This document shows, one piece after another, positions 1 to 64,000 of a DNA stretch of 64,000 nucleotides. The DNA is from Chryseobacterium shigense (lineage in GTDB: Bacteria; Bacteroidota; Bacteroidia; Flavobacteriales; Weeksellaceae), in contig NZ_JACHLC010000005.1 of NCBI RefSeq assembly GCF_014207845.1, forward strand, positions 171,711 to 235,710, given 5' to 3'. Under the pieces are notes generated by a model, which saw nothing but the letters and a program-made list of their open reading frames with translations, had not been told where the DNA came from and made no database searches. The position numbers were made by a program, and so were the translations under genes. Every line of letters begins with the position of its first letter. The stretch's first letter is position 1.

Positions 1-1502
1 CACAATCGCTTACAAGCAGAACACCGAAACCGAAATATGACGTTGTACTGATAGGCGGCGGAATCATGAGCGCCACTTTAGCAACACTGCTTCACGAATT
101 TGATCCCAGTCTTGAGATTGCCATATTTGAAAGGCTCGGAAGATTTGCAAAGGAAAGTACAGCAGCATGGAACAACGCAGGAACAGGGCATTCTGCTTTT
201 TGTGAACTAAACTATACTCCTGAAAAACCGGATGGCACTATTGATATTACCAAAGCGGAAAGCATTGCAGAACAGTTTGAAATGTCAAAACAGTTCTGGT
301 CTTATCTAGTAAATCAGGGATATATCAAAGATCCTAAGGAATTTATCAATTCCTGTCCACATATGAGCCTGGTATTTGGTGAAAAAGATGCTGAATATCT
401 TAGAAAACGCCATGAGAAAATGTCAGATTCCGTATTGTTTTCCGGGATGGAATATTCTACCGATCACGAGCAGCTTAAAGAATGGATTCCTTTAGTCATG
501 AGCAAAAGAAATCAGTCTGAAGTGATGGCAGCTACCAAAATGGATATGGGAACGGATGTTAACTTCGGAACTTTAACCAGAAAAATGGGAAGACACCTGC
601 TGGAAGATTCCAATGTAGAAGTATTCCTGTATCATGAAGTAAAAGATATTGATCCCAGAGAAGACGGAAAATGGGAAATGAAGGTTAAAGATAGGATTCA
701 CAGCCATAAACAGGAAGTTGTTGCAGATTTTGTATTTATCGGAGCCGGAGGTTATGCACTTCCGTTGCTGGACAGTTCTGATATTAAGGAAAGTGAAGGT
801 TACGGAGGCTTTCCTGTTTCGGGACAGTGGTTGGTAAGTCATAATCAGGAATTAGTGGAAAAGCATCATGCTAAAGTATATACCCAGGCAACTGTAGATG
901 CTCCGCCTATGTCTGTTCCTCACCTTGATCTCAGAATTATTGATGGTAAAAAAGCACTTCTTTTTGGACCTTTTGCCGGATTTTCCACAAAATTCCTAAG
1001 AGAAGGAAGCTATCTTGATCTGCCTGAAAGTGTCAACACAAAAAACCTGAGATCATTATTCGGGGCATGGTGGCACAATATTCCGCTGACAAAATATCTT
1101 ATTCAGCAGGTTGCTATGACAAAATCCCAAAGAATGCAGCACCTTCGTGAATTCATCAAAGATGCCAAAGAAGAAGACTGGGAACTGAAAGTAGCCGGCC
1201 AGAGAGTACAGATTATTAAAAAGGATGAAAAAGATGGTGGAAAACTGGAATTCGGAACTGAAGTGGTGGTCAACAAAAGCGGAACTATCGCCTCATTGTT
1301 GGGAGCTTCTCCCGGAGCTTCCACAGCAGTATACGCAATGTTGAACGTACTTGAAAAATGTTTCCCTGAGAAATTACAGGGCGAATGGAAGGATAAGTTG
1401 CTTGAAATAGTTCCTTCATACGGCCAAAAATTAGCCCAAAACCCTGAACTTACCGAGAAAATAAGAAATTATACCAAAGAAAAATTAGAACTGGAATATT
1501 AA
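1..1502 (+). CDS. mqo: Malate:quinone oxidoreductase, 5' end cut by window
   Basis: This FAD enzyme oxidises malate to oxaloacetate and passes the electrons to the quinone pool at the inner face of the membrane, a membrane-linked alternative to NAD malate dehydrogenase. The frame is open from base 3, before the first in-frame ATG at 66. The codons there read VVLIGGGIMSAT, the N-terminal FAD-binding Rossmann motif, so the ATG at 66 lies inside the motif and the true start is left of the window. About 499 residues are visible, close to full length for the family (about 500-550). The C-terminal part keeps the glycine- and serine-rich stretch LLGASPGAST typical of Mqo. It is followed after 24 bases by a gene of unknown function. 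Family assignment is by recognition of overall sequence. Confidence 0.9.
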   Translation, partial: QSLTSRTPKPKYDVVLIGGGIMSATLATLLHEFDPSLEIAIFERLGRFAKESTAAWNNAGTGHSAFCELNYTPEKPDGTIDITKAESIAEQFEMSKQFWSYLVNQGYIKDPKEFINSCPHMSLVFGEKDAEYLRKRHEKMSDSVLFSGMEYSTDHEQLKEWIPLVMSKRNQSEVMAATKMDMGTDVNFGTLTRKMGRHLLEDSNVEVFLYHEVKDIDPREDGKWEMKVKDRIHSHKQEVVADFVFIGAGGYALPLLDSSDIKESEGYGGFPVSGQWLVSHNQELVEKHHAKVYTQATVDAPPMSVPHLDLRIIDGKKALLFGPFAGFSTKFLREGSYLDLPESVNTKNLRSLFGAWWHNIPLTKYLIQQVAMTKSQRMQHLREFIKDAKEEDWELKVAGQRVQIIKKDEKDGGKLEFGTEVVVNKSGTIASLLGASPGASTAVYAMLNVLEKCFPEKLQGEWKDKLLEIVPSYGQKLAQNPELTEKIRNYTKEKLELEY

Positions 1503-1504
1503 AA

Positions 1505-1532
1505 AGTAAATAGTAAATAATCAGTTGTGAAT
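1505..1532 (+). repeat. Heptanucleotide-period array at the mqo 3' junction
   Basis: Two perfect copies of AGTAAAT are followed by AATCAGT and TGTGAAT, all in 7-base register. The array starts right after the mqo stop and contains the GTG start codon (1527) of the next gene. It is one of several 7-bp-period tracts in this window. Confidence 0.6.
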
Positions 1533-2012
1533 TTAAATCCTATCACGGAAATTTACAATTCACTTGCGAAGCAAAATTCACAATTGACTATCCCTAACTA
1601 TAAAAAAGTGGAAGAAGTAATCATAAAGCCCGTTATTGCCAAAGAACTTCTGGAATCTCTTCAAACCAAAGTGGATGAAGAGAAGCAGGTTATTGTACAT
1701 TGCTGTTTTCCGGCATCCCCTTTTTTAGGCAATCTGATCAGGATATGGAATTCCACATATCTTATTGATAACCAGTCTGATCACAAAAGCAAGCTGATCC
1801 ATGCAGAAAATATTTCAATTTATCCTAACTGGACACCGGTTCCGTTTATGCGGGATTTCTGGTTTACTTTAGTATTTTCTGGCCTGCCGAGAGACTGTAA
1901 AAGTTTTGACCTCAAAGAAGTTATTCCCGAAGAAGGCGGATTCTTTGTGGAATCTATTAAAAGAAATTCACTGGATATTTACCGTGTAAAAATTTCAGAA
2001 TCTTATTATTAA
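1527..2012 (+). CDS. Protein of unknown function, 161 aa
   Basis: I do not recognise this protein. It is a soluble-looking 161-residue polypeptide with no signal peptide or membrane segment. The middle holds a Cys-Cys pair (VHCCFPASP, near residue 58) and aromatic-rich stretches (NWTPVPFMRDFWFT). The start used is a GTG at 1527, which itself lies inside a 7-bp-period repeat; no in-frame ATG exists until well into the protein. Codons for about residues 10-22 coincide with a 35-base repeat whose relative lies at 13548. It sits 24 bases after mqo and 9 bases before the nucleotidyltransferase gene, so all three may share a transcript. The coding call rests on length, compact spacing and ordinary codon use; function is unknown. 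Confidence 0.7.
   Translation: MNLNPITEIYNSLAKQNSQLTIPNYKKVEEVIIKPVIAKELLESLQTKVDEEKQVIVHCCFPASPFLGNLIRIWNSTYLIDNQSDHKSKLIHAENISIYPNWTPVPFMRDFWFTLVFSGLPRDCKSFDLKEVIPEEGGFFVESIKRNSLDIYRVKISESYY
1555..1590 (-). repeat. Dispersed 35-bp repeat, copy inside a coding region
   Basis: Read on the minus strand, this segment matches 31 of 35 bases of the plus-strand segment 13548-13582 (mismatches at repeat positions 15, 18, 19 and 33). Here it encodes part of the N-terminus of the unknown 161-aa protein, while the other copy is intergenic. Both can be parsed into 7-base units. Confidence 0.7.
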
Positions 2013-2021
2013 CAGAAAACG

Positions 2022-2885
2022 ATGAAAGCGCGGGAAGAAAAACTGGAAAAAATCATCAGTTGGGCTGAAAATAATCCTGACATACGCGCTGTACTGCTCA
2101 CCAGCTCACTCGTAAATCCCTATGCACCCGTTGACGACTTCAGCGATCTTGATATAGAGCTGATCTTCGAGGATATGAATAATTACGAGGAAGATAAAGA
2201 ATGGATTTATCTTTTCGGTGATCCGGTTTCTATGATAGAAGAAGATGATACATATTTTGAAGGAAAGCATGCCATGAAAATGGTTTTGTATTCTGATCAT
2301 GTGAAAGTTGATTTCAAGCTTTATCAGAAATCAGAGTTTGTCAGGGAAATTCAGGATTCTCTTCCTGATGATTGGGATGTAGGCTATAAAGTTTTGATTG
2401 ATAAAGACCATCTGACTCAGGAGATGAAATCTCCCACATATCAGTCTGTAATGATTCATCAACCGGAAGAACAAAAGTTTTTACAGTTAATCAACGACTT
2501 TTGGTGGGATACAACCTATGTAGCAAAATGCCTGAAACGCGGAGATCTGTTTTACGCTAAATTTATGTCAGAAAACGTAATCCGTACAGATTACCTGGTT
2601 CCCCTGATTGAATGGTATATTGCCAGTGAACAGGGATGGAAAAACGTCACTACGAATAAACATGGTCGTCTTTTCAAAAAATATCTGCCTGTAGAGATTT
2701 GGAAAAGAGTAGAAACTACTTTTTCAGGAAGCGGTATAGAAGAGAACTGGCACGCTTTATATGCAATGGCAGACCTGGTACATGAGTTTGGGACAATTTT
2801 AGCAAAAAAACTCAATTTTGAATATCCTCAGAAAAAGGAAAATAATGTAAGAAAATATCTGGATGAGGTAAAATCTATGGCCTGA
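2022..2885 (+). CDS. Aminoglycoside 6-adenylyltransferase-like protein (ANT(6)/AadS family)
   Basis: The 287-residue length and layout match the streptomycin adenylyltransferase family (ANT(6), AadE/AadS), which transfers AMP from ATP to streptomycin. The N-terminal nucleotidyltransferase core is visible: LLTSSLVNP, then DDFSDLDIELIF with the metal-binding D-x-D near residues 41-43, and KVDFKLY as the third acidic strand near residue 97. The C-terminal helical half contains the conserved FWWDTTYVAKCLKRGD region. The ATG lies 9 bases after the preceding gene. It is probably a chromosomal, intrinsic member: no mobile-element genes or composition change were noticed around it. Activity against streptomycin is inferred from family only; some family members act on other substrates or are silent. 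Confidence 0.8.
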   Translation: MKAREEKLEKIISWAENNPDIRAVLLTSSLVNPYAPVDDFSDLDIELIFEDMNNYEEDKEWIYLFGDPVSMIEEDDTYFEGKHAMKMVLYSDHVKVDFKLYQKSEFVREIQDSLPDDWDVGYKVLIDKDHLTQEMKSPTYQSVMIHQPEEQKFLQLINDFWWDTTYVAKCLKRGDLFYAKFMSENVIRTDYLVPLIEWYIASEQGWKNVTTNKHGRLFKKYLPVEIWKRVETTFSGSGIEENWHALYAMADLVHEFGTILAKKLNFEYPQKKENNVRKYLDEVKSMA

Positions 2886-2979
2886 TTTTAGATTAATTGC
2901 CTATGTCTCGTTACATTTTGAATACAGATGCCTGTTTTTGCAGCGTAGTGAGATTTAAAAACAAATATCATTTTAATCT

Positions 2980-3000
2980 CTATGAAAAATTCATAGTTTT
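2980..3000 (+). terminator. Weak AT-rich hairpin after the ANT(6)-like gene
   Basis: CTATGAA and TTCATAG form a perfect 7-bp stem with a 3-base loop, followed by TTTT. The stem is AT-rich, so termination would be weak; it could instead be a regulatory palindrome upstream of the gene at 3022. Confidence 0.3.
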
Positions 3001-3021
3001 ACTCATATTTTATAACCACTC

Positions 3022-3639
3022 ATGAAAAAATATATAATCTTACTTCTGTTTTTTCCACTTTTTATTTTTTCTCAAAAAATGGTTTCTACGGAGATCACGG
3101 AAATCAGAGAATTTCAGGAAGACCTCAATGCAGAATATCTTAATCCCAAAGAAACACCTTTACGTGGAGATAATTTTACCAATTTTAAAGGGCATCCGTT
3201 CTTTCCGGCAGATCTTAAATATATAGTCACTGCTAAATTCAGTAAAACAAAAAATCCACGGCCTTTCAATCTCCCTACTTCTTCCGGTAAAACCAAATCT
3301 TACAGAGAATATGGAAAAGCAACATTTGAGCTGAACGGAAAATCCTATACCCTGACTTTATATCAAAGCCTCGATCTGATCAAACAGAAAAAATATAAAG
3401 ATTACTTATTTCTTCCCTTCCACGATGCAACCAATGAAAAAGAAACCTATGGCGGCGGAAAATACATGGATCTGAAAATTCCGAAAGGAAATACCATTGT
3501 TCTGGATTTCAACAAGTCCTACCAACCTTATTGTGCATATAACGCCTATGATTATAACTGCCCTGTAGTGCCTGAGGAAAACAGACTTCCCATAGAGATC
3601 AGGGCTGGGGTGATGTATGAGGATATCTATCATCACTAA
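3022..3639 (+). CDS. Secreted DUF1684 family protein
   Basis: A 205-residue protein that begins with a clear signal peptide (MKKYIILLLFFPLFIFSQ, cleavage after about residue 17). The rest matches the DUF1684 pattern as I remember it: an N-terminal stretch on residues with PL.G..F..FKGHPFFP, a middle segment FELNGKSYTLTLYQS, then YKDYLFLPFHDATN, a YGGGKYMDL turn, and the C-terminal FNKSYQPYCAYNAYDYNCP..PEENRLPIEI block. The function of DUF1684 is not established; conserved Cys and Asn residues near the end may be structural. It is separated from the downstream GNAT gene by only 3 bases, so the two are probably co-transcribed. Confidence 0.75.
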   Translation: MKKYIILLLFFPLFIFSQKMVSTEITEIREFQEDLNAEYLNPKETPLRGDNFTNFKGHPFFPADLKYIVTAKFSKTKNPRPFNLPTSSGKTKSYREYGKATFELNGKSYTLTLYQSLDLIKQKKYKDYLFLPFHDATNEKETYGGGKYMDLKIPKGNTIVLDFNKSYQPYCAYNAYDYNCPVVPEENRLPIEIRAGVMYEDIYHH

Positions 3640-3642
3640 CAT

Positions 3643-4116
3643 ATGGTCAGCCTGAGGTTTTTTAAAGATCTTGATTTCGGGGAGCTTAATTATTCCCTGA
3701 ATGAAAATCAGCTGCAATATACTTCAATGGTAGAAAAAGCTTTGAAGAGGATAGAAGAGAGAAATGACGGTAAAGAGTTTCCGGTTACCATCTTTAAAGA
3801 TGAAAAACCTGCGGGATTTTTTGTACTTGATTTTGGAGAAGATAAGCTGGATCTTACAGAGAATGAAGAATCGGTTTTATTAAGATCTTTATCCATAAAT
3901 CCGTGTTTACAGGGAAAAGGAATCGGAAATACTGCCATGCAGAAAGTAGATTCTTTTGTCAGAGAAAACTTTCCGGATTGCAGTGAAATTGTTCTGGCAG
4001 TCAACCAGAAGAACATTTCAGCTTATCATATCTATCTGAAAGCTGGTTATCTGTACGATGGCAAAACCAGAATAGGAAGGAGCGGACCTCAATACCTGAT
4101 GCACAAAAAAATTTAA
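3643..4116 (+). CDS. GNAT family N-acetyltransferase
   Basis: This 157-residue protein would transfer an acetyl group from acetyl-CoA to an amine of unknown identity. The diagnostic motif A is LSINPCLQGKGIGNTAM at about residues 83-99, where the QGKGIG loop binds the CoA pyrophosphate. It is followed by a motif B region with NQKNISAYHIYLKAGY, in which the Asn and the Tyr of LKAGY are typical. Size is normal for a single GNAT domain. The start at 3643 follows the DUF1684 stop by 3 bases. It is followed by a 9-bp AT-rich inverted repeat at about 4117-4141, with no clear T-tract. Substrate cannot be told from sequence. Confidence 0.85.
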   Translation: MVSLRFFKDLDFGELNYSLNENQLQYTSMVEKALKRIEERNDGKEFPVTIFKDEKPAGFFVLDFGEDKLDLTENEESVLLRSLSINPCLQGKGIGNTAMQKVDSFVRENFPDCSEIVLAVNQKNISAYHIYLKAGYLYDGKTRIGRSGPQYLMHKKI

Positions 4117-4141
4117 GAAAATTTTAATTTCAAATTTTCTG

Positions 4142-4169
4142 TTTGGCCTGGTTCTTTCCATTAACTTTG
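4142..4169 (+). promoter_or_regulatory. Candidate Bacteroidetes-type promoter for the SDR gene
   Basis: TTTG at 4142-4145 and TAACTTTG at 4162-4169 resemble the Bacteroidetes -33 (TTTG) and -7 (TAnnTTTG) elements; the 16-base spacing is shorter than usual. The SDR ATG is 20 bases downstream. Confidence 0.4.
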
Positions 4170-4188
4170 AGTAAAATACAGATTTAAT

Positions 4189-4998
4189 ATGGAAATATCA
4201 CTTAAAAATCAGGTAGCCGTAGTCACCGGAGCTTCAAGCGGAATAGGTAAAGGAGTTGCCAAATCATTAGCAGCAGCGGGAGCAACAGTTGTTGTGAATT
4301 ATCCCTTTGAAGGCGCACTGGAACAGGCTAATGCAGTTCTGAAAGAAATTACAGATGAAGGAGGAAAAGGAATTACTTACCAATGCGATGTTTCTAAAGA
4401 AGATCAGGTTGTGAAAATGTTTCAGGACGTAGTTTCCCAATTGGGAACCGTAGATATTCTGATTAATAATGCGGGAATTCAGAAAGATGCTAAATTCACG
4501 GAAATGACCATCGATCAGTGGAATGCAGTAATCGGGGTAAACCTTACAGGACAATTCCTTTGCGCAAGAGAAGCTATAAAAGAATTTCTCCGCCGCGGAA
4601 TTGATACTTCACGTTCCGTAGCCTGTGGAAAAATTATTCATATCAGCTCTGTTCATGAGATTATTCCCTGGGCCGGCCATGCCAACTATGCTTCAAGCAA
4701 AGGAGCGATAAGAATGCTTATGCAGACTTTAGCCCAGGAATACGGAGCAGATAAAATCCGTGTAAACTCTATCTGTCCGGGAGCCATTCAGACCCCGATC
4801 AATACCAATGCCTGGAATACTCCGGAAGCATTGAATTCCCTTCTTACACTAATTCCTTACAACAGAATTGGCCAGCCCGAAGATATCGGAAACCTGGCAG
4901 TGTTTCTGGCGAGTGACTTTTCCGATTATATTACAGGAGCCAGCATTTTTGTAGATGGTGGAATGACAACTTTTGAAAGTTTTTCTACGGGAGGATAG
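4189..4998 (+). CDS. Short-chain dehydrogenase, glucose 1-dehydrogenase-like
   Basis: A classical SDR of 269 residues. It shows the NAD(P)-binding TGASSGIGKG at about residues 14-23, the NNAG motif near residue 92, the catalytic Ser in ISSVHE, the YASSK active-site pair (Tyr and Lys four apart) near residue 166, and the PG motif in CPGAIQTPI. The C-terminus ITGASIFVDGGM is the common SDR ending. The sequence most resembles glucose 1-dehydrogenases of the SDR family, which oxidise glucose to gluconolactone, but substrate assignment within SDRs is unreliable. It lies 78 bases upstream of a glucosidase gene on the same strand, so an oxidase acting on the sugar released by that enzyme is plausible. 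A promoter-like element lies just upstream. Confidence 0.8.
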   Translation: MEISLKNQVAVVTGASSGIGKGVAKSLAAAGATVVVNYPFEGALEQANAVLKEITDEGGKGITYQCDVSKEDQVVKMFQDVVSQLGTVDILINNAGIQKDAKFTEMTIDQWNAVIGVNLTGQFLCAREAIKEFLRRGIDTSRSVACGKIIHISSVHEIIPWAGHANYASSKGAIRMLMQTLAQEYGADKIRVNSICPGAIQTPINTNAWNTPEALNSLLTLIPYNRIGQPEDIGNLAVFLASDFSDYITGASIFVDGGMTTFESFSTGG

Positions 4999-5076
4999 GT
5001 TTTTAAGTTTTGGGTGGCTATTTAGTTACTTCACGTCTCAGATCTTCTCATTAATACATTTTACAAAAAATAATAC

Positions 5077-7746
5077 ATGTCCGAAAAACAAAGACTTTCA
5101 GAACTCTCATGGAAAAAATGGGGACCATACGTCAGCAACCGTGAATGGGGGCTCGTTCGCGAAGATTACAGTGCAGATGGAGATGCATGGAATTATACCA
5201 CCCACGATACTGCAGAAGCCAAAACATACCGTTGGGGTGAAGAAGGTATCTGCGGCATCTGTGATGATCTTCAGAAGCTGGTTTTTTCCATAGGATTCTG
5301 GAATAAAAAAGATAAAATGGTAAAAGAACGTTTCTTTGGCCTTACCAACGGACAGGGAAACCATGGGGAAGACGTAAAGGAATATTTTTATTACCTTGAT
5401 TCTACGCCTACCCATTCCTATATGAAGATGCTGTACAAGTATCCGCAGAATCCTTTTCCTTACGAAGAACTCCTGAAAGTCAATGCGGAAAGAAGTAAAA
5501 ATGAACCTGAATATGAGCTGATAGACACCGGGATCTTTGACCGGAATGAATACTTTGACATCTTTATTGAATATGCCAAAGAAAGCGAGCATGATATTCT
5601 GATTAAACTTACCATTGTCAATAAATCCGAAAAAGAAGCCCCGATTATCATATTGCCAACCGTTTGGTTCAGAAATACATGGAATTGGGGTTACGATGAT
5701 TACAAACCACAGCTGGACAGTCAGGATGCGCAGCATATTGCTGTTAAACACAATGATATTGACATCAAAAACTTATATGCAAAGCAATCTTCAAAGACCT
5801 TGTTTTGTGATAACGAAACCAATACCGAAAGGCTCTATCAATCTCCTAATGAATCAAGATATTGTAAAGATGGAATCAATGATTTTGTGATTAACGGAAA
5901 TTCCCAGGCTGTAAATCCTAAAAGTACCGGAACAAAAGCTTCTTTTTTTATTGATGAAATACTGAAAGCGGGAGAATCAAAAATCTTTGAATTCAGAATG
6001 ACGGATAAAGAATTAAAAGATCCGTTTACTGATTTTGAAGAGATTTTCGAAATCAGGAAAAAAGAAGCGGATGATTTTTATGCTGAAATTCAGAAAGGGA
6101 TACAGTCGCAGGATGAAAAACTGGTACAGAGACAGGCGTTTGCCGGAATGCTCTGGAACAAAATGTTTTATCATTACAACGTTGAAAAATGGCTGAAAGG
6201 AGACCCCGGAGAAATGTCCCCTCCCAAATCCCGTGAAAAAATCAGGAATTACGACTGGAAACATCTCAATAACGAACATATCATTTCAATGCCCGATAAA
6301 TGGGAATATCCGTGGTATGCCACTTGGGACCTGGCTTTTCATACCATCAGTTTTTCATTGATAGACCCGGATTTTGCAAAACATCAGCTTAAACTTTTCC
6401 TGTTTGAATGGTATATGCACCCTAACGGTCAGCTTCCCGCCTATGAATGGAATTTCAGCGATGTAAATCCTCCGGTTCATGCCTGGGCAGTTTTCAGGGT
6501 TTTTAAAATTGATGAATATATCAAGGGAAAACCGGATCTTGAGTTTCTGGAAAGTGCATTCCAGAAGCTTCTTATGAACTTTACATGGTGGGTGAATAAA
6601 AAAGACAGCAACGGCAATAATATTTTCGAAGGAGGCTTTTTAGGCCTTGATAATATTGGTGTTTTTGACCGGAATTTAACCCTTCCGAATGGTGAGCAGC
6701 TGGAACAGTCGGACGGAACCAGCTGGATGGCAATGTTTGCCCTGAATATGATGAGAATTGCCCTTGAACTGGCACTTTATAACAGTGTTTATGAAGAAAT
6801 GGCAATGAAATTTTTTGAACATTTCCTTTCCATTGCCAATTCGCTGGATAATATGGGGGATGAGAATTTCAGCCTTTGGGACCAGGAAGATGAATTTTTC
6901 TACGATGCCCTTGCTTCCAGTGACGGAGACCATATGTATCTAAGGTTGAGAACGATTGTAGGCCTGATTCCTATGTTTGCCGTTGAGGTAATTGATGATG
7001 AAATGATTGAAAAGCTTCCGAATTTCAAAAAAAGAATGAAATGGGTTCTTGAAAATAAGCCTGAGCTGACCTCACTTGTGTCCAGATGGGAGGTAAAAGG
7101 GCAGGATTCCAAACACCTTCTTTCACTGCTTCGCGGACACCGTTTGAAAAGATTATTGACAAGAATGCTGAATCCTGAAGAGTTTTTAAGCGATTACGGA
7201 GTTCGGGCACTGTCTAAAGAATATGAGCAGAATCCTTATACTCTAAATTTAAACGGAACGGATTACAGCGTGAAATATACTCCTGCAGAAAGCGACAGTG
7301 GTCTTTTTGGAGGAAACAGCAATTGGAGGGGACCGATTTGGTTTCCAATTAATTTTCTCATTATCGAAAGCCTTCAGAGGTTTTTCTTTTACTACAGCCC
7401 GGATTTCCTGGTGGAATATCCTACAGGAAGCGGAAATTATTCGAATCTGGACCAGATTGCAGATTCCTTAAGTAAAAGGCTGGCCAGAATATTCCTGATG
7501 GATGAAAACGGAAAACGCCCTGTAAATGGTCAGTATGAAAGATTTCAGACAGATCCGGATTTTAAAGACTATATTTTGTTTTATGAATATTTTCACGGCG
7601 ATAATGGAAGAGGAGTAGGAGCATCACACCAAACGGGATGGACCGGCCTGATTGCAAAAATACTACAGCCAAGATTTTCGAAAAAAGAAATCGCGGAATC
7701 TGAAACTGAGATGCCGGAAGATGCAGAAGGACAAAAAAGCAAATAG
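5077..7746 (+). CDS. GH63-like (mannosyl-oligosaccharide glucosidase-type) glycoside hydrolase
   Basis: This 889-residue protein has the look of the bacterial GH63 / MGH1-like glucosidases, which have an (alpha/alpha)6 barrel and cleave alpha-glucosidic bonds. Recognisable parts are the N-terminal WGPYVSNREWGLVREDYS opening, FFGLTNGQGNHGEDVKEYF, the barrel segments WEYPWYATWDLAFH (about residue 408) and LPAYEWNFSDVNPPVHAWA (about 455), LWDQEDEFFYD, and FGGNSNWRGPIWFP near residue 747. The DGTSWMAMFALNMM segment is another landmark. No signal peptide is seen, so it is probably cytoplasmic. It follows an SDR dehydrogenase gene on the same strand. The natural substrate is uncertain; glucosylglycerate- or trehalose-like compounds are possible for bacterial relatives. 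The C-terminal 20 residues are acidic and poorly structured. Confidence 0.8.
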   Translation: MSEKQRLSELSWKKWGPYVSNREWGLVREDYSADGDAWNYTTHDTAEAKTYRWGEEGICGICDDLQKLVFSIGFWNKKDKMVKERFFGLTNGQGNHGEDVKEYFYYLDSTPTHSYMKMLYKYPQNPFPYEELLKVNAERSKNEPEYELIDTGIFDRNEYFDIFIEYAKESEHDILIKLTIVNKSEKEAPIIILPTVWFRNTWNWGYDDYKPQLDSQDAQHIAVKHNDIDIKNLYAKQSSKTLFCDNETNTERLYQSPNESRYCKDGINDFVINGNSQAVNPKSTGTKASFFIDEILKAGESKIFEFRMTDKELKDPFTDFEEIFEIRKKEADDFYAEIQKGIQSQDEKLVQRQAFAGMLWNKMFYHYNVEKWLKGDPGEMSPPKSREKIRNYDWKHLNNEHIISMPDKWEYPWYATWDLAFHTISFSLIDPDFAKHQLKLFLFEWYMHPNGQLPAYEWNFSDVNPPVHAWAVFRVFKIDEYIKGKPDLEFLESAFQKLLMNFTWWVNKKDSNGNNIFEGGFLGLDNIGVFDRNLTLPNGEQLEQSDGTSWMAMFALNMMRIALELALYNSVYEEMAMKFFEHFLSIANSLDNMGDENFSLWDQEDEFFYDALASSDGDHMYLRLRTIVGLIPMFAVEVIDDEMIEKLPNFKKRMKWVLENKPELTSLVSRWEVKGQDSKHLLSLLRGHRLKRLLTRMLNPEEFLSDYGVRALSKEYEQNPYTLNLNGTDYSVKYTPAESDSGLFGGNSNWRGPIWFPINFLIIESLQRFFFYYSPDFLVEYPTGSGNYSNLDQIADSLSKRLARIFLMDENGKRPVNGQYERFQTDPDFKDYILFYEYFHGDNGRGVGASHQTGWTGLIAKILQPRFSKKEIAESETEMPEDAEGQKSK

Positions 7747-7819
7747 GCAAAAAGCGGAACTGCTGAATTAAGTTGTAATTTGTTCGGCTAGCTTAGTGAT
7801 TTTTCTCTTTTAATCACAT

Positions 7820-8506
7820 TTATTCAAAAATCTGTTGAATGACTTCCAGTGATGCCGGGATTTTAAAATCTGTAATATGATAATGATAGTATACTAAAAT
7901 ACTGTCAAGAAAATCTTTTCGCTGTGAAGAGTGGATTTTTGTTGCATAAAGGCTTTCTGAGCTGAGAATTGTTTTCCATAAGCCGGATATTTCACTGTTA
8001 AACAGCTGATGTGCAGGAGCCTCTGAGAATGTTCCGGTTTCAGGATCCAAATACGGCCCGTTATGAACCAAAGGGGCAACCCCCTGAATCTTTAATACTG
8101 AAATTAAAAAGAGGAGATGACATTGATAATTCCTGGCCATTAATTCTTCTGTAAATTCATCAATACTTAAGAAAAGGCCGGGATTTTTATTTTCGTGTCT
8201 TAAAACCTGGTTCAGGAAGTCTGAAATGAAAAAGATTATGGTATTGGTCTTAATATCCGTGTACATATCATGATTTTTCACCAGCTCAAACCTGGAAACC
8301 AAGGGTATTCCATTACCTTTTACAGGATTAACGGTAAAACTGAGCATACTTAATGGCTGAAGCAGGGCTTTCTTTTTATTTCTTTTGGAATAGATCCCTT
8401 TTACGAAATAGGTCTGAAAGCCATCCTCTTCTGTAAAACAATGCAGAACTGCATCATTTTCCCCATATTTTATGTATGATAATAAAAATCCGTTCTGTGA
8501 ATTCAT
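7820..8506 (-). CDS. recO: DNA repair protein RecO
   Basis: RecO loads RecA at gaps together with RecR and anneals single strands, replacing SSB. The 228-residue length suits the family (about 230-240). The N-terminal OB-fold begins GFLLSYIKYGENDAVLHCFTEE and continues with YFVKGIYSKRNKKKALLQPLSML, the pattern typical of RecO. The C-terminal helical part is divergent, as usual in Bacteroidetes, and no clear zinc-binding cysteine set is visible. Its ATG overlaps the porZ stop codon by one base (TAATG on the minus strand), so it is translationally coupled to the end of the nucleotidase-porZ unit. The 73-base gap to the convergent GH63 gene has no strong terminator hairpin. Confidence 0.88.
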   Translation of the reverse strand: MNSQNGFLLSYIKYGENDAVLHCFTEEDGFQTYFVKGIYSKRNKKKALLQPLSMLSFTVNPVKGNGIPLVSRFELVKNHDMYTDIKTNTIIFFISDFLNQVLRHENKNPGLFLSIDEFTEELMARNYQCHLLFLISVLKIQGVAPLVHNGPYLDPETGTFSEAPAHQLFNSEISGLWKTILSSESLYATKIHSSQRKDFLDSILVYYHYHITDFKIPASLEVIQQIFE

Positions 8507-10764
8507 TAATTAACTACAGCTATTTTTGCAGTAGCTTTATCTGAGCCGTCTTCATTGGTCATCAGTACAAAGTAAATACCTGAAGCCACTCTTGTACCTT
8601 TCAGATTGTTAAGGTCCCATTCATAATAACCTCCTCTGGCCACAGCAGAATGTATTACATTTCCTGCTGCATCTGTAATTCTGATATTTGTCTTTTCTGC
8701 AAGTCCTTTGATAGTCACTTTTCCTTTAAAGTTAGAATACACTACAGGGTTAGGATACACTACCACATTTCCAAAATTAGCAGTTACATCCGCAACATCT
8801 CCCTGATAAGATACAATACCATTAAAGGTTACAAAATATACTTTTCCGGTTTTCTTGTCTACTTTTATATCGGTAACAGAATTGGTAGGAAGAGGCGAGT
8901 TTTCTTTTGTGAAATGCTTAATGGTCTGCTGTCCGTCTGAAGAAAGATAATATACACCGCCTCCGTCTACGGAAAGCCATTTATAATCTCCTGCATCTAC
9001 TTCTATCTGCAGTATTTGTCCGTCCCTGAAAAGTTCTTCCCCAAGTCCACCCTGTTCAATAATGATAGGCTCCACTTCCGGGCTTGGATCTTTTATTGCT
9101 GTAGCAGCATTAGGTAATATTCTTAATCCGCTGTCAGTACCAATCCATGCATCACCTGATTTACTGAAAGCTACAGATAACGTTCCTTTTGAGTTTCCTG
9201 CAAATCCGTTGGTATCTTTTAATATGTAATCTGTATCGTCTGAAAGGTTGGTAGGGTTTTTATAATCGTATACAATAAAATTATTGGTTCTTGGAAGCGG
9301 AATCCATATCATGTTTTCATAAAATACAGGTTTCTGCATACCTTCACCTGATAATCCGAATTTCTTTACAACAAAATTATCTGCAGCTTTGTCATATATA
9401 CCTATTGATGGTGAGCCATCATTGAATCCTACAGAAACAAAGAGATTGTTTTGATTATCAAATGCAAACCCTACCGGACGACGGTAATATATACTTGGGG
9501 CACCCATATCATAATATTTTACGAGGTCAAAATCTTTATTTCCCGTATTATATTTCATTTTATAAACACCTTGTGAGCCCACCGTATAATTAGTGAAAAA
9601 TACTTCACTGTTGTCAGCGGGGTTCATTACGGCATCCAGAACATTGACGGGTGTAGTAAGTCCTATAAAATAGGAAGGATAGATCCATTCACCCCCATTA
9701 AAGTAATAAAATCCGGGCTTCTTAGGATTCTCCGCAGGCTGGTTATACCTGTTCAGTCTCGATCCGGATGATATCAGCAACTGGTTATTGTCGTACAGAT
9801 TGATCTTATAGGAAGAATTGGAATAAGGACCTGAAGGTTTATAGGTCGTACCACTTTCTTCCTTGATTCCGGATAAGATTGTTCCGGCATATATTTTTCC
9901 GCTGGCTGTGATAGCTGTGTTACAGTCTTCCCCCATACTCACGGCATTTAGAGATAATCCGTTTAATCCGAATGTATATATTCTGTTATCTGTTACTATG
10001 ATATTGTTGGAATTGATAACAATGTCCCGGATATTCGAAAAACTTGCCGGTAATGGGGTACCGGTACCGCCATTGTAAATGTATGCTGATGTGGCAGACG
10101 AAAAGATAAGTGATGATTCAGCATCAATATGTTTGAATGATCCTGGAATTTCTGTTGTCCATGTTGAAAATACCGGAAATGTAGTATTCATTTCATGGCT
10201 TTTAAGGCCGGTATTTGTTACAGAATATATTTTATTTCCGAATATAGTTGCTTCGTTACTGGCCTCATAAACACCGCCGGTCACAAAAAATGCGGAATCT
10301 CCGAATTCTTTTTTGTTGATATTAAATACAGAAACTCCATAACCCACAGATATTACAGCCTGATCTCCTGTAATGGAAATATGGTTGATCTTTTTGCTTC
10401 CGTTGTAGCCGGTTGCAATGGGTATATCAACAATATATTTAACCTCTTGCGGGGTAATGACATCCATAGAACCGTTTGCGTATCCTATAATCCCTGTTTT
10501 AGTCTGTGGATTATAATCGAAGGCCGATATATTTACGTCATGGAGACCGTTAGCTTTTGACAGCTTCGTAATCTCTCCGGTTGCAATGCTATAGTAGAAT
10601 ATCCCGTTTTCAGTCGCGGCAATGATCTTTCCGTTGTCTTCTTTCATGGCCAAGACATTGTTGTAGGAAAAAAGATCCGTCCATTTTTTAGATGAAATAA
10701 CCTGTGCGTTCACGAATTGCAGGGAGGCTAAAATACCAAGAGAGATTAAAGAGAGTTTTTTCAT
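8506..10764 (-). CDS. porZ: PorZ, type IX secretion system beta-propeller protein
   Basis: PorZ is a surface component of the type IX secretion system attachment complex and helps deliver anionic lipopolysaccharide to cargo proteins. The 752-residue protein begins with a signal peptide (MKKLSLISLGILASLQFVNAQ), followed by the characteristic SSKKWTDLFSYNNVLAMKEDNGKIIAATENG-type opening of the first propeller, then a second propeller containing AWIGTDSGLRILPN and DYKWLSVDGGGVYYL. The last 85 residues form a type A T9SS sorting domain: VVYPNPV, then GNVIHS and ASGIYFVLM. Length is near that of Porphyromonas PorZ (about 776). It lies one base after the upstream phosphatase gene and overlaps recO by one base. 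Start chosen at the ATG of the signal peptide. Confidence 0.88.
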   Translation of the reverse strand: MKKLSLISLGILASLQFVNAQVISSKKWTDLFSYNNVLAMKEDNGKIIAATENGIFYYSIATGEITKLSKANGLHDVNISAFDYNPQTKTGIIGYANGSMDVITPQEVKYIVDIPIATGYNGSKKINHISITGDQAVISVGYGVSVFNINKKEFGDSAFFVTGGVYEASNEATIFGNKIYSVTNTGLKSHEMNTTFPVFSTWTTEIPGSFKHIDAESSLIFSSATSAYIYNGGTGTPLPASFSNIRDIVINSNNIIVTDNRIYTFGLNGLSLNAVSMGEDCNTAITASGKIYAGTILSGIKEESGTTYKPSGPYSNSSYKINLYDNNQLLISSGSRLNRYNQPAENPKKPGFYYFNGGEWIYPSYFIGLTTPVNVLDAVMNPADNSEVFFTNYTVGSQGVYKMKYNTGNKDFDLVKYYDMGAPSIYYRRPVGFAFDNQNNLFVSVGFNDGSPSIGIYDKAADNFVVKKFGLSGEGMQKPVFYENMIWIPLPRTNNFIVYDYKNPTNLSDDTDYILKDTNGFAGNSKGTLSVAFSKSGDAWIGTDSGLRILPNAATAIKDPSPEVEPIIIEQGGLGEELFRDGQILQIEVDAGDYKWLSVDGGGVYYLSSDGQQTIKHFTKENSPLPTNSVTDIKVDKKTGKVYFVTFNGIVSYQGDVADVTANFGNVVVYPNPVVYSNFKGKVTIKGLAEKTNIRITDAAGNVIHSAVARGGYYEWDLNNLKGTRVASGIYFVLMTNEDGSDKATAKIAVVN

Positions 10765-10765
10765 A

Positions 10766-11716
10766 TTATACGGTTATGCTGCTGTCTATGGCCTGGTTGT
10801 TCCAGGAAATATGCTTTATGTTTTTATTTGCGTCGAAGTAAAAATCTATTCTGCCAAGAAGAAGGCCGGCCCATCCTACCTGGTTTACCAGCACGTTTTT
10901 ACCCTGTCTGTTGGTAAAAGTTTGTGGTTCAGGTAAAAAAGTATGGGTATGTCCGCCTAATATAATATCAATATTTTCTGTTTTGGCAGCCAGAATTTTG
11001 TCGCTTATTTTATCAGGTTCATCTTTGTAATCGTAGCCGATGTGGGAAAGGCAGATCACAAGATCACATTTTTGTTCGTTTTTCAGGAAGCTGGAATAAT
11101 GTTGGGCTACATCTACAGGATCTGAATATACAGTTTCACCGTATTGTTTTTTTCCTACAAGACCATCCAGCTGGATACCCACGCCGAAAATACCTACTTT
11201 TATTCCGTTTTTGTTAAATATTTTATATTGAGAGGTTTTCCCGTCCAGAACTGTATTTTTAAAATCGTAGTTTGAACAGATAAACGGAAACTTTGCATTG
11301 GGAAGAGTTTTTAAGAAACCGTCAAGACCATTATCGAAATCGTGGTTTCCCATTGTAGAAGCATCGTACTTCATCATAGACATCAGCTTAAATTCCAGTT
11401 CGCCTCCGAAGAAATTAAAATAAGGGGTTCCCTGGAAAATATCGCCGGAATCCAGAAGAAGAACATTACTTTCCTGACTTCTGATCTGCTGTATCAGGCT
11501 CGCTCTTCTGGCAAATCCTCCCTGATTGGGATTTTTTGTATAGCTTGCATCAAAAGGCTCTATTCTGCTGTGCTGGTCGTTGGTATGAAGAATAGTCAGT
11601 TTATTTGCGGATTTAAAAGGATTGAATTTCAATTCTTCCGCCATCATCATATTGGGAGCTAAAGCTGCTGCTAAAGATCCGCCACCTATTACTTTTAAAA
11701 AACTTTTTCTGTCCAT
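10766..11716 (-). CDS. 5'-nucleotidase catalytic (metallophosphatase) half
   Basis: A 316-residue calcineurin-type metallophosphatase corresponding to the N-terminal half of UshA-like 5'-nucleotidases, which remove phosphate from extracytoplasmic nucleotides. Metal-ligand motifs appear in order: LTILHTNDQHSR (D-x-H, about residue 44), LLLDSGDIFQGT (about 96), MGNHDFDNG (about 120), then ICLSHIGYD and GGHTHTFLP (about 255). The N-terminus MDRKSFLKVIGGGSLAAALA looks like a Tat signal, but with Arg-Lys instead of twin Arg. The C-terminal substrate-binding domain is missing from this protein and is instead encoded by the gene just upstream, which overlaps its ATG by one base. The two products together would equal one normal-sized 5'-nucleotidase and probably act as partners. 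Confidence 0.85.
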   Translation of the reverse strand: MDRKSFLKVIGGGSLAAALAPNMMMAEELKFNPFKSANKLTILHTNDQHSRIEPFDASYTKNPNQGGFARRASLIQQIRSQESNVLLLDSGDIFQGTPYFNFFGGELEFKLMSMMKYDASTMGNHDFDNGLDGFLKTLPNAKFPFICSNYDFKNTVLDGKTSQYKIFNKNGIKVGIFGVGIQLDGLVGKKQYGETVYSDPVDVAQHYSSFLKNEQKCDLVICLSHIGYDYKDEPDKISDKILAAKTENIDIILGGHTHTFLPEPQTFTNRQGKNVLVNQVGWAGLLLGRIDFYFDANKNIKHISWNNQAIDSSITV

Positions 11717-12474
11717 TACTTCTTACCGATAAAATTTAAACGAACATCTGTATTTGGGACTACTTCAGGGTTTTTCTTAAAATATTCAATGAAAAGATCC
11801 CTTAACCTGATTCCTGTAGAAATTGATTCTCCTTTGGAAAAAAATTTCATATTATCCCCGCCAAGCGCCAGGTAATCTGAAGTTGCAATATAATAATCTT
11901 TGGCAGGATCTACAGATTTTCCGTTAATCTGGGATTTGGCCAGTTGCCCGTTATTGGTTTCAATATATAAATGAGAAACAGGATTGTTGACCTGGGTTTT
12001 TGCATAATAATCAAAAAGTCCCTGAAGGTCTGATCCTTTCATTTTTACAATAATCACTTCATTTTCGAAAGGCATTACTTCAAAAACACTTTTCAGAAGA
12101 ATATCTCCTTTGCCAATAGTGGTGCGTATTCCCCCGATATTGATCAGGGCTGCGTCTACATTTTTGTTGAGATTTTTTTTCGCCCATACATCTGCACCTT
12201 CGAAAGTATAGTCGGCTAAAAGATTACCCAGATTGCTGTTATCACCCTGTTTGGTAAGATCTGTATTGGTATGGGAGATTTTCTGGTTCATCTCCTTGTC
12301 CAGTTTTTGCTTATAAGGTTCAATAACTTTTACAAACTCCTCATCATTTTTCAGCTCATCATTAATAGAAATGTTTTTCTGAGACTGAACTTTTGCCAGC
12401 TGCAGCGTAGAAGCTGTTTTGCAGGCAGTAAGTGTAGCCAGAGCAATTCCTAGTAACAAGAATTTATTTTTCAT
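11716..12474 (-). CDS. 5'-nucleotidase C-terminal domain lipoprotein
   Basis: A 252-residue lipoprotein carrying only the C-terminal substrate-binding domain of UshA-like 5'-nucleotidases (PF02872 type). The start at 12474 (MKNKFLLLGIALATLTACK) is preferred over a TTG three codons upstream because it gives a proper lipobox with Cys18. Domain landmarks are NLLADYTFEGADVWAKKN, then INIGGIRTTIGKGDI (the conserved N-x-G-G-I-R) and VMPFENEVIIVKMKGSDL. The base- and adenine-stacking aromatic segment lies in YIATSDYLALGGDN. It overlaps the catalytic-half gene downstream by one base (TAATG), so the pair is a split version of a usually single protein. A divergent promoter region with TATATTTG (minus strand, 12580-12587) lies about 110 bases upstream. 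Confidence 0.82.
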   Translation of the reverse strand: MKNKFLLLGIALATLTACKTASTLQLAKVQSQKNISINDELKNDEEFVKVIEPYKQKLDKEMNQKISHTNTDLTKQGDNSNLGNLLADYTFEGADVWAKKNLNKNVDAALINIGGIRTTIGKGDILLKSVFEVMPFENEVIIVKMKGSDLQGLFDYYAKTQVNNPVSHLYIETNNGQLAKSQINGKSVDPAKDYYIATSDYLALGGDNMKFFSKGESISTGIRLRDLFIEYFKKNPEVVPNTDVRLNFIGKK

Positions 12475-12579
12475 ATGTTGCAAATTATTTCTTTAAAGGT
12501 CATATGTAATCGCCAGGACTTGTAGTGTTTTTATACACGAGTTCAGTCATAGCGATGTCATAATATCTCTTAGTATATG

Positions 12580-12587
12580 CAAATATA
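12580..12587 (-). promoter_or_regulatory. Candidate -7 element for the nucleotidase-porZ-recO unit
   Basis: On the minus strand this reads TATATTTG, matching the Bacteroidetes -7 consensus TAnnTTTG. A TTTG -33 element at proper spacing was not clear. The lipoprotein ATG is 106 bases downstream. Confidence 0.4.
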
Positions 12588-12641
12588 ATTATATGTAGAA
12601 TAAAACATTATTATTTATTACAAATTCTTATGGTAAATTAT

Positions 12642-12649
12642 TAAATTTG
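12642..12649 (+). promoter_or_regulatory. Candidate -7 element for dapA
   Basis: TAAATTTG matches TAnnTTTG and lies 19 bases before the dapA ATG, implying a short leader. It is back-to-back with the minus-strand candidate at 12580. Confidence 0.4.
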
Positions 12650-12668
12650 GAAAAAATAATTCTAACAG

Positions 12669-13541
12669 ATGAGCATTTTAAAAGGAGTAGGTGTTGCATT
12701 GGTAACACCCTTTAATGAAGATTTATCCGTTGATTTCGACAGTTTAACAAAACTTGTTGAATACAATATCGAAAACGGAACCAATTATTTAGTTGTTTTG
12801 GGAACTACCGCGGAGGCAGCAACGCTTTCTGATGAGGAGAAGAAACAGGTGATTGAGCATATCATTAAGGTTAATAATAAACGTCTTCCTTTAGTTTTGG
12901 GAATTGGCGGTAATAATACTCTTGAGGTAAAGAAACAGATTGAAGAAACAGATCTTTCCGCGTTTGAAGCGGTACTTTCTGTATCTCCATATTATAACAA
13001 ACCTAATCAGGAGGGGCTTTATCAGCATTATAAAGTACTGGCTTCCACCGGTAAAAATATTATCATTTATAATGTTCCGTCAAGAACAGGGCAGAATATT
13101 GAAGCAGATACCACCATCCGTCTGGCAAAAGAATTCCCGAATTTATTCCTGATTAAGGAGGCCGCACCAAACATTCTTCAGTATTTTGATATCCTGAGAA
13201 AGAAACCGGAAGGATTTTCACTGGTTTCAGGAGATGATGAGTATACACTTCCTGTGACTTTAGCGGGTGGAAATGGGGTGATCTCTGTAATCGGGCAGGG
13301 ATATCCGAAAGAATTTTCCACAATGGTTCAGCTGGCTTTTGAAGGAAAAGTGAAGGAAGCCTATGAAATCCATAATAAATTGGTAGAGATCACAAGACTG
13401 ATTTTTGCAGAAGGAAACCCTTGCGGAATTAAGGTAATTCTTACAGAAAAAGGAATTATTAAAAATTATTTAAGACTTCCTTTGGTACCTGCTTCAGAAG
13501 GACTTTATGCAAAAATTAAAGCTGAAATGGCAAAAATTTAA
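12669..13541 (+). CDS. dapA: 4-hydroxy-tetrahydrodipicolinate synthase
   Basis: DapA condenses pyruvate with aspartate semialdehyde, the first committed step towards diaminopimelate and lysine. The 290-residue protein matches family length. Visible landmarks are GVGVALVTPFNEDLSVDF at the N-terminus, the LGTTAEAATLSDEE segment near residue 43 (binding of the pyruvate carboxylate), YNVPSRTGQNI near residue 134 with the active-site Tyr and Arg, and FLIKEAAPN, whose Lys (about residue 162) should form the Schiff base with pyruvate. GNGVISVIGQGYP follows. It is transcribed away from the nucleotidase-porZ unit and appears monocistronic: a repeat tract and a good terminator follow before the next gene. 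Confidence 0.95.
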   Translation: MSILKGVGVALVTPFNEDLSVDFDSLTKLVEYNIENGTNYLVVLGTTAEAATLSDEEKKQVIEHIIKVNNKRLPLVLGIGGNNTLEVKKQIEETDLSAFEAVLSVSPYYNKPNQEGLYQHYKVLASTGKNIIIYNVPSRTGQNIEADTTIRLAKEFPNLFLIKEAAPNILQYFDILRKKPEGFSLVSGDDEYTLPVTLAGGNGVISVIGQGYPKEFSTMVQLAFEGKVKEAYEIHNKLVEITRLIFAEGNPCGIKVILTEKGIIKNYLRLPLVPASEGLYAKIKAEMAKI

Positions 13542-13547
13542 TTAGCA

Positions 13548-13615
13548 AGTCAATTGTGAATATTATTTCGCAAGTGAATCGTCAATCTTAAAATGAAACT
13601 TTGACCATTCACCAT
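13548..13615 (+). repeat. Intergenic 7-bp-period repeat with dispersed 35-bp core
   Basis: The first 35 bases (13548-13582) match 31 of 35 bases of the reverse complement of 1555-1590. The tract continues in 7-base register with similar units such as GACCATT and CACCATT. It lies between the dapA stop and its terminator and encodes nothing obvious. Confidence 0.65.
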
Positions 13616-13635
13616 TGACATCAATAATATCAAAG

Positions 13636-13665
13636 GTGAAAAGTTCCGGCTTTTCACTTTTTTTT
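13636..13665 (+). terminator. Rho-independent terminator after dapA
   Basis: An 8-bp stem GTGAAAAG/CTTTTCAC with a 6-base loop is followed directly by eight T residues. Confidence 0.85.
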
Positions 13666-13684
13666 AATCATAAAATGTAAAATA

Positions 13685-14188
13685 ATGAAATTAACAGAAG
13701 CAACGGAAAAGGACATTCCACTGATACAGGATTTGGCCAGAAGATCATGGGAAAGTGCTTATGCGGGAATTATTTCCCGGGAACAGATAGAATATATGTT
13801 GGAGAACATGTATTCAGAAGAAGAAATTTCAAATCATCTTCAGAATCCCGATTATCATTATTACCTGATTTCTGATGAAGGAAATAATTCTTTTGAAGGC
13901 TTTATAGGATATGAAAATAATTATGAAACAGGAACCACAAAACTTCATCGTATCTATCTGGTTCCGGAAAGTAAAGGAAAAGGATTTGGAAAGGAAGCAC
14001 TGAGCTTTTTAAAAGATAAAGTTTTTGAAAGTGGCAATAACAGAATTATTCTGAATGTGAATAAAGAAAATTCTGCCAAAAAATTCTATGAATCCCAGGG
14101 GTATAGAGTATATAATGAAGTGGTTCTGGATATAGGTGGAAATTTTGTTATGGATGATTATTTAATGGAATATGTATTTCACAAATGA
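13685..14188 (+). CDS. GNAT family N-acetyltransferase
   Basis: A 167-residue acetyl-CoA-dependent acetyltransferase of unknown substrate. The N-terminus LTEATEKDIPLIQDLARRSW is the usual GNAT opening. Motif A is LHRIYLVPESKGKGFGKEAL at about residues 95-114, with SKGKGFG as the CoA pyrophosphate loop. The motif B equivalent is LNVNKENSAKKFYESQGY, followed by a hydrophobic last strand. It lies 19 bases after the dapA terminator, so it has its own transcription start or depends on readthrough. A second hairpin with a T-tract follows about 170 bases after its stop. It is not closely similar to the GNAT at 3643. Confidence 0.85.
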   Translation: MKLTEATEKDIPLIQDLARRSWESAYAGIISREQIEYMLENMYSEEEISNHLQNPDYHYYLISDEGNNSFEGFIGYENNYETGTTKLHRIYLVPESKGKGFGKEALSFLKDKVFESGNNRIILNVNKENSAKKFYESQGYRVYNEVVLDIGGNFVMDDYLMEYVFHK

Positions 14189-14355
14189 TTGACTTAAAAT
14201 TCTGTAACATTTAATTTTAATTCTATAACAGGTGATGTTTCTTTTTACTTCATCTTTGTATCAGAACCAAATCACTTTCAATAATACATTCATATGCTTG
14301 GTTTTGAGCTTTTATAGCTTTTTATCAGTATATTTTTTTCATCCTTAGTGTTTAA

Positions 14356-14385
14356 ATTCCTGTATTCAATATGCAGGAGTTTTTT
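14356..14385 (+). terminator. Terminator-like hairpin between the GNAT and AraC genes
   Basis: ATTCCTG and CAGGAGT form a 7-bp stem (one G-U pair) followed by six T residues. It is 168 bases after the GNAT stop and about 100 bases before the AraC-type gene. Its presence inside a longer possible reading frame supports the later start at 14483 for that gene. Confidence 0.6.
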
Positions 14386-14482
14386 GTTTTTATATATTAT
14401 GTTTAAAAAAATAACATCTATTTCACTTTTGAATGAAATAAATTGTTATATTTACTTCGAAATTCAACACACTTATACCAGG

Positions 14483-15064
14483 ATGAAAATGTATGTAAAA
14501 TTTGATTTCAATGCTCTCTGCAAGAAAGTATTGGATGAAAAGCTAAAGGAGCACGGGCTGAAATACCGCCTGCTGAACTTTGGTGAGGTAGAGTTCTATG
14601 AACCCATTACCCAGGAACAGCATAATCTTTTTAAGCAAAATCTTAAAGATTACGGAATAGAGATTATTGAAAGTCAGAAAACGGCTTTAGTACAGAAAAT
14701 AAAAGATGCAATTGTAGAACTTGTTTTTTCTGAAAATGCCGTTCCCGTTAAGGCATCTATCTATATCGCAGAGAAACTGAACCACAGTTATGGGTATCTT
14801 TCCAATCTTTTTTCAGAGGTTGCATTTACATCTATAGAAAATTTCATTATTCTTCAGAAAATAGAATATGCCAAAGAGCTGATCCTGAATAATAAACAGA
14901 GTCTGACTGAAATTGCCCATAAACTAAATTATTCCAGTGTGGCTCACCTGAGTACCCAGTTCAAAAATACCACAGGAATTACACCCTCCCAGTTTCAGAA
15001 GATTATTACAAAAAGAAGGAAAAGCCAAAGCATTATCTTAAACTCAAAAATGCTCTATGAATAA
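14483..15064 (+). CDS. AraC-type transcriptional regulator
   Basis: A 193-residue protein with a C-terminal AraC DNA-binding domain from about residue 90 to 180: ASIYIAEKLNHSYGYLSNLF forms the first helix-turn-helix, then IENFIILQKIEYAKELIL, and the second element SLTEIAHKLNYSSVAHLSTQFK with the signature end TGITPSQFQK. The N-terminal 75 residues form a small alpha/beta domain of unknown role. The start at 14483 is chosen because the longer frame from 14348 would run through a terminator hairpin and add a stretch lacking family character. The last 8 bases overlap the next gene, a degenerate receiver-domain protein, so the two are translationally coupled and probably work together. It is followed by no further coding sequence for 600 bases. 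Confidence 0.82.
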   Translation: MKMYVKFDFNALCKKVLDEKLKEHGLKYRLLNFGEVEFYEPITQEQHNLFKQNLKDYGIEIIESQKTALVQKIKDAIVELVFSENAVPVKASIYIAEKLNHSYGYLSNLFSEVAFTSIENFIILQKIEYAKELILNNKQSLTEIAHKLNYSSVAHLSTQFKNTTGITPSQFQKIITKRRKSQSIILNSKMLYE

Positions 15065-15503
15065 AGAATATCTGAATGTAATAGCAGCAGATGATGACGA
15101 GGATAATATTATATTCTTTAAAAATATTTTCAAAGATTTAAAGATAGGAGTGAAGTCCCAATGTTTCTCCAACGGGGAAGACCTTATGCACTATCTGAAG
15201 AGTTGCGGAGTAATTATTCCGGAAGTGGTTTTTATCAGATATGATATTCAGGGGAAAAACTCTATGGAATGCCTGGAAGAGATTAAGGCGGATCCCAAAT
15301 TCAGCAACATTGTAATTGTGGTGTATGCTCACGAGATTTCTGAAACCGCAATAGAGGAAATTTTTGTAAACGGAGCCAATATTTTTATGAGAAAGCCTGA
15401 AACCTATGACGGCCTGAAAAAATCGCTTACAGAAATTATTACAATAAACTGGCAGTATCATTCTTCCGGACTGAATAAAGATAATTTCATTATGAAAGTA
15501 TGA
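15057..15503 (+). CDS. Receiver-domain protein without the phosphoacceptor Asp
   Basis: A 148-residue stand-alone response-regulator receiver domain. The acidic metal pocket is present near the start (ADDDEDN, residues 11-17) and the conserved Lys-Pro is present near the end (MRKPETYDG). The strand that should end in the phosphorylated Asp reads EVVFIRYDIQGKNS: aligned with the usual LIFLDLNMPGKNG, Arg61 stands at the Asp position and the nearest Asp (Asp63) is two residues later, with the following Pro also lost. I therefore infer a pseudo-receiver that cannot be phosphorylated normally and may act by protein binding. It overlaps the AraC-type regulator gene by 8 bases, suggesting that regulator, or a sensor that feeds it, as the partner. 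There is no output domain. Confidence 0.8.
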   Translation: MNKEYLNVIAADDDEDNIIFFKNIFKDLKIGVKSQCFSNGEDLMHYLKSCGVIIPEVVFIRYDIQGKNSMECLEEIKADPKFSNIVIVVYAHEISETAIEEIFVNGANIFMRKPETYDGLKKSLTEIITINWQYHSSGLNKDNFIMKV

Positions 15504-16066
15504 TGAATAAAGATTTTATAAATTAAATTTTTATATAAAATTTTATATTTAATACATACTATTCACATAAAAGTGAAAATTGTATAATGAATGATTAAAA
15601 TAATATAAGGAGGAATTCACGCAATATGAGCAATTTTGTAAACGTAAACATTGCAACACAAATTAGCTATACAAAAAAAGCAATAATGTGAAGAGCAGAT
15701 TATTTCATTAGAATCAAGATATAAGTCACAATGTTAGTTTTAACAAAATGGATTATGTTATTTCCAGCTATAAAGCATAGAAGATCTTTAAACAAAACGG
15801 TACAATCATGAAAACTTAAGAAAGTTGGAGGGTATTATTCATTTCATTCCCACTTCCTTCAACCTGAACAGTTAGTTTTTATAATAAGTAAGTTGGAAAA
15901 ATAATTCATTTTGTTTTTTTAATTTATTTTAATAGTCGGAGCTGAAAATTCAAATAATATATAAATATTTTCACACCCAATCACAAAATATTAGTTCTTG
16001 CTATTAAAATAAATTTTTTAGAATTTCGAAAAGTAATTTCTTCTAAATAACAGTTTTATAAGGGGG
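15504..16066 (+). other. AT-rich gene-poor region, possible untranslated RNA
   Basis: About 560 bases without a convincing gene. The first part is very AT-rich. A GGAGG at 15609-15613 precedes an ATG at 15626 that opens a 21-codon frame ending at 15691; this is too short to call. GTTGGAGG (about 15823) and CCTTCAAC (about 15855) can pair as an 8-bp stem. The region ends at a strong plus-strand terminator although the nearest plus-strand gene stops nearly 600 bases earlier, so it may carry a long 3' UTR or an independent small RNA. Confidence 0.4.
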
Positions 16067-16100
16067 CCGCGGAAAGATTTTTCTTTTCGCGGTTTTTTTT
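16067..16100 (+). terminator. Strong plus-strand terminator facing recG
   Basis: CCGCGGAAAG and CTTTTCGCGG form a 10-bp stem (one G-U pair), 6-base loop, followed by eight T residues. The minus-strand side lacks a T-tract after the stem, so it acts on plus-strand transcripts. It ends against the recG stop codon (16099-16101). Confidence 0.85.
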
Positions 16101-18183
16101 ATGAAATCTTACTCCATTTATTTTTTCCTTTATAATATTTCAGGTAATAATTTTTGATAATAAGATTTTCCGGTTTCATCAGATGCGGATCGGCTTCCAG
16201 GATTTTATCCACGGTATTTTTTGTCGTTTTAATGATGGCAGAATCATTCACAAGATCCAGCCTTTTAAAATCCACAACACCACTTTGCTGAGTTCCTAAA
16301 ATATCTCCCGGCCCTCTGAGCTGCATATCCACCTCAGAAATCTTGAATCCGTCATTCGTTTCCGTCATTGTCTTGATACGGGTTCTGCTTTCCTTCGATA
16401 ATTTATCGGAAGTCATAAGAATACAGTAGCTCTGCTCGGCACCTCTTCCTACACGGCCCCGCAGCTGATGGAGCTGGGAAAGCCCGAATCTTTCTGAACT
16501 TTCTATTACCATTACGGAAGCATTCGGAACATTTACGCCTACTTCAATCACGGTGGTAGCTACCATGATTTCCGCCTTTCCTGAGGCAAAATAATTCATG
16601 GCAATATCTTTTTCAGCAGGTTTCATTTTTCCGTGAAGCATGGTGACATTGTAATCGGAGAATGCATTCATAACATGATCTAGTCCCTCCATTAGATTTT
16701 TATAATCCAAAGTCTCGGACTCTTCAATCAGGGGATAAACAAAATAAACCTGTCTTCCTTTTCTGATCTCATCCCTGCAGAAATTATACACATAGGTTCT
16801 GTCTTTTTCACGTCTGTGAGCTGTAATGATAGGTTTTCTTCCCATCGGCATTTCATCAATAACAGAAACATCCAGGTCGGAATAAAAACTCATTGCCAAT
16901 GTTCGTGGGATAGGAGTGGCGGTCATAACCAGAATATGTGGCGGAATTTTATTTTTAGCCCATAATTTTGCCCTTTGTGCTACACCAAACCGGTGCTGCT
17001 CATCAATAATAGCCAGTCCGAGGTTCTTAAATTTTACTTTATCTTCCAGAACGGCATGGGTTCCCACCAATATGGAAAGGGTTCCGTTTTCCAGTTCTTC
17101 GTGAATGATTTTTCTTTCAGCAGTTTTGCTAGAGCCTGTCAGAAGACGGACATTGATGCCTGTTTCTTTTAAAAGATCTTTAATTCCGTTATAATGCTGC
17201 TGGGCAAGGATTTCAGTTGGGGCCATCATACAGCTCTGAAAACCATTATCCATAGCGATCAGCATCGTAAGCAAAGCCACCATAGTTTTTCCTGACCCTA
17301 CATCACCCTGAAGAAGCCTGTTCATCTGGATAGGTCTTTTCATATCCACACGGATCTCTTTCAAAACCCGTTTCTGAGCATTGGTAAGATCAAAAGGAAT
17401 ATGATGATTGTAAAAATCATTAAAATGGTCACCCACAATCGGAAACGGATTTCCTGGTGAATAGGTTTTGTGATGAAGCTTTTTTAGACCGAATCCAAGC
17501 TGGAAAAAGAAGGATTCCTCAAATTTCAGTCTGTTATCAGCTTTTTCAAAATGCTCCATGTCCTTTGGAAAATGAATATTCAAAAAAGTATGCTGTCTGG
17601 ATAAAAACCTGAATGCTTTCATCATATAATCAGGGAAATTTTCCTCAATAAGATTGGGGATCTCCTTGCAGATATTTCTTAAAACATGCTGGAAAAATCT
17701 TTGATTAAGGCCTCTTTTAGTCAGCTTTTCGGAACTTGGATAGATGGGTTTCAGACGGGTTTCGTTCTCTTTGTTTTCCTCAGCTTCAATTTCCGGGTGC
17801 GGCATGGAAAACTGACGGTTAAAAACATTTACTTTTCCGAAAATATACACTTCACGGTTTACCGGAATCTGCTCTTTCAGCCATTTTGAATACTGAAACC
17901 ATACCAGATCCATTGTTCCCGTATCATCATTGAATTTTGCAGAAAGCCTTTTTGTTTTTCCTGTCTGAATTTCCTGAACCTGTGTGATTCTTCCTTTAAG
18001 CTGTACCTCAATACTGCTTTCCTCGAGCTGTGAAACCTTATATACTTTATTTTTATCCAGGTAACGGATAGGGTAGAAGTTCAGAAGATCATCAACAGTG
18101 GATAAACCCAACACACTTTTGATGAGTTTGGCTCTGTCAGGACCAATGCCTTTTATATATTCTATGGAGGTTTCTAAAGTCAT
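16099..18183 (-). CDS. recG: ATP-dependent DNA helicase RecG
   Basis: RecG remodels stalled replication forks and branch-migrates Holliday junctions. The 694-residue protein has normal length. It starts with the wedge/OB region (SIEYIKGIGPDRAKLI; later VQLKGRITQVQEI) and has the helicase core: Walker A LLQGDVGSGKTMVAL near residue 290, the APTEILAQQH motif Ia, the DEQHRFGVAQR Walker B box, TATPIPRTLAM motif III, and the C-terminal TVIEVGVNVPNASVMVIE and QLRGRVGRG motifs. The start MTLETSIEYIKGIG fits family N-termini. It is transcribed alone on the minus strand, separated from the upstream thioredoxin-like gene by a terminator. Its stop abuts an opposing plus-strand terminator. Confidence 0.97.
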   Translation of the reverse strand: MTLETSIEYIKGIGPDRAKLIKSVLGLSTVDDLLNFYPIRYLDKNKVYKVSQLEESSIEVQLKGRITQVQEIQTGKTKRLSAKFNDDTGTMDLVWFQYSKWLKEQIPVNREVYIFGKVNVFNRQFSMPHPEIEAEENKENETRLKPIYPSSEKLTKRGLNQRFFQHVLRNICKEIPNLIEENFPDYMMKAFRFLSRQHTFLNIHFPKDMEHFEKADNRLKFEESFFFQLGFGLKKLHHKTYSPGNPFPIVGDHFNDFYNHHIPFDLTNAQKRVLKEIRVDMKRPIQMNRLLQGDVGSGKTMVALLTMLIAMDNGFQSCMMAPTEILAQQHYNGIKDLLKETGINVRLLTGSSKTAERKIIHEELENGTLSILVGTHAVLEDKVKFKNLGLAIIDEQHRFGVAQRAKLWAKNKIPPHILVMTATPIPRTLAMSFYSDLDVSVIDEMPMGRKPIITAHRREKDRTYVYNFCRDEIRKGRQVYFVYPLIEESETLDYKNLMEGLDHVMNAFSDYNVTMLHGKMKPAEKDIAMNYFASGKAEIMVATTVIEVGVNVPNASVMVIESSERFGLSQLHQLRGRVGRGAEQSYCILMTSDKLSKESRTRIKTMTETNDGFKISEVDMQLRGPGDILGTQQSGVVDFKRLDLVNDSAIIKTTKNTVDKILEADPHLMKPENLIIKNYYLKYYKGKNKWSKIS

Positions 18184-18258
18184 TTTAAAAATGAGCCCTA
18201 ATTTCGGGAAAATAGGCTTAAGATTAAAATTTTTCTCTTAAATATTGACTGTAAAATC

Positions 18259-18288
18259 AAAAAAACGGCTTTCAAAAATTGAAAGCCG
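18259..18288 (-). terminator. Rho-independent terminator after the thioredoxin-like gene
   Basis: A perfect 10-bp stem (plus strand CGGCTTTCAA at 18266 and its complement to 18288) with a 3-base loop; on the minus strand it is followed by seven T residues. Confidence 0.88.
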
Positions 18289-18297
18289 CCATATTAT

Positions 18298-18831
18298 TTA
18301 ATCTTTTATTTTAGATTTGAATTTTTTCTGATAATCTTCCCACTGTTCCCTGGAACGGATCTTTTTGAAAAAATCTTTTGAAATGAACTCTAAATAAGGT
18401 TCAAGTTCCTTTGCAGACAGTTCTCCTTGAAGAATAGTAATTGGGCCGCCGTTCTCATCCAGAAATACGGTACTTGGAACTGCTCCTACATTCATATATT
18501 GAGTGAATTCATGCAGGGAATTTCTTCCTTTTTTATGTTCGGTATTATCATTGGAAAATGTTCTTCCAAAAACATCAATAGGTTTTTTTTCTTCAGCATT
18601 GAATTTTACCGGATAATAATTTTCATTCAGGATCTGGGCAATGATTTCGTGACCATATGTTTTCTTATCCATAATTTTACATGGGCCGCACCAGTCTGCA
18701 TAAAAATCGATCAGGATTTTCTTGGGATTTTCTTTTTGGGCTTTTAAAGCTTCTTCAATAGTCATCCATTTTACCTGGGCAAAACTGAAGTTTAGTAATA
18801 GTAAAAGTATTATGCTTATAATTTTTTTCAT
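18298..18831 (-). CDS. Exported thioredoxin-fold protein
   Basis: A 177-residue protein with a signal peptide (MKKIISIILLLLLNFSFAQ) and a thioredoxin fold. The redox motif is DFYADWCGPCKIMDK at about residues 42-56, with Cys-Gly-Pro-Cys as in true thioredoxins, and the cis-proline is seen in NVGAVPSTVFLDENG. The position after the signal peptide places it in the periplasm, where it may reduce or transfer disulfides; a DsbD- or TlpA-like partner is not encoded nearby. A region of about 30 residues between the active site and the cis-proline contains charged inserts (KKPIDVFGRTFSNDNTEHKKG). It lies 41 bases downstream of a POT transporter gene and ends at a strong terminator. Confidence 0.85.
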   Translation of the reverse strand: MKKIISIILLLLLNFSFAQVKWMTIEEALKAQKENPKKILIDFYADWCGPCKIMDKKTYGHEIIAQILNENYYPVKFNAEEKKPIDVFGRTFSNDNTEHKKGRNSLHEFTQYMNVGAVPSTVFLDENGGPITILQGELSAKELEPYLEFISKDFFKKIRSREQWEDYQKKFKSKIKD

Positions 18832-18872
18832 AATTTGATCTTTAAGTAAAAATAAGCATAATCCGGCTTACT

Positions 18873-20384
18873 TTATTTTACATCCTGCATTAATTTTTTC
18901 ACAAACGGAGATATCAAAATTAATACCACACCGGCAATTACCGCATATAATCCCAATTGTTTATATCCATCAGTGTAAGTGATCAAAGCATCATAGTTGG
19001 TTGAACCTTCTTTTGCCGTAGCAAGTCCGGCTCCTATAATTCCTGCAACATACTGCCCATAAGCCGAAGCCAGGAACCACATTCCCATCATCATTCCCTG
19101 AAGGTTTTTGGTTGAAAGCTTTGTCATGATTGATAACCCGATAGGTGAAAGACAAAGCTCCCCGAGGGTAATGATTAATAATGCAAGGGTAAAAAAGTTC
19201 AGTGATGTTATTCCCTGAAGGTCTGCGAAAAGCCTGGTTGCAAATAAAACATAGTAACCAATTCCAAGGAAAATAAATCCTAACCCGAATTTAACGATGG
19301 TATTGGGCTCAATTTTTCTTTTATTCAGCCATATCCAAAGAAGCCCGATAAGTGGAGCAAGGAAAATAATGAAAAATGCTCCGCCTGAATTATTCACTCC
19401 GTTCGGGTCTAACCCGAAAAGATCTTTATTAAGGTTTTTAGCCGCGAAAATACTTAGTGAGCCGCCACTTTGCTCATAAATTCCCCAGAATAAAATAGAG
19501 AAAATAATGAAAACCAGAGCCGCCCAAAGTTTTTTACGTTCTGAAGGTGTTACTTTAGACATTTCATAGAACAGATAGATCAATGTCAAAGGCCCGATGG
19601 TCCACATAAAATAATCCGTATATTCTGTTTTGGCTACCATTGTCATAATAATAGGAACAAATACAAGAGATAATATATAAACACCGTATTCTTTCCATTT
19701 TGGCATTGGAGCAGATTTTACTTCGGCTAAAGGATGACCCGGCTGAAGACCAATGGTTCCCAATGTTCTTTGGGTAAAAATAAAGTTGATAAGGCTGATT
19801 ACCATTACTATGGCAGCAAGCCCGAAAGCAATATTCCATCTCATTTCTTCCGGAATGGTATTGCCCAGGAATTCTCCTTTTCCGATAGCAATACATAGAT
19901 ATCCTCCCAGTAAAGCTCCCAGGTTGATTCCTGCATAAAAAAGAGAAAAACCGGCATCTGCACGTGAATCGTTGGGTTTGTAAAGCTGTCCGACCATAGA
20001 TGAGATATTTGGTTTGAAGAACCCTGTTCCTACTACAGTAAATGCAATTCCTAAGAAAAAGAATTTATGCGGGTCGGCTGCCAGGATCAAACTTCCGGCG
20101 ATCATCAGAAGTCCGCCCCAGAAGAGAGATTTTCTGAATCCGAGAATTTTGTCCGCGAAAAGTCCGCCCACAAAGGTAAAAGCATATACGAATGCTTGGG
20201 TGGCACCATACTGAAGGTTGGCTTCTTTTTCATGGAAATTAAGCTGTGAGATCATGAAGAAAACCAGCATTCCGCGCATTCCGTAGAAACAGAAACGTTC
20301 CCACATTTCAGAGAAAAACAGGCTCCAGATCTGCTTGGGATATTTTCCTTTGAAATTTTGTATTTCATCTAAAGTTAAGCTCAT
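18873..20384 (-). CDS. POT/PTR family proton-coupled peptide transporter (first of three)
   Basis: A 503-residue major-facilitator transporter that would import di- and tripeptides with protons. The first helix carries the POT signature E-x-x-E-R in FFSEMWERFCFYGMRGML, and helix 4-5 has the second signature GTGFFKPNISSMVG, followed by DAGFSLFYAGINLGALLGG. The late signature GELCLSPIGLSIMTKLS is present. Twelve or more hydrophobic segments are spread along the chain. It is one of three POT genes on this strand, together with dipeptidyl peptidase IV, and lies 22 bases downstream of a YhcG-type nuclease gene. Specific peptide preference cannot be inferred. Confidence 0.92.
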   Translation of the reverse strand: MSLTLDEIQNFKGKYPKQIWSLFFSEMWERFCFYGMRGMLVFFMISQLNFHEKEANLQYGATQAFVYAFTFVGGLFADKILGFRKSLFWGGLLMIAGSLILAADPHKFFFLGIAFTVVGTGFFKPNISSMVGQLYKPNDSRADAGFSLFYAGINLGALLGGYLCIAIGKGEFLGNTIPEEMRWNIAFGLAAIVMVISLINFIFTQRTLGTIGLQPGHPLAEVKSAPMPKWKEYGVYILSLVFVPIIMTMVAKTEYTDYFMWTIGPLTLIYLFYEMSKVTPSERKKLWAALVFIIFSILFWGIYEQSGGSLSIFAAKNLNKDLFGLDPNGVNNSGGAFFIIFLAPLIGLLWIWLNKRKIEPNTIVKFGLGFIFLGIGYYVLFATRLFADLQGITSLNFFTLALLIITLGELCLSPIGLSIMTKLSTKNLQGMMMGMWFLASAYGQYVAGIIGAGLATAKEGSTNYDALITYTDGYKQLGLYAVIAGVVLILISPFVKKLMQDVK

Positions 20385-20406
20385 AATTGTATATGATTGA
20401 TTTTAA

Positions 20407-21402
20407 TTAAGGGTTGTTATTGTTATTTTGGTCCAGTTCAAAACGGATTCTGTCCTGGTCTATGATTTCTTTTAATTCTTCTTCTTTTGGAAGATAGAGA
20501 AGGTATTTACTGGCAAAAAGATTGTTTTTGTCGTTCAGGACAGAATATTTCACGATAGTTTCGTCTTTTTCCGAGCAAAGTAGAATTCCGATGGTGGGAT
20601 TGTCTCCTTCACTTCGTTTCAGATCATCATACATCCTTACATACATATCGATCTGCCCGATGTCCTGATGGGAAAGTTCTCCGGTTTTAAGATCAATAAT
20701 GACAAAGCATTTTAAGATATAATTGTAGAAAACCAAATCAATATAAAAATCGGAAGTGTCAGTAGAAATATGTTGCTGCCTGGCAACAAAGGCAAATCCT
20801 TTTCCAAACTCAAGCAAAAATTTCTGAATATGATCTATAATGGCTGTTTCAATTTCTTTTTCTGAAATTTTCTGATCTGATGTTAAGCCCAGGAATTCAA
20901 AAATATAGGGATCTTTTAAAATACTATGGATATTTTCTGCCGGAGATTTTTTATGTTCCAGAACTCTTTCGTAGGCTAGAGAATTGATTTGTCTTTTTAG
21001 GTCTCTGTAATTCCAATTATTTTGAATGGCTTCATTGATGTAATAATTTATTTTATCAGTATGATCAAGCCTTATAAGCAATCTGTAATGAGTCCAGCTC
21101 AATTCGTGACGCAATGCGTCACAAATTGGAAATACCTGATAAAAAGACCGCATATTTCTTAAATTACTCTCATCAAAACCTTTTCCAAATTCCAGAGAAA
21201 GTTTCTTGGAAAGATTTTTTAAGGTTTGCTTTCCGTACTCAGCCCGCTCTTTTCCTTGCTGTTCATCTTCTACAATAAGTTTTCCGATTTGCCAGTAAGT
21301 AAGCAGTAAAGTAGAATTCGCAATCCGAAACACTTTTTCGCGCGACTGCCTAATAATTTCCTTTACGGACTGAAATAAAGAATCTTCGGAAATTTCCATC
21401 AT
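20407..21402 (-). CDS. YhcG/DUF1016-type PD-(D/E)XK nuclease domain protein
   Basis: A 331-residue protein of the DUF1016/YhcG family. The N-terminal half (about residues 10-150) is the winged-helix-like DUF1016 region, with LLLTYWQIGKLIVEDEQQG, FGKGFDESNLRNMRSFY and LSWTHYRLLIRLD. The C-terminal half is a predicted restriction-like nuclease: SDFYIDLVFYNYILKCFVII followed by DLKTG, giving an Asp and a D-x-K in place of the more usual E-x-K, then IGQIDMYVRMYDD. Such proteins are linked with DNA turnover and genome defence but the biological role is unsettled. It is a single gene placed between two peptide-transporter genes, with no partner restriction or toxin gene visible. Confidence 0.82.
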   Translation of the reverse strand: MMEISEDSLFQSVKEIIRQSREKVFRIANSTLLLTYWQIGKLIVEDEQQGKERAEYGKQTLKNLSKKLSLEFGKGFDESNLRNMRSFYQVFPICDALRHELSWTHYRLLIRLDHTDKINYYINEAIQNNWNYRDLKRQINSLAYERVLEHKKSPAENIHSILKDPYIFEFLGLTSDQKISEKEIETAIIDHIQKFLLEFGKGFAFVARQQHISTDTSDFYIDLVFYNYILKCFVIIDLKTGELSHQDIGQIDMYVRMYDDLKRSEGDNPTIGILLCSEKDETIVKYSVLNDKNNLFASKYLLYLPKEEELKEIIDQDRIRFELDQNNNNNP

Positions 21403-21410
21403 ACGAAAAT

Positions 21411-21436
21411 AAAAAAAACCTCTGACTTAGCAGAGG
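21411..21436 (-). terminator. Terminator after the second POT gene
   Basis: CCTCTG and CAGAGG, extendable by A-T pairs, form the stem; on the minus strand eight T residues follow. It lies just upstream of the nuclease gene start at 21402, so that gene needs its own promoter or readthrough. Confidence 0.8.
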
Positions 21437-21460
21437 TTTTATACTATTTTATTGATGGGG

Positions 21461-23215
21461 TTATTTTACACCATGCATCATTTTCTTTAAGATAGGTGAA
21501 AGCAGTGCCAAAATAACGGATGCAATACCACAAAGAACTACGAAAACCATAAAGAATTCGAATAGGTTGTGGATCTCAAATCCTGCAAATGTAGGATTGT
21601 GCAATGGTAACTGGGCTTTTTCAAATGCTGCTGTCTGTTCAGCAGTTAATGTTACTTTTTTGTTTAAAACATCCTGAAGATTTACTCCAATTTCTTCCGC
21701 TTTTTTAAATTTATCACCTGTTGCAGGGATAAGTGCTCCCAATGATCCTGCCAGCGCATAGCCTGCCGCATTGGAAATAAAGAATACCCCATATAGTAAT
21801 GAAGCGAATCTCTTTGGAGCAAGTTTACCAACCAATGATAAACCAATTGGAGATAAGCAAAGCTCACCACAAGTCTGGATGAAGTATAGAAGCATTAACC
21901 ATTTGATGGCCAATAATCCTGAATTTCCAAGATCTTTTACATTGTGTGCAATGATGAAGTAAGAAAGTGCGATCAATGCCAATCCCATTGCCTGCTTGAA
22001 AGGTGATACCGGCTCTTTTCCTTTTGCTCTCAATTTGTCCCATGTTAAACTGAATGGAACTGCCAAAAGAACTACGAAAATACCATTGAAGATCTGAACC
22101 ATTGAAGGTGGCATATTCCAACCGAAAATGTTTCTGTCTGTCTGGTTATCTGCGATGAATGTTAATGAAGAACCAGCCTGTTCGAATGCTGCCCAGAAGA
22201 AAATAATAAAGAAGGATACAATGTAAATTACCCAGATTCTTTGTCTTTCCACTTTATTTTCAGCAGAAGTCATGATGAGGAAGGCCAGGGAAATACCTGC
22301 AGCATAAATGAAAGGATAAATGATTCCTTTGATTAACTGCCCCATTTCCACAGAGTTAAATCCGAATTCTCCAACAAGCAAATACCTGAATGCGAAGAAT
22401 AAAACCACGAAAATAAGTCCGGTAATACCTAGAGAAGCTCCGGTGAATTTTGCTGTCTGGGTTTCACCTTCTTCAAAATCTGCACTTGTATTGTTTTTGG
22501 GTAATCCACCGATAGGTCTTCCTTCCGGAGTTACCACATATTTATTTTTAAGGATAAAGAATGTTACCGTTCCAATGATCATAGCAATTGAAGCGGCTAA
22601 AAATCCCCATTTGAAAGCGAAAATATCTCTTACTCCTGTAGCAGCATCTTTCACGTCTCCAACGTATGGACAGATGAACTGGCCCAGGAATGCTCCAATG
22701 TTGATTCCCATATAGAAAATGGTGAAAGCAGAGTCTAATTTGGATTTTTCCTGCTTGGGATAAAGACTTCCCACCATTGATGAAATATTAGGTTTGAAAA
22801 ATCCATTACCGAAAATGATAACGAATAAAGCTAACCACATAATCATTTTAGAGCTGCCTAAGTCTGCAGAGAAAGTAGAAGCACTGATAAAAAGCAAAAA
22901 CTGGCCGATAGCCATTAAAGATCCACCGATTAAGATGGCATTTCTGTTTCCGATATATTTATCTGCAATGAAACCTCCCAAAAGAGGTGTTAAATAACAT
23001 AAAGCCAAAAATCCACCATAGATGATTGCTGCGTCCGCTTCTTTTATCAATAAGGAATTTACCATGAAGAGCGTTAAAAGTGCTCTCATCCCATAAAAGT
23101 TGAAACGCTCCCACATTTCTGTTCCGAAAAGAACCCACAATCCTTTTGGATGCCTTGAATTCTTATTCTCTACAAGTTCATCCGGTTTCGGACTTAATGC
23201 TTCAATATTATCCAT
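21461..23215 (-). CDS. POT/PTR family proton-coupled peptide transporter (second of three)
   Basis: A 584-residue POT transporter. The start at 23215 (MDNIEALSPKPDEL) is chosen over an ATG 19 codons upstream because the extension is basic, unlike a transporter N-terminus, and runs into the terminator region of the next gene. Signatures are TEMWERFNFYGMRALLTLF (E-x-x-E-R), FGNGFFKPNISSMVGSLYP, DSAFTIFYMGINIGAFLG and GELCLSPIGLSLVGKLAP. A long loop of about 70 residues precedes the last helices (residues about 505-555). It imports small peptides with protons by family. The gene has its own terminator downstream. Confidence 0.92.
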   Translation of the reverse strand: MDNIEALSPKPDELVENKNSRHPKGLWVLFGTEMWERFNFYGMRALLTLFMVNSLLIKEADAAIIYGGFLALCYLTPLLGGFIADKYIGNRNAILIGGSLMAIGQFLLFISASTFSADLGSSKMIMWLALFVIIFGNGFFKPNISSMVGSLYPKQEKSKLDSAFTIFYMGINIGAFLGQFICPYVGDVKDAATGVRDIFAFKWGFLAASIAMIIGTVTFFILKNKYVVTPEGRPIGGLPKNNTSADFEEGETQTAKFTGASLGITGLIFVVLFFAFRYLLVGEFGFNSVEMGQLIKGIIYPFIYAAGISLAFLIMTSAENKVERQRIWVIYIVSFFIIFFWAAFEQAGSSLTFIADNQTDRNIFGWNMPPSMVQIFNGIFVVLLAVPFSLTWDKLRAKGKEPVSPFKQAMGLALIALSYFIIAHNVKDLGNSGLLAIKWLMLLYFIQTCGELCLSPIGLSLVGKLAPKRFASLLYGVFFISNAAGYALAGSLGALIPATGDKFKKAEEIGVNLQDVLNKKVTLTAEQTAAFEKAQLPLHNPTFAGFEIHNLFEFFMVFVVLCGIASVILALLSPILKKMMHGVK

Positions 23216-23294
23216 TCTATTGTTAATTTTTGTTAAGACTGACAAATATAGTTTTTTTTGGGTTTTTGGCAAGGTTTTAATTTTATATTTAAAT

Positions 23295-23323
23295 AAAAAA
23301 GCTGCAGAACGAGTCCGCAGCTT
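23295..23323 (-). terminator. Terminator after the third POT gene
   Basis: AAGCTGC and GCAGCTT form a 7-bp stem with an 11-base loop; on the minus strand it is followed by a run of T residues. Confidence 0.75.
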
Positions 23324-23347
23324 GATATTCTTTATGATAAATAAGGA

Positions 23348-25003
23348 TTAATGCCCTTTTTCTTTCATGATCCTGTTTAATCTTTTTAACATAGAAAGGC
23401 CTAAAAGTGTCGCAAATATTAACAAAGCAAAGTTAACAAGAAAGTAATTCATTTTATTGTCATAGCTGTACCATGTGCTTGCCAGGATTCCTGAAAGTTT
23501 GTTTCCTACCGAGTTGGCAAGGAAGAAACCTCCCATCATCAATGCTGTAATTCTTGCCGGTGAAAGTTTGGAAACAAAGGATAATCCCATTGGAGAAAGG
23601 CATAATTCCCCAACGGTAATTACTCCGTAACCGGCAACAAGCCATAGAGGAGAAACCTTCACTGCTCCGTTGTCTCCGGCCATAACGGCAAGAACCATCA
23701 CTAAACATGATAATCCTGAGATAAATAATCCCAGAACAATTTTTGTAGGGGTTAAAGGCTCTTTCCCTTTTCTTCTTAATAAAGCCCAGAATCCTACAAT
23801 GACAGGAGTGAGGGCAATTACCCAGAACGGATTGATGGACTGAAATAATTCCGTATTGTATAAATAGACTTTAGTTTCAGGATTTTTCTCTAAAGCTGCA
23901 CGCTGTTCAGGAGAAATATTTTTAAAATATACATCTTTTCCGGTTTCTTTAATGGTATTTCCTTCTTTATCTTTCTGAGACTGGAATTGGTTATCATATA
24001 CCGGAACTTCTTTATTTTCATAGCTCTTCCCGTCCACCATATAAATGCTTTCAAGAGGCTTTTCCAACGAAGCAGGAACGCTTCTGTCCGTATAATAATT
24101 GGCCCATCTTGTAAGAGCTGTACCGTTTTGTTTAAAAACCGCCCAGAAGAACATACTGATCATAAATACGGAAAGCAGGGCTCCGATTGAAGGTTTTTCT
24201 TCAGGTTTAGCCTTAAAGTAAAGGGATGCATAGAAGTAAATAACAGGTACACAGGCAAAAATAAAGGCGTCTGTACTGTCGCTTCCGAAAATATTTCCTG
24301 GAATAAACCATACTATAGCTCCTACCGCAATGGCAGGGACAAAAACTTTGATCAGAATTTCAGAAAGTTTGGTGTCTCCTTCTTCTACAGGTTTCATCTG
24401 TGCAGCATGGATGTAGTGTTTTCTTCCGATGGTGAAGATGATAAGCCCTACAAGCATTCCTACTCCTGCAGTAATGAAAGCTTCACCCCATCCGAATTTA
24501 TTACGCATAAAAGCAGCAATAATATTACAGATAAATGCCCCGATATTGATTCCCATGTAGAAAATATTATACCCGGAGTCTTTATTGGCTTTGTAAGGAT
24601 CCTCAGAATATAGGTTTCCTAAAAGTGTGGAAATAGTAGGCTTAAAGAAACCGTTTCCAATGATAATCAATGCCAATGAACCGTAAAAAAGAGGTAATTC
24701 TTTGAAGACTCCCATTCCTATATATCCGGCAGCCATGAGGACTCCTCCCAAATAAATGGATTTAATATATCCTAAAACCCTGTCAGCCAAAAAGCCTCCA
24801 AGAAAAGGGGTAAGATAGGTTAAGGCGATGTAAGTTCCGAAAATATCATCTGCAGTTTTGTCCGGAAGTCCAAGCCCTCCTTTCAGCCCGGTAGGCTCAA
24901 TGACATAAAGAACAAAGATTCCGAGAATGAGATAGTACCCGAAACGCTCCCACATTTCTGTAAAAAAGAGGAAAGGCAGGCCTTTAGGATGTTTAGTCTT
25001 CAT
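23348..25003 (-). CDS. POT/PTR family proton-coupled peptide transporter (third of three)
   Basis: A 551-residue POT transporter, the most divergent of the three. The start at 25003 (MKTKHPKGLPFLFFTEMWER) is chosen over a frame that extends 35 codons upstream with AT-rich, atypical sequence. E-x-x-E-R is intact, the second signature reads IGNGFFKPTISTLLGNLY, and GELCLSPMGLSFVSKLSP is present. Between helices near residues 290-380 there is a hydrophilic insert with VPVYDNQFQSQKDKEG and NPETKVYLYNTE that the other two lack, probably a periplasmic or cytoplasmic domain. The gene is directly downstream of dipeptidyl peptidase IV, though a terminator lies in between the peptidase and the genes below. 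Confidence 0.92.
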   Translation of the reverse strand: MKTKHPKGLPFLFFTEMWERFGYYLILGIFVLYVIEPTGLKGGLGLPDKTADDIFGTYIALTYLTPFLGGFLADRVLGYIKSIYLGGVLMAAGYIGMGVFKELPLFYGSLALIIIGNGFFKPTISTLLGNLYSEDPYKANKDSGYNIFYMGINIGAFICNIIAAFMRNKFGWGEAFITAGVGMLVGLIIFTIGRKHYIHAAQMKPVEEGDTKLSEILIKVFVPAIAVGAIVWFIPGNIFGSDSTDAFIFACVPVIYFYASLYFKAKPEEKPSIGALLSVFMISMFFWAVFKQNGTALTRWANYYTDRSVPASLEKPLESIYMVDGKSYENKEVPVYDNQFQSQKDKEGNTIKETGKDVYFKNISPEQRAALEKNPETKVYLYNTELFQSINPFWVIALTPVIVGFWALLRRKGKEPLTPTKIVLGLFISGLSCLVMVLAVMAGDNGAVKVSPLWLVAGYGVITVGELCLSPMGLSFVSKLSPARITALMMGGFFLANSVGNKLSGILASTWYSYDNKMNYFLVNFALLIFATLLGLSMLKRLNRIMKEKGH

Positions 25004-25095
25004 ATAATCAATTTTCAAATTTCCCAAAAATAGGTTTTTAATTTTAATTGATAAAATAAATAATATATCATACAAACGATTAATAAAATAAATAC

Positions 25096-25121
25096 AAAAA
25101 CCTCCCAATTAAATTGAGAGG
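25096..25121 (-). terminator. Terminator after dipeptidyl peptidase IV
   Basis: CCTCCCAATT and AATTGAGAGG form a 10-bp stem with one mismatch; the minus-strand side continues with T residues. Confidence 0.75.
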
Positions 25122-25145
25122 TTTTTAAATCTTATTACAAAGAAT

Positions 25146-27275
25146 CTATAAATTATTCAAAATAAAATCCGTCATTTTCTGGTACAGTTGAGGTCTTGTC
25201 TGGCCTCCATAAATCCCGTGGTTTTTGTCCGGATAAGCCATGAACTCAAATTGTTTTTTGTTTTGGATCAAGGCTTCAGAGAACTCCATAGAATTCTGGA
25301 AATGTACATTGTCATCTGCAGTTCCGTGAATCAATAAAAATTTGCCTTTTAATAAATTGGCGTACTCCGTTGGAGAATTTTTATCATATCCGTCAGCATT
25401 TTCCTGAGGTGTTCTCATGAATCTTTCCGTGTATACGGAATCATAATATCTCCAGTTGGTTACCGGCGCTACAGCAATTCCGGCTTTGAAAACATCGGCT
25501 CCTTTTGTCATTGCCAAACTTGTCATATAGCCTCCGTAGCTCCATCCGAACATTCCGATTCTTGTTTTGTCGATATAAGACTGGTTTCCGAACCATTTTG
25601 CTGCAGTAATCTGATCTTCTATCTCATATTTACCCATGTTCATGTAAGTAACTTTCTTGAACTTGGCTCCTTTATAACCGGTTCCACGACCATCTACACA
25701 GGCAACGATATAACCTTTCTGTACCAGATGATTAAACCACAATGCATTTCCCTGATCCCAGGAATTGGCAACCTGTTGTGATCCCGGCCCGGAATACTGA
25801 TACATAAATAGCGGATATTTTTTATTAGGATCAAAGTTTTTTGGCTTCATGATCCATGCATTCATCTGATCGCCTGCAGCGTTTGGAATGGTAAGGAATT
25901 CTTTATCTGCAAAATGGTCTGCTTTCAGTTTCTGCAGCTGTTCGTTGTTGTTCTGAAGCTCTTTTACTGTTTTACCGTTCCCGTCTTTTAAAACATAAGT
26001 GTAAGGTTTTGCTGCGGTAGAAGAGGTTTCAATGAAGTAGCTGTAATTCTTGCTGAAGTTCGCAGAGTTGTTTCCATCTGCATTGGAGATCAGCTGGGAC
26101 TTTCCGTTTTCAATATTAACTTTGGAAACTACTTTGTTAATACTTCCTTTTTCAGTGGTCTGAACATAAATTTCCTTAGATTTTGGATTGAATCCGTAAT
26201 AATCGGTTACTTCCCAGTTTCCTTTTGTAACCTGTTTTTTGAGTTTTCCCTCCTTGTCGTACCAATATAAATGGCGGTTCCCGTCTCTTTCGGAAGCCCA
26301 AAGGAAAGAATCATCTTCAAGGAATTCAAGGGTAGGGCTGTCCGTATCGATCCATTTGTCATCCGTTTCCGTGAAAAGCTTTTGAACGGCTCCTGTTTTG
26401 GTATTCACTTTTAAAATATCTGAAGCATTCTGAATTCTTTCGGAAGTAATTAAGACAATCTCGTCAGGTTGTGCTGTCTGGATCACATTCGGGATGTAAT
26501 AATTTTTAAAAGAACTTAAATTGATCGGCGTTGTTTTTCCTGAATCAATACGGTACAGCTGTGCAGAAACTATAGCGTTTTTTTCTCCTGCCTTAGGATA
26601 TTTGTAACGCATTTCTGCCGGGTAAAGAGTTTTTCCGTAAATAGGAATATAGATTTCCGGAACCTGGCTTTCATCGGATTTTACAAATACAATGGCATCC
26701 GAATTTTTTGTCCATTCGTACTGTCTTGCATGCCCGAACTCTTCTTCATACACCCAGTCTGCAAGCCCGTTGATAATAGAATTCTTCTTCCCGTCACTGG
26801 TGATCTGGGTAATTTTTCCCGAACTAAGGTCCTGATAAAATAAATTGTTTTCTGCAATGAATGCAACTTTGGTGGCATCCGGTGAAAATCTTGGTTCCTG
26901 AACTGTTTTACCGTCATTCAGGCTGATTGTTTTCCCCGATTTCAGATCTTTCACATCAAAATTTCCAAGAAAAGAATGTCTGTAAATTGGCTGGCTTTCC
27001 TTTAAGAGAAGAATTTTTGATTCATCATCTGAAAATTCATAACTTTCAAATTTACCGTCTACAATATTTCCTTCTTTTTGTGAAGTTTTGTAAGAATATT
27101 TGGCAATTCCCGTTGGTTCAATAACCAGATAGTTTTCTCCGTTCTTCATGGATGCAATACCTGCAATACCTTTTCCACGGTAATATCCTGAATATATTTT
27201 ATCTAAAGTGATTTCCTGTGCAGATACATTATGGAATGCTACGGCCACAGTAAGAGTTAAGAGTATTTTTTTCAT
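25146..27275 (-). CDS. Dipeptidyl peptidase IV, S9B family
   Basis: A secreted or periplasmic serine peptidase that removes X-Pro and X-Ala dipeptides from peptide N-termini. The 709-residue chain has a signal peptide (MKKILLTLTVAVAFHNVSAQ), an eight-blade-type propeller with the S9B landmark NGLADWVYEEEF (about residue 165; the Glu pair binds the substrate amino group), and a C-terminal alpha/beta hydrolase domain. The nucleophile is Ser579 in GWSYGGY, with the Asp in GTADDNVH (654 or 655) and His686 in DKNHGIYGG. It stands upstream of three POT peptide transporters on the same strand, so release of dipeptides outside and proton-driven uptake are encoded together. Gene symbol not assigned because dpp naming varies. 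Confidence 0.95.
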   Translation of the reverse strand: MKKILLTLTVAVAFHNVSAQEITLDKIYSGYYRGKGIAGIASMKNGENYLVIEPTGIAKYSYKTSQKEGNIVDGKFESYEFSDDESKILLLKESQPIYRHSFLGNFDVKDLKSGKTISLNDGKTVQEPRFSPDATKVAFIAENNLFYQDLSSGKITQITSDGKKNSIINGLADWVYEEEFGHARQYEWTKNSDAIVFVKSDESQVPEIYIPIYGKTLYPAEMRYKYPKAGEKNAIVSAQLYRIDSGKTTPINLSSFKNYYIPNVIQTAQPDEIVLITSERIQNASDILKVNTKTGAVQKLFTETDDKWIDTDSPTLEFLEDDSFLWASERDGNRHLYWYDKEGKLKKQVTKGNWEVTDYYGFNPKSKEIYVQTTEKGSINKVVSKVNIENGKSQLISNADGNNSANFSKNYSYFIETSSTAAKPYTYVLKDGNGKTVKELQNNNEQLQKLKADHFADKEFLTIPNAAGDQMNAWIMKPKNFDPNKKYPLFMYQYSGPGSQQVANSWDQGNALWFNHLVQKGYIVACVDGRGTGYKGAKFKKVTYMNMGKYEIEDQITAAKWFGNQSYIDKTRIGMFGWSYGGYMTSLAMTKGADVFKAGIAVAPVTNWRYYDSVYTERFMRTPQENADGYDKNSPTEYANLLKGKFLLIHGTADDNVHFQNSMEFSEALIQNKKQFEFMAYPDKNHGIYGGQTRPQLYQKMTDFILNNL

Positions 27276-27395
27276 TTCTAATTTTAATGGATTTCAAAGA
27301 TAATAATTTTATTAAATGCATAAAAAAGCTTTTTTTATATGAGTTTTGGCAAAAAAATTGAATGTATCAGAATACAATCAAATTAAATAATAATT

Positions 27396-27869
27396 ATGGA
27401 AACGAATGCATACAATCAGAAACTGAACCGTTATGTTTTGAGCGATCAGGTTGTTTATACAGGTTTTTCGAGCTTTAAAGATGCTGAAGAATGCGCAGCC
27501 AAAAAAGGCGGAACTTTGGTAGAGGTTGGTTTTAAGGACGGGAATGATAATCCACAGATTACTGATGAAGCCGGATTGGTTGAGAAACAGCTTCACTATT
27601 ATGTAGACGCCGGTGATGAATATAAATTTATCCATTCATCCGATCCCGGATTTAGAAAATATGCGGATGAGCTCCAGAAAATAAAGGCCAATAACGATAA
27701 AACCAGTCCGGACGAACGGTATTTTGCCAATTTTGAAATTGAAAACATAGAAGACCCGATTATTGTGATCAAAAATGATCATTTTGAATCGGTAACTTCC
27801 AGAGAACGCTCAAAATATTTGAAGCATGCCAAAGTTTATGAACTAGGGGTATCCCTGCCGAAATCTTAA
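27396..27869 (+). CDS. Protein of unknown function, 157 aa
   Basis: I do not recognise this family. The 157-residue protein is acidic, soluble and lacks a signal peptide. It has a compact mixed-charge make-up with LSDQVVYTGFSSFKDAEECA, GGTLVEVGFKDGNDNPQI and a C-terminal half rich in KYADELQKIKANNDK-type helix. It is transcribed away from dipeptidyl peptidase IV and followed after 11 bases by a gene for a small basic protein. The pair ends at a terminator and looks like a bicistronic unit. Codon use and the clear ATG after an A-rich leader support it as a real gene. A stress-related or nucleoid role is possible only by analogy with the neighbour. Confidence 0.7.
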   Translation: METNAYNQKLNRYVLSDQVVYTGFSSFKDAEECAAKKGGTLVEVGFKDGNDNPQITDEAGLVEKQLHYYVDAGDEYKFIHSSDPGFRKYADELQKIKANNDKTSPDERYFANFEIENIEDPIIVIKNDHFESVTSRERSKYLKHAKVYELGVSLPKS

Positions 27870-27880
27870 AAATTTTTATC

Positions 27881-28066
27881 ATGAGCAAGACAAAATATTC
27901 AGAAAAAGCTCAGGACAAAGTAGGAAAAGTGATGCACGAATTCAAGGAAGGAAAGCTGGAGTCTTCCACAGGAAAAAAGGTGACCGACAGAAAGCAGGCT
28001 ATAGCCATAGGTATTTCTGAAGCGAGAGAAAAAGGCTTGAAACTACCTAAAAAGAAAAAAGAATAA
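27881..28066 (+). CDS. Small basic DUF6496-like protein
   Basis: A 61-residue, lysine-rich protein with the pattern of the small proteins annotated DUF6496: KYSEKAQDKVGKVMHEFKEGK, then STGKKVTDRKQAIAIGISEAR and a basic tail EKGLKLPKKKKE. The family is common as very short genes in many bacteria and has no established function; the strong basic charge suggests nucleic-acid binding. It follows the unknown gene at 27396 by 11 bases and is followed at once by a terminator hairpin. Despite its size I consider it coding because the sequence matches a recurrent protein pattern. Confidence 0.78.
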   Translation: MSKTKYSEKAQDKVGKVMHEFKEGKLESSTGKKVTDRKQAIAIGISEAREKGLKLPKKKKE

Positions 28067-28074
28067 TTTTAAAT

Positions 28075-28108
28075 AAAAAATTCCGTGAAAATCTTCACGG
28101 AATTTTTT
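28075..28108. terminator. Bidirectional terminator between convergent genes
   Basis: AAATTCCGTGAA and its complement form a perfect 12-bp stem with loop AATC. T-tracts follow on both strands, serving the small basic gene (+) and the phosphorylase homologue (-). Confidence 0.88.
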
Positions 28109-28171
28109 ATTTGTAAGCTGAATAGCCGGAAAGCAGAATTGCAAAAGTCTGCTGCCTGTTTGCTTTTTCGC

Positions 28172-29827
28172 TTATTTATACAATACTTTGTAATATTCAT
28201 CTGCCATTCTATCACTGTTGAATTCTTCCCGTACATCATCCATGGCGGTATACTGGATTTTTCTCCATTTGTCCGGATTGTCATAATAAGTTGGAAGAAT
28301 TTCGTTTTCAAGGATCTCGTAAAGCTTATTCAGATCATAAGTGTCCTGTTCATAGATGCTCATATTTAAATAATCTGCTTTCGGAACTACAAATGAATTT
28401 TCTCCCGGTTTGGCAAACTCAGGAATCCATCCGTCGTCAGTAGAGAGATTAACAGAACCGTTCATGGCAGCCGTCATTCCGGAAGTTCCGGAAGCTTCTC
28501 TGGGCACTCTCGGGTTATTAAGCCAAAGATCTGAGCCCTGTTTAAGAGATTTGCTTAAAGAAAGCTCATAACCGGTAAGGACAGCCATATTTTTGTGATT
28601 CTTGCTTTCTTCCACCAGTGTATTAAAGGTAGAAATAGCAGAATAATCCATCGGGTAAGGTTTTCCTGACCAGATGATTTGCACAGGATATTTTGGATTA
28701 TTCAGTAATTTGTAGAATCTTTCTTTATCGTGAAGCAGTAGATCTGCACGTTTGTATCCGGCAAACCTTCTTGCCCAGACAATAGTGAAAATGTTAGGAT
28801 TGAACAGGTTTCCAGTTTGGTCCGCAACAATTTTAAACAATCTTTTCTTCAGATGCTTTTTACGGTAATCGAAAACAGTTTCATCATTTTCGTCTTTGGC
28901 ATTGTAAAGAGGTTTATCTGCCCAGTATTTAAATTCCTGTGCATTGGTAATGGAAGTTATTTCGCAGATTCCCGGGTATTTATTCCACATCGCTCTGGAA
29001 ACCACACCGTGAAGTTTGGATACGCCATTTGCTATTCTTGCCATTTTCAAAGCACATAGAGAATGGTTGAAGCGGTCATCATCTGCCCCTTCAATGCTTT
29101 TTACATCCTCCATGCTGAAGCCTGAAAAATAGGACATATCATAGCACAGTTTCATATTGTGTTTTTCATTTCCTGCCTCTTCAGGAGTATGGGTGGTGAA
29201 AACCAGTTTTTCTTTTACCCTGTTCAGGTCTCCGTTATATTTTTTCAGAAGGTAGAATGCTGCAGGAAGTCCATGAGCTTCATTCAGATGATAAACCTCT
29301 CTTTCCGCATTGATCTCATCCAGTAATTTGGCACCTCCTTTTCCTAATAAAATGTATTGAGCCAGTTTTGTAGATTCGTTGGCATCATATAATTTGTGAC
29401 AGATGGTTTTGGAAATATGATCGTTTTCCGGAACATCTGTAGAAAGAAAAAACATGGGTGCCGTATTGAAAATCTCAGGATCAAGATACCATACTTTTAC
29501 CCATACCGGTGCACTGTGGATCTCGATCTGGAATTTTATTCCTGTATCTTCAAGGAAGCTGTACATTTTTTTTGTCCATACCGGCTGAAGAGTCTGGTCA
29601 TGGTTTCTGGCCTGATCATAATAACCGAATTTCCATAGAATCCCGATCCCGATAAGGTCCTGTTTCAGATTATAGGCACTTCTCATATGAGATCCTGCCA
29701 GGAATCCCAGTCCTCCCGAATATATTTTTAAAACCTGTTCAATGGCAAATTCCATTGAGAAATAAGCGGTTTTTTTAGAATATAGCGGATTGACGCTGTA
29801 AGGTATTTTAAAGTTTTTAAAATCCAT
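28172..29827 (-). CDS. Short GT35 alpha-glucan phosphorylase homologue lacking the PLP lysine
   Basis: A 551-residue member of the short (archaeal/bacterial) alpha-glucan phosphorylase branch of GT35. The start at 29827 (ATG) is preferred over a GTG three codons upstream. Family landmarks are SMEFAIEQVLKIYSGGLGFLAGSH near the N-terminus, HLNEAHGLPAAF (about 190), VFTTHTPEEAGNEKH, the phosphate-site WARRFAGYKRADLLL (about 356) and the end box PREASGTSGMTAAMNG. In the family this box reads GTSGMKAAMNG, the Lys carrying pyridoxal phosphate; here codon ACG at 28472-28474 gives Thr452 instead. I see no other Lys in the box. Without PLP, phosphorolysis as known for GT35 should not work, so the protein may be a glycosyltransferase of altered mechanism or a regulator. 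It stands alone between terminators. Confidence 0.8.
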   Translation of the reverse strand: MDFKNFKIPYSVNPLYSKKTAYFSMEFAIEQVLKIYSGGLGFLAGSHMRSAYNLKQDLIGIGILWKFGYYDQARNHDQTLQPVWTKKMYSFLEDTGIKFQIEIHSAPVWVKVWYLDPEIFNTAPMFFLSTDVPENDHISKTICHKLYDANESTKLAQYILLGKGGAKLLDEINAEREVYHLNEAHGLPAAFYLLKKYNGDLNRVKEKLVFTTHTPEEAGNEKHNMKLCYDMSYFSGFSMEDVKSIEGADDDRFNHSLCALKMARIANGVSKLHGVVSRAMWNKYPGICEITSITNAQEFKYWADKPLYNAKDENDETVFDYRKKHLKKRLFKIVADQTGNLFNPNIFTIVWARRFAGYKRADLLLHDKERFYKLLNNPKYPVQIIWSGKPYPMDYSAISTFNTLVEESKNHKNMAVLTGYELSLSKSLKQGSDLWLNNPRVPREASGTSGMTAAMNGSVNLSTDDGWIPEFAKPGENSFVVPKADYLNMSIYEQDTYDLNKLYEILENEILPTYYDNPDKWRKIQYTAMDDVREEFNSDRMADEYYKVLYK

Positions 29828-30031
29828 ATAAATCACAGTTTAATAATTTGAGCGCCAAAGGTATTGATTATGAAAGTAAACTTTACATTAATTATTTGAT
29901 AAATTAATTTAAAAGTATCCTGTGAATAGTTTTTTTACTTACCTTTATTATGTAAATTTTTGAAAATCAAAAACTTCTAACGGTGAAAACCAAAATAACG
30001 TGCGTTCTTTGGTCAAAATAAAAAATCACCT

Positions 30032-30829
30032 ATGAAAAAGACATTTTCTGATGAAGATTTAATAAAGAATCTGAGCCTATACTATATGAACCGGCATTTG
30101 AAAAAAAAGCCGATGGAGAAGTATCACCGTAAAATAGACGAATCCCTGCTTCATGACCGCGAAAAATATAGAAAGAAATCTGAGATTCTGCTGCTTAATT
30201 CGTTTATGCATCACTTTCCCGATGTTAAATTTGAAGATCTTACCTGTGAAAGTCCGGACTTTATTGCAAAGCTCAACGACAAAAAGATTGGAATAGAATT
30301 GACGGAGGTGATCAACCATCTGGAAATGAAAAAGGTAGAAAGCACCTTGAATAAAATGTTCCGTCAGGCAGAAATATTATTGGAACAGGAAGACACCGCG
30401 AAGTATCGTGGTGTTTATTTTTTAGAATTTTACCCGAATATTAAATTCGACAATATAGAACAGCAGGAAGAAAACATCCTAAGTATTTACAGAAGCATCA
30501 AAAAAAATAAACCTGTAGGATGTGTAAAGGGAATGAGAAAATCTTTTCACCGCCGGAATGTTTTTATTACCCATGAATACAGCATGAATCTTTTTGATGA
30601 ACTCTGCTCCGAAAAAATTCTTGAACTTATTGACAAAAAGAATGAAAAATTCCCTTATTATGATACTTCCGTGGATGAATGCTGGCTGGTAATTGTTTCT
30701 GATATGAATTCCATTGCGTCAAGATATACGTTTATTCAGGACAGAGAACATTTGCAGGAAGTGGAGAGTCCGTTTCATAAAATTTTCCATCTTGAGAATC
30801 TGTGTGGAAATATTACAAGCATAAAATAG
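30032..30829 (+). CDS. Orphan protein with PD-(D/E)XK-like motif
   Basis: A 265-residue protein I do not recognise as a named family. Residues 73-93 carry a nuclease-fold-like pattern: ESPDFIAKL (Asp76), then KKIGIELTEV with Glu89 and Thr91 where a Lys is usual. This resembles the D...E-x-K core of PD-(D/E)XK proteins, but the missing Lys leaves activity open. Before it is a basic helical stretch (residues 19-55) rich in Lys, Arg and His. The C-terminal half contains aromatic-hydrophobic segments (DECWLVIVSDMN). No signal peptide or membrane segment. It lies alone between the phosphorylase homologue (divergent) and a T9SS cargo, with no mate gene, so a role in DNA repair or defence is only a guess. 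Confidence 0.65.
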   Translation: MKKTFSDEDLIKNLSLYYMNRHLKKKPMEKYHRKIDESLLHDREKYRKKSEILLLNSFMHHFPDVKFEDLTCESPDFIAKLNDKKIGIELTEVINHLEMKKVESTLNKMFRQAEILLEQEDTAKYRGVYFLEFYPNIKFDNIEQQEENILSIYRSIKKNKPVGCVKGMRKSFHRRNVFITHEYSMNLFDELCSEKILELIDKKNEKFPYYDTSVDECWLVIVSDMNSIASRYTFIQDREHLQEVESPFHKIFHLENLCGNITSIK

Positions 30830-30903
30830 TAGTGTCTTATCTTGTTATGTCGTAATTATTTTAAGGTTTTATTTGTAATTATTCAATATTTTTCAAAATT
30901 CCA

Positions 30904-30933
30904 TTGTTTTTGATTAAATTATAGGTATATTTG
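30904..30933 (+). promoter_or_regulatory. Candidate promoter for the type B T9SS cargo
   Basis: TTG at 30904-30906 and TATATTTG at 30926-30933 with a 19-base spacer fit the Bacteroidetes pattern. The start codon is 67 bases downstream. Confidence 0.5.
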
Positions 30934-30999
30934 GAGGTGTGTTGTTAATCAATACATGTGTTTGGTTTTCAAGTCATTCATTAAAAAAACAGTATATCT

Positions 31000-33108
31000 A
31001 TGAAAAAACTTTTACTTCTTATTTTCTTCGGTATTTCTCAGATATTCTTTGCGCAGGCAGATTGTTCTACTGCTCTTTCGGTCTGTGGAAACTCCAATAT
31101 TACCTACAGCCCTACAGGATATGGCAACATTAAGGAATTAGTGAATTCAGGAAGTTGTATTGATGCAACCGGGGAGCACAATTCAATCTGGTATAAAATT
31201 ACAATTGCCACAGGAGGAACTCTTACTTTCGATTTGGTTCCGAATAACCCGGATGCGGATTATGACTGGGCGATTTTCGGGCCTAATGTAAACTGCGGAG
31301 CTTTGGGAGCACCCATACGCTGCAACGCTGCAACTGTTATTGGCCCCGGACCGGCTACAGGACTAAACATGACAAGCACGATTACCAATGCAATCGGAGG
31401 TTCACTTACCCCTTACTGTAAATATCTGGATGTTTTACCCGGACAGACTTATTATTTGTTCATCGATAACTGGGTGAGCAGCACCAGCAGTACAACGGCT
31501 CCGTTTTCTTTAACATGGGGTGGAACTGCAACACTGGCCTCTCCGTTTACAGATCCTGCTTTACAGCCTAATCCATTCATTCCTCCGGGAGTTCCGGCAG
31601 CTAACCCTGCGGACCCTAAGGAAGTGGTTATATGCACAAACCCTGCTGTATTTGATTTTTCTACACTTTCTGCGGGAATTCTGAACGGGAATCCTAATTT
31701 TAGTGTAAGCTATCATACCAGTCAGAATGATGCACTGACAGGAGGTAATGCGATTACTGTTCCTACAACAGTAAACACAACTTCTATTTATTATTACAGC
31801 ATAAGCTATACAGATCCTACCAACCCGAACAGCCCGCTTAATAAGTGTAAGCAGATCGGGAAATTTAAATTCAGAGACGGAAAGATCACGGCAAAAAATG
31901 CAACCCTGACGCAGTGTAACAACAACAATGCAGGAACAGCATTATTTGACCTGACAACAGCAGATGTTATTTCAGATCCTACTGTGACCAAGAAATATTA
32001 CAATACCCTTTCAGACCTGAATGCAGGGATTAATGAAATTACCAACCCTTTAACATTTACTTCTGCTGAAGGAACCATTTATGTAAAAGTGACTTCTTCC
32101 TTCGGTTGTACATCGGTTGCACAGATCATCCTGAAATTTAATCCGGTTGTTGTGGTGAACGATACCACATTAAGATCCTGTTCCATTGAAAGCAGTCCAT
32201 CTACGGGATCTTTCAATCTTACGGTAGCTTCGGTAACCACGCAAACCGGTGCCGGTAAAAAATATTATCCATCAATGGCAGATGCGGTAAATCAGACCAA
32301 TGAAATTGTAACGCCTTCGCCATATATTGCCCCTAACGGTGTAGTTTATGTAAGAGTTTCCAATGCACAAGGCTGTTATAATATAGCTAAAATCACTTTA
32401 GTGGTTATTCCTTCAGTATATTCCACTGTTCTTAAAGACAAAACTATTTGTGTGGAAGACAGAACAACATTGGATGCCGGCCCTGGATTTAACAGTTATG
32501 AATGGAGCACGGGCGCAACTACACAAACTATTACAAACGTGGGAGTAGGAACCTATTGGGTGAAACTTAAAACAGGAGATTGCACTGTAACACAGAACGT
32601 CAAGGTATATCCGTCTGAACAGCCTGTTGTTTCAAGTATCGAAATTTCAAATACTACCGTTACAGTATATGTGATAGGAGGAACACCGCCTTATAAATAT
32701 TCTATGGATAATGTCAACTGGCAGGAATCCAATATATTCGATAATGTGAAAAGAGGTGATGCAACCATATTTGTGAAAGATTCTTACGACTGTGATCCGA
32801 TAGATATCAGTATTGTGGTTCCTAATCTTGTAAACGTGATCACACCAAACGGAGACGGATACAATGATGTGATTGATTATTCCGCACTGGCGAATAAGAA
32901 AAACTTTGTGATGAATATCTTTGACCGTTATGGCAATATGATCTTCCAGATGGATAAATTCAGCGGTTATAAATGGAGTGGAACCAGCAAAGGCGGATTA
33001 AAAGTGCCTACCGGAAACTACTGGTATTCTGTAAGCTGGAACGAGAATGACAAACTGAGTACACCTATTAAATATTCAGGCTGGATCGTTGTTAAAAACA
33101 GAGATTAA
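31000..33108 (+). CDS. T9SS cargo with type B (gliding-associated) sorting domain
   Basis: A 702-residue secreted protein. It has a signal peptide (MKKLLLLIFFGISQIFFAQ), a first domain with AEDC-type Cys (about residues 20-190) and then three tandem modules of about 85-100 residues starting near 208, 301 and 389, each opening with a Cys-containing strand and ending in a strand with a C-x(n)-K/I pattern. A further module (KDKTICVEDRTTLDAGPG, about 479) follows. The last 95 residues are the type B sorting domain: VITPNGDGYNDVIDYSAL, MNIFDRYGNMIFQMD and PTGNYWYSVSW. The type IX system encoded elsewhere in the window would export it. Such proteins act as adhesins or extracellular structures, but this one's ligand is unknown. 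Promoter motif upstream. Confidence 0.88.
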   Translation: MKKLLLLIFFGISQIFFAQADCSTALSVCGNSNITYSPTGYGNIKELVNSGSCIDATGEHNSIWYKITIATGGTLTFDLVPNNPDADYDWAIFGPNVNCGALGAPIRCNAATVIGPGPATGLNMTSTITNAIGGSLTPYCKYLDVLPGQTYYLFIDNWVSSTSSTTAPFSLTWGGTATLASPFTDPALQPNPFIPPGVPAANPADPKEVVICTNPAVFDFSTLSAGILNGNPNFSVSYHTSQNDALTGGNAITVPTTVNTTSIYYYSISYTDPTNPNSPLNKCKQIGKFKFRDGKITAKNATLTQCNNNNAGTALFDLTTADVISDPTVTKKYYNTLSDLNAGINEITNPLTFTSAEGTIYVKVTSSFGCTSVAQIILKFNPVVVVNDTTLRSCSIESSPSTGSFNLTVASVTTQTGAGKKYYPSMADAVNQTNEIVTPSPYIAPNGVVYVRVSNAQGCYNIAKITLVVIPSVYSTVLKDKTICVEDRTTLDAGPGFNSYEWSTGATTQTITNVGVGTYWVKLKTGDCTVTQNVKVYPSEQPVVSSIEISNTTVTVYVIGGTPPYKYSMDNVNWQESNIFDNVKRGDATIFVKDSYDCDPIDISIVVPNLVNVITPNGDGYNDVIDYSALANKKNFVMNIFDRYGNMIFQMDKFSGYKWSGTSKGGLKVPTGNYWYSVSWNENDKLSTPIKYSGWIVVKNRD

Positions 33109-33133
33109 GCTTTTTAATAATAAACTATATAGA

Positions 33134-33163
33134 CAAAACCATTTCGGAAGAAGTGGTTTTGTT
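33134..33163 (+). terminator. Terminator-like hairpin after the T9SS cargo
   Basis: CAAAACCA and TGGTTTTG form an 8-bp stem with a 12-base loop; the T-tract is short and broken (TTGTTG), so termination is probable but not certain. Confidence 0.6.
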
Positions 33164-33201
33164 GTTGAAATAACTTTATATTAGGATCATAAAAAGAAAA
33201 T

Positions 33202-33723
33202 ATGAACGAGCTTTTTGTAACCCGTTTTAAATATTATAAATCCCTCGGGGATAAATCATTTGAACAGCTTTCTGATGAGCAGATATTCTGGCAGTATAAT
33301 GATGAAAGTAATTCCATTGCTGTAATTGTGAAACATATTGCCGGAAATATGCTTTCAAGATGGACGAATTTTTTAACGGAAGACGGTGAAAAAAACTGGC
33401 GCAACCGTGATGATGAATTTGTCAATACATTTAAAACAAAACAGGAAGTCATAGACCTTTGGGAAAAAGGCTGGAAATGCTTTTTTGATGCTTTAAGCCA
33501 GGTTAATGATGAAAATTTATATTCAACCATTTATATCAGAGGAGAGGCTCACTCGGTTCTGGATGCGGTTTTACGTCAGCTTGCCCATTATCCGTATCAT
33601 ATCGGCCAGATTGTTTCCATTGCAAAAATGCTGAAAAATAATGACTGGCAAACACTCTCAATTGCCAAAAACAAATCAGAGGAATTTAATCATGAAATGA
33701 GAAATCAGTTTTTAAAAAATTAA
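33202..33723 (+). CDS. DinB-like (DUF1572) protein
   Basis: A 173-residue member of the DinB/DUF1572 four-helix-bundle group, a fold that often binds a metal through three histidines. The pattern seen is the N-terminal YYKSLGDKSFEQLSDEQIFW, then SNSIAVIVKHIAGNMLSRW (His about residue 50) and the late RQLAHYPYHIGQIVSIAKM with two His residues (about 130 and 134). Members have been linked with thiol-dependent transferases and stress responses but most are uncharacterised. The gene is followed after 4 bases by a transglutaminase-like gene, so the two are probably co-transcribed; a possible common small-molecule function is speculation. Start chosen at the ATG in a purine-rich leader. Confidence 0.8.
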   Translation: MNELFVTRFKYYKSLGDKSFEQLSDEQIFWQYNDESNSIAVIVKHIAGNMLSRWTNFLTEDGEKNWRNRDDEFVNTFKTKQEVIDLWEKGWKCFFDALSQVNDENLYSTIYIRGEAHSVLDAVLRQLAHYPYHIGQIVSIAKMLKNNDWQTLSIAKNKSEEFNHEMRNQFLKN

Positions 33724-33727
33724 GGCT

Positions 33728-34375
33728 ATGGAAATGTATAATTTTATGATTAATGAAGGAAAAGGCCCTGTTTCGGAGAAGTTTATAGCCTTGAATATTC
33801 ATGATTTTGATGCAGCAAGTACATTTATTGCCGGACTTTCCTATAAAAGAAACCAGGATAAAAATAATATTCTCTGTGTTTTTGAGGACAAAGGAGGGAC
33901 GTGCAGTACAAAACATGCAGTGCTGAGAAAGCTGGCATTAGAAAACGGCCAGGATAGCGTGAAATTAATGCTTGGCATTTTTAAAATGGATTCAAAATAC
34001 GCTCCATCTATAAAAAAGACATTAGATCAATACAGACTAGCCTATATTCCCGAAGCTCATAATTACTTAAAAATCGGGAACCACTATTATGATTTTACAA
34101 AACCCGGATCAGGTTACAACGACTTTAAAAGCAACCTTTTATCGGAAACAGAGATTGAACATGATCAGATAACGTTAGAAAAAATAACGTTCCACAGAGA
34201 GTTTCTTAGAAACTGGCTTGATAATGAAAGAATAGGGTATAACCTGGAAGAAATATGGTCGGTTAGGGAAAAATGTATTGAAGATCTGCAAAAACCAACA
34301 AAAGAAGAACCGGAAACCAACTTTTCTCCCGTATGCTTTCAGAACAGTCCTGAAGTAAGAGATGAATATAAATAA
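33728..34375 (+). CDS. Transglutaminase-like fold protein of unknown function
   Basis: A 215-residue soluble protein. I infer a transglutaminase-like cysteine fold from a Cys-His-Asp arrangement: Cys59 in DKGGTCSTKHAVL, His111 in PEAHNYLKIG and Asp122 in NHYYDFTKPG. The GGTCS-K-H and H-x-Y-x(7)-YDF surroundings resemble the core of those enzymes, although spacing between His and Asp (11) is a little short. No signal peptide is seen, so it is likely cytoplasmic. The C-terminal 60 residues are helical and charged (EIWSVREKCIEDLQKPTKEE). It follows the DinB-like gene by 4 bases. It could be a peptidase, amidase or a non-catalytic relative; substrate cannot be guessed. Confidence 0.62.
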   Translation: MEMYNFMINEGKGPVSEKFIALNIHDFDAASTFIAGLSYKRNQDKNNILCVFEDKGGTCSTKHAVLRKLALENGQDSVKLMLGIFKMDSKYAPSIKKTLDQYRLAYIPEAHNYLKIGNHYYDFTKPGSGYNDFKSNLLSETEIEHDQITLEKITFHREFLRNWLDNERIGYNLEEIWSVREKCIEDLQKPTKEEPETNFSPVCFQNSPEVRDEYK

Positions 34376-34388
34376 TAGACTGAATCAA

Positions 34389-34419
34389 TTTAGAATTATT
34401 ATTAAAATTACTATCTTTG
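34389..34419 (+). promoter_or_regulatory. Candidate promoter for mtaB
   Basis: TTTAG at 34389-34393 and TATCTTTG at 34412-34419 with an 18-base spacer match the Bacteroidetes pattern; the mtaB ATG is 26 bases further. The same TATCTTTGCAC sequence occurs before the tRNA cluster. Confidence 0.6.
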
Positions 34420-34445
34420 CACCCAGAAAATTCAGGAGTAAATAA

Positions 34446-35792
34446 ATGTCTACTTTTCACGGAACTGCCGCATTTCATACACTCGGCTGCAAATTAAATT
34501 TTGCGGAAACATCTACTATTGCCCGTCAATTGACAGATGCCGGTTATGATAAAGTAAGTTTTGATGATAAAGCAGATGTCTATGTTATCAATACCTGTTC
34601 AGTAACGGAAAATGCAGACCGCGAGTGCAAACTGCATGTAAAGCGTGCCATGAAAGCCAATCCTGAAGGGCTGGTAGTTATCGTAGGATGCTATGCACAG
34701 CTGAAGCCTGAAGAAATTTCACAGATCGATGGGGTAGACCTTGTTTTGGGAGCTAAAGAGAAATTCAACATCTTAAGTTACCTGGATGATCTGGAAAAAT
34801 CCGAAAGTGAAGGAGTTGTCCATTCATGCGAAATTGAAGAAACCGATTTCTTTATCGGAAGCTATTCAATAGGTGACAGAACAAGAGCTTTCCTGAAAGT
34901 ACAGGACGGATGCGACTATAAATGTACTTACTGTACCATTCCGCTGGCCAGGGGGATTTCCCGTTCGGATACCATCGGGAACGTTCTTAAAAACGCCAGA
35001 GAAATTGCTGAAAGAGACATCAAAGAAATCGTACTTACCGGTGTAAATATTGGTGACTATGGTAAGGGCGAATTCGGGAATAAAAAACACGAGCATACCT
35101 TCTTAGATCTAATTTCAGAGCTTGATCAGGTAGACGGAATTGAAAGAATCCGTATTTCCTCCATAGAGCCGAATCTTTTAAAGGATGAAAGCATTGATCT
35201 TGTTTCTAAAAGCAAAAGCTTTGTACCCCATTTCCACATTCCGCTTCAGTCGGGATGCGATGACCTGTTGAAAAAAATGAAGCGCCGTTACCTTACGAAG
35301 CTTTACAAAGACAGAGTTAATAAGATCCGTGAAGTAATGCCCGATGCCGCTATTGGTGTAGATGTTATTGTGGGATTCCCAGGGGAAACAGAAGAAAAAT
35401 TCATGGAGACCTATAACTTCCTGAACGAGCTTCCTATTACTTATCTGCACGTATTTACCTATTCTGAAAGAGAAAATACAGAAGCAGCCGGTATGGATGG
35501 TGTAGTGCCTATTCCGGAAAGAAAAAAACGAAACAAAATGCTGAGAATCCTTTCTGAAAAGAAGAAAATGGCATTTTACCAGACCCAGCTTGGAAAAACG
35601 CTTCCCGTTCTTTGGGAGCACGAAAATAAAGACGGCAAAATGTATGGCTTCACTGAGAATTATGTGAGAGTCCAGAAAGATTTTGATTCCGCATCCGTTA
35701 ATCAGATTGAATTTCTAAATTTAGAAAAAATCCTGTCAGATGGCACGGTTTCTGTGCAGTCATCCTTCGAAAGTTTTTTGGCAAAAGCATAG
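34446..35792 (+). CDS. mtaB: tRNA t6A37 methylthiotransferase MtaB
   Basis: MtaB adds a methylthio group to N6-threonylcarbamoyladenosine 37 of ANN-decoding tRNAs, using two iron-sulfur clusters and radical SAM chemistry. The 448-residue protein shows an N-terminal UPF0004 domain with Cys residues in TLGCKLN (about residue 14) and INTCSVT (about 50), and CYAQLKP. The radical SAM box QDGCDYKCTYCTIPLARG (C-x3-C-x2-C) is at about residues 151-169, and the C-terminal TRAM domain follows. It is transcribed from its own promoter-like motif and is next to tRNA-modifying needs only in a general sense. The gene is full length. Confidence 0.94.
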   Translation: MSTFHGTAAFHTLGCKLNFAETSTIARQLTDAGYDKVSFDDKADVYVINTCSVTENADRECKLHVKRAMKANPEGLVVIVGCYAQLKPEEISQIDGVDLVLGAKEKFNILSYLDDLEKSESEGVVHSCEIEETDFFIGSYSIGDRTRAFLKVQDGCDYKCTYCTIPLARGISRSDTIGNVLKNAREIAERDIKEIVLTGVNIGDYGKGEFGNKKHEHTFLDLISELDQVDGIERIRISSIEPNLLKDESIDLVSKSKSFVPHFHIPLQSGCDDLLKKMKRRYLTKLYKDRVNKIREVMPDAAIGVDVIVGFPGETEEKFMETYNFLNELPITYLHVFTYSERENTEAAGMDGVVPIPERKKRNKMLRILSEKKKMAFYQTQLGKTLPVLWEHENKDGKMYGFTENYVRVQKDFDSASVNQIEFLNLEKILSDGTVSVQSSFESFLAKA

Positions 35793-35843
35793 TCTCTTTG
35801 CAAAAATTCAACTAAATTTATTTTAACTTTAAATACTACATTC

Positions 35844-37361
35844 ATGAGAGATAAGTTTTTATCTTGGGGAATTGTATTGGTAATTGCTACATGGGTTGTG
35901 GCATTACTGATCAGAGCGCATTATTGGATACCCATCCTATTATCTGCCATTTATGCATTAGGCGTTTACAATGCTTATCAGTCGAAACACGCTATTCTGA
36001 GGAACTTCCCTGTATTGGGGTATTTCAGGTACTTTTTCGAAAGCATTTCACCTGAAATGCAGCAGTATTTCATTGAAAGGGAAACAGACGGAAAACCATT
36101 TCCCAGAAATCAACGCTCTGCAGTATACAGACGTGCTAAAAACCTGAGTGATACTGTTGCTTTTGGAACGCAGCTAGAAGTGAATCACAGAAAATATGAG
36201 GGAATCAAGCATTCTATCTATGCAAAATCGCCTAAAGAAGAACTGCCGAGAGTATGGGTTGGGGGTGAGCAGTGTACACAGCCTTATCATGCCTCTTTGT
36301 TCAATATTTCGGCAATGAGTTTTGGAGCGTTGAGCGACAGGGCGCAGATTTCTCTGAACAGAGGAGCCAAAAAAGGAAATTTTTATCATAACACAGGTGA
36401 GGGAGGTATTTCCCCTCATCACATGGAAGGAGGGGACCTTTGCTGGCAGATCGGAACAGGGTATTTCGGATGTCGTAATGAAGAAGGTAAATTTAACCCG
36501 GAACTGTTCAAACAGTATTCTACTCTTCCCAATGTAAAAATGATTGAAATTAAGCTTTCTCAAGGGGCAAAACCAGGACACGGAGGCGTACTTCCCGGAG
36601 TTAAGAATACACCTGAGATTGCAAAGATCCGTCACGTCACACCGGGAATGACTGTTATTTCGCCGCCATCACATACCTCATTTTCTGATGCAGCCGGCTT
36701 GCTGAGGTTTGTACAGCAGCTTAGAGAGCTTTCAGGAGGTAAACCGGTCGGGTTTAAACTGTGTATTGGTGATACGAAAGAATTCGAAGATATCTGCGTA
36801 CAGATGAATGTACTGAAAATCTATCCTGATTTTATTACCATAGATGGAGCAGAAGGAGGAACAGGAGCCGCACCGCCGGAATTTTCAGATGGAGTAGGGA
36901 TGCCTTTGGAACCGGCTTTGATCTTTGTGAACAGAACACTTAATAATTATAATTTAAGAAGCAAGCTAAGAGTAATTGCCAGCGGAAAGGTACTGACAAG
37001 TTTAGATATTCTCAGGGCTGTAGCTATGGGAGCGGATATGTGTAATAATGCAAGAGGATTTATGTTCTCGTTAGGATGCATCCAGGCTTTAAGATGTAAC
37101 ACTAATAATTGTCCTACAGGAGTGGCCACTCAGGATAAAATGCTAATTAAAGGCCTTGATGTTACTGATAAAAGCGAAAGAGTATACCATTTCCATAAAA
37201 ACACGCTGCATACCTGCAATGAACTGATTGCAGCGGCAGGAAGAAGCTCTTACGAAGAAGTGGATGCCACTATGTTTATGAGAGGAGATGAATTTGATCA
37301 TCTGGCAGATCTGTATTTCCCGGATATTTTAGGAAATGTAAAGCAGAAAGCAAGAACTTAA
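35844..37361 (+). CDS. FMN-binding glutamate synthase family protein
   Basis: A 505-residue membrane-anchored homologue of the FMN-binding synthase domain of GltB. Two N-terminal hydrophobic segments (residues 9-21 and 27-43) are followed by the FMN/Fe-S domain: SMSFGALSDRAQISLNRGA, NTGEGGISPHHMEGGD, KLSQGAKPGHGGVLPG, TIDGAEGGTGAAPPEF, and a Cys cluster C-x5-CNTNNC in SLGCIQALRCNTNNCPTGVAT for a 3Fe-4S cluster. It lacks the glutamine amidotransferase domain and so is not a complete glutamate synthase. Reaction and electron donor are unknown; the membrane anchor suggests quinone-linked or peripheral function. A terminator separates it from the convergent lipoprotein gene. Confidence 0.9.
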   Translation: MRDKFLSWGIVLVIATWVVALLIRAHYWIPILLSAIYALGVYNAYQSKHAILRNFPVLGYFRYFFESISPEMQQYFIERETDGKPFPRNQRSAVYRRAKNLSDTVAFGTQLEVNHRKYEGIKHSIYAKSPKEELPRVWVGGEQCTQPYHASLFNISAMSFGALSDRAQISLNRGAKKGNFYHNTGEGGISPHHMEGGDLCWQIGTGYFGCRNEEGKFNPELFKQYSTLPNVKMIEIKLSQGAKPGHGGVLPGVKNTPEIAKIRHVTPGMTVISPPSHTSFSDAAGLLRFVQQLRELSGGKPVGFKLCIGDTKEFEDICVQMNVLKIYPDFITIDGAEGGTGAAPPEFSDGVGMPLEPALIFVNRTLNNYNLRSKLRVIASGKVLTSLDILRAVAMGADMCNNARGFMFSLGCIQALRCNTNNCPTGVATQDKMLIKGLDVTDKSERVYHFHKNTLHTCNELIAAAGRSSYEEVDATMFMRGDEFDHLADLYFPDILGNVKQKART

Positions 37362-37376
37362 AATAGTAAAAACAAA

Positions 37377-37407
37377 AAACCGCATTCAAATGAAGGCGGT
37401 TTTTTTA
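37377..37407. terminator. Bidirectional terminator between convergent genes
   Basis: AAACCGC and GCGGTTT form the outer stem, with further inner pairing (TTCA/TGAA). T-tracts follow on both strands. Confidence 0.82.
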
Positions 37408-37422
37408 TATAATTGAATTAAA

Positions 37423-38169
37423 TTATTGTCCTGCAGGTCTGTCAGCTCTTCCGTACACCTGAAAATTAAATACAAAAGAATAATTTCTCAGAGAGTATTG
37501 TGAATTGTAAGGATAATGCGCATCTCTTGCAAAAGCTGCTCTTGAAGGTACTAAGATAACCCCCTGAAGATTATAAGGATTTCCACTTGGAAGATTATCA
37601 AATGCTTTGAATTTCTGCATAGCCTCTTTAAAACCTTCAATTTCGTAATAGCTTGATTGTTTGGCAGCATCAGTTGTAGCTGCAGCCAGTACAGATTTTT
37701 TTACATAATAATACATTGGATCTACCAGAGGAAGACCGCTTCCATTGATTGTATTGCTTATGCCCAGTGCAGAAATAAAAGAAACATTTCCATCAGTATT
37801 GGCAGCTAAATAAGCATTAGTTCTTATCATGAGAGTAAGAATATCATTATCTTTAATAGTTTTGCCCTCAGCTGTGGAAGGTTGCGCCCCATCTCTCATA
37901 ATATATATAACTCCGGATGGCAGCGTTTCATACGGCATATCTATCAGCTTCTTTTCATTATCATCACTGGCATCCGTAGTGCTGAAAGTTTTTATATTTC
38001 CCTGAGCATCCAGATAATTCTCGTTCATGAATTTCTTAATGGCCTGATCGTCATAGCTGTTCTGAACGGTAATATCTTCCGGTTCTTTATACGTTTCAAC
38101 CTCGTCATCTTTCTTACATGCAGAAAAACACAAAGATCCTGCAAGGATATATAAAAATATTTTTTTCAT
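37423..38169 (-). CDS. Probable FKBP-like lipoprotein
   Basis: A 248-residue lipoprotein (MKKIFLYILAGSLCFSACKK, lipobox Cys about residue 18). The body resembles divergent FKBP-type peptidyl-prolyl isomerases found as gliding or surface lipoproteins in Bacteroidetes: a helical N-terminal part (DDQAIKKFMNENYLD), the strand LPSGVIYIMRDGAQP with KTIKDNDILTLMIRTNAYL, and a closing strand with NYSFVFNFQVYGRADRP. The usual hydrophobic active-site residues of FKBPs are not obvious, so isomerase activity is doubtful. The sequence has low overall resemblance to known proteins; an alternative is a divergent member of an unnamed lipoprotein family. It is transcribed divergently from the S4-protein gene with 55 bases between. 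Confidence 0.55.
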   Translation of the reverse strand: MKKIFLYILAGSLCFSACKKDDEVETYKEPEDITVQNSYDDQAIKKFMNENYLDAQGNIKTFSTTDASDDNEKKLIDMPYETLPSGVIYIMRDGAQPSTAEGKTIKDNDILTLMIRTNAYLAANTDGNVSFISALGISNTINGSGLPLVDPMYYYVKKSVLAAATTDAAKQSSYYEIEGFKEAMQKFKAFDNLPSGNPYNLQGVILVPSRAAFARDAHYPYNSQYSLRNYSFVFNFQVYGRADRPAGQ

Positions 38170-38224
38170 TTCAAAAAACTTTAATTACTTTACAAATAAT
38201 ATAACGGCAAAAGTATAAAAAATT

Positions 38225-38662
38225 ATGAGAATAGATAAATTTTTATGGTGCATTCGTTTTTATAAGACGAGAAGTATTGCAACAGAGGAAATTAAGAAGA
38301 ACAGGGTTTCAATAGGAACATCCGCCGTAAAGTCGTCTAAGGAGGTAAAAGAAGGGGATATTATCAAGATCCGCAAAAATCAGATTGATTATAAAATAAA
38401 AGTCACCCAGATCCCGAAAAGCAGGATGGGAGCAAAGCTTGTTCCCCTTCATATTCAGGATGTGACGGATAAAGAACAGTATGAATTATTGAAGCTTCGC
38501 AAAATGTCACAGGACTATTACAGAAACAAAGGCGAAGGAAGACCTACCAAGAAAGACCGCAGGGATATGGATGAGTATGTTGGAAACGATATAGCAGCAG
38601 ACTTTACGGACTGGGATGATTTCTTTGGAGAAACGGCAGACGATTCCGAAAGCGAAGATTAA
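38225..38662 (+). CDS. S4-domain RNA-binding protein (Hsp15/HslR-like)
   Basis: A 145-residue protein whose first 60 residues are an S4 RNA-binding domain: MRIDKFLWCIRFYKTRSIAT, NRVSIGTSAVKSSKEVKEGD, as in Hsp15 (HslR), which binds free 50S subunits carrying nascent chains. The C-terminal half is charged and ends acidic (GETADDSESED), longer than in E. coli Hsp15. The gene starts 55 bases from the divergent lipoprotein gene and ends at a hairpin terminator shared with the convergent aroK. Function in recycling of stalled subunits is inferred from family only; I avoid a firm gene symbol for that reason. Confidence 0.85.
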   Translation: MRIDKFLWCIRFYKTRSIATEEIKKNRVSIGTSAVKSSKEVKEGDIIKIRKNQIDYKIKVTQIPKSRMGAKLVPLHIQDVTDKEQYELLKLRKMSQDYYRNKGEGRPTKKDRRDMDEYVGNDIAADFTDWDDFFGETADDSESED

Positions 38663-38665
38663 CGT

Positions 38666-38691
38666 AAAAAAGCTCTAGAGATAGAGCTTTT
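38666..38691. terminator. Shared hairpin terminator that also encodes the end of aroK
   Basis: AAAAGCTCTA and TAGAGCTTTT form a perfect 10-bp stem with a 4-base loop. On the minus strand it contains the last codons and stop of aroK (38675) and is followed by six T residues; on the plus strand it is just after the S4-protein gene. Confidence 0.78.
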
Positions 38692-39190
38692 CTACTATTT
38701 CCTGTACAATGTCTTCCGGAGTTCTGGAATCTGTATTGACGTTAAACTGGGCTTTGCTGTAAAATACATTTCTTTCAAATAAATGTTTGGCAATAAATTC
38801 CTGCAGATCTTCATCAGGAACGTTAGCTATTAAAGGCCTTTTTTCTTTCTGTTTGGAAAGTCTTTCATACAAAGTATTTACCGAAGCTCTTAAAAAAACA
38901 CTTGTTGAACTGTGGTTGATAATTTCCATATTATTATAATAAACCGGTGTTCCTCCGCCCAGGCTTAAAACCACATTTTCTTCCGAAGCAAGAATTTCTT
39001 CCAATGCCTCTCTTTCCAGCTTTCTAAACTGAATTTCTCCCTTTTTTTCGAAAATCTCAGGAATGGTTAATTTATTTCTCCTGGAAATCTCTTTATCAAG
39101 GTCAATGAGTTTGAAATTTATTTTGTCGCTTAAAATTTTGGAAATGTGAGATTTGCCAGATCCCATGTATCCGATCAGTGAAATAACCAT
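38675..39190 (-). CDS. aroK: Shikimate kinase
   Basis: AroK phosphorylates shikimate at the 3-hydroxyl in aromatic amino-acid synthesis. The 171-residue size is typical. The P-loop is LIGYMGSGKSHISKIL (residues 4-19), the shikimate-binding Asp is in LIDLDKEISRR (about residue 34), the second binding segment is IQFRKLEREALEEIL, and LGGGTPVY (about residue 80) completes the site. The lid contains KEKRPLIANVP. The last codons (KLYL and stop) lie inside a terminator hairpin, which therefore constrains both protein and RNA. It is convergent with the S4-protein gene and its 5' end is 30 bases from the tRNA promoter region. Confidence 0.95.
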   Translation of the reverse strand: MVISLIGYMGSGKSHISKILSDKINFKLIDLDKEISRRNKLTIPEIFEKKGEIQFRKLEREALEEILASEENVVLSLGGGTPVYYNNMEIINHSSTSVFLRASVNTLYERLSKQKEKRPLIANVPDEDLQEFIAKHLFERNVFYSKAQFNVNTDSRTPEDIVQEIVEKLYL

Positions 39191-39220
39191 GAATTTTTTT
39201 TAAACAAATTTGCAAAAAAG

Positions 39221-39251
39221 TTTTGAGATAATGAAAAAACGCCTATCTTTG
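39221..39251 (+). promoter_or_regulatory. Promoter of the tRNA-Lys/tRNA-Leu cluster
   Basis: TTTTG at 39221-39225, 18-base spacer, TATCTTTG at 39244-39251: a good Bacteroidetes promoter. The first tRNA starts 53 bases downstream. Confidence 0.75.
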
Positions 39252-39304
39252 CACCACTGAAAACGAGAGACATTATTCAAATGGAAATCGTTGATAAAGT
39301 GGCC

Positions 39305-39377
39305 GACTCGGTAGCTCAGCTGGTAGAGCAATACACTTTTAATGTATGGGTCCTGGGTTCGAATCCCAGCCGGGTCA
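39305..39377 (+). tRNA. tRNA-Lys (anticodon UUU), copy 1
   Basis: Acceptor GACTCGG pairs with CCGGGTC (one G-U), D-loop GCTCAGCTGGTAGAGC, anticodon stem ATACA/TGTAT with loop CTTTTAA giving anticodon TTT, T arm CTGGG TTCGAAT CCCAG. CCA is not encoded. The tRNA is 73 bases to the discriminator A. Confidence 0.97.
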
Positions 39378-39412
39378 CAAGCGAAAAAATTACCGAATTT
39401 TGTAATTTTATT

Positions 39413-39495
39413 GCCTGCGTGGTGAAATTGGTAGACACGCCATCTTGAGGGGGTGGTTTCCTAAGGATGTGCTGGTTCGAGTCCAGTCGCAGGCA
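39413..39495 (+). tRNA. tRNA-Leu (anticodon GAG)
   Basis: Acceptor GCCTGCG pairs with CGCAGGC. Anticodon stem CCATC/GGTGG encloses TTGAGGG, anticodon GAG. A long variable arm (class II), T arm with GGTTCGAGTCC, and discriminator A identify tRNA-Leu. CCA is not encoded. Confidence 0.95.
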
Positions 39496-39554
39496 CTGCA
39501 AAGAAAATTTTAATAATTAAGAATAAATCATTAAATTTATTTTTAATTGTGGCC

Positions 39555-39627
39555 GACTCGGTAGCTCAGCTGGTAGAGCAATACACTTTTAATGTATGGG
39601 TCCTGGGTTCGAATCCCAGCCGGGTCA
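39555..39627 (+). tRNA. tRNA-Lys (anticodon UUU), copy 2
   Basis: Identical in sequence to the copy at 39305-39377. It is the left unit of a tandem duplication that includes the downstream terminator. Confidence 0.97.
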
Positions 39628-39682
39628 CAAGTTTACTGAAAAGTAAATTTTTTTCATATTAATATTTTGTGATTTGGTGTTT

Positions 39683-39715
39683 CAAAGGTCTCTTACGAGA
39701 CCTTTGATTTTTTTT
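39683..39715 (+). terminator. Terminator of the first tRNA transcription unit
   Basis: CAAAGGTCTC and GAGACCTTTG form a 10-bp stem with loop TTAC, followed by eight T residues. Confidence 0.92.
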
Positions 39716-39724
39716 ATAATCCTA

Positions 39725-39755
39725 TTGCAGGAATTAAAAAATAATTATATCTTTG
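39725..39755 (+). promoter_or_regulatory. Promoter of the last tRNA-Lys gene
   Basis: TTG at 39725-39727, 20-base spacer, TATCTTTG at 39748-39755. The -7 region (TATCTTTGCACC) matches that of the first tRNA promoter, so the last tRNA-Lys is an independent transcription unit. Confidence 0.65.
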
Positions 39756-39804
39756 CACCGCTTAAAAAACGATATCAGAAATGTTCATCGTTTTTGCAGT
39801 GACC

Positions 39805-39877
39805 GACTCGGTAGCTCAGCTGGTAGAGCAATACACTTTTAATGTATGGGTCCTGGGTTCGAATCCCAGCCGGGTCA
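39805..39877 (+). tRNA. tRNA-Lys (anticodon UUU), copy 3
   Basis: Identical to the copies at 39305 and 39555. It has its own promoter-like motif upstream and its own terminator downstream. Confidence 0.97.
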
Positions 39878-39931
39878 CAAATTTACTGAAAAGTAAATTT
39901 TTTCATATTAATATTTTGTGATTTGGTGTTT

Positions 39932-39963
39932 CAAAGGTCTCGTAAGAGGCCTTTGATTTTTTT
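39932..39963 (+). terminator. Terminator of the last tRNA-Lys gene
   Basis: CAAAGGTCTC and GAGGCCTTTG form a 10-bp stem (one G-U pair), loop GTAA, then seven T residues. It differs from its duplicate at 39683 by loop changes and one A-to-G in the stem that keeps pairing. Confidence 0.9.
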
Positions 39964-39992
39964 ATTATATGCTTGTATAATTACAGAAAAGA

Positions 39993-40024
39993 AAAACTCT
40001 GGTTCCGAAAGGAACCAGAGTTTT
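39993..40024. terminator. Long hairpin terminator after panC
   Basis: A perfect 14-bp stem (AAAACTCTGGTTCC and its complement) with a GAAA loop on the plus strand. The minus-strand side, after panC, continues with T residues; some plus-strand action is possible. Confidence 0.85.
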
Positions 40025-40072
40025 GTTTTATAGGTAAATACCTGATGTATTTTGTTGAACAAATGTTTAATA

Positions 40073-40921
40073 TTAATCCAGGTGCATATTATCAATTAAC
40101 CTGACACCATCTACTACAACTACGATGAATGCTCTGTAATTTTTGTCTTTATAGAAAAAATCTGTTTCTTTCAGTGTGTCTTCATCAGCGATCAGGAAAT
40201 ATTCTAATTTCATGCCCTGTTGGTGATCAAAAATATCCGTCACCCTTTCTTTTATTTCAGGAATCGTAATGATCCGGAACCAGTCGTTTACCTTGATCAG
40301 GGTTTCATAAATAACTTTTGAAGCTTCTTTTCTGTCTTCGTGAAGTCTTTGGTTTCTTGAGCTTAATGCTAAACCGTTTTCTGCTCTATAAATGGAAACT
40401 CCTGTGATTTTTACCGGAAGATGTTTCTTTTCAGCCATTTTTTTAATAATGGCAAGCTGCTGGAAGTCTTTTTCCCCGAAATAGGCATTGTCAGGTTTAA
40501 CCTGTCTAAAAAGCTCTTCCACCACAGTTCCCACTCCGTCAAAGTGTCCGGGTCTGGATTTTCCTTCCATTTCATTTTCCAGTCCATCGAAATCATAATG
40601 CTGGCTTTCTGTTTTTTCAGGATAAATATCAGTTACTTCAGGAATATAAACCGCATCCACCAATCCTGATTTTTCCAGAATAAGGATATCCCTGTTCACA
40701 TCTCTAGGATATTTTTCAAGATCTTCCGGATTATTAAATTGGGTAGGATTTACAAAAATTGAAGAAACTACCAGATCATTCTCTTTTCTGGCTTCTTCAT
40801 ACAGAGAAAGGTGCCCCTTATGAAGAGCTCCCATAGTAGGCGCAAAACCTATCTTTTTCCCCATTTCTTTCTGTCTTTCAATGAAATCCTGAAGGGTTTT
40901 CTTGTTTTTTATAACTTCCAT
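40073..40921 (-). CDS. panC: Pantothenate synthetase
   Basis: PanC joins pantoate and beta-alanine with ATP to make pantothenate, the coenzyme A precursor. The 282-residue protein matches family length. The nucleotidyltransferase HIGH-like motif is in FAPTMGALHKGHLSLYEEA (residues 22-40), SIFVNPTQFNNPEDLEKYPR follows (about 54-73), and FGEKDFQQLAIIKKM (about 147) and LALSSRNQRL (KMSKS-like, about 184) complete the site. It is divergent from a starch-synthase-domain gene with 170 bases between and is followed by a long terminator. Other pan genes are not in the window. Confidence 0.95.
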   Translation of the reverse strand: MEVIKNKKTLQDFIERQKEMGKKIGFAPTMGALHKGHLSLYEEARKENDLVVSSIFVNPTQFNNPEDLEKYPRDVNRDILILEKSGLVDAVYIPEVTDIYPEKTESQHYDFDGLENEMEGKSRPGHFDGVGTVVEELFRQVKPDNAYFGEKDFQQLAIIKKMAEKKHLPVKITGVSIYRAENGLALSSRNQRLHEDRKEASKVIYETLIKVNDWFRIITIPEIKERVTDIFDHQQGMKLEYFLIADEDTLKETDFFYKDKNYRAFIVVVVDGVRLIDNMHLD

Positions 40922-41045
40922 AGTTTATTTTAATACTAATTCAAAAATACTAAAAATATCATATAATTATATGAGTTTTTAATAATTTGAAAATAGGAAT
41001 TATCGTAAAAAAATGTTAATTAAAATAATGTTGAATGTTTTTTTG

Positions 41046-41053
41046 TAATTTTG
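41046..41053 (+). promoter_or_regulatory. Candidate -7 element for the 41092 gene
   Basis: TAATTTTG matches TAnnTTTG and is 38 bases before the ATG. A matching -33 at the usual spacing is not evident. Confidence 0.4.
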
Positions 41054-41091
41054 CACATTAAAGCATTTTTACAAAAATATAGATAGAATTT

Positions 41092-41862
41092 ATGCCGAAT
41101 CAAAAAATACTGTACATTACTACAGAGATGTATCCATATCAGGAAGATACGAATATGGCTGCATTGGTAAACAAAATGGCACTTAAGATGCACAATGAAG
41201 GCAATGATGTAAGAGTTTTTATGCCAAGATTTGGACAAATAAGTGAAAGAAAATTCCAGCTTCATGAGGTGATCCGCCTTTCGGGAATGAATATTATTAT
41301 CAATGACCTGGACCAGCCTTTAATTATTAAAGTAGCGTCTCTTCCGGGGGAAAGACTTCAGGTTTACTTTATTGATAACGAAGAATACTTCAAAAGAAAA
41401 CAATACTACGTAGACGATGAAGGAAATCCTTTTGCCGATAACGATGAAAGAGCCATTTTCTTTGCGAGAGGAGTTATAGAAACCATTAAAAAACTAAACT
41501 GGGTTCCGGATGTAATCCACCTGAACGGATGGATGTCTTCTTTTGTTCCGATTTACCTGAAAACATACTACGAATCCGATACTTATTTCAAAGATGCCAA
41601 AATTGTACTTTCTTTATACAATGAGAAAGATGCTAACCTGGACAAAAATATTGCTGAAAAATTAACCTTCGATAATATTTCCGGATTAAAAGCGTTAGAT
41701 AATCCGACAATCAAAAACTTTGTTATTGAAAGTATGAACTATGTTGACATGGTTGTGAAAGGAGATGAGTTTCTTGATGCAGACCTTGATAAAGGTTTCA
41801 ATGAAACAACGACTTCAAAATCAGAATACGTTGATGTAGATTCTATAAACCAACTTTATTAA
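41092..41862 (+). CDS. Orphan GT5 (glycogen/starch synthase) N-terminal domain homologue
   Basis: A 256-residue protein that resembles only the N-terminal Rossmann domain of glycogen/starch synthases (GT5): KILYITTEMYPYQ, MALKMHNEGNDVRVFMPRFG, the YFIDNEEYFKR segment, and PDVIHLNGWMSSFVPIYLK corresponding to the usual H-x-H-D-W region. The ADP-glucose binding K-x-G-G-L motif expected near residue 18-22 reads EDTNM, and the C-terminal domain with the second half of the active site is missing. The C-terminal 40 residues are acidic and unlike GT5. I doubt glycogen synthesis; this may be a structural or regulatory relative. It is 11 bases upstream of a DUF4270 lipoprotein and glmS, suggesting an operon. 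Confidence 0.72.
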   Translation: MPNQKILYITTEMYPYQEDTNMAALVNKMALKMHNEGNDVRVFMPRFGQISERKFQLHEVIRLSGMNIIINDLDQPLIIKVASLPGERLQVYFIDNEEYFKRKQYYVDDEGNPFADNDERAIFFARGVIETIKKLNWVPDVIHLNGWMSSFVPIYLKTYYESDTYFKDAKIVLSLYNEKDANLDKNIAEKLTFDNISGLKALDNPTIKNFVIESMNYVDMVVKGDEFLDADLDKGFNETTTSKSEYVDVDSINQLY

Positions 41863-41873
41863 ACACATTTTTA

Positions 41874-43505
41874 ATGACTCATACTGTTAAAAGGACTCTG
41901 GCCATTCTCTTTATGGCGGTTTTCGGGAGTGCTCTTCTTTATAACTGCGAACCGGAAGCGGATTCGCTTGGCGAACAGCTTTTTGTAGATGGTGCTGCAG
42001 AAGGCAATGTTATCTATAAAGACCTTATTGCTTATAATATTGATAACCACGATACCATCAGAAGTGATGCAGGGAGACTTGTAGAACTTATTAATACATC
42101 CGGTATCTCTTCATCCCGTTTCGTTTTGGGAGCCTTCTCTGAGGGACAGCTGGGTATGCAGAAAGCATCCTATCTTACCCAGTTGAGAATGAGCACGGAT
42201 AACTTTGATTTTGGAACCACTCCAAAAGTGGATTCTGTAGTTTTTGTGTTAAGACCTGATGCCGTTGCCGATTCAGTAACGACACTTCCCCTTAAGGATG
42301 AAAGCTTACTGGTTGGAACTGAAACAGTACCTGTTTCTACAGAGATCAAGACATATCCTACCAACTTTAAATATAAATATGGTAAAACAAAGTTAGGAGC
42401 AGGTGGAACACATAGCTTATTACACATTAATGTAGACGAAATTACTACCTTCCTTGATGGTAATGCCGATGCTTTCAAACGTTCAAACGTAGTTGTAAGT
42501 ACGGGAGCAGCTTTGGGTTCAACAGTATTTAACGGAACCGTAACAGCAAAGACCATTACCAAGAAGTCTGATAACACTGCTTTATTTACATCTGATGCAG
42601 GAATCAGAATTCGTCTGGATAAAGACTTTTTCCAAACCAAGATTCTTGATAAAAACCTTAAGCCGGAACTTATGGATGCGGCTAACTTTACAAGATATTT
42701 TAAAGGGATAAGACTTTCCGTGACTGATACAGATGGTTATCTTCTGCAGATTTCTCCGGAATCTATGGAGATGATTATGTACTATACCAATGAAAAGAAT
42801 GACAACGGTACTATTACAAGACCGCAGTCTACCTTTAAATTCCTGATGACAGGAGGTATTGGTAATGCCAGAATCGGCCAATATGAGTATGACAGAACAG
42901 GTTCTGCATGGCAAACTGCAAAATCAGCAATTAATGTGAATGACGGTAATGCCAAGCTGTATGCACAGGGAATGGGAGGTCCTTCTATTGCGGTGAAAAT
43001 TCCTGACGCTACTGTTACGGAGCTTAAAACATTATATGAGAAAGACAAGTCTGCAATCATGAATGCAAAAATCAGAATCTACACAGATGCTGCATCATGG
43101 AGCAATAGCTATAAGAGAATCGAAAATAATTTTACCATTTTGCCTGTGGATAAAATAGATACCTCTACACAGGTAATTACTTTATCAGACTTTATTGCAG
43201 ATATGACTGCAGGCTTTGGTATGATGAGATCTTATGATCTGGATAAAAACCCTTCTTATTATGATTTTACAGTTACAAAAACAGTAAAAGATATTATTGA
43301 GGGAGTTCCAGGCACTGGGGTAAAATCAGAAAATAAAGTATTGCTCATCAATATTGGAGAGTTTGTTCAAACTACAGCAGGTGCATGGGCCGGTTATAAA
43401 TATACCAAACGGGCATTTGCAACAGAAAGAGGCGTTTATGTTGGTTCAGATAAAACCAATTCTAAAAGAATTCAATTACAAATTACTTACGGTATAAAAA
43501 AATAA
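41874..43505 (+). CDS. DUF4270 family lipoprotein
   Basis: A 543-residue outer-surface-type lipoprotein of the DUF4270 family, recognised from the opening SLGEQLFVDGAAEGNVIYKDLIAYNID-type block (seen in part near residues 32-58) and the RSDAGRLVELINTSGISSSRFVLG region with repeated beta-strand segments. N-terminus MTHTVKRTLAILFMAVFGSALL followed by YNC gives a probable lipobox near residue 26. The function of DUF4270 is not known; the protein is beta-rich and probably faces the periplasm or cell surface. It is 11 bases downstream of the GT5-like gene and 15 bases upstream of glmS, so the three appear to be one transcription unit. Confidence 0.8.
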   Translation: MTHTVKRTLAILFMAVFGSALLYNCEPEADSLGEQLFVDGAAEGNVIYKDLIAYNIDNHDTIRSDAGRLVELINTSGISSSRFVLGAFSEGQLGMQKASYLTQLRMSTDNFDFGTTPKVDSVVFVLRPDAVADSVTTLPLKDESLLVGTETVPVSTEIKTYPTNFKYKYGKTKLGAGGTHSLLHINVDEITTFLDGNADAFKRSNVVVSTGAALGSTVFNGTVTAKTITKKSDNTALFTSDAGIRIRLDKDFFQTKILDKNLKPELMDAANFTRYFKGIRLSVTDTDGYLLQISPESMEMIMYYTNEKNDNGTITRPQSTFKFLMTGGIGNARIGQYEYDRTGSAWQTAKSAINVNDGNAKLYAQGMGGPSIAVKIPDATVTELKTLYEKDKSAIMNAKIRIYTDAASWSNSYKRIENNFTILPVDKIDTSTQVITLSDFIADMTAGFGMMRSYDLDKNPSYYDFTVTKTVKDIIEGVPGTGVKSENKVLLINIGEFVQTTAGAWAGYKYTKRAFATERGVYVGSDKTNSKRIQLQITYGIKK

Positions 43506-43520
43506 AAACACGAGAAAAAT

Positions 43521-45374
43521 ATGTGCGGAATTGTAGGATATACAGGATTTCAGGATGCGTATGATATTGTAATCAACGGTCTTAGAAGATTAGAATATAG
43601 AGGATATGATAGTGCGGGGATTGTTTTGGAAGGTTCAAATAACAAACTTGAAGTAGAAAAAACAAAAGGTAAAGTAGATGATCTGGTTAATATTTCAGCG
43701 CAGCTGAAAGGTACAGCCAAAATAGGGATGGGACATACCAGATGGGCTACCCATGGAGTTCCAAGTGACAGAAACTCACACCCACATTTATCAAACAACG
43801 GTAAAATTGCTATTGTACATAACGGTATTATAGAAAACTATGATACTATCAAAACAATGCTTATTGAAAAAGGATTTACTTTTAAATCCGAAACAGATAC
43901 GGAAGTTTTGGTAAACCTTGTTCAGTATTTCATGGATTTGAAATCTGAAACAGATTTCCCTACAGCAGTAAGATATGCTTTGAATGAAGTATACGGGGCT
44001 TATGCTATTACTGTGCTTCATGAAGACTATCCGGGAGTATTGGTAGTGGCAAGATTAGGTTCTCCATTAGCAATCGGAATTGGTGATAAAGAATACTTTA
44101 TTGCTTCCGATGCATCTCCTTTTGTAGAATTTACCAAAGAAGCAATCTATCTGGAAGAAGGTCACATGGCTACTATTTCATTGGAAAAAGGAGTAGACAT
44201 CAGAACTATTAATGATAACTCCAAAATTGAGCCTGAAGTTCAGGAACTTAAATTAAGCCTGGAGCAGATTGAAAAAGGAGGTTATGAGCACTTCATGCTT
44301 AAAGAAATCTTCGAACAGCCTAAATCTATTCACGATACGATGAGAGGGAGACTTCTTGTAGATGAGGGAGTTATAAAAATGGCTGGAATCTGGGATCACC
44401 TGGAAAGATTCAAAAATGCAAACAGAATCATCATTATTGCCTGCGGTACTTCATGGCATGCAGGTCTTATCGGGGAATACCTTATTGAAGAATATGCAAG
44501 AATTCCTGTAGAAGTGGAATATGCATCAGAATTCAGATACAGAAACCCTATTATTACCGATAAAGATGTTGTTATTGCCATTTCCCAGTCAGGAGAAACA
44601 GCAGATACAATGGCTGCCCTAAAGCTGGCAAAAGAAAAAGGAGCATTTATTTATGGTATATGTAACGTAGTGGATTCCTCCATTGCAAGAATTACAGATG
44701 CAGGTTCATATACTCACGCAGGTCCTGAGATCGGTGTTGCTTCTACAAAAGCATTTACTGCACAACTTACCATCCTTACCCTAATTGCATTTAAATTAGG
44801 AAAACACAACGGTAATCTAGGAAACGCTGAATTCATGAGTTTAATTGCAGAATTGGATGCTATCCCTAAAAAAATTGAAGAAGTTCTCAATACAACCCAC
44901 GAACTGACTCAGAATATCGCAAAAGACTTTGTAAGCACAACAAACTTCCTTTATTTAGGAAGAGGATACAATTATCCTGCTGCATTGGAAGGTGCTTTAA
45001 AACTGAAAGAAATCTCTTACATACACGCAGAAGGATACCCTGCAGCAGAAATGAAGCACGGACCTATTGCCCTTATTGATGAGAACATGCCAATCGTTAT
45101 TATTGCTCCTAAAAAAGGACATTATGATAAAATTGTGAGTAATGTTCAGGAAATCAAGGCCAGAAAAGGAAAAATTATCGCTGTCGTTAACAAAGGAGAT
45201 CACCAGGTAAGCTCAATGGCAGATTATGTTATTGAAATTCCTGAGACTTCAGAATGTTTCTCTCCAATCGTTGCATCAGTGCCTTTACAGCTATTGGCTT
45301 ACTATATTGCTGTATACCGTGGAGCTAATGTAGATCAGCCGAGAAACCTGGCGAAATCGGTAACCGTGGAATAA
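43521..45374 (+). CDS. glmS: Glutamine-fructose-6-phosphate aminotransferase
   Basis: GlmS makes glucosamine 6-phosphate from fructose 6-phosphate and glutamine, feeding peptidoglycan and LPS synthesis. The 617-residue protein has the glutaminase domain with the nucleophile Cys2 (MCGIVGYTG), then RGYDSAGI, GHTRWATHG (residues about 72-80) and NSHPH. The two SIS isomerase domains follow: IACGTSWHAGL and ISQSGETADT in the first, and LGRGYNYPAALEGALKLKEISY in the second, ending in PRNLAKSVTVE. Length is typical for bacteria. It is the last gene of a GT5-like/DUF4270/glmS unit and is followed by gldK after about 108 bases. No glmS ribozyme is expected or seen. Confidence 0.97.
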   Translation: MCGIVGYTGFQDAYDIVINGLRRLEYRGYDSAGIVLEGSNNKLEVEKTKGKVDDLVNISAQLKGTAKIGMGHTRWATHGVPSDRNSHPHLSNNGKIAIVHNGIIENYDTIKTMLIEKGFTFKSETDTEVLVNLVQYFMDLKSETDFPTAVRYALNEVYGAYAITVLHEDYPGVLVVARLGSPLAIGIGDKEYFIASDASPFVEFTKEAIYLEEGHMATISLEKGVDIRTINDNSKIEPEVQELKLSLEQIEKGGYEHFMLKEIFEQPKSIHDTMRGRLLVDEGVIKMAGIWDHLERFKNANRIIIIACGTSWHAGLIGEYLIEEYARIPVEVEYASEFRYRNPIITDKDVVIAISQSGETADTMAALKLAKEKGAFIYGICNVVDSSIARITDAGSYTHAGPEIGVASTKAFTAQLTILTLIAFKLGKHNGNLGNAEFMSLIAELDAIPKKIEEVLNTTHELTQNIAKDFVSTTNFLYLGRGYNYPAALEGALKLKEISYIHAEGYPAAEMKHGPIALIDENMPIVIIAPKKGHYDKIVSNVQEIKARKGKIIAVVNKGDHQVSSMADYVIEIPETSECFSPIVASVPLQLLAYYIAVYRGANVDQPRNLAKSVTVE

Positions 45375-45482
45375 AAAACAGTTGTAAATAAAATAAATTT
45401 AGATTTCTTCCGTTATTTCAAAAAAAATCTTAAAAGTTTCTTAAAAAAATTATATATTTACGGCTTAATTATAAAAATTAAC

Positions 45483-46904
45483 ATGAAAAGGATATTTCTT
45501 TTATTATTGTCTGCGTCGGTAGCATCAGTATCTTGTTCAGGTGGTGGCAGTTCTTCTGTAGGGAAGCCTGGAACAAAAGGAGAGTTGATACCAAGAGAAA
45601 AAACGAAATCATTTGTTGCGGAAAGACCATATGGAATGGTCGGTATTCCTGCAGGTTCATTTGTAGCTGGTCTTGCCGATCAGGATCTTACAAATACTCC
45701 TGAAAAAGCTTCATTGAAAACTGTTACTGTTTCCTCTTTCTTCATGGATGAAGCGGAAACCACCAATGCAGAATACAGGGTATTTATCAATTATGTAAGA
45801 GATTCCATTGCGAGAACTCTGTTAGCCGAAGCTGCTGGGGAAGGCGGTGAAGAAGGTGGACGTAAAGGAGCAACCATTGGCGACTATGCATACCTTGCTA
45901 AAAAAGAAGAAAACCTAACACCTTATCAAGAATATTTAGAAGGCCAGGGAGGAAGAGAAGACGGAGGCTATGATCCGAATAAAAGACTGGACTGGAAAAT
46001 TCCATTGCATTGGAGCACCGGGAAGTATCCTGATGTAGAATATGCAGAAGTTTTGGAATCCATGTATCTGCCGGCTTCTTCAAGAATCGGAAACGAAAGG
46101 ATTTTAGACGTTAGTAAACTAAAATACAACTATCAGTGGGGAGATATGGATGCCGCACTTGCTGACAACGAAAGAGGAGCAAACTACCTTAAAAGTTCAA
46201 GCATTGCCATCTATCCGGACACTACAGTTTGGGTAAAAGATTTCCACTTTGCATATAACGAACCATTGTTCGAGCAGTATTTCTGGCACAAAGCCTATAA
46301 AGATTACCCTGTAGTAGGAGTAACCTGGGACCAGGCAAGAGCTTACTGTAACTTCAGATCCAAGCTGAAAACAGATTATAACGAAAGCTTAAAAAGAAAA
46401 AAACAAAGACCATTACAGTTCCGTCTTCCTACAGAAATTGAATGGGAATATGCTGCCAGAGGCGGAATGCAGAACGCTACTTACCCTTGGGGAGGTCCAT
46501 ATCTAATGGATGACAGAGGTTGCTACCTTGCCAACTTCAAACCTAAGAGAGGTAACTATATGGAAGACGATAAAAAAGGTACTTATACATATACAGCTCC
46601 AGTAAAGAAATTTAAGAAAAATGGATTTGGGTTATTTGATATGGCTGGAAACGTTTCTGAATGGACAGAATCTGCGTATAACAACTCTTCTTATGGATTC
46701 TCTTCTACATTAAATCCTTCTACTAAAAATAAAGTAGATACGAAGAAATCTGTAAGAGGTGGATCTTGGAAAGATATAGGATATGCCCTTATGACAGGTG
46801 CTAGAGATTGGGAAAGAAAAGATTCTGCAAGAAGCTATATCGGATTCAGAACTGTACAGGATATTCCTGAAGCAGCTGTTAAGCCAAGAAGAGTTAACAG
46901 ATAA
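45483..46904 (+). CDS. gldK: Gliding motility / T9SS lipoprotein GldK (PorK)
   Basis: GldK forms, with GldN, the outer-membrane-associated ring of the type IX secretion system. The 473-residue lipoprotein starts MKRIFLLLLSASVASVSC (lipobox Cys18). The rest is a sulfatase-modifying (FGE-like) fold: GMVGIPAGSFVAGL near residue 53, MDEAETTNAEYRVFINYV, PVVGVTWDQARAYCNFRS (about 282), FRLPTEIEWEYAARGG, and the end VRGGSWKDIGYALMTGAR, with GFGLFDMAGNVSEWTE. A Gly/Glu-rich insert (GEGGEEGGRKG and GQGGREDGG, residues 118-160) sits between strands. It starts the gldKLMN operon; a TATATTTA that approximates the -7 consensus lies at 45453. Confidence 0.96.
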   Translation: MKRIFLLLLSASVASVSCSGGGSSSVGKPGTKGELIPREKTKSFVAERPYGMVGIPAGSFVAGLADQDLTNTPEKASLKTVTVSSFFMDEAETTNAEYRVFINYVRDSIARTLLAEAAGEGGEEGGRKGATIGDYAYLAKKEENLTPYQEYLEGQGGREDGGYDPNKRLDWKIPLHWSTGKYPDVEYAEVLESMYLPASSRIGNERILDVSKLKYNYQWGDMDAALADNERGANYLKSSSIAIYPDTTVWVKDFHFAYNEPLFEQYFWHKAYKDYPVVGVTWDQARAYCNFRSKLKTDYNESLKRKKQRPLQFRLPTEIEWEYAARGGMQNATYPWGGPYLMDDRGCYLANFKPKRGNYMEDDKKGTYTYTAPVKKFKKNGFGLFDMAGNVSEWTESAYNNSSYGFSSTLNPSTKNKVDTKKSVRGGSWKDIGYALMTGARDWERKDSARSYIGFRTVQDIPEAAVKPRRVNR

Positions 46905-46961
46905 TCAACCGGACAATTTTTCAATAACAATTTTATTTAACATTAAAAAAACTAACTTAAT

Positions 46962-47654
46962 ATGTTTAAGACTAAAGATGCTTGGATGAATTTCTTTTAT
47001 TCATTCGGTGCTGCAATTGTAATTCTTGGAGCTTGGCTTAAAATTACTCACATTACATTAGGACCAATTAACGGTAATATGGCTCTTACTGTGGGGCTTA
47101 TTACGGAAGCTATTATCTTTATCATTTTCGCATTCGACCCTCCAAAATCAGAAGAGTCTTATGCATGGGAAAATGTTTATCCTGAACTATTGGATAAGCA
47201 CGCTAACCCAAACCCATTACACTCTAACGTGTCATCTAAAAATAATGCACAGCAATTTGCTGAATTAGAAAACTCTCTTTCAAATAAATTAGACAAAATG
47301 CTTCAGGATGCAAAATTAGATGTTCAGTTATTTGACAGACTTAGAACAGGTATCGATAAATTTTCCAGCTCTGTTGACCAGATCAACCAGACGGTAGACG
47401 TATCTGCTTCTACTCATAAATATAACGATCAGCTTAACAAAGCTGCACAGCATATGGAAAGCATGAACGCTTTATATGCAATGCAGTTGGAAAGCGGTAA
47501 AAAACAATCTGAATTTGCTAACAAATATGTAGCAGATATGCAGAAATCTGCAGAACAGTCTGAAAAATTCAATCAAGAGTTACAAGGTTTAACAACTAAT
47601 CTTAACAGCTTAAACAGAGTTTATGGTGGTATGCTTACTGCTATGAAGTCTTAA
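46962..47654 (+). CDS. gldL: T9SS inner-membrane motor protein GldL
   Basis: GldL, with GldM, is the proton-driven rotary motor of the type IX secretion system. The 230-residue protein has two membrane helices near the N-terminus (about residues 8-28 and 34-54: FFYSFGAAIVILGAWLKI, MALTVGLITEAIIFIIFAF), followed by a short loop with FDPPKSEESYAWENVYPEL and a long cytoplasmic helical domain rich in Asn, Gln and Ala (LDKMLQDAKLDVQLFDRL; HKYNDQLNKAAQHMESMN). The acidic residue in GLITEAI within helix 2 is a good candidate for the proton-path residue described in the family. It is located 57 bases after gldK. Confidence 0.96.
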   Translation: MFKTKDAWMNFFYSFGAAIVILGAWLKITHITLGPINGNMALTVGLITEAIIFIIFAFDPPKSEESYAWENVYPELLDKHANPNPLHSNVSSKNNAQQFAELENSLSNKLDKMLQDAKLDVQLFDRLRTGIDKFSSSVDQINQTVDVSASTHKYNDQLNKAAQHMESMNALYAMQLESGKKQSEFANKYVADMQKSAEQSEKFNQELQGLTTNLNSLNRVYGGMLTAMKS

Positions 47655-47704
47655 TTCCTAACCATTTCTAAATTTAACTACTTAATCAAAAACTAAAAAA
47701 GAGA

Positions 47705-49297
47705 ATGGCACAAGGAAAACAGACCCCTCGTCAGAAGATGATCAACCTGATGTATTTGGTGTTCATCGCGATGATGGCCCTAAATATTGATGCAGAAATC
47801 ATCAGATCATACTATGACTCTACCAGAGCTTTGAATGAAACAAGAACTTTAACAGAGAAAAAGAACGAAAAGATCTTTGAAAGAACGTTAGAGGCTAAAG
47901 CTCAGCAGGTTCCGGATACCTATGCACAGCCTTGGGAACAATATAAAGTTTTAAAAGGTAAGATTGATGTATTGGTAACATCTGCTCAGGGTATTAAAGA
48001 TGCCCTGAAAAAGCAGTCCGAGTTTCATGATAAAGATCCTAAAACAGGAAAAGATATTGATGTAAGTGAAAACTTCGCTGCATTAAATAATAATGAAGCA
48101 ACTACAGAATACTTCTTTAAAGAAGGAGATGAAAATTCACCTTCCAAAGGAGCACTGGAACTGAAAGCCAAAATTGATGACGTAAGAAACTACATCAATG
48201 CAACTTTTGGAAACAATCCTCAGCTAAAGGATTTAGTAGACAGAGCCAATAAATCTCTGATTGCTGAATATCCAAAAGGAAAATCTCCAAATGATAAGAC
48301 CTGGTTTCAGAATAAATTCTATCATCAGCCGTTAATTGCGGCGATTTCAAATCTTGAGATCATTCAGAATGATGCTAGAAACGTACAGTCTGATGCATTG
48401 GCATTATTACTTCAGGAGAAAGTGGATGCAAACATCAAATTCTCAAGCTATGAGCCTATCGTTTCTGGTCCTGTTGATATTCAGGCAGGTCAGCAGGCAG
48501 AGGTAAAAGTAATGCTGGGAACTTACTCTAACAGTAATAAGATCAGTATTTCAGGAGTTAGCAGACAGGAAAACGGAAAAGGTATTGTTCCTATTTCAGG
48601 TTCAGGTATTGGAGAACATAAACTGGCAGGAACAATTACTTTAACAGATGCTTCAGGAAAACCTCAAAGTTTCCCATGGACGCATACTTATAACGTAATT
48701 GCAGGACCAAGAGAAGTAAAACTTGAAAAAGGACTATTACTTTCTGCTGATAAGATGAACGTAATGTATAGAGGACTTGAGAACCCTGTTTCAGGATCAA
48801 TCTTAGGTGCTGATAATTCAAAACTTTCACTATCTGCCCCGGGAGCTTCTGTAAGAGGTACCGGCCCAGGAAAATGGATTGTAAAACCAACTACAGGAAA
48901 TACAGTTAAACTGACGTTATCAGGAATAGACCCTTACGGAAAATCTGTATCTCAGGTATTTGAATATAGAATTAAGAATGTTCCGCCGCCACAAGGTCAG
49001 ATGAGAGGACAGAACGTATTGTCGATGCCGGCAACTTCTATTCCTAACCAGTCTGTACAGGCAGCGATCCCAGACTTCGACTTCCCTGTTTCATTCAATG
49101 TGACACAGTTCATGGTTAGAGTTCCTGGTAGAGCAGCATTATTGATCCACGGAAATACATTAGGTGATGCCGCTGGATTGGTGAAGAACCTTAGAACCGG
49201 AGATGTAGTTTCTATCTTTGATATCAAAGCTACAGCACAAGGATTGGAAGGTCAGCAGATTAAAAACATTACTCCTATAATTATTAATGTTCAATAG
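47705..49297 (+). CDS. gldM: T9SS motor protein GldM (PorM)
   Basis: GldM spans the inner membrane once and reaches through the periplasm to the GldK/GldN ring. The 530-residue protein has the single helix near the N-terminus (MINLMYLVFIAMMALNID, residues 12-30), then a long extended helical and beta-domain region. Landmarks are ARNVQSDALALLLQEKVDANIKF, SSYEPIVSGPVDIQAGQQAEVKV, SISGVSRQENGKGIVPISG and the C-terminal domain with PPPQGQMRGQNVLS and KNITPIIINVQ. The start MAQGKQTPRQKM and short helix agree with the family. It is 50 bases after gldL and 20 bases before gldN. Confidence 0.96.
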   Translation: MAQGKQTPRQKMINLMYLVFIAMMALNIDAEIIRSYYDSTRALNETRTLTEKKNEKIFERTLEAKAQQVPDTYAQPWEQYKVLKGKIDVLVTSAQGIKDALKKQSEFHDKDPKTGKDIDVSENFAALNNNEATTEYFFKEGDENSPSKGALELKAKIDDVRNYINATFGNNPQLKDLVDRANKSLIAEYPKGKSPNDKTWFQNKFYHQPLIAAISNLEIIQNDARNVQSDALALLLQEKVDANIKFSSYEPIVSGPVDIQAGQQAEVKVMLGTYSNSNKISISGVSRQENGKGIVPISGSGIGEHKLAGTITLTDASGKPQSFPWTHTYNVIAGPREVKLEKGLLLSADKMNVMYRGLENPVSGSILGADNSKLSLSAPGASVRGTGPGKWIVKPTTGNTVKLTLSGIDPYGKSVSQVFEYRIKNVPPPQGQMRGQNVLSMPATSIPNQSVQAAIPDFDFPVSFNVTQFMVRVPGRAALLIHGNTLGDAAGLVKNLRTGDVVSIFDIKATAQGLEGQQIKNITPIIINVQ

Positions 49298-49317
49298 GAC
49301 TAAAATTGTAATTTATT

Positions 49318-50256
49318 ATGAAAAAATATATTAGCACCCTTTTAGTATTAGTTTCGGGATTTGCTTTTTCCCAGACTATCCTGAATGCTTCTTCTCCGGA
49401 AGAATTCAGACAGATGAGAGAAGAAAACAAACAAAAAGTTGGTGATACTATTATTGATAACAAAGTAAAGCCTCTTGAATATGGTTTTGTAGAGGATAAA
49501 GATATCCTTAAGAGTATGTTTGTATGGGAGATCATTGATATGAATGATAAGATCAACCAGCCTTTCTACTATGACAATCCGGATGGACTTCTTTCTACAC
49601 CTACAAGATCTTTATACCAATTATTATTGGACGGTGCATTAACAGGAAAGATCGAGCAGGTTTATGATGACGAAAACTTTACGGTGAAACTTTCACCGGA
49701 AGGTATCCAGAAGAGATTGGAAAAAGTAGTTATCAATGATGCTGCTATTGACATCCTTAACTCTGGAAGACAACTGACCGAGCAGGAGAAAAAAGAATAT
49801 ACCGATGTTTTCAAGACTACCACTGAAAAAGTAAAAGTTCTTAAAATTATGGGTATGTGGTTTGTTGATAAAAGAGACGGACAGATGAAATACAGACCTC
49901 TTGGTATTGCCGCTATGGGACCGGATCCTGCCGTACAGGGTGTTATTGGGCCAGATGGTAAGCCAATTGCAGGTAATGACGAACTTATCGATCTGTTCTG
50001 GATTTATTATCCTAATGCAAGAGATATTCTGGCAAACAATTATGTTTTCAACAGAAAAAACTCTTCTGCAGACCTTTCTTTCGATGATATCATCAATGCA
50101 AGAAGATTCTCTTCTGTTATTTACAAATCATCAACAGGTTTAGGAGACGGTACCATCAAGGACTATATCCCTAAAGATGCTGAAGATCAATTGGATGAAA
50201 GCGAAAGAATCAAAGCGCAGATCCTTAACATGGAGAACGATATGTGGAATTACTAA
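49318..50256 (+). CDS. gldN: T9SS ring protein GldN (PorN)
   Basis: GldN pairs with GldK in the periplasmic ring of the type IX system. The 312-residue protein has a signal peptide (MKKYISTLLVLVSGFAFSQ), then FVEDKDILKSMFVWEIIDMNDKINQPFYY, PTRSLYQLLLDGALTGKI, VLKIMGMWFVDKRDGQMKYR, PLGIAAMGPDP, and the end LDESERIKAQILNMENDMWNY. It is the last gene of the gldKLMN unit: a strong terminator follows 25 bases later. Length agrees with the family (about 310-330). Confidence 0.96.
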   Translation: MKKYISTLLVLVSGFAFSQTILNASSPEEFRQMREENKQKVGDTIIDNKVKPLEYGFVEDKDILKSMFVWEIIDMNDKINQPFYYDNPDGLLSTPTRSLYQLLLDGALTGKIEQVYDDENFTVKLSPEGIQKRLEKVVINDAAIDILNSGRQLTEQEKKEYTDVFKTTTEKVKVLKIMGMWFVDKRDGQMKYRPLGIAAMGPDPAVQGVIGPDGKPIAGNDELIDLFWIYYPNARDILANNYVFNRKNSSADLSFDDIINARRFSSVIYKSSTGLGDGTIKDYIPKDAEDQLDESERIKAQILNMENDMWNY

Positions 50257-50280
50257 GATTTCACTTGATATTTATACAAA

Positions 50281-50309
50281 ACCTGAGTACTTTTACTCAG
50301 GTTTTTTTT
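50281..50309 (+). terminator. Terminator of the gldKLMN operon
   Basis: A perfect 9-bp stem ACCTGAGTA/TACTCAGGT with loop CTTT and eight T residues. Confidence 0.92.
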
Positions 50310-50312
50310 ATT

Positions 50313-51347
50313 ATGAAACAAATAGACTATATCATTGTTGGAGACGGATATGCAGGACTTTTTTTCGCCCATCAGCTAATTAAGAATAACAAATCATTCG
50401 CAATCTTTTCTGAAGGCAGAAAGAGTGCTTCCCAGGTTTCCGCGGGAATTATCAATCCTGTAGTGCTCAAAAAATTCACCACTTTCTGGAAAGCGCAGGA
50501 GCAAATTGATTTCCTGAAAGACACCCTGCTTGAAATAGAATCTTACACAGGAGAGAATTATTTAATCAATTCTCCCATCCACAGAATTTTTCATGATGAG
50601 AACGAACAGAACCTCTGGCTGAAAAAATCGGATAATGAAGAACTTTTAAGCTTTCTGGATAAAAATTTTGATCATTTAGATGTGGTAAAAAACGACTTTA
50701 ACACAGGAAAGGTCAATCAGTCTGCCAGACTTCAGGTAAGTGGATTTTTCATGGGTCTATTTGATTTTTTAGAAAAAAAGGAACTTCTGATTAAAGAAAA
50801 ATTTGATTACGGAAAACTGGAAACTTCTTCAGCTACGTATAAAGACCTTCAATTCAAACATATGGTCTTTTGTGAAGGAATGGGAGTGACAGAAAATCCC
50901 TTTTTCTCCGATATTGCCGTTAACCCCAATAAGGGGCATCACATTAAAGTAAAACTCTCCGAAGCAATTCCGGAAGATATTACCATTAAAAAGAAACATT
51001 TCTTATTCCCGACAGACAATGGGCTTTATTTTTATGGCGGAACCTACGACAGGGAACAGCTCCATCATCATATTGATGAATCCGCAGTAGCGCAGCTTGT
51101 GAACGGGCTGTCTGAAATTTACCCCTACGACTTTGAAGTAGAAGAAGTGAATTTTGGCTTCAGACCGACTGTAAAAGACAGAAGACCGATTATCGGAAGA
51201 CACGAAACATTTAAAAACCTTTATGTATTCAATGGACTTGGGGCACGAGGTATCCTGAACGGCTGTTATTTTTCAAAAAGCCTGTATCAGTTTATTGAAG
51301 AAAATATCCCCTTGCACGAGGAAGTATCTGTTAACAGGTTTAAATAA
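50313..51347 (+). CDS. FAD-dependent (DAO-fold) oxidoreductase
   Basis: A 344-residue protein with an N-terminal dinucleotide-binding motif DYIIVGDGYAGLFFAHQLIK (residues 4-23; G-x-G-x-x-G) and a C-terminal end box VEEVNFGFRPTVKDRRPIIG followed by VFNGLGARGILNGCYF, typical of DAO-type FAD oxidoreductases that oxidise amino acids or related amines. The start at 50313 is chosen because an earlier ATG (50244) would run through the gldKLMN terminator. Middle segments (SAGIINPVVLKKFTTFWKA) agree with bacterial FAD-dependent oxidoreductases adjacent to T9SS loci. Substrate is unknown. It is followed after 15 bases by a SemiSWEET gene. Confidence 0.85.
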   Translation: MKQIDYIIVGDGYAGLFFAHQLIKNNKSFAIFSEGRKSASQVSAGIINPVVLKKFTTFWKAQEQIDFLKDTLLEIESYTGENYLINSPIHRIFHDENEQNLWLKKSDNEELLSFLDKNFDHLDVVKNDFNTGKVNQSARLQVSGFFMGLFDFLEKKELLIKEKFDYGKLETSSATYKDLQFKHMVFCEGMGVTENPFFSDIAVNPNKGHHIKVKLSEAIPEDITIKKKHFLFPTDNGLYFYGGTYDREQLHHHIDESAVAQLVNGLSEIYPYDFEVEEVNFGFRPTVKDRRPIIGRHETFKNLYVFNGLGARGILNGCYFSKSLYQFIEENIPLHEEVSVNRFK

Positions 51348-51362
51348 GAAAAAAACTATATC

Positions 51363-51617
51363 ATGAATGAAAACCTCTTAGGCATAATAGCAGGAATCCT
51401 CACATCCATCTCCATGATCCCTCAGCTGATCAAAGTGATTAAAGAGAAAAATGCAGATGAAATTTCCCTTGTGATGCTTTTGGTCCTTATTTCAGGACTT
51501 TCACTGTGGGTTTGGTATGGTTTCATAAAAGATGAGCTGCCCATTATTTTGTCGAATGCATTTGCTGTTTTGGTCAATATAAGCCTGCTCGTATGTTATA
51601 TGCTGTATAAGAAATAA
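51363..51617 (+). CDS. SemiSWEET-type PQ-loop transporter
   Basis: An 84-residue membrane protein of the SemiSWEET family, which dimerises to move sugars across the membrane. Three membrane helices are seen: residues 5-25 (LGIIAGILTSISMIPQLIKV, including the Pro-Gln of the PQ loop), 37-55 (ISLVMLLVLISGLSLWVWY), and 62-83 (ILSNAFAVLVNISLLVCYM), with a Trp and Asn in the third helix region typical of the substrate site. Size is exactly that of the family. It follows the oxidoreductase gene by 15 bases, so both may be expressed together. The substrate is not known. Confidence 0.9.
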   Translation: MNENLLGIIAGILTSISMIPQLIKVIKEKNADEISLVMLLVLISGLSLWVWYGFIKDELPIILSNAFAVLVNISLLVCYMLYKK

Positions 51618-51650
51618 AAGACGCTTTACAGTTCTGTAAAACGTCTTTTA
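51615..51650. terminator. Hairpin terminator after the SemiSWEET gene
   Basis: Long stem built from AAAAGACG and CGTCTTTT with TTTACAG/CTGTAAA inside and a 2-base loop (one base bulged on each side). It may serve the convergent META-domain gene too. Confidence 0.82.
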
Positions 51651-51682
51651 TATCGTAAAATTTAAAATCCAATGATTATATA

Positions 51683-52123
51683 TTATGGCTGAAGAACAAA
51701 TTTAGCCAAAGGAGCCATTCTTGCCTTATTTAGCGTCAATGTACTTCCATTTACAGAATAATTATCTGCGGCAAGCACTGCTTTTGTAAATAATTGCTCC
51801 GTTTCAAGGTCCTCACAGGCCATCATCGTAGACATTCCCTGGTTGAATTTGATTTTCATCATATCGGGCCTGATCTCGAAAGTCCCTCCAAATCCGTTAC
51901 ATCCTGCATGTCCCTCATATCTCATCCCTTCTGTATTAAGCTTGAAATAAGGATTGTTTTTAGCATTCTTAAGCTTGATAGGTTGCCCGTTCAATTCCGT
52001 TAATTTCCATGTTTTACCTGTAATATCTGTCGACTTCTGTGTCTGTGTTGTCGAAGTAGTTTTACATGCCGTAAGAAATACGAGTAAAAAAAGTGCGGAT
52101 AAATAATAATGCAAATTTTTCAT
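51683..52123 (-). CDS. META-domain (HslJ-like) lipoprotein
   Basis: A 146-residue lipoprotein: MKNLHYYLSALFLLVFLTACK gives a lipobox with Cys about residue 20. The body is one META domain: ITGKTWKLTELNGQPIKL, then FKLNTEGMRYEGHAGCNGFGGTFEI, the central box typical of HslJ-type proteins, and ATTMMACEDLETEQLFTKAV-like sequence near the end followed by GSTLTLNKARMAPL. E. coli HslJ is a heat-inducible outer-membrane-associated lipoprotein of the same domain type and has been linked with novobiocin resistance. A function in envelope stress is a family-based inference. It lies upstream of, and perhaps with, the MliC-like lipoprotein gene on the same strand, 45 bases away. Confidence 0.85.
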   Translation of the reverse strand: MKNLHYYLSALFLLVFLTACKTTSTTQTQKSTDITGKTWKLTELNGQPIKLKNAKNNPYFKLNTEGMRYEGHAGCNGFGGTFEIRPDMMKIKFNQGMSTMMACEDLETEQLFTKAVLAADNYSVNGSTLTLNKARMAPLAKFVLQP

Positions 52124-52168
52124 AGTTATATGATTGTGTGTGTGGTTGGTGTAATTGAAATACTTGGA

Positions 52169-52561
52169 TTAATAAGAAGCCATCTTTGCAGGGCCGGATC
52201 CTTTTGCCTCACTTTTTGTGTGGAACAGGACCATATCTACATTCTTTTTCAGCAAAGTAATGTTTCCTTTAATGTTTGAATACTGATATTCCTCATTGCT
52301 GGCCGTATATTCCGGAAGAGCGTCACTTTTTTTAAGATCATAGGTTTTGCCTTCCAGATGAACAGTTGCCGTACCTTTTGAATGATTAATAGTAACCTCG
52401 ATTTTTTCCCCATAGCTATCTGTGAAAATATCTTTTGAAGTCTCATCTTTGTTTTCAGATACAGTATCGCTGATTGCTTCCGCTTCTTTGCCGGGATGCT
52501 TACACGCTGTTGAGGAAAGTACTGCAAGGCCGATAAGGACTGATGTAAATAATTTTTTCAT
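52169..52561 (-). CDS. Small MliC-like lipoprotein
   Basis: A 130-residue lipoprotein: MKKLFTSVLIGLAVLSSTACK gives the lipobox with Cys about residue 20, followed by an acidic linker (EAEAISDTVSENKDE). The C-terminal 80 residues (FTDSYGEKIEVTINHSKGTA, then EGKTYDLKKSDALPEY) form a small beta domain resembling MliC/PliC lysozyme inhibitors, which shield bacteria from C-type lysozyme. The family's conserved cysteines and the Ser-Gly box are not obvious, so the assignment is tentative. It might equally be an unrelated small beta-barrel. It is followed on the same strand by the META-domain lipoprotein gene. Confidence 0.5.
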   Translation of the reverse strand: MKKLFTSVLIGLAVLSSTACKHPGKEAEAISDTVSENKDETSKDIFTDSYGEKIEVTINHSKGTATVHLEGKTYDLKKSDALPEYTASNEEYQYSNIKGNITLLKKNVDMVLFHTKSEAKGSGPAKMASY

Positions 52562-53121
52562 AATGATAAGTGATTTCTAAGTGTGTCATGAAATGATAAT
52601 ATTAATACTGTATGAATTTACAAATATTTTTAATAAATATATGTTAATTTTACATAAATTAATCTGATTTTTCTATCCGTAAACATTGCAAAGCTCTTCA
52701 ATACTGTTTTTATACACCCCGAAAGGAATAATATTTTCTAAAGATTTTGCAAGGTTGAACACCGTTGGAATACTGCTTTTAAGCAGTCGGTTCTAAGAAT
52801 AAAATAGTACAGTTTTTCTCATGAATACATTTGTTGTTTTTATGGGTGCAAAAGTATTAAAAATTATATAATGCTGATATACAGTAAAAATGATTTAAAT
52901 CATACCGCTGGGAATCCTTTTTTGGTTCTTATGTCAAAACGAAAAACAGATTTTTATTTTCCGTTGAATGCAGTAATTCGAATTCTTTTTTTAATCGAAA
53001 AAGCTATTTGAGCGGATTATCAAAATTTCATTTTTTTTTATTCAGGTAATTTAAAGAAGAGTTAAACTTTGTTAATCTGTTATGAATGTATACTTTTCTA
53101 GGCGTACATTTGCTCCATCAG
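52562..53121. other. Intergenic region between two divergent units
   Basis: About 560 bases with AT-rich sequence. On the minus strand it contains the gene remnant at 52673-52822 and a TACTTTTG motif near 52845 that fits the -7 consensus. A palindrome ACTGCTT-TT-AAGCAGT lies near 52771. No other convincing gene is seen. Confidence 0.5.
52673..52822 (-). pseudogene. Possible gene remnant, interrupted by one stop
   Basis: Reading the minus strand from the ATG at 52822 gives 9 codons, then TAG (52793-52795), then 39 open codons ending at 52673. The downstream part (SSIPTVFNLAKSLENIIPFG, then YKNSIEELCNVYG) looks protein-like and resembles the recognition-helix end of XRE-type DNA-binding domains. 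A TACTTTTG -7-like motif lies about 23 bases upstream of the ATG. It could be the decayed 3' end of a small regulator gene. Evidence is thin; it may be chance. Confidence 0.3.
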
Positions 53122-53511
53122 ATGAGAAATTTTATTATTTACTTTTTGACCGGTCTTTTTTTACTCTTTGTGGTAGAAAGCCGGCTCAATGTTAAAACCC
53201 TCAGCAATGACTATTCAGGTCATGTTTCTCATCATATGCCTAAAAAGGCCAACCGCCTCAACCAGACTTTCGAAAAACTGTCTGTACAGCAGATGGCCGA
53301 TAAAATAGATAACTCCACTCTGGAACTTACTGAAGATGACTTTCAGCTTTCAGATACAATACAGTTCATTGCAGTATTCGCAGGAGTATTCAGTCTTGTT
53401 TATATTTTTGGGCTCCGCTCTTTTAAAAGCAGAAAACCGGATATCCGTGGTTTTATCTCGCTATATTCCAATGTTAAAACATTCATTCTGATCCGTTCTA
53501 TCAGAATATAA
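53122..53511 (+). CDS. Small two-helix membrane protein, unknown function
   Basis: A 129-residue protein with two hydrophobic segments: residues 3-20 (FIIYFLTGLFLLFVV) and about 85-104 (FIAVFAGVFSLVYIFGL). The stretch between is polar with charged residues, then the C-terminus is basic (KSRKPDIRG...). The start at 53122 is chosen over an upstream ATG at 53086 because the extension is not protein-like; a TACATTTG motif is close before it. I do not recognise the family. It lies 150 bases upstream of the RND efflux operon on the same strand; a role in regulating or assembling the pump is possible but not shown. Confidence 0.62.
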   Translation: MRNFIIYFLTGLFLLFVVESRLNVKTLSNDYSGHVSHHMPKKANRLNQTFEKLSVQQMADKIDNSTLELTEDDFQLSDTIQFIAVFAGVFSLVYIFGLRSFKSRKPDIRGFISLYSNVKTFILIRSIRI

Positions 53512-53660
53512 AATTTCATTTTTACTCATTTATTTTCTGTCCTCAGTTTGGGCGGGAGATAAGCTGCGTTATATATGCAGGTAATCATTACAGCGCAGGA
53601 TACCATCTATTACCATTTTCCCATTCAAAACATTAACGATTTATATTAAACTCTAGAATT

Positions 53661-54746
53661 ATGATCAAAAGAGTTGTCGCAAGTATTGCGCTAAGCAGTC
53701 TTCTGTTATTTACAGGCTGTAACAAGAAGAAAGAAGAAAAAGAAGAAGCTGCAGTTTACCCCGTTACCTCTCCTGTAGTGATGGATACGGTAATTGATAA
53801 GGAATATGTAGCTCAGATCCGTTCTGTGAAGAACATTGAAGTTCGTGCCCAGGAAAAAGGCTTCCTTGAAAAAATCTATGTAGATGAAGGCCAGTACGTA
53901 CATCAGGGCCAGACACTCTTCCGTATTATGCCCCAGCTGTACCAGGCAGAACTGTTAAAAGCCCAGGCAGAAGTTGCTCAGGCTACCATTGAGTTGAAAA
54001 ACGCAAGTACCTTAGCCAGCAACAACATTGTTTCCAAAAACGAAAGAGCAATGGCCAAAGCCAAACTTGATGCTGCAAATGCTGAAGCCAAACTGGCCCA
54101 GATTCACTTATCATTCACCAATATCAAAGCTCCGTTTTCAGGAATTATAGACAGATTGCCCTTGAAATTGGGAAGTTTGGTTGATGAAGGCGATTTATTG
54201 ACATCTTTATCAGATAACAATGATGTGTACACCTATTTCAACGTTTCCGAACCGGAATATCTGTCTTATCAGACGAACGCAGCATCCAGAGGAAGCAATC
54301 AGGTTTCTTTGGTGATGGCAAACGGAGATATTTTCCCACAGAAAGGAGAAGTTCAGACCATCGAAGGAGAATTCGACAGTGAAACAGGAAACATCGCCTT
54401 CAGAGCTAAATTCCCGAACCCGGACAAATTATTAAGAAACGGGGAAACAGGAAAAGTAAGGATGACTTTACCTTTGAAAAATGCTTTAATCATTCCTCAG
54501 AAAGCAACATACGAAATTCAGGATCAGAAATACGTTTTCGTAGTTGATAAAAACGGAGTGGCAAAATCCAGAAATATTAAAGTTGCCTATGAACTTCCTG
54601 ATGTTTACGTAGTAGGTTCAGGATTGGCAGCAGGAGATAAGATTTTACTTGAAGGAGTTCAGAAAGTAAAAGACGATCAGAAAGTTCAGACCAAAGCCCA
54701 GGATCCTAAAAAAGTTCTTCAGTCATTGAAATTAAAAGCAGAGTAG
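53661..54746 (+). CDS. RND efflux periplasmic adaptor lipoprotein (AcrA/MexA family)
   Basis: The periplasmic adaptor of a tripartite efflux pump. The 361-residue lipoprotein has MIKRVVASIALSSLLLFTGC (lipobox Cys20), a lipoyl-like half motif GFLEKIYVDEGQYVHQGQTL (about residues 67-86), an alpha-helical hairpin (LLKAQAEVAQATIELKNAS, AKLDAANAEAKLAQIHLS), the second lipoyl half FTNIKAPFSGIIDRLPLK-type, then GSLVDEGDLLTSLSD and the beta-barrel and membrane-proximal domains. It is the first gene of the three-gene operon; acrB-type gene starts 21 bases later. Substrates are unknown; pumps of this type expel antibiotics, detergents and solvents. Confidence 0.94.
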   Translation: MIKRVVASIALSSLLLFTGCNKKKEEKEEAAVYPVTSPVVMDTVIDKEYVAQIRSVKNIEVRAQEKGFLEKIYVDEGQYVHQGQTLFRIMPQLYQAELLKAQAEVAQATIELKNASTLASNNIVSKNERAMAKAKLDAANAEAKLAQIHLSFTNIKAPFSGIIDRLPLKLGSLVDEGDLLTSLSDNNDVYTYFNVSEPEYLSYQTNAASRGSNQVSLVMANGDIFPQKGEVQTIEGEFDSETGNIAFRAKFPNPDKLLRNGETGKVRMTLPLKNALIIPQKATYEIQDQKYVFVVDKNGVAKSRNIKVAYELPDVYVVGSGLAAGDKILLEGVQKVKDDQKVQTKAQDPKKVLQSLKLKAE

Positions 54747-54766
54747 GACTCTATAAATGAAGCAGT

Positions 54767-57700
54767 ATGTTTAAGAAATTCATTCGCAGACCTGTTCTGT
54801 CTATCGTAATCTCTCTGATTATCGTATTTATGGGAGTTTTATCCCTTGTTAAATTACCGGTTACACAATTCCCGTCCATTTCACCGCCAAAAGTGAACAT
54901 CACGGCAGAATACCCGGGAGCCAACAACGAATTATTGATCAAATCCGTGGTTATTCCACTGGAAAGAGGTCTTAATGGGGTTCCGGGAATGAAGTACATG
55001 ACCTCCGATGCCGGAAACGACGGGGAAGCATCCATTCAGGTGGTTTTCGACTTGGGAACAGACCCGAACGTAGCGGCTGTAAACGTTCAGAACCGTGTAT
55101 CCTCAGTGGTAAATAAACTTCCGCCATTGGTAGTTCGTGAAGGGGTAAAAATTACCCGTGAAGAGCCCAACATGCTGATGTATATTAACCTGTATAGTGA
55201 CGACCCCAAAGCCGACCAGAAATTCCTTTTCAACTATGCAGATATCAATGTGATGTCTGAATTGAGAAGGGTAAGCGGAGTAGGTTTTGCAGATATCCTG
55301 GGTACAAGAGAATATGCCATGCGTATCTGGCTTAAACCTGACAGGCTAACGGCTTACAGCATTTCAGCAGATGAAGTGATGGAATCTCTGAATCAGCAGA
55401 GTTTGGAAGCATCTCCGGGTAAAACAGGGGAGAGTTCAGGTAAAAGATCCCAGTCATTCGAATATATTTTAAAATATCCGGGCCGTTTCAATAATGAAAA
55501 AGATTACGGAAATATTATTCTTAAAGCGAAGCCGGACGGAGAATTCATCAGGTTAAAAGATGTTGCAGATATTGAATTCGGTTCTTCCATGTACGATATC
55601 TATTCCACATTGAATGGTAAACCTTCCGCAGCAATCACGGTAAAACAATCATATGGTTCCAATGCAAGTGACGTTATCAAAAACGTAAAGTCCTTGATGG
55701 AAGAACTACAGAAAACCACTTTCCCTAAAGGAATGCACTACGACATCAGTTATGACGTATCAAGATTCTTGGATGCATCAATTGAAAAAGTAGTTCACAC
55801 TCTGTTTGAAGCCTTCATTTTGGTAGCGATCGTGGTATTCCTGTTCCTGGGCGACTGGCGTTCAACATTGATTCCGGCGTTAGCAGTTCCGGTTTCATTG
55901 GTAGGGACCTTTGCCATTATGTCCGCCTTTGGAATTACATTAAACATGATCTCCCTTTTTGCCTTGGTAATGGCTATCGGGGTTGTGGTAGATGACGCGA
56001 TTGTTGTTATTGAAGCCGTTCATGCTAAAATGGAAGAAAAAGGACTCTCACCATTGAAAGCAACGGAAGAAGCAATGCACGAGATCAGTGGAGCAATTAT
56101 CGCAATCACTTTGGTAATGGCATCCGTGTTCATCCCGATTGCATTTATGTCCGGTCCGGTTGGGGTATTCTATCGTCAGTTCTCCATTACAATGGCTTCT
56201 GCGATCATCCTTTCCGGGATTGTTGCCCTTACATTAACTCCGGCTTTATGTGCCCTGATCTTAAAAAATAACCACGGAAAAGCTAAGAAAAGAACTCCTA
56301 TTACTATTTTCCTTGATAAATTCAACGGTTTATTTACGAAAGGAGCAGGAAAGTATGAAAGAATGCTGAATAAAACAGTTAAGAAAAAAACAGTTACTCT
56401 TCCATTATTATTGGCTTTCTGTGCCTGTACATTCTTCCTTAGCAATTCACTTCCGTCAGGGTTTATTCCGTCAGAAGACCAGGGAATGATCTATGCAATT
56501 ATCCAGACGCCTCCGGGATCTACATTGGAAAGAACCAATCAGATTGCTAAAGAGCTACTGAGAGAATCTGAAGATATTGATGGAGTGCAGTCCGTTTCTT
56601 CACTGGCAGGGTATGAAATCCTTACAGAAGGTACAGGTTCCAACTCCGGTACCTGCTTGATTAACCTTAAAAGCTGGGAAGACCGTAAAGAATCCGCTGC
56701 CGAGATCATAGAAAAGCTTGAAGAAAAAGCCAAGAATATTCCGGGTGCCAATATAGAATTCTTCCAGCCTCCATCCATTCCGGGTTATGGTGCTGCAGGC
56801 GGTTTCGAACTTCGTTTGCTGGATAAAGCAGGAAGCGGGGATTACCAGAAAATGGAAAAAGTAAGTAATGATTTTGTGCGGGAACTGAAAAAACGTCCTG
56901 AACTGGGTTCTGCATTTACATTCTATTCTGCAAGTTTCCCACAGTATATGCTGAGAGTAGATAACGACCTTGCCGAACAAAAAGGAGTGACAATTGAAAA
57001 TGCAATGGACAATTTATCTACGTTAATCGGCTCGAATTACGAGACAAGCTTTATCCGTTTCGACAGACCTTATAAAGTAATTGTTCAGGCTGGGCCTCAA
57101 TATCGTGCATTACCAACGGATTTATTGAAATTATACGTTAAAAACGATAAAGATCAGATGGTTCCGTATTCAGATTTCATGCATTTGGAAAAAGTATATG
57201 GCTTATCCGAAATTACAAGACATAATATGTACAACTCATCCGAGGTAAGTGGAACGCCTGCGCCGGGTTATAGTTCAGGACAGGCAATTGCAGCCATTAA
57301 AGAAGTGGCGGATAAAACACTTCCGAGAGGTTTCGGTATCGACTGGGCGGGAATCTCCAAAGATGAGGTGAGCCGTGGAAATGAGGCCGTATTTATCTTC
57401 CTGGTATGTCTAGGCTTCGTTTACCTGATCCTTTCTGCACAGTATGAAAGCTTCATTCTTCCATTACCGGTAATTTTATCGTTGCCGACAGGTATTTTCG
57501 GAGCTTTCTTATGCTTGAAATTATTAGGACTGGAAAACAATATTTACGCTCAGGTTGCAATGGTCATGCTGATCGGTCTTTTAGGTAAAAATGCCGTATT
57601 GATTGTGGAATTTGCCGTTCAGAAAAAGGCCGAAGAGGGAATTCCGGTGGCTCAGGCTGCCATTGAAGGAGCTGCCATCCGTTTCCGTCCGATCCTGATG

Positions 57701-57961
57701 ACATCATTTGCATTCATTGCTGGTTTGATTCCGTTGGTAATGGCAACCGGACCAGGTGCAATCGGTAACCGGACGATTGGTACGGCCGCAGCAGGAGGAA
57801 TGCTGATCGGAACCATTTTCGGGCTGATGATTATTCCGGGACTCTATTATATTTTCGGGACCATTGCGGAAAAATCCAGGCTGGCAAGATATGAAGAAGA
57901 AAATCCTTTAACAGAACAAACAGAACCGTATCAACACGATAACAAACATGAAGATTTATAA
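54767..57961 (+). CDS. RND efflux inner-membrane transporter (AcrB/MexB, HAE1 family)
   Basis: The proton-driven pump subunit. The 1064-residue protein opens FKKFIRRPVLSIVISLIIVFM and has the HAE1 features: PVTQFPSISPPKVNITAEYPGA (periplasmic porter start), first twelve-helix bundle with the proton-relay pair Asp-Asp in VMAIGVVVDDAIVVIEAVHAK (about residues 405-425), then FIPIAFMSGPVGVFYRQF, and in the second half LLGKNAVLIVEFAVQKKAEEG (about residue 947) and FRPILMTSFAFIAGLIPL. The C-terminus is a charged cytoplasmic tail. It overlaps the outer-membrane-factor gene by 14 bases, so the two are translationally coupled. Confidence 0.95.
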   Translation: MFKKFIRRPVLSIVISLIIVFMGVLSLVKLPVTQFPSISPPKVNITAEYPGANNELLIKSVVIPLERGLNGVPGMKYMTSDAGNDGEASIQVVFDLGTDPNVAAVNVQNRVSSVVNKLPPLVVREGVKITREEPNMLMYINLYSDDPKADQKFLFNYADINVMSELRRVSGVGFADILGTREYAMRIWLKPDRLTAYSISADEVMESLNQQSLEASPGKTGESSGKRSQSFEYILKYPGRFNNEKDYGNIILKAKPDGEFIRLKDVADIEFGSSMYDIYSTLNGKPSAAITVKQSYGSNASDVIKNVKSLMEELQKTTFPKGMHYDISYDVSRFLDASIEKVVHTLFEAFILVAIVVFLFLGDWRSTLIPALAVPVSLVGTFAIMSAFGITLNMISLFALVMAIGVVVDDAIVVIEAVHAKMEEKGLSPLKATEEAMHEISGAIIAITLVMASVFIPIAFMSGPVGVFYRQFSITMASAIILSGIVALTLTPALCALILKNNHGKAKKRTPITIFLDKFNGLFTKGAGKYERMLNKTVKKKTVTLPLLLAFCACTFFLSNSLPSGFIPSEDQGMIYAIIQTPPGSTLERTNQIAKELLRESEDIDGVQSVSSLAGYEILTEGTGSNSGTCLINLKSWEDRKESAAEIIEKLEEKAKNIPGANIEFFQPPSIPGYGAAGGFELRLLDKAGSGDYQKMEKVSNDFVRELKKRPELGSAFTFYSASFPQYMLRVDNDLAEQKGVTIENAMDNLSTLIGSNYETSFIRFDRPYKVIVQAGPQYRALPTDLLKLYVKNDKDQMVPYSDFMHLEKVYGLSEITRHNMYNSSEVSGTPAPGYSSGQAIAAIKEVADKTLPRGFGIDWAGISKDEVSRGNEAVFIFLVCLGFVYLILSAQYESFILPLPVILSLPTGIFGAFLCLKLLGLENNIYAQVAMVMLIGLLGKNAVLIVEFAVQKKAEEGIPVAQAAIEGAAIRFRPILMTSFAFIAGLIPLVMATGPGAIGNRTIGTAAAGGMLIGTIFGLMIIPGLYYIFGTIAEKSRLARYEEENPLTEQTEPYQHDNKHEDL

Positions 57962-59390
57962 TAAATATATAGCAGCCATTGCCTTATCACTTGTTTTAGC
58001 AAGTTGTAGGGCACCTATGGCCACCGTTATAAAAGATGAAGTAAAAGAAAACCTGCCTCAGAACTTCAACCAGGAAGAACAGCAGGATGCCGGTACGAAC
58101 AGCGGAACAACTCCTTGGAGACAGTTTTTTACAGATCCGAATTTGGTGAGCCTCATTGAAACAGCTTTAAAAAATAACCAGGAATTACTGATTACGCTTC
58201 AGGAAATTGAAATTGCCAAAAGTGGAGTTTTAGCTAAAAAAGGAAGATTAACACCTACCGTTTCGGCAGGAGTTGGAGCCGGAGTGAGTAAAGCAGGACG
58301 TTATACAAGCGAAGGAGCAGGTGATGCCTCTACAGAAATAGAGCCAGGAAAGGAAATGCCTGATCCCCTGGGCAATTTTGGTGGTGGATTGATGGCAAAC
58401 TGGGAAATTGATATCTGGAAAAAGCTCAGAACTGAAAAAGAAGCAGCTGTTGCTCATTATCTTTCTACAGTGGAAGGAAAAAACTTTGTATTATCCAATC
58501 TTATTGAAGAAGTTGCCGATAATTATTATGAATTATTAGCGCTTGATAATCAACTGGATATTATTCAACAGTATATTAAGCTTCAGCAAAGAGCACTGGA
58601 AATTTCCAAAATCCAGAAAGAAGCTGCTGCTGCAACAGAATTGGCAGTGAAAAAATTTGAAGCTGAACTGGCTAAGTCAAAAGCTGCAGAATATACCATC
58701 CGTCAGAATATCACCGAAAAAGAAAACCAGATCAATGCACTTCTGGGAAGATATCCGCAGCCAATTGTAAGAACGAAGGAAAGTTTTATGTCTACCGTGC
58801 CTCAAACGGTGTATACGGGAATTCCATCTCAGTTATTGGCAAACCGTCCGGATATCAAACAGGCAGAATTAGAGTTAAAAGCATCAAAACTTGACGTAGA
58901 AGCTGCAAGAAAAGAATTTTACCCATCACTGGAAATTTCTGCAACGTTAGGACTGGAAGCATTCAAACCTTCTTATCTGGTTAAATTGCCGGAATCTATT
59001 GCTTCTAGTTTAGCAGGTGAACTGGCTGGTCCGCTGATTAACAAAAGTGCGATCAAAGCCAACTTCCAGACTGCTGATGCTAAACAGATACAGTCTCTGT
59101 ACGAATATGATAAAACGATTTTGAATGCTTACCTGGATGTGGCAAACCTAATGTCAAAGGTGAAAAATATAGATCAGTATTATCAGTTGAAATCTCAGGA
59201 GACCAAGGCTTTGGATCAATCTATAGATATTGCGAATCAGTTATTCAGAAATTCAAGGGCAGATTATCTTGAGGTTCTTCTTAATCAGAGAGATGCTCTT
59301 GATGCAAAAATGGAGCTGATTGAAGCTAAACAGAAACAGCTGAGCACCGTTGTAGATATTTACAAAAGCTTAGGCGGTGGCTGGAAATAA
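57948..59390 (+). CDS. RND outer-membrane factor lipoprotein (TolC/NodT family)
   Basis: The outer-membrane channel of the same pump. The 480-residue lipoprotein starts MKIYNKYIAAIALSLVLASC with a lipobox (Cys20) and is built from two repeats of an outer-membrane efflux domain. Landmarks are PWRQFFTDPNLVSLIETALK (about 63-82), EIEIAKSGVLAKKGRLTPTV, the long helices ALEISKIQKEAAAATELAVK, then the repeat PSQLLANRPDIKQAELELKA (about 295) and AARKEFYPSLEISATLG. Its ATG lies within the 3' end of the pump gene (14-base overlap). A strong UUCG-loop terminator follows. Confidence 0.94.
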   Translation: MKIYNKYIAAIALSLVLASCRAPMATVIKDEVKENLPQNFNQEEQQDAGTNSGTTPWRQFFTDPNLVSLIETALKNNQELLITLQEIEIAKSGVLAKKGRLTPTVSAGVGAGVSKAGRYTSEGAGDASTEIEPGKEMPDPLGNFGGGLMANWEIDIWKKLRTEKEAAVAHYLSTVEGKNFVLSNLIEEVADNYYELLALDNQLDIIQQYIKLQQRALEISKIQKEAAAATELAVKKFEAELAKSKAAEYTIRQNITEKENQINALLGRYPQPIVRTKESFMSTVPQTVYTGIPSQLLANRPDIKQAELELKASKLDVEAARKEFYPSLEISATLGLEAFKPSYLVKLPESIASSLAGELAGPLINKSAIKANFQTADAKQIQSLYEYDKTILNAYLDVANLMSKVKNIDQYYQLKSQETKALDQSIDIANQLFRNSRADYLEVLLNQRDALDAKMELIEAKQKQLSTVVDIYKSLGGGWK

Positions 59391-59429
59391 GACATCATAA
59401 TTCTATTAATATAAACAGTTAATGTTTTG

Positions 59430-59468
59430 GGCTGACCCCTTCGGGGGTTGGCTCTTTTTATTTTTTAT
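59430..59468 (+). terminator. Terminator of the RND operon with UUCG loop
   Basis: GGCTGACCCC and GGGGTTGGCT form a 10-bp stem (three G-U pairs) capped by a stable TTCG tetraloop, followed by T-rich sequence (CTTTTTATTTTTT). Confidence 0.9.
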
Positions 59469-59649
59469 ACGACAAGATCTGTCGCTTTGCCCGAATACCT
59501 TTGTTTTTATTAGGGAAAATAACACTTTAAGACACGGATAAGTGAAATTATCGATGTTAAATCTCAGTAACGAGATTTGCATGTATGTTAAAAAACGTTA
59601 AATTTGCCGGAAAATTATAAAAACAAATATTAATTAAATACACAAACGG

Positions 59650-61287
59650 ATGAAGAAAATATATTCTGGTGCATGTATTCTATGCGCTGTTTTCGGGCTG
59701 TCTGCCCAGGAAGTATTGTGGCAGAAAGATATCAAATCCTCAACGCAGGATTTTCTGAGCCAGGTTACTACAACTATTGATGGTCAATACTTAATAACGG
59801 GAAGCAGTATTCAATCAGAGAGCAATTCAGCTGCAACCCCTAACCTGAAATCTGCAACCTTGAAACAAAACAACGGCTACGATTTCCATTTAATCAAACT
59901 CAACCAACAGGGCGATGGGGTTTGGGAAAAATACCTTTCCGGGCAAAACCATGATTACCTTTCAGGCTCGGTATCAACCCAGGACGGTGGTTTTTTAATT
60001 TCCGGAACCAGCTATTCCGGTAAAGGCCTGGATAAAAAAGAAGATTCCAAAGGCGGATCAGATATCTGGCTGATTAGACTTAATGAATTTGGTGATGAAC
60101 TTTGGCAGAAAACTTTAGGATCAGCATCTGATGAAGAAGCAAGATCAGTAATTCAGACTACAGATTTAGGATTTTTTATTGCCGGGAATGTTCAGAACTC
60201 ATCTAAAGGCTATGGTTCCAAAGATGTTTTGATTGTAAAACTTGACAAAGACGGAAAAGAATTATCTCATTTAATTTTAGGAGGAAAAGGATTGGATGAG
60301 GTTGAAAAAATGATTCCAACTAAAGATGGGGGTGCTTTGTTAGGGATCTATTCGAGGAGTTCCGAGGTTCGGGTTTCAGGTTCCGGAGATCAAAAGTCTT
60401 CAGCTGCCTCGAATCCCGTATCGCGTACCGGGAAATCGACCGAAAACTATGGTGAAGGAGATTACTGGATTGTCAAATTAGACAAAACCGGGAAAGTAGA
60501 ATGGGAAAAAAACTATGGAGGTAAGGCAGATGATCATCTGAGAACATTGGCTTTGACTTCAAATGGATTTATCATAGGAGGAGAATCCAGGTCTGACAGG
60601 TCAGGAAACAAAACCATAGGAATTGAAGAAGGCACTGATTTATGGCTTATCTCACTTAACGAAAAAGGTGAAGAGCTTTGGCAGAAATCCTACAATTTTG
60701 GAAACAGGGATATCCTGATGGGAACTAGTGTTATTCAGAGTCAAGATCCAAGAACCAAGAATCAAGACCTTACTAAAGGAATCCTTTTGGGTGGTTATAC
60801 CCAGGCGGAAGGCCGTATAGAAACGGATGATGAAACCTTCTGGATGCTGTATTTGAATCAAAATGGAGAAGAGCAGTGGAGAAAACACGTAAAAGGAGAA
60901 TCCAGAAAAAGAGAAGAAAGACTTTCAGATATAAAACTGAACAGGGACGGCTCAATCATATTGGCTGGAACCAGTGCTGAAGAGCTCGGAAAAGAGAACT
61001 GGAAAATTATAAAGCTGGGAGATAAGCAGCTTGATCAGTTAATTGAAAAACAAGACATCAAGATTTATCCGAACCCTGTTTCAGATTATGCTTATGTAGA
61101 AATAGGCTTTGATTTTAAAGAAGCAGATATTGTGTTGTATGATATGGGAGGAAGACAATTCCAGAGTTTGAAAACTAAGAATAAAGTGACTAAGATTAAT
61201 ACCCAGAATTTAATTCAGGGGGCTTACCTGGTGGCCATAAAAACAGATACTAATAAAACAGCAAGTGCAAAATTGATTAAGAAGTAA
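59650..61287 (+). CDS. T9SS cargo with type A sorting domain and propeller-like repeats
   Basis: A 545-residue secreted protein. It has a signal peptide (MKKIYSGACILCAVFGLSAQ) and about six repeats of a W-x-K-x(n)-GG-x-D pattern (LWQKDIKSS, VWEKYLSGQNHDY, LWQKTLGSASDEEAR, VEWEKNYGGKADDH, LWQKSYNFGNRD, QWRKHVKGES), the layout of a beta-propeller. The last 75 residues are a type A T9SS sorting domain: IKIYPNPVSDYAYVEIG, VLYDMGGRQFQSL and IQGAYLVAIKTD. Three loops carry 7-bp-period DNA arrays in frame (residues 61-72, about 235-264, 364-374), each next to a propeller strand, making the loops long and low-complexity. It is 13 bases upstream of an Rhs-like gene and probably in one unit with it. 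Confidence 0.88.
   Translation: MKKIYSGACILCAVFGLSAQEVLWQKDIKSSTQDFLSQVTTTIDGQYLITGSSIQSESNSAATPNLKSATLKQNNGYDFHLIKLNQQGDGVWEKYLSGQNHDYLSGSVSTQDGGFLISGTSYSGKGLDKKEDSKGGSDIWLIRLNEFGDELWQKTLGSASDEEARSVIQTTDLGFFIAGNVQNSSKGYGSKDVLIVKLDKDGKELSHLILGGKGLDEVEKMIPTKDGGALLGIYSRSSEVRVSGSGDQKSSAASNPVSRTGKSTENYGEGDYWIVKLDKTGKVEWEKNYGGKADDHLRTLALTSNGFIIGGESRSDRSGNKTIGIEEGTDLWLISLNEKGEELWQKSYNFGNRDILMGTSVIQSQDPRTKNQDLTKGILLGGYTQAEGRIETDDETFWMLYLNQNGEEQWRKHVKGESRKREERLSDIKLNRDGSIILAGTSAEELGKENWKIIKLGDKQLDQLIEKQDIKIYPNPVSDYAYVEIGFDFKEADIVLYDMGGRQFQSLKTKNKVTKINTQNLIQGAYLVAIKTDTNKTASAKLIKK
59831..59866 (+). repeat. 7-bp-period array inside the T9SS cargo gene (1 of 3)
   Basis: CTGCAAC, CCCTAAC, CTGAAAT and CTGCAAC follow in register from 59831 to 59858, then CTTGAAAC. 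It encodes residues 61-72 in the loop after the first propeller strand. Confidence 0.7.
60351..60442 (+). repeat. 7-bp-period array inside the T9SS cargo gene (2 of 3)
   Basis: Two blocks in 7-base register: TTCGAGG, AGTTCCG, AGGTTCG, GGTTTCA, GGTTCCG, GAGATCA (60351-60392) and CTCGAAT, CCCGTAT, CGCGTAC, CGGGAAA (60408-60435). The blocks are roughly inverse in composition. GC is clearly higher than in the flanking coding sequence. It encodes a Ser/Arg/Gly-rich loop. Confidence 0.7.
60742..60769 (+). repeat. 7-bp-period array inside the T9SS cargo gene (3 of 3)
   Basis: Four consecutive heptamers differing only at the last two positions: CAAGATC, CAAGAAC, CAAGAAT, CAAGACC. It is the cleanest of the arrays. 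It encodes SQDPRTKNQDL at about residues 364-374. Confidence 0.8.
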
Positions 61288-61299
61288 ACACAAAAAACA

Positions 61300-64000
61300 A
61301 TGAGAAAAATATATAATACTAAAATTTCCTTAAGTGCCTTTTTTCTGGTTGCAGGTATTTTTATGCATGGGCAGGAAACGAGCAACTTAATGAATAATGG
61401 TGGTGGAAATACGGAATTGCCTAATATTAACCCTCCGTCTCCTGAATCCTTTTTCAGGACACAGTTCGGAAATTTAGAAGCCGGTGAATTCAGGGGAACA
61501 CCCAATATTGATATTCCCCTTCATGCCGTTTCTATAGGGAGCCTAACACATCCTGTTTCCCTCAGATATGCAAAAGCAGGGGTAAAAGTGAATGATGTAC
61601 CTAACTCTGTAGGAATGAACTGGATCTTGGAAGCAGGTGGAGTAATTACAAGAACTATTTATGATATTAAGGATGAATATGCTTCACAAAGATTATTGTT
61701 GAATCAGAATGACGTAAACTATTTATCTTCACCGGCAGGTGCTGAAACATTGGGTACTTATGCTCATGATATTGACGGGATGATCGATAATGAAACGGAT
61801 ATTTTTAATTTTTCAATGCCGGGATACAGCGGAAGCTTTTATCTTGATGCCAATTTCAATCCCGTTATCATTAGTCAGAATCATAATCTGAAGATAGAAA
61901 CCATAGGTAATTTTAAAGATACCTACCAGTTTATTATTACAACTTTCGACGGTACAAAGTATTTCTTCGGTGGATCAGGCTATACCGAAAGTACTTTTGT
62001 AAGACAAAATACATTAATGGGAGGGGTAACCGGTTTTTATCTTTCGAAAATTGAAGATAACAGAAATAATAAAATTGAATTTGAATATTTCCAGCAGAAT
62101 TCCAGACATGTAAATTTTGGAAAATCTGAAACAATGAGTGCCGGGGCCTATATCAATCAAACAGGAGCATCACTGAGTGCCTCCCCACCTTCATCAGCCA
62201 TAAGTTCCATCAATGTGACGTATTCAAAATATATCAGTAAAATTAAAACATCCGATGAACAAATCTCATTTACTTATCTCACAGACGCCAATGAGGTATT
62301 CCAGAAACTTGGAGATATCACCATTTCTAAAAACGGGGCAAACATCAGGAAATATGTTTTTGCTTATATTAATAATAATACAACGGTAAAAAATGAAAAA
62401 AGATTTTTCTTAGAATCGGTAAAAGAATATGCTGTTAAAGGGACTCAGGAAACATTAACAGGAAATAATTATACACTGACCTATGATGCTCCTTTAGAAA
62501 TGCCGGTACGTCTTGCCAATGCCATTGACTATTTGGGGTATTATAACGGAAAGTCTAATTCCTCCTCCCTGTTGCCCAATCTTAATTTATTCTATGGACT
62601 TCAAGAGAACAATGTGTTCAGTCAGCAACAAAACCAGAATTATCTTTATTATGCAGACAGGAGACCCAACTTTGAGTTTGCCAGAAAGGGTACCTTAACA
62701 TCAGTTACCTATCCTACAAAAGGGAAAACGGTTTTTGAGTATGAACCTGTTTTTGCCAAAACATCTAAATATGAAGAAACACTCTATTCTATAGGGAATA
62801 TTGGTATAATGGACTTTAGCCCGATTACTCCTATAAATTCTGTTACCGGAAATTTAAATTCATCAGCCGTTTACGCAGGCAGTTTGAGCATTCAGCTGAA
62901 TTTACATTCTGAAGAGACCGCGGTACAGCCTAACAAGGCAATGGCACAGTTTGATATTTTAGATGCATCCAATAATCAGGTATTGTATACTAGAGACGTT
63001 TTTCTTCCCAAAACAGAACAGAATTTAAGTTTTTCAACCAATTTCAATATAGAACCCAATAAGAACTATATTTTCAATTTTAAGATTAAAAATAATTACT
63101 GTAACCAATGTAGCGGAACCGCTATGATTAAGTACCAGTCCGGCCTGGAAAAAGTAGATGACGGCGGTGTAAGGTTAAAAAAACAGTATGACGTTGCAGA
63201 TAATACCAGTACCAATATCAAACGGTATTACTATGATACGTATTCGGACATTCATAATAATGAAAAACTGAATCCCCCATTTCAGCCTTATTTCTTCACC
63301 AAGCATTTTAACCAGATGGGTGACTTTGGAGGTACTCCAAGGCTCGATGTTGCCACAAAATTTGAATTAATCCTGCATTCAGAACCGCAGCCTCTGCCTT
63401 CATATATAGAAGATCCGGTTTACCCGAATGTGACTATCAGCCATGGCGGGGATAATTTTGAAAAAGGCGGCGAAGAGAAAACTTTTGATTCGGAAAACGG
63501 ATTTGAATATCGGGGAACTTCTACTTTTTGGGAGCCTACTTATAATGGCGCTTATTTATCTGACCCATCACTGATGACGGGATTAACTTCTACTGCCGCT
63601 CAATCTATGTCGAGGAACTTTACTGTCAGCAATATAAACGGGCACTTAATTTCGCATAAAACATTGGTTAACAAAAACAATACAGTATATCTTAAAAGCG
63701 ATAAAAGCAATATCTATTCTACTCCTTTAGAAAAAGTGATTTATAACCTTATAGGAGTACAACTGTATAATTATTTTTATGTTCCGCCCGGAGTTAACGA
63801 AAATACTTCCTTAGATAATATGTATATAGGACAACACGCTATTCCTACTTTTGCTTCTTTTCTTGACAGTACGGTTTCGAAAGAATACATGGAAGATGTT
63901 CCTGTAAATGTTACTGATGACAGCGGATATAAAAAAATGGTTACCACAACCCATTACAATTATGATAATGTAGAAAAACAGCTTTCAAAGACTACTGCTG
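61300..64000 (+). CDS. Rhs/SpvB-like large secreted protein, 3' end beyond window
   Basis: The frame from the ATG at 61300 stays open to the window end, at least 900 codons. It starts with a signal peptide (MRKIYNTKISLSAFFLVAGIF, ending about HGQ) and then shows the Bacteroidetes Rhs/SpvB N-terminal pattern: SPESFFRTQFGNLEAGEFRG, TPNIDIPLHAVSIG, LTHPVSLRYAKAGVKVNDV and SVGMNWILEAGGVITRT. YD-type strands recur later: FDGTKYFFGG, SKIEDNRNNKIEFEY, VTYPTKGKTVFEYEP and TTTHYNYDN. A CNQC pair lies near residue 604. In Bacteroidetes such proteins are often T9SS-linked and may end in toxin domains; the C-terminus and any immunity gene are outside the window. The upstream T9SS cargo ends 12 bases before it. 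Confidence 0.82.
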   Translation, partial: MRKIYNTKISLSAFFLVAGIFMHGQETSNLMNNGGGNTELPNINPPSPESFFRTQFGNLEAGEFRGTPNIDIPLHAVSIGSLTHPVSLRYAKAGVKVNDVPNSVGMNWILEAGGVITRTIYDIKDEYASQRLLLNQNDVNYLSSPAGAETLGTYAHDIDGMIDNETDIFNFSMPGYSGSFYLDANFNPVIISQNHNLKIETIGNFKDTYQFIITTFDGTKYFFGGSGYTESTFVRQNTLMGGVTGFYLSKIEDNRNNKIEFEYFQQNSRHVNFGKSETMSAGAYINQTGASLSASPPSSAISSINVTYSKYISKIKTSDEQISFTYLTDANEVFQKLGDITISKNGANIRKYVFAYINNNTTVKNEKRFFLESVKEYAVKGTQETLTGNNYTLTYDAPLEMPVRLANAIDYLGYYNGKSNSSSLLPNLNLFYGLQENNVFSQQQNQNYLYYADRRPNFEFARKGTLTSVTYPTKGKTVFEYEPVFAKTSKYEETLYSIGNIGIMDFSPITPINSVTGNLNSSAVYAGSLSIQLNLHSEETAVQPNKAMAQFDILDASNNQVLYTRDVFLPKTEQNLSFSTNFNIEPNKNYIFNFKIKNNYCNQCSGTAMIKYQSGLEKVDDGGVRLKKQYDVADNTSTNIKRYYYDTYSDIHNNEKLNPPFQPYFFTKHFNQMGDFGGTPRLDVATKFELILHSEPQPLPSYIEDPVYPNVTISHGGDNFEKGGEEKTFDSENGFEYRGTSTFWEPTYNGAYLSDPSLMTGLTSTAAQSMSRNFTVSNINGHLISHKTLVNKNNTVYLKSDKSNIYSTPLEKVIYNLIGVQLYNYFYVPPGVNENTSLDNMYIGQHAIPTFASFLDSTVSKEYMEDVPVNVTDDSGYKKMVTTTHYNYDNVEKQLSKTTA

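Follow-up and report, generated by a model that had tools for sequence, protein, structure and literature searches.

How can repeats with a unit of seven bases, a length that is not a multiple of three, come to lie in frame inside a protein-coding gene, and what do they do there? The question is raised by a gene near the end of a 64,000-nucleotide stretch of the Chryseobacterium shigense genome (4.15 Mb, 15 contigs), here called the window (G000:C5:171711-235710). A first-pass annotation had described three blocks of consecutive heptamers in the loops of one T9SS cargo gene, and they were found at the places it gave, in frame, within the open frame of that gene (Table 1). The best three lag-7 windows of the gene (28 comparisons each) fell at 60733 (21 matches), 60357 (17), and 59831 (16), and the lag-7 matches of blocks 1, 2, and 3 exceeded those of codon shuffles (p 0.002, 0.00005, and 0.0001) and of synonymous sequences (p 0.002, 0.0001, and 0.017, only moderate for block 3). 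Tandem Repeats Finder (minimum score 30) reported block 3 alone (60742-60767, period 7, 3.7 units) and nothing at blocks 1 and 2, both of which are more degenerate. When three consecutive units were searched in the 64-kb window with up to 3 mismatches, GGTTYCR matched only in block 2 (3 overlapping matches vs. 0.07 expected, a count reached by 0 of 100 shuffles) and YCAAGAN only in block 3 (3 matches vs. 0.60 expected, reached by 3 of 100 shuffles). The middle block is indeed GC-richer (0.554 vs. 0.472 in block 1, 0.429 in block 3, and 0.396 in the gene), and it is composed of two different parts rather than a single homogeneous array. A hairpin or palindromic element was considered as the nature of the blocks but was not supported, as their RNA fold z-scores (-1.09, 0.26, and -0.07) were no better than those of shuffles.

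Table 1. Coordinates of the propeller gene, its heptamer blocks and its downstream neighbour (window positions; lag-7, matches/comparisons)
Feature	Position	Strand	Description
Gene carrying the three blocks	59650..61287	+	ORF of 545 aa; predicted beta-propeller with T9SS type A sorting tail
Block 1 (loop 1, residues ~61-73)	59831..59869	+	CTGCAAC-type heptamers; lag-7 16/29
Block 2 (loop 2, residues ~235-265)	60352..60444	+	G-rich GGTTYCG, then C-rich CCCGTAT-like heptamers; lag-7 38/86
Block 3 (loop 3, residues ~364-374)	60739..60771	+	YCAAGAN heptamers, four units; lag-7 18/26
T9SS type A sorting domain	61063..61284	+	Residues 472-545; TIGR04183 / PF18962
Downstream gene	61300..64000	+	ORF; continues past window end and contig end

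The description of the product as T9SS cargo is borne out by the C-terminal sorting domain, which scores well above its cut-off (TIGR04183, 42.2 bits vs. 23). The AlphaFold2 model of the protein (40 sequences) is mostly beta, with a mean pLDDT of 73.5, and the PDB structures closest to it are those of the enzyme CylK, a beta-propeller (TM 0.58, normalised to the query); the protein is thus a predicted propeller. In the model the periodic blocks are located in predicted loops: confidence is low, among other places, over residues 56-75 and 238-261, where blocks 1 and 2 are situated, and block 3 is placed about a short turn predicted between strands at residues 366-372. With its sorting tail, propeller-like fold match, and an Rhs_assc_core gene downstream, the locus resembles T9SS cargo with SBBP-type beta-propellers beside Rhs loci, but membership in the SBBP family of LipL53 (NF047494) was rejected (39 bits vs. 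a curated cut-off of 400), and because this score is so far under the cut-off, no named family fits the protein. A profile search with the 900 aa of the downstream gene that lie within the window gave no family match. Position 64000 of the window, which is also the end of the contig, falls within this gene; the assembly probably broke off here at paralogous loci of the Rhs type. Next downstream of the C1 paralogue (L399) are genes for a YD/RHS-repeat protein and a DUF6443-Rhs_assc_core protein, and in all three loci inspected (the C1 paralogue and one copy each in two other genomes) an Rhs_assc_core gene came two or three ORFs after the propeller gene.

Heptamer periodicity in the source genome was scanned in 40 sampled stretches (800,000 bases, 88% coding by a simple ORF rule). 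The intergenic match rate at lag 7 was 0.317, the highest of lags 4-21 (others 0.299-0.310), while the coding rate (0.262) was similar to that of other lags not divisible by 3. Likewise, non-overlapping intergenic windows with at least 22 of 35 matches numbered 34 at lag 7, compared with 8, 5, 4, 19, 3, 7, 13, 4, 3, and 15 at lags 4, 5, 6, 8, 9, 10, 11, 12, 13, and 14 (lags 8, 11, and 14 thus showing some excess too). Coding windows numbered 9, compared with 2-8 for the other lags that are not multiples of 3. The signal that the first-pass annotation had proposed to look for genome-wide is therefore above chance, in intergenic rather than coding DNA. By reading, several families of intergenic tracts could be told apart (TCTTGRY, TCTGATA, CCCTAAT, GAACATA, TTACTGC, AATGAGT, and CCCGTAA). 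Perfect intergenic arrays of at least six units each are present for CCCTAAT (L070:2498) and GAACATA (L102:18346). Pattern scans of the genome gave 20 matches to three YCAAGAN units (up to 2 mismatches) vs. 7 in the control, and 8 vs. 1 for three GGTTYCR units; 18 distinct matched places were inspected, and the majority of those not in the propeller gene family lay between called ORFs.

The genome carries three near-full-length copies of the propeller gene, all open: that of the window (on C5) and two others, on C1 and C4, with 92% protein identity to it. The position of block 1 is occupied in C4 by other heptamers, of the GCAGTAA/GCAGAAG type; C4 is also without block 2 (57 bp shorter) but has 36 bp more in a fourth loop, and both C1 and C4 lack block 3 (15 bp shorter). 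Segment by segment, the parts outside the loops show the three copies to be related to about the same degree (0.85-0.98). C5 and C1 agree at 0.93 in loop 1 and 0.84 in loop 2, and either agrees with C4 there at 0.56-0.65, while in loop 3 it is C1 and C4 that agree (0.98), with C5 at about 0.6. Since different loops pair different copies and the flanks are about equal, loop state moves independently of the flanks. Comparison of these paralogues revealed no clean insertion with a target duplication; the codons neighbouring the loops differ too between filled and empty alleles.

The family is present in 139 of 148 genomes of the genus drawn from a larger group (E <= 1e-60), and all named relatives of the gene were Chryseobacterium in the best 80 of 523 loci. 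A first survey comprised 92 copies, of which two were dropped (same locus) and five set aside for a single stop, one of these in loop 1 (L126), leaving 85 intact copies in which loops 1, 2, and 3 were parsed in 77, 80, and 79 cases. Loop 1 of these copies holds at least four heptamer types (CTGCAAC, AGCCARC, GGAAGNT, and GCAGTAA), short unperiodic alleles, or a palindromic CCTTCGA...CTCAGG element; loop 2 measures 27 bp or 51-132 bp, and loop 3 30 bp or 45 bp. A similar CTGCAACC...ATCTGCAACC module occurs in loop 1 of the window's gene and in loop 2 of L114, L120, L132, and L154. With 120 more loci the survey rose to 204 copies, among whose coding stretches 162 were distinct (5 with stops; loops parsed in 140, 153, and 136), including two loci of Chryseobacterium sp. 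Bi04 (L273 and L306) whose 66-bp loop 3 is the 45-bp allele plus 21 bp, with extra YCAAGAN units.

With one sequence per 80% cluster, the lag-7 match rate was 0.400 in loop 1 (24 clusters), 0.434 in filled loop 2 (23 clusters), and 0.509 in long loop 3 (6 clusters), with a second peak at lag 14, vs. 0.259 in the remainder of the gene. The expectation that orthologues would share the period was thus upheld for filled loops; orthologues without it exist, but these carry short or empty alleles (lag-7 0.333 and 0.348 for short loop 2 and loop 3, and a short unperiodic kind in 10 of 106 typed alleles of loop 1). When a tree was built from 125 copies after removal of the loops, loop state changed on it at least 11 times in loop 2, at least 20 in loop 3, and at least 27 in loop 1 (type, 106 typed), counts that are rough because this is a quick tree of recombining paralogues and loop-1 types were assigned by simple rules.

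The palindromic CCTTCGA...CTCAGG element is itself dispersed (39 matches vs. 3 control in 7 genomes), with 9 matches inside propeller-family copies by coordinates; of five such matches that were read, three lie in loop 1 or a fourth loop and two at other in-frame places. The element was seen in loop 1 and a fourth loop at L043, L047, L116, and L309; in L118 it lies at residue 380, and in L137 at residue 491, within the sorting tail. It is translated as PFDSAQG, LREPQG, or PSTGSG, and a literature search for the peptide PFDSAQG found no paper.

The heptamers of the loops recur between genes across the genus. The 24-mer ACCCGCAACCTGNNATCTGCAACC, taken from loops, gave 170 matches with up to 3 mismatches in 65 of the 148 genomes, vs. 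1 for the reversed control, and three YCAAGAN units gave 479 (overlapping) matches in 50 genomes, vs. 25 in 16 for the control. Among the matches listed, 30 loci of the 24-mer (one per genome) were intergenic in 19 cases, in the propeller family in 9, and antisense in a TilS-like ORF in 2 (L213 and L222), while 29 YCAAGAN loci were intergenic in 21 cases, in the propeller family in 4, and in other ORFs in 4 (in the sense direction for L187 and L191; in the antisense direction for L181 and, at the start of an ORF that was probably called too long, for L194). The antisense positions in the TilS-like ORF and in L181 are taken as coincidence. In four genomes (L199, L209, L210, and L211) ACCCGCAACCTGNNATCTGCAACC stands just upstream of a gene (start ATGYTAATCAAAAGAAG) that looks alike in all four, so part of the intergenic copies are old and may have been retained. 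Exact k-mer sharing with sampled intergenic DNA was, for loops 1 and 2, above that of codon-shuffled loops but lower than the loops' sharing with coding DNA in equal quantity. In loop 3 the proportion of distinct 9-mers shared was below the shuffled mean, although its 9- to 11-mers were commoner in intergenic than in coding DNA. Such sharing is weak evidence and does not decide the matter. In a sample of the order, three YCAAGAN units were found in 13 of 196 genomes, including 7 of the 16 from the genus; outside it, 15 matches in 6 of 180 genomes, vs. 19 control matches, amount to no overall excess, and in other genera of the same family 3 of 13 genomes had matches and the control had none, so that the motif is perhaps above control in sister genera.

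In-frame heptamers also occur in protein genes unrelated to the propeller family. The 3-hydroxyacyl-CoA dehydrogenase of G079 (PF02737, PF00725; L187) has, after GKGFYDYS, a loop of 63 bp with four YCAAGAN units. This gene is matched in 147 of the 148 genomes, and among 30 loci fetched, the loop could be parsed in 28. It measures 48 bp and is free of heptamers in 26 of these; one of the others is that of G079 itself, and one (L360, in G125) has 84 bp of a different sequence. The 36-bp extra of the latter was rejected as a dispersed repeat, as it occurs only once in G125 (up to 3 mismatches). In carA of G147 (L191) a heptamer array runs into the gene end and CarA is 9 residues longer than in the source genome, where a like array comes after the stop codon (L006).

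The heptamer blocks are thus real, widespread in the genus, and unusual. The explanation we prefer, with a probability of roughly two in three, is that they are dispersed degenerate heptamer DNA recurrently captured by permissive loops and reshuffled among paralogues; the transfer from donor to loop is something we infer, because filled and empty alleles also differ beside the loop. Arrays would enter loops as copies of paralogous loops or of sequences at other genomic sites, through recombination or template switching; array length would then change by unit slippage, and selection would retain only changes totalling a multiple of 3, the result being diversified polar loops rather than an on/off switch. 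A bolder version, in which arrays are pasted frame-blind into loops of several proteins and have been made into a loop-diversification system for the Rhs-associated secreted propeller family, is offered only tentatively, as we consider it rather doubtful.

As 7 and 3 have no common factor, all three forward frames of a perfect heptamer array spell one and the same cycle of 7 residues, and either every frame contains a stop or no frame does, as was verified with 14 units on each strand; a stop-free array can therefore land in any frame. Stop-freedom is no absolute filter, since GCAGTAA, which has a stop in its perfect form, occurs in loops, where it is short and degenerate. As the first-pass annotation had proposed, changes of three units do lengthen a loop by 7 residues, in 21-bp steps that keep the frame: among single-gap differences between close pairs, which are not independent, 21 bp was the commonest size (25 of 63 in loop 2, 12 of 19 in loop 3). 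The examples of these 21-bp gaps that were inspected were read as four unrelated inserts; gaps of 33 bp came second in loop 2 (16 of 63), and those of their inserts that were inspected look alike.

Part of this would also follow if the arrays had grown in place, by polymerase slippage from short loop seeds, with the intergenic likeness reflecting a shared 7-bp slippage bias and no transfer. The 21-bp steps, together with one 7-bp difference described below, are slippage-like unit changes, and according to the accounts in PMC4679880 and PMC4692102, heptamers outnumber other longer tandem units in most of the genomes surveyed, and a polymerase footprint has been proposed for them. The mixed-unit 24-bp motif tells against it, recurring as it does between genes and in two different loops with its 170 matches against 1 in the control: slippage alone does not make an identical mixed-unit string at unrelated places, and we consider this explanation unlikely.

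The first-pass annotation had suggested instead that unit number could act as a phase switch, the gain or loss of one heptamer turning the exported protein off or on, which is mechanically possible. Broken copies were surveyed in 30 single-contig genomes (140 rows, read as 133 copies and one distant row). In G082, the loop-2 anchors of the copy L312 are 115 bp apart, vs. 122 bp in the six other copies compared (L310 and L327-L331), a difference of exactly one unit, and a stop is met at once, truncating the copy. Together with L311 and L313 this copy makes up the three of eight split or truncated copies that break at or in loop 2, a segment of about 6% of the protein. Against a switch, four of the eight (L307-L310) are one-base losses outside the heptamer tracts, the arrays are short and degenerate, all three copies of the source genome are open, and 125 of the 133 copies are in a single frame over nearly their full length (2 with one in-frame stop). 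The remaining broken copy, L314, has a frame change near residue 506 and is the one of the eight outside the alignment. A switch is not supported as the function of the blocks, and we regard it as very improbable. In G069 (L313 and L332) propeller homology stops at the start of loop 2 with an Rhs-type gene end nearby, an arrangement that looks as if recombination had taken place at loop 2.

A reading of the period as a side effect of polar, low-complexity peptides and of the codons chosen for them is scarcely credible and was rejected: the peptides are polar and repetitive, and some lag-7 signal persists in synonymous re-draws (means 0.319-0.344; block 3 of the window's gene taken alone is the weaker one on this test), but the values observed in the three loops of the family were reached by 0 of 1000 synonymous re-draws, as by 0 of 1000 codon shuffles, in any loop, and the same DNA motifs are found between genes.

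Heptanucleotide repeats are known in cyanobacteria as STRR sequences, and the units GGGAATC and GGGGATT occur in Xanthomonas and Nostoc. In the accounts given in PMC4692102 and PMC4679880, bacterial heptanucleotide repeats are 7-bp tandem units that are mainly intergenic, heterogeneous, and varying among relatives. TAACTGA repeats are listed for Beggiatoaceae, cyanobacteria, and five Bacteroidetes, Elizabethkingia anophelis among them, and both accounts have heptanucleotide repeats under-represented in coding regions, with an exception in one TAACTGA pair that lies within a PurC gene, close to its end (PMC4679880). The Chryseobacterium units are like this LSSR/STRR kind in being tandem, 7 bp long, dispersed, and mainly intergenic, the window's copies being a coding exception, but differ from the repeats in those accounts in lying in frame in the loops of one protein family and differing among paralogues. 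Rickettsia palindromic elements (RPE) are, as presented in PMC10969869, dispersed repeats of about 150 bp in frame in protein genes, with a conserved peptide. The heptamer tracts, too, lie in frame within unrelated protein genes, but, unlike RPE as characterized there, they measure about 20-100 bp, and folding of the window's own blocks does not exceed that of shuffles. With phase-variable simple sequence repeats (contingency loci) they share a unit that is not a multiple of 3, a predicted exported protein, and one truncation by unit loss, and differ from them in that the tracts are short and degenerate, with no long pure repeat, and frame-keeping changes are common. Intergenic heptamer repeats, also in Elizabethkingia, and in-frame repeats in Rickettsia are thus already known; a search by title and start of abstract, with subscription journals mostly outside its scope, turned up no recognisable paper on heptamer repeats in Chryseobacterium coding frames.

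The heptamer blocks vary from copy to copy and therefore likely diversify the surface of the predicted exported protein. Heptanucleotide repeats, which are reported to be more frequent than other longer tandem repeats in most of the bacterial genomes surveyed, have so far been treated as mainly intergenic, and this family shows, copy by copy, heptamer DNA in coding sequence, its encoded peptide, and its possible cost, where one unit is missing and the gene truncated. It offers a testable model for how non-coding repeats may supply new protein segments, with some 160 distinct copies as a natural test set for loop capture.
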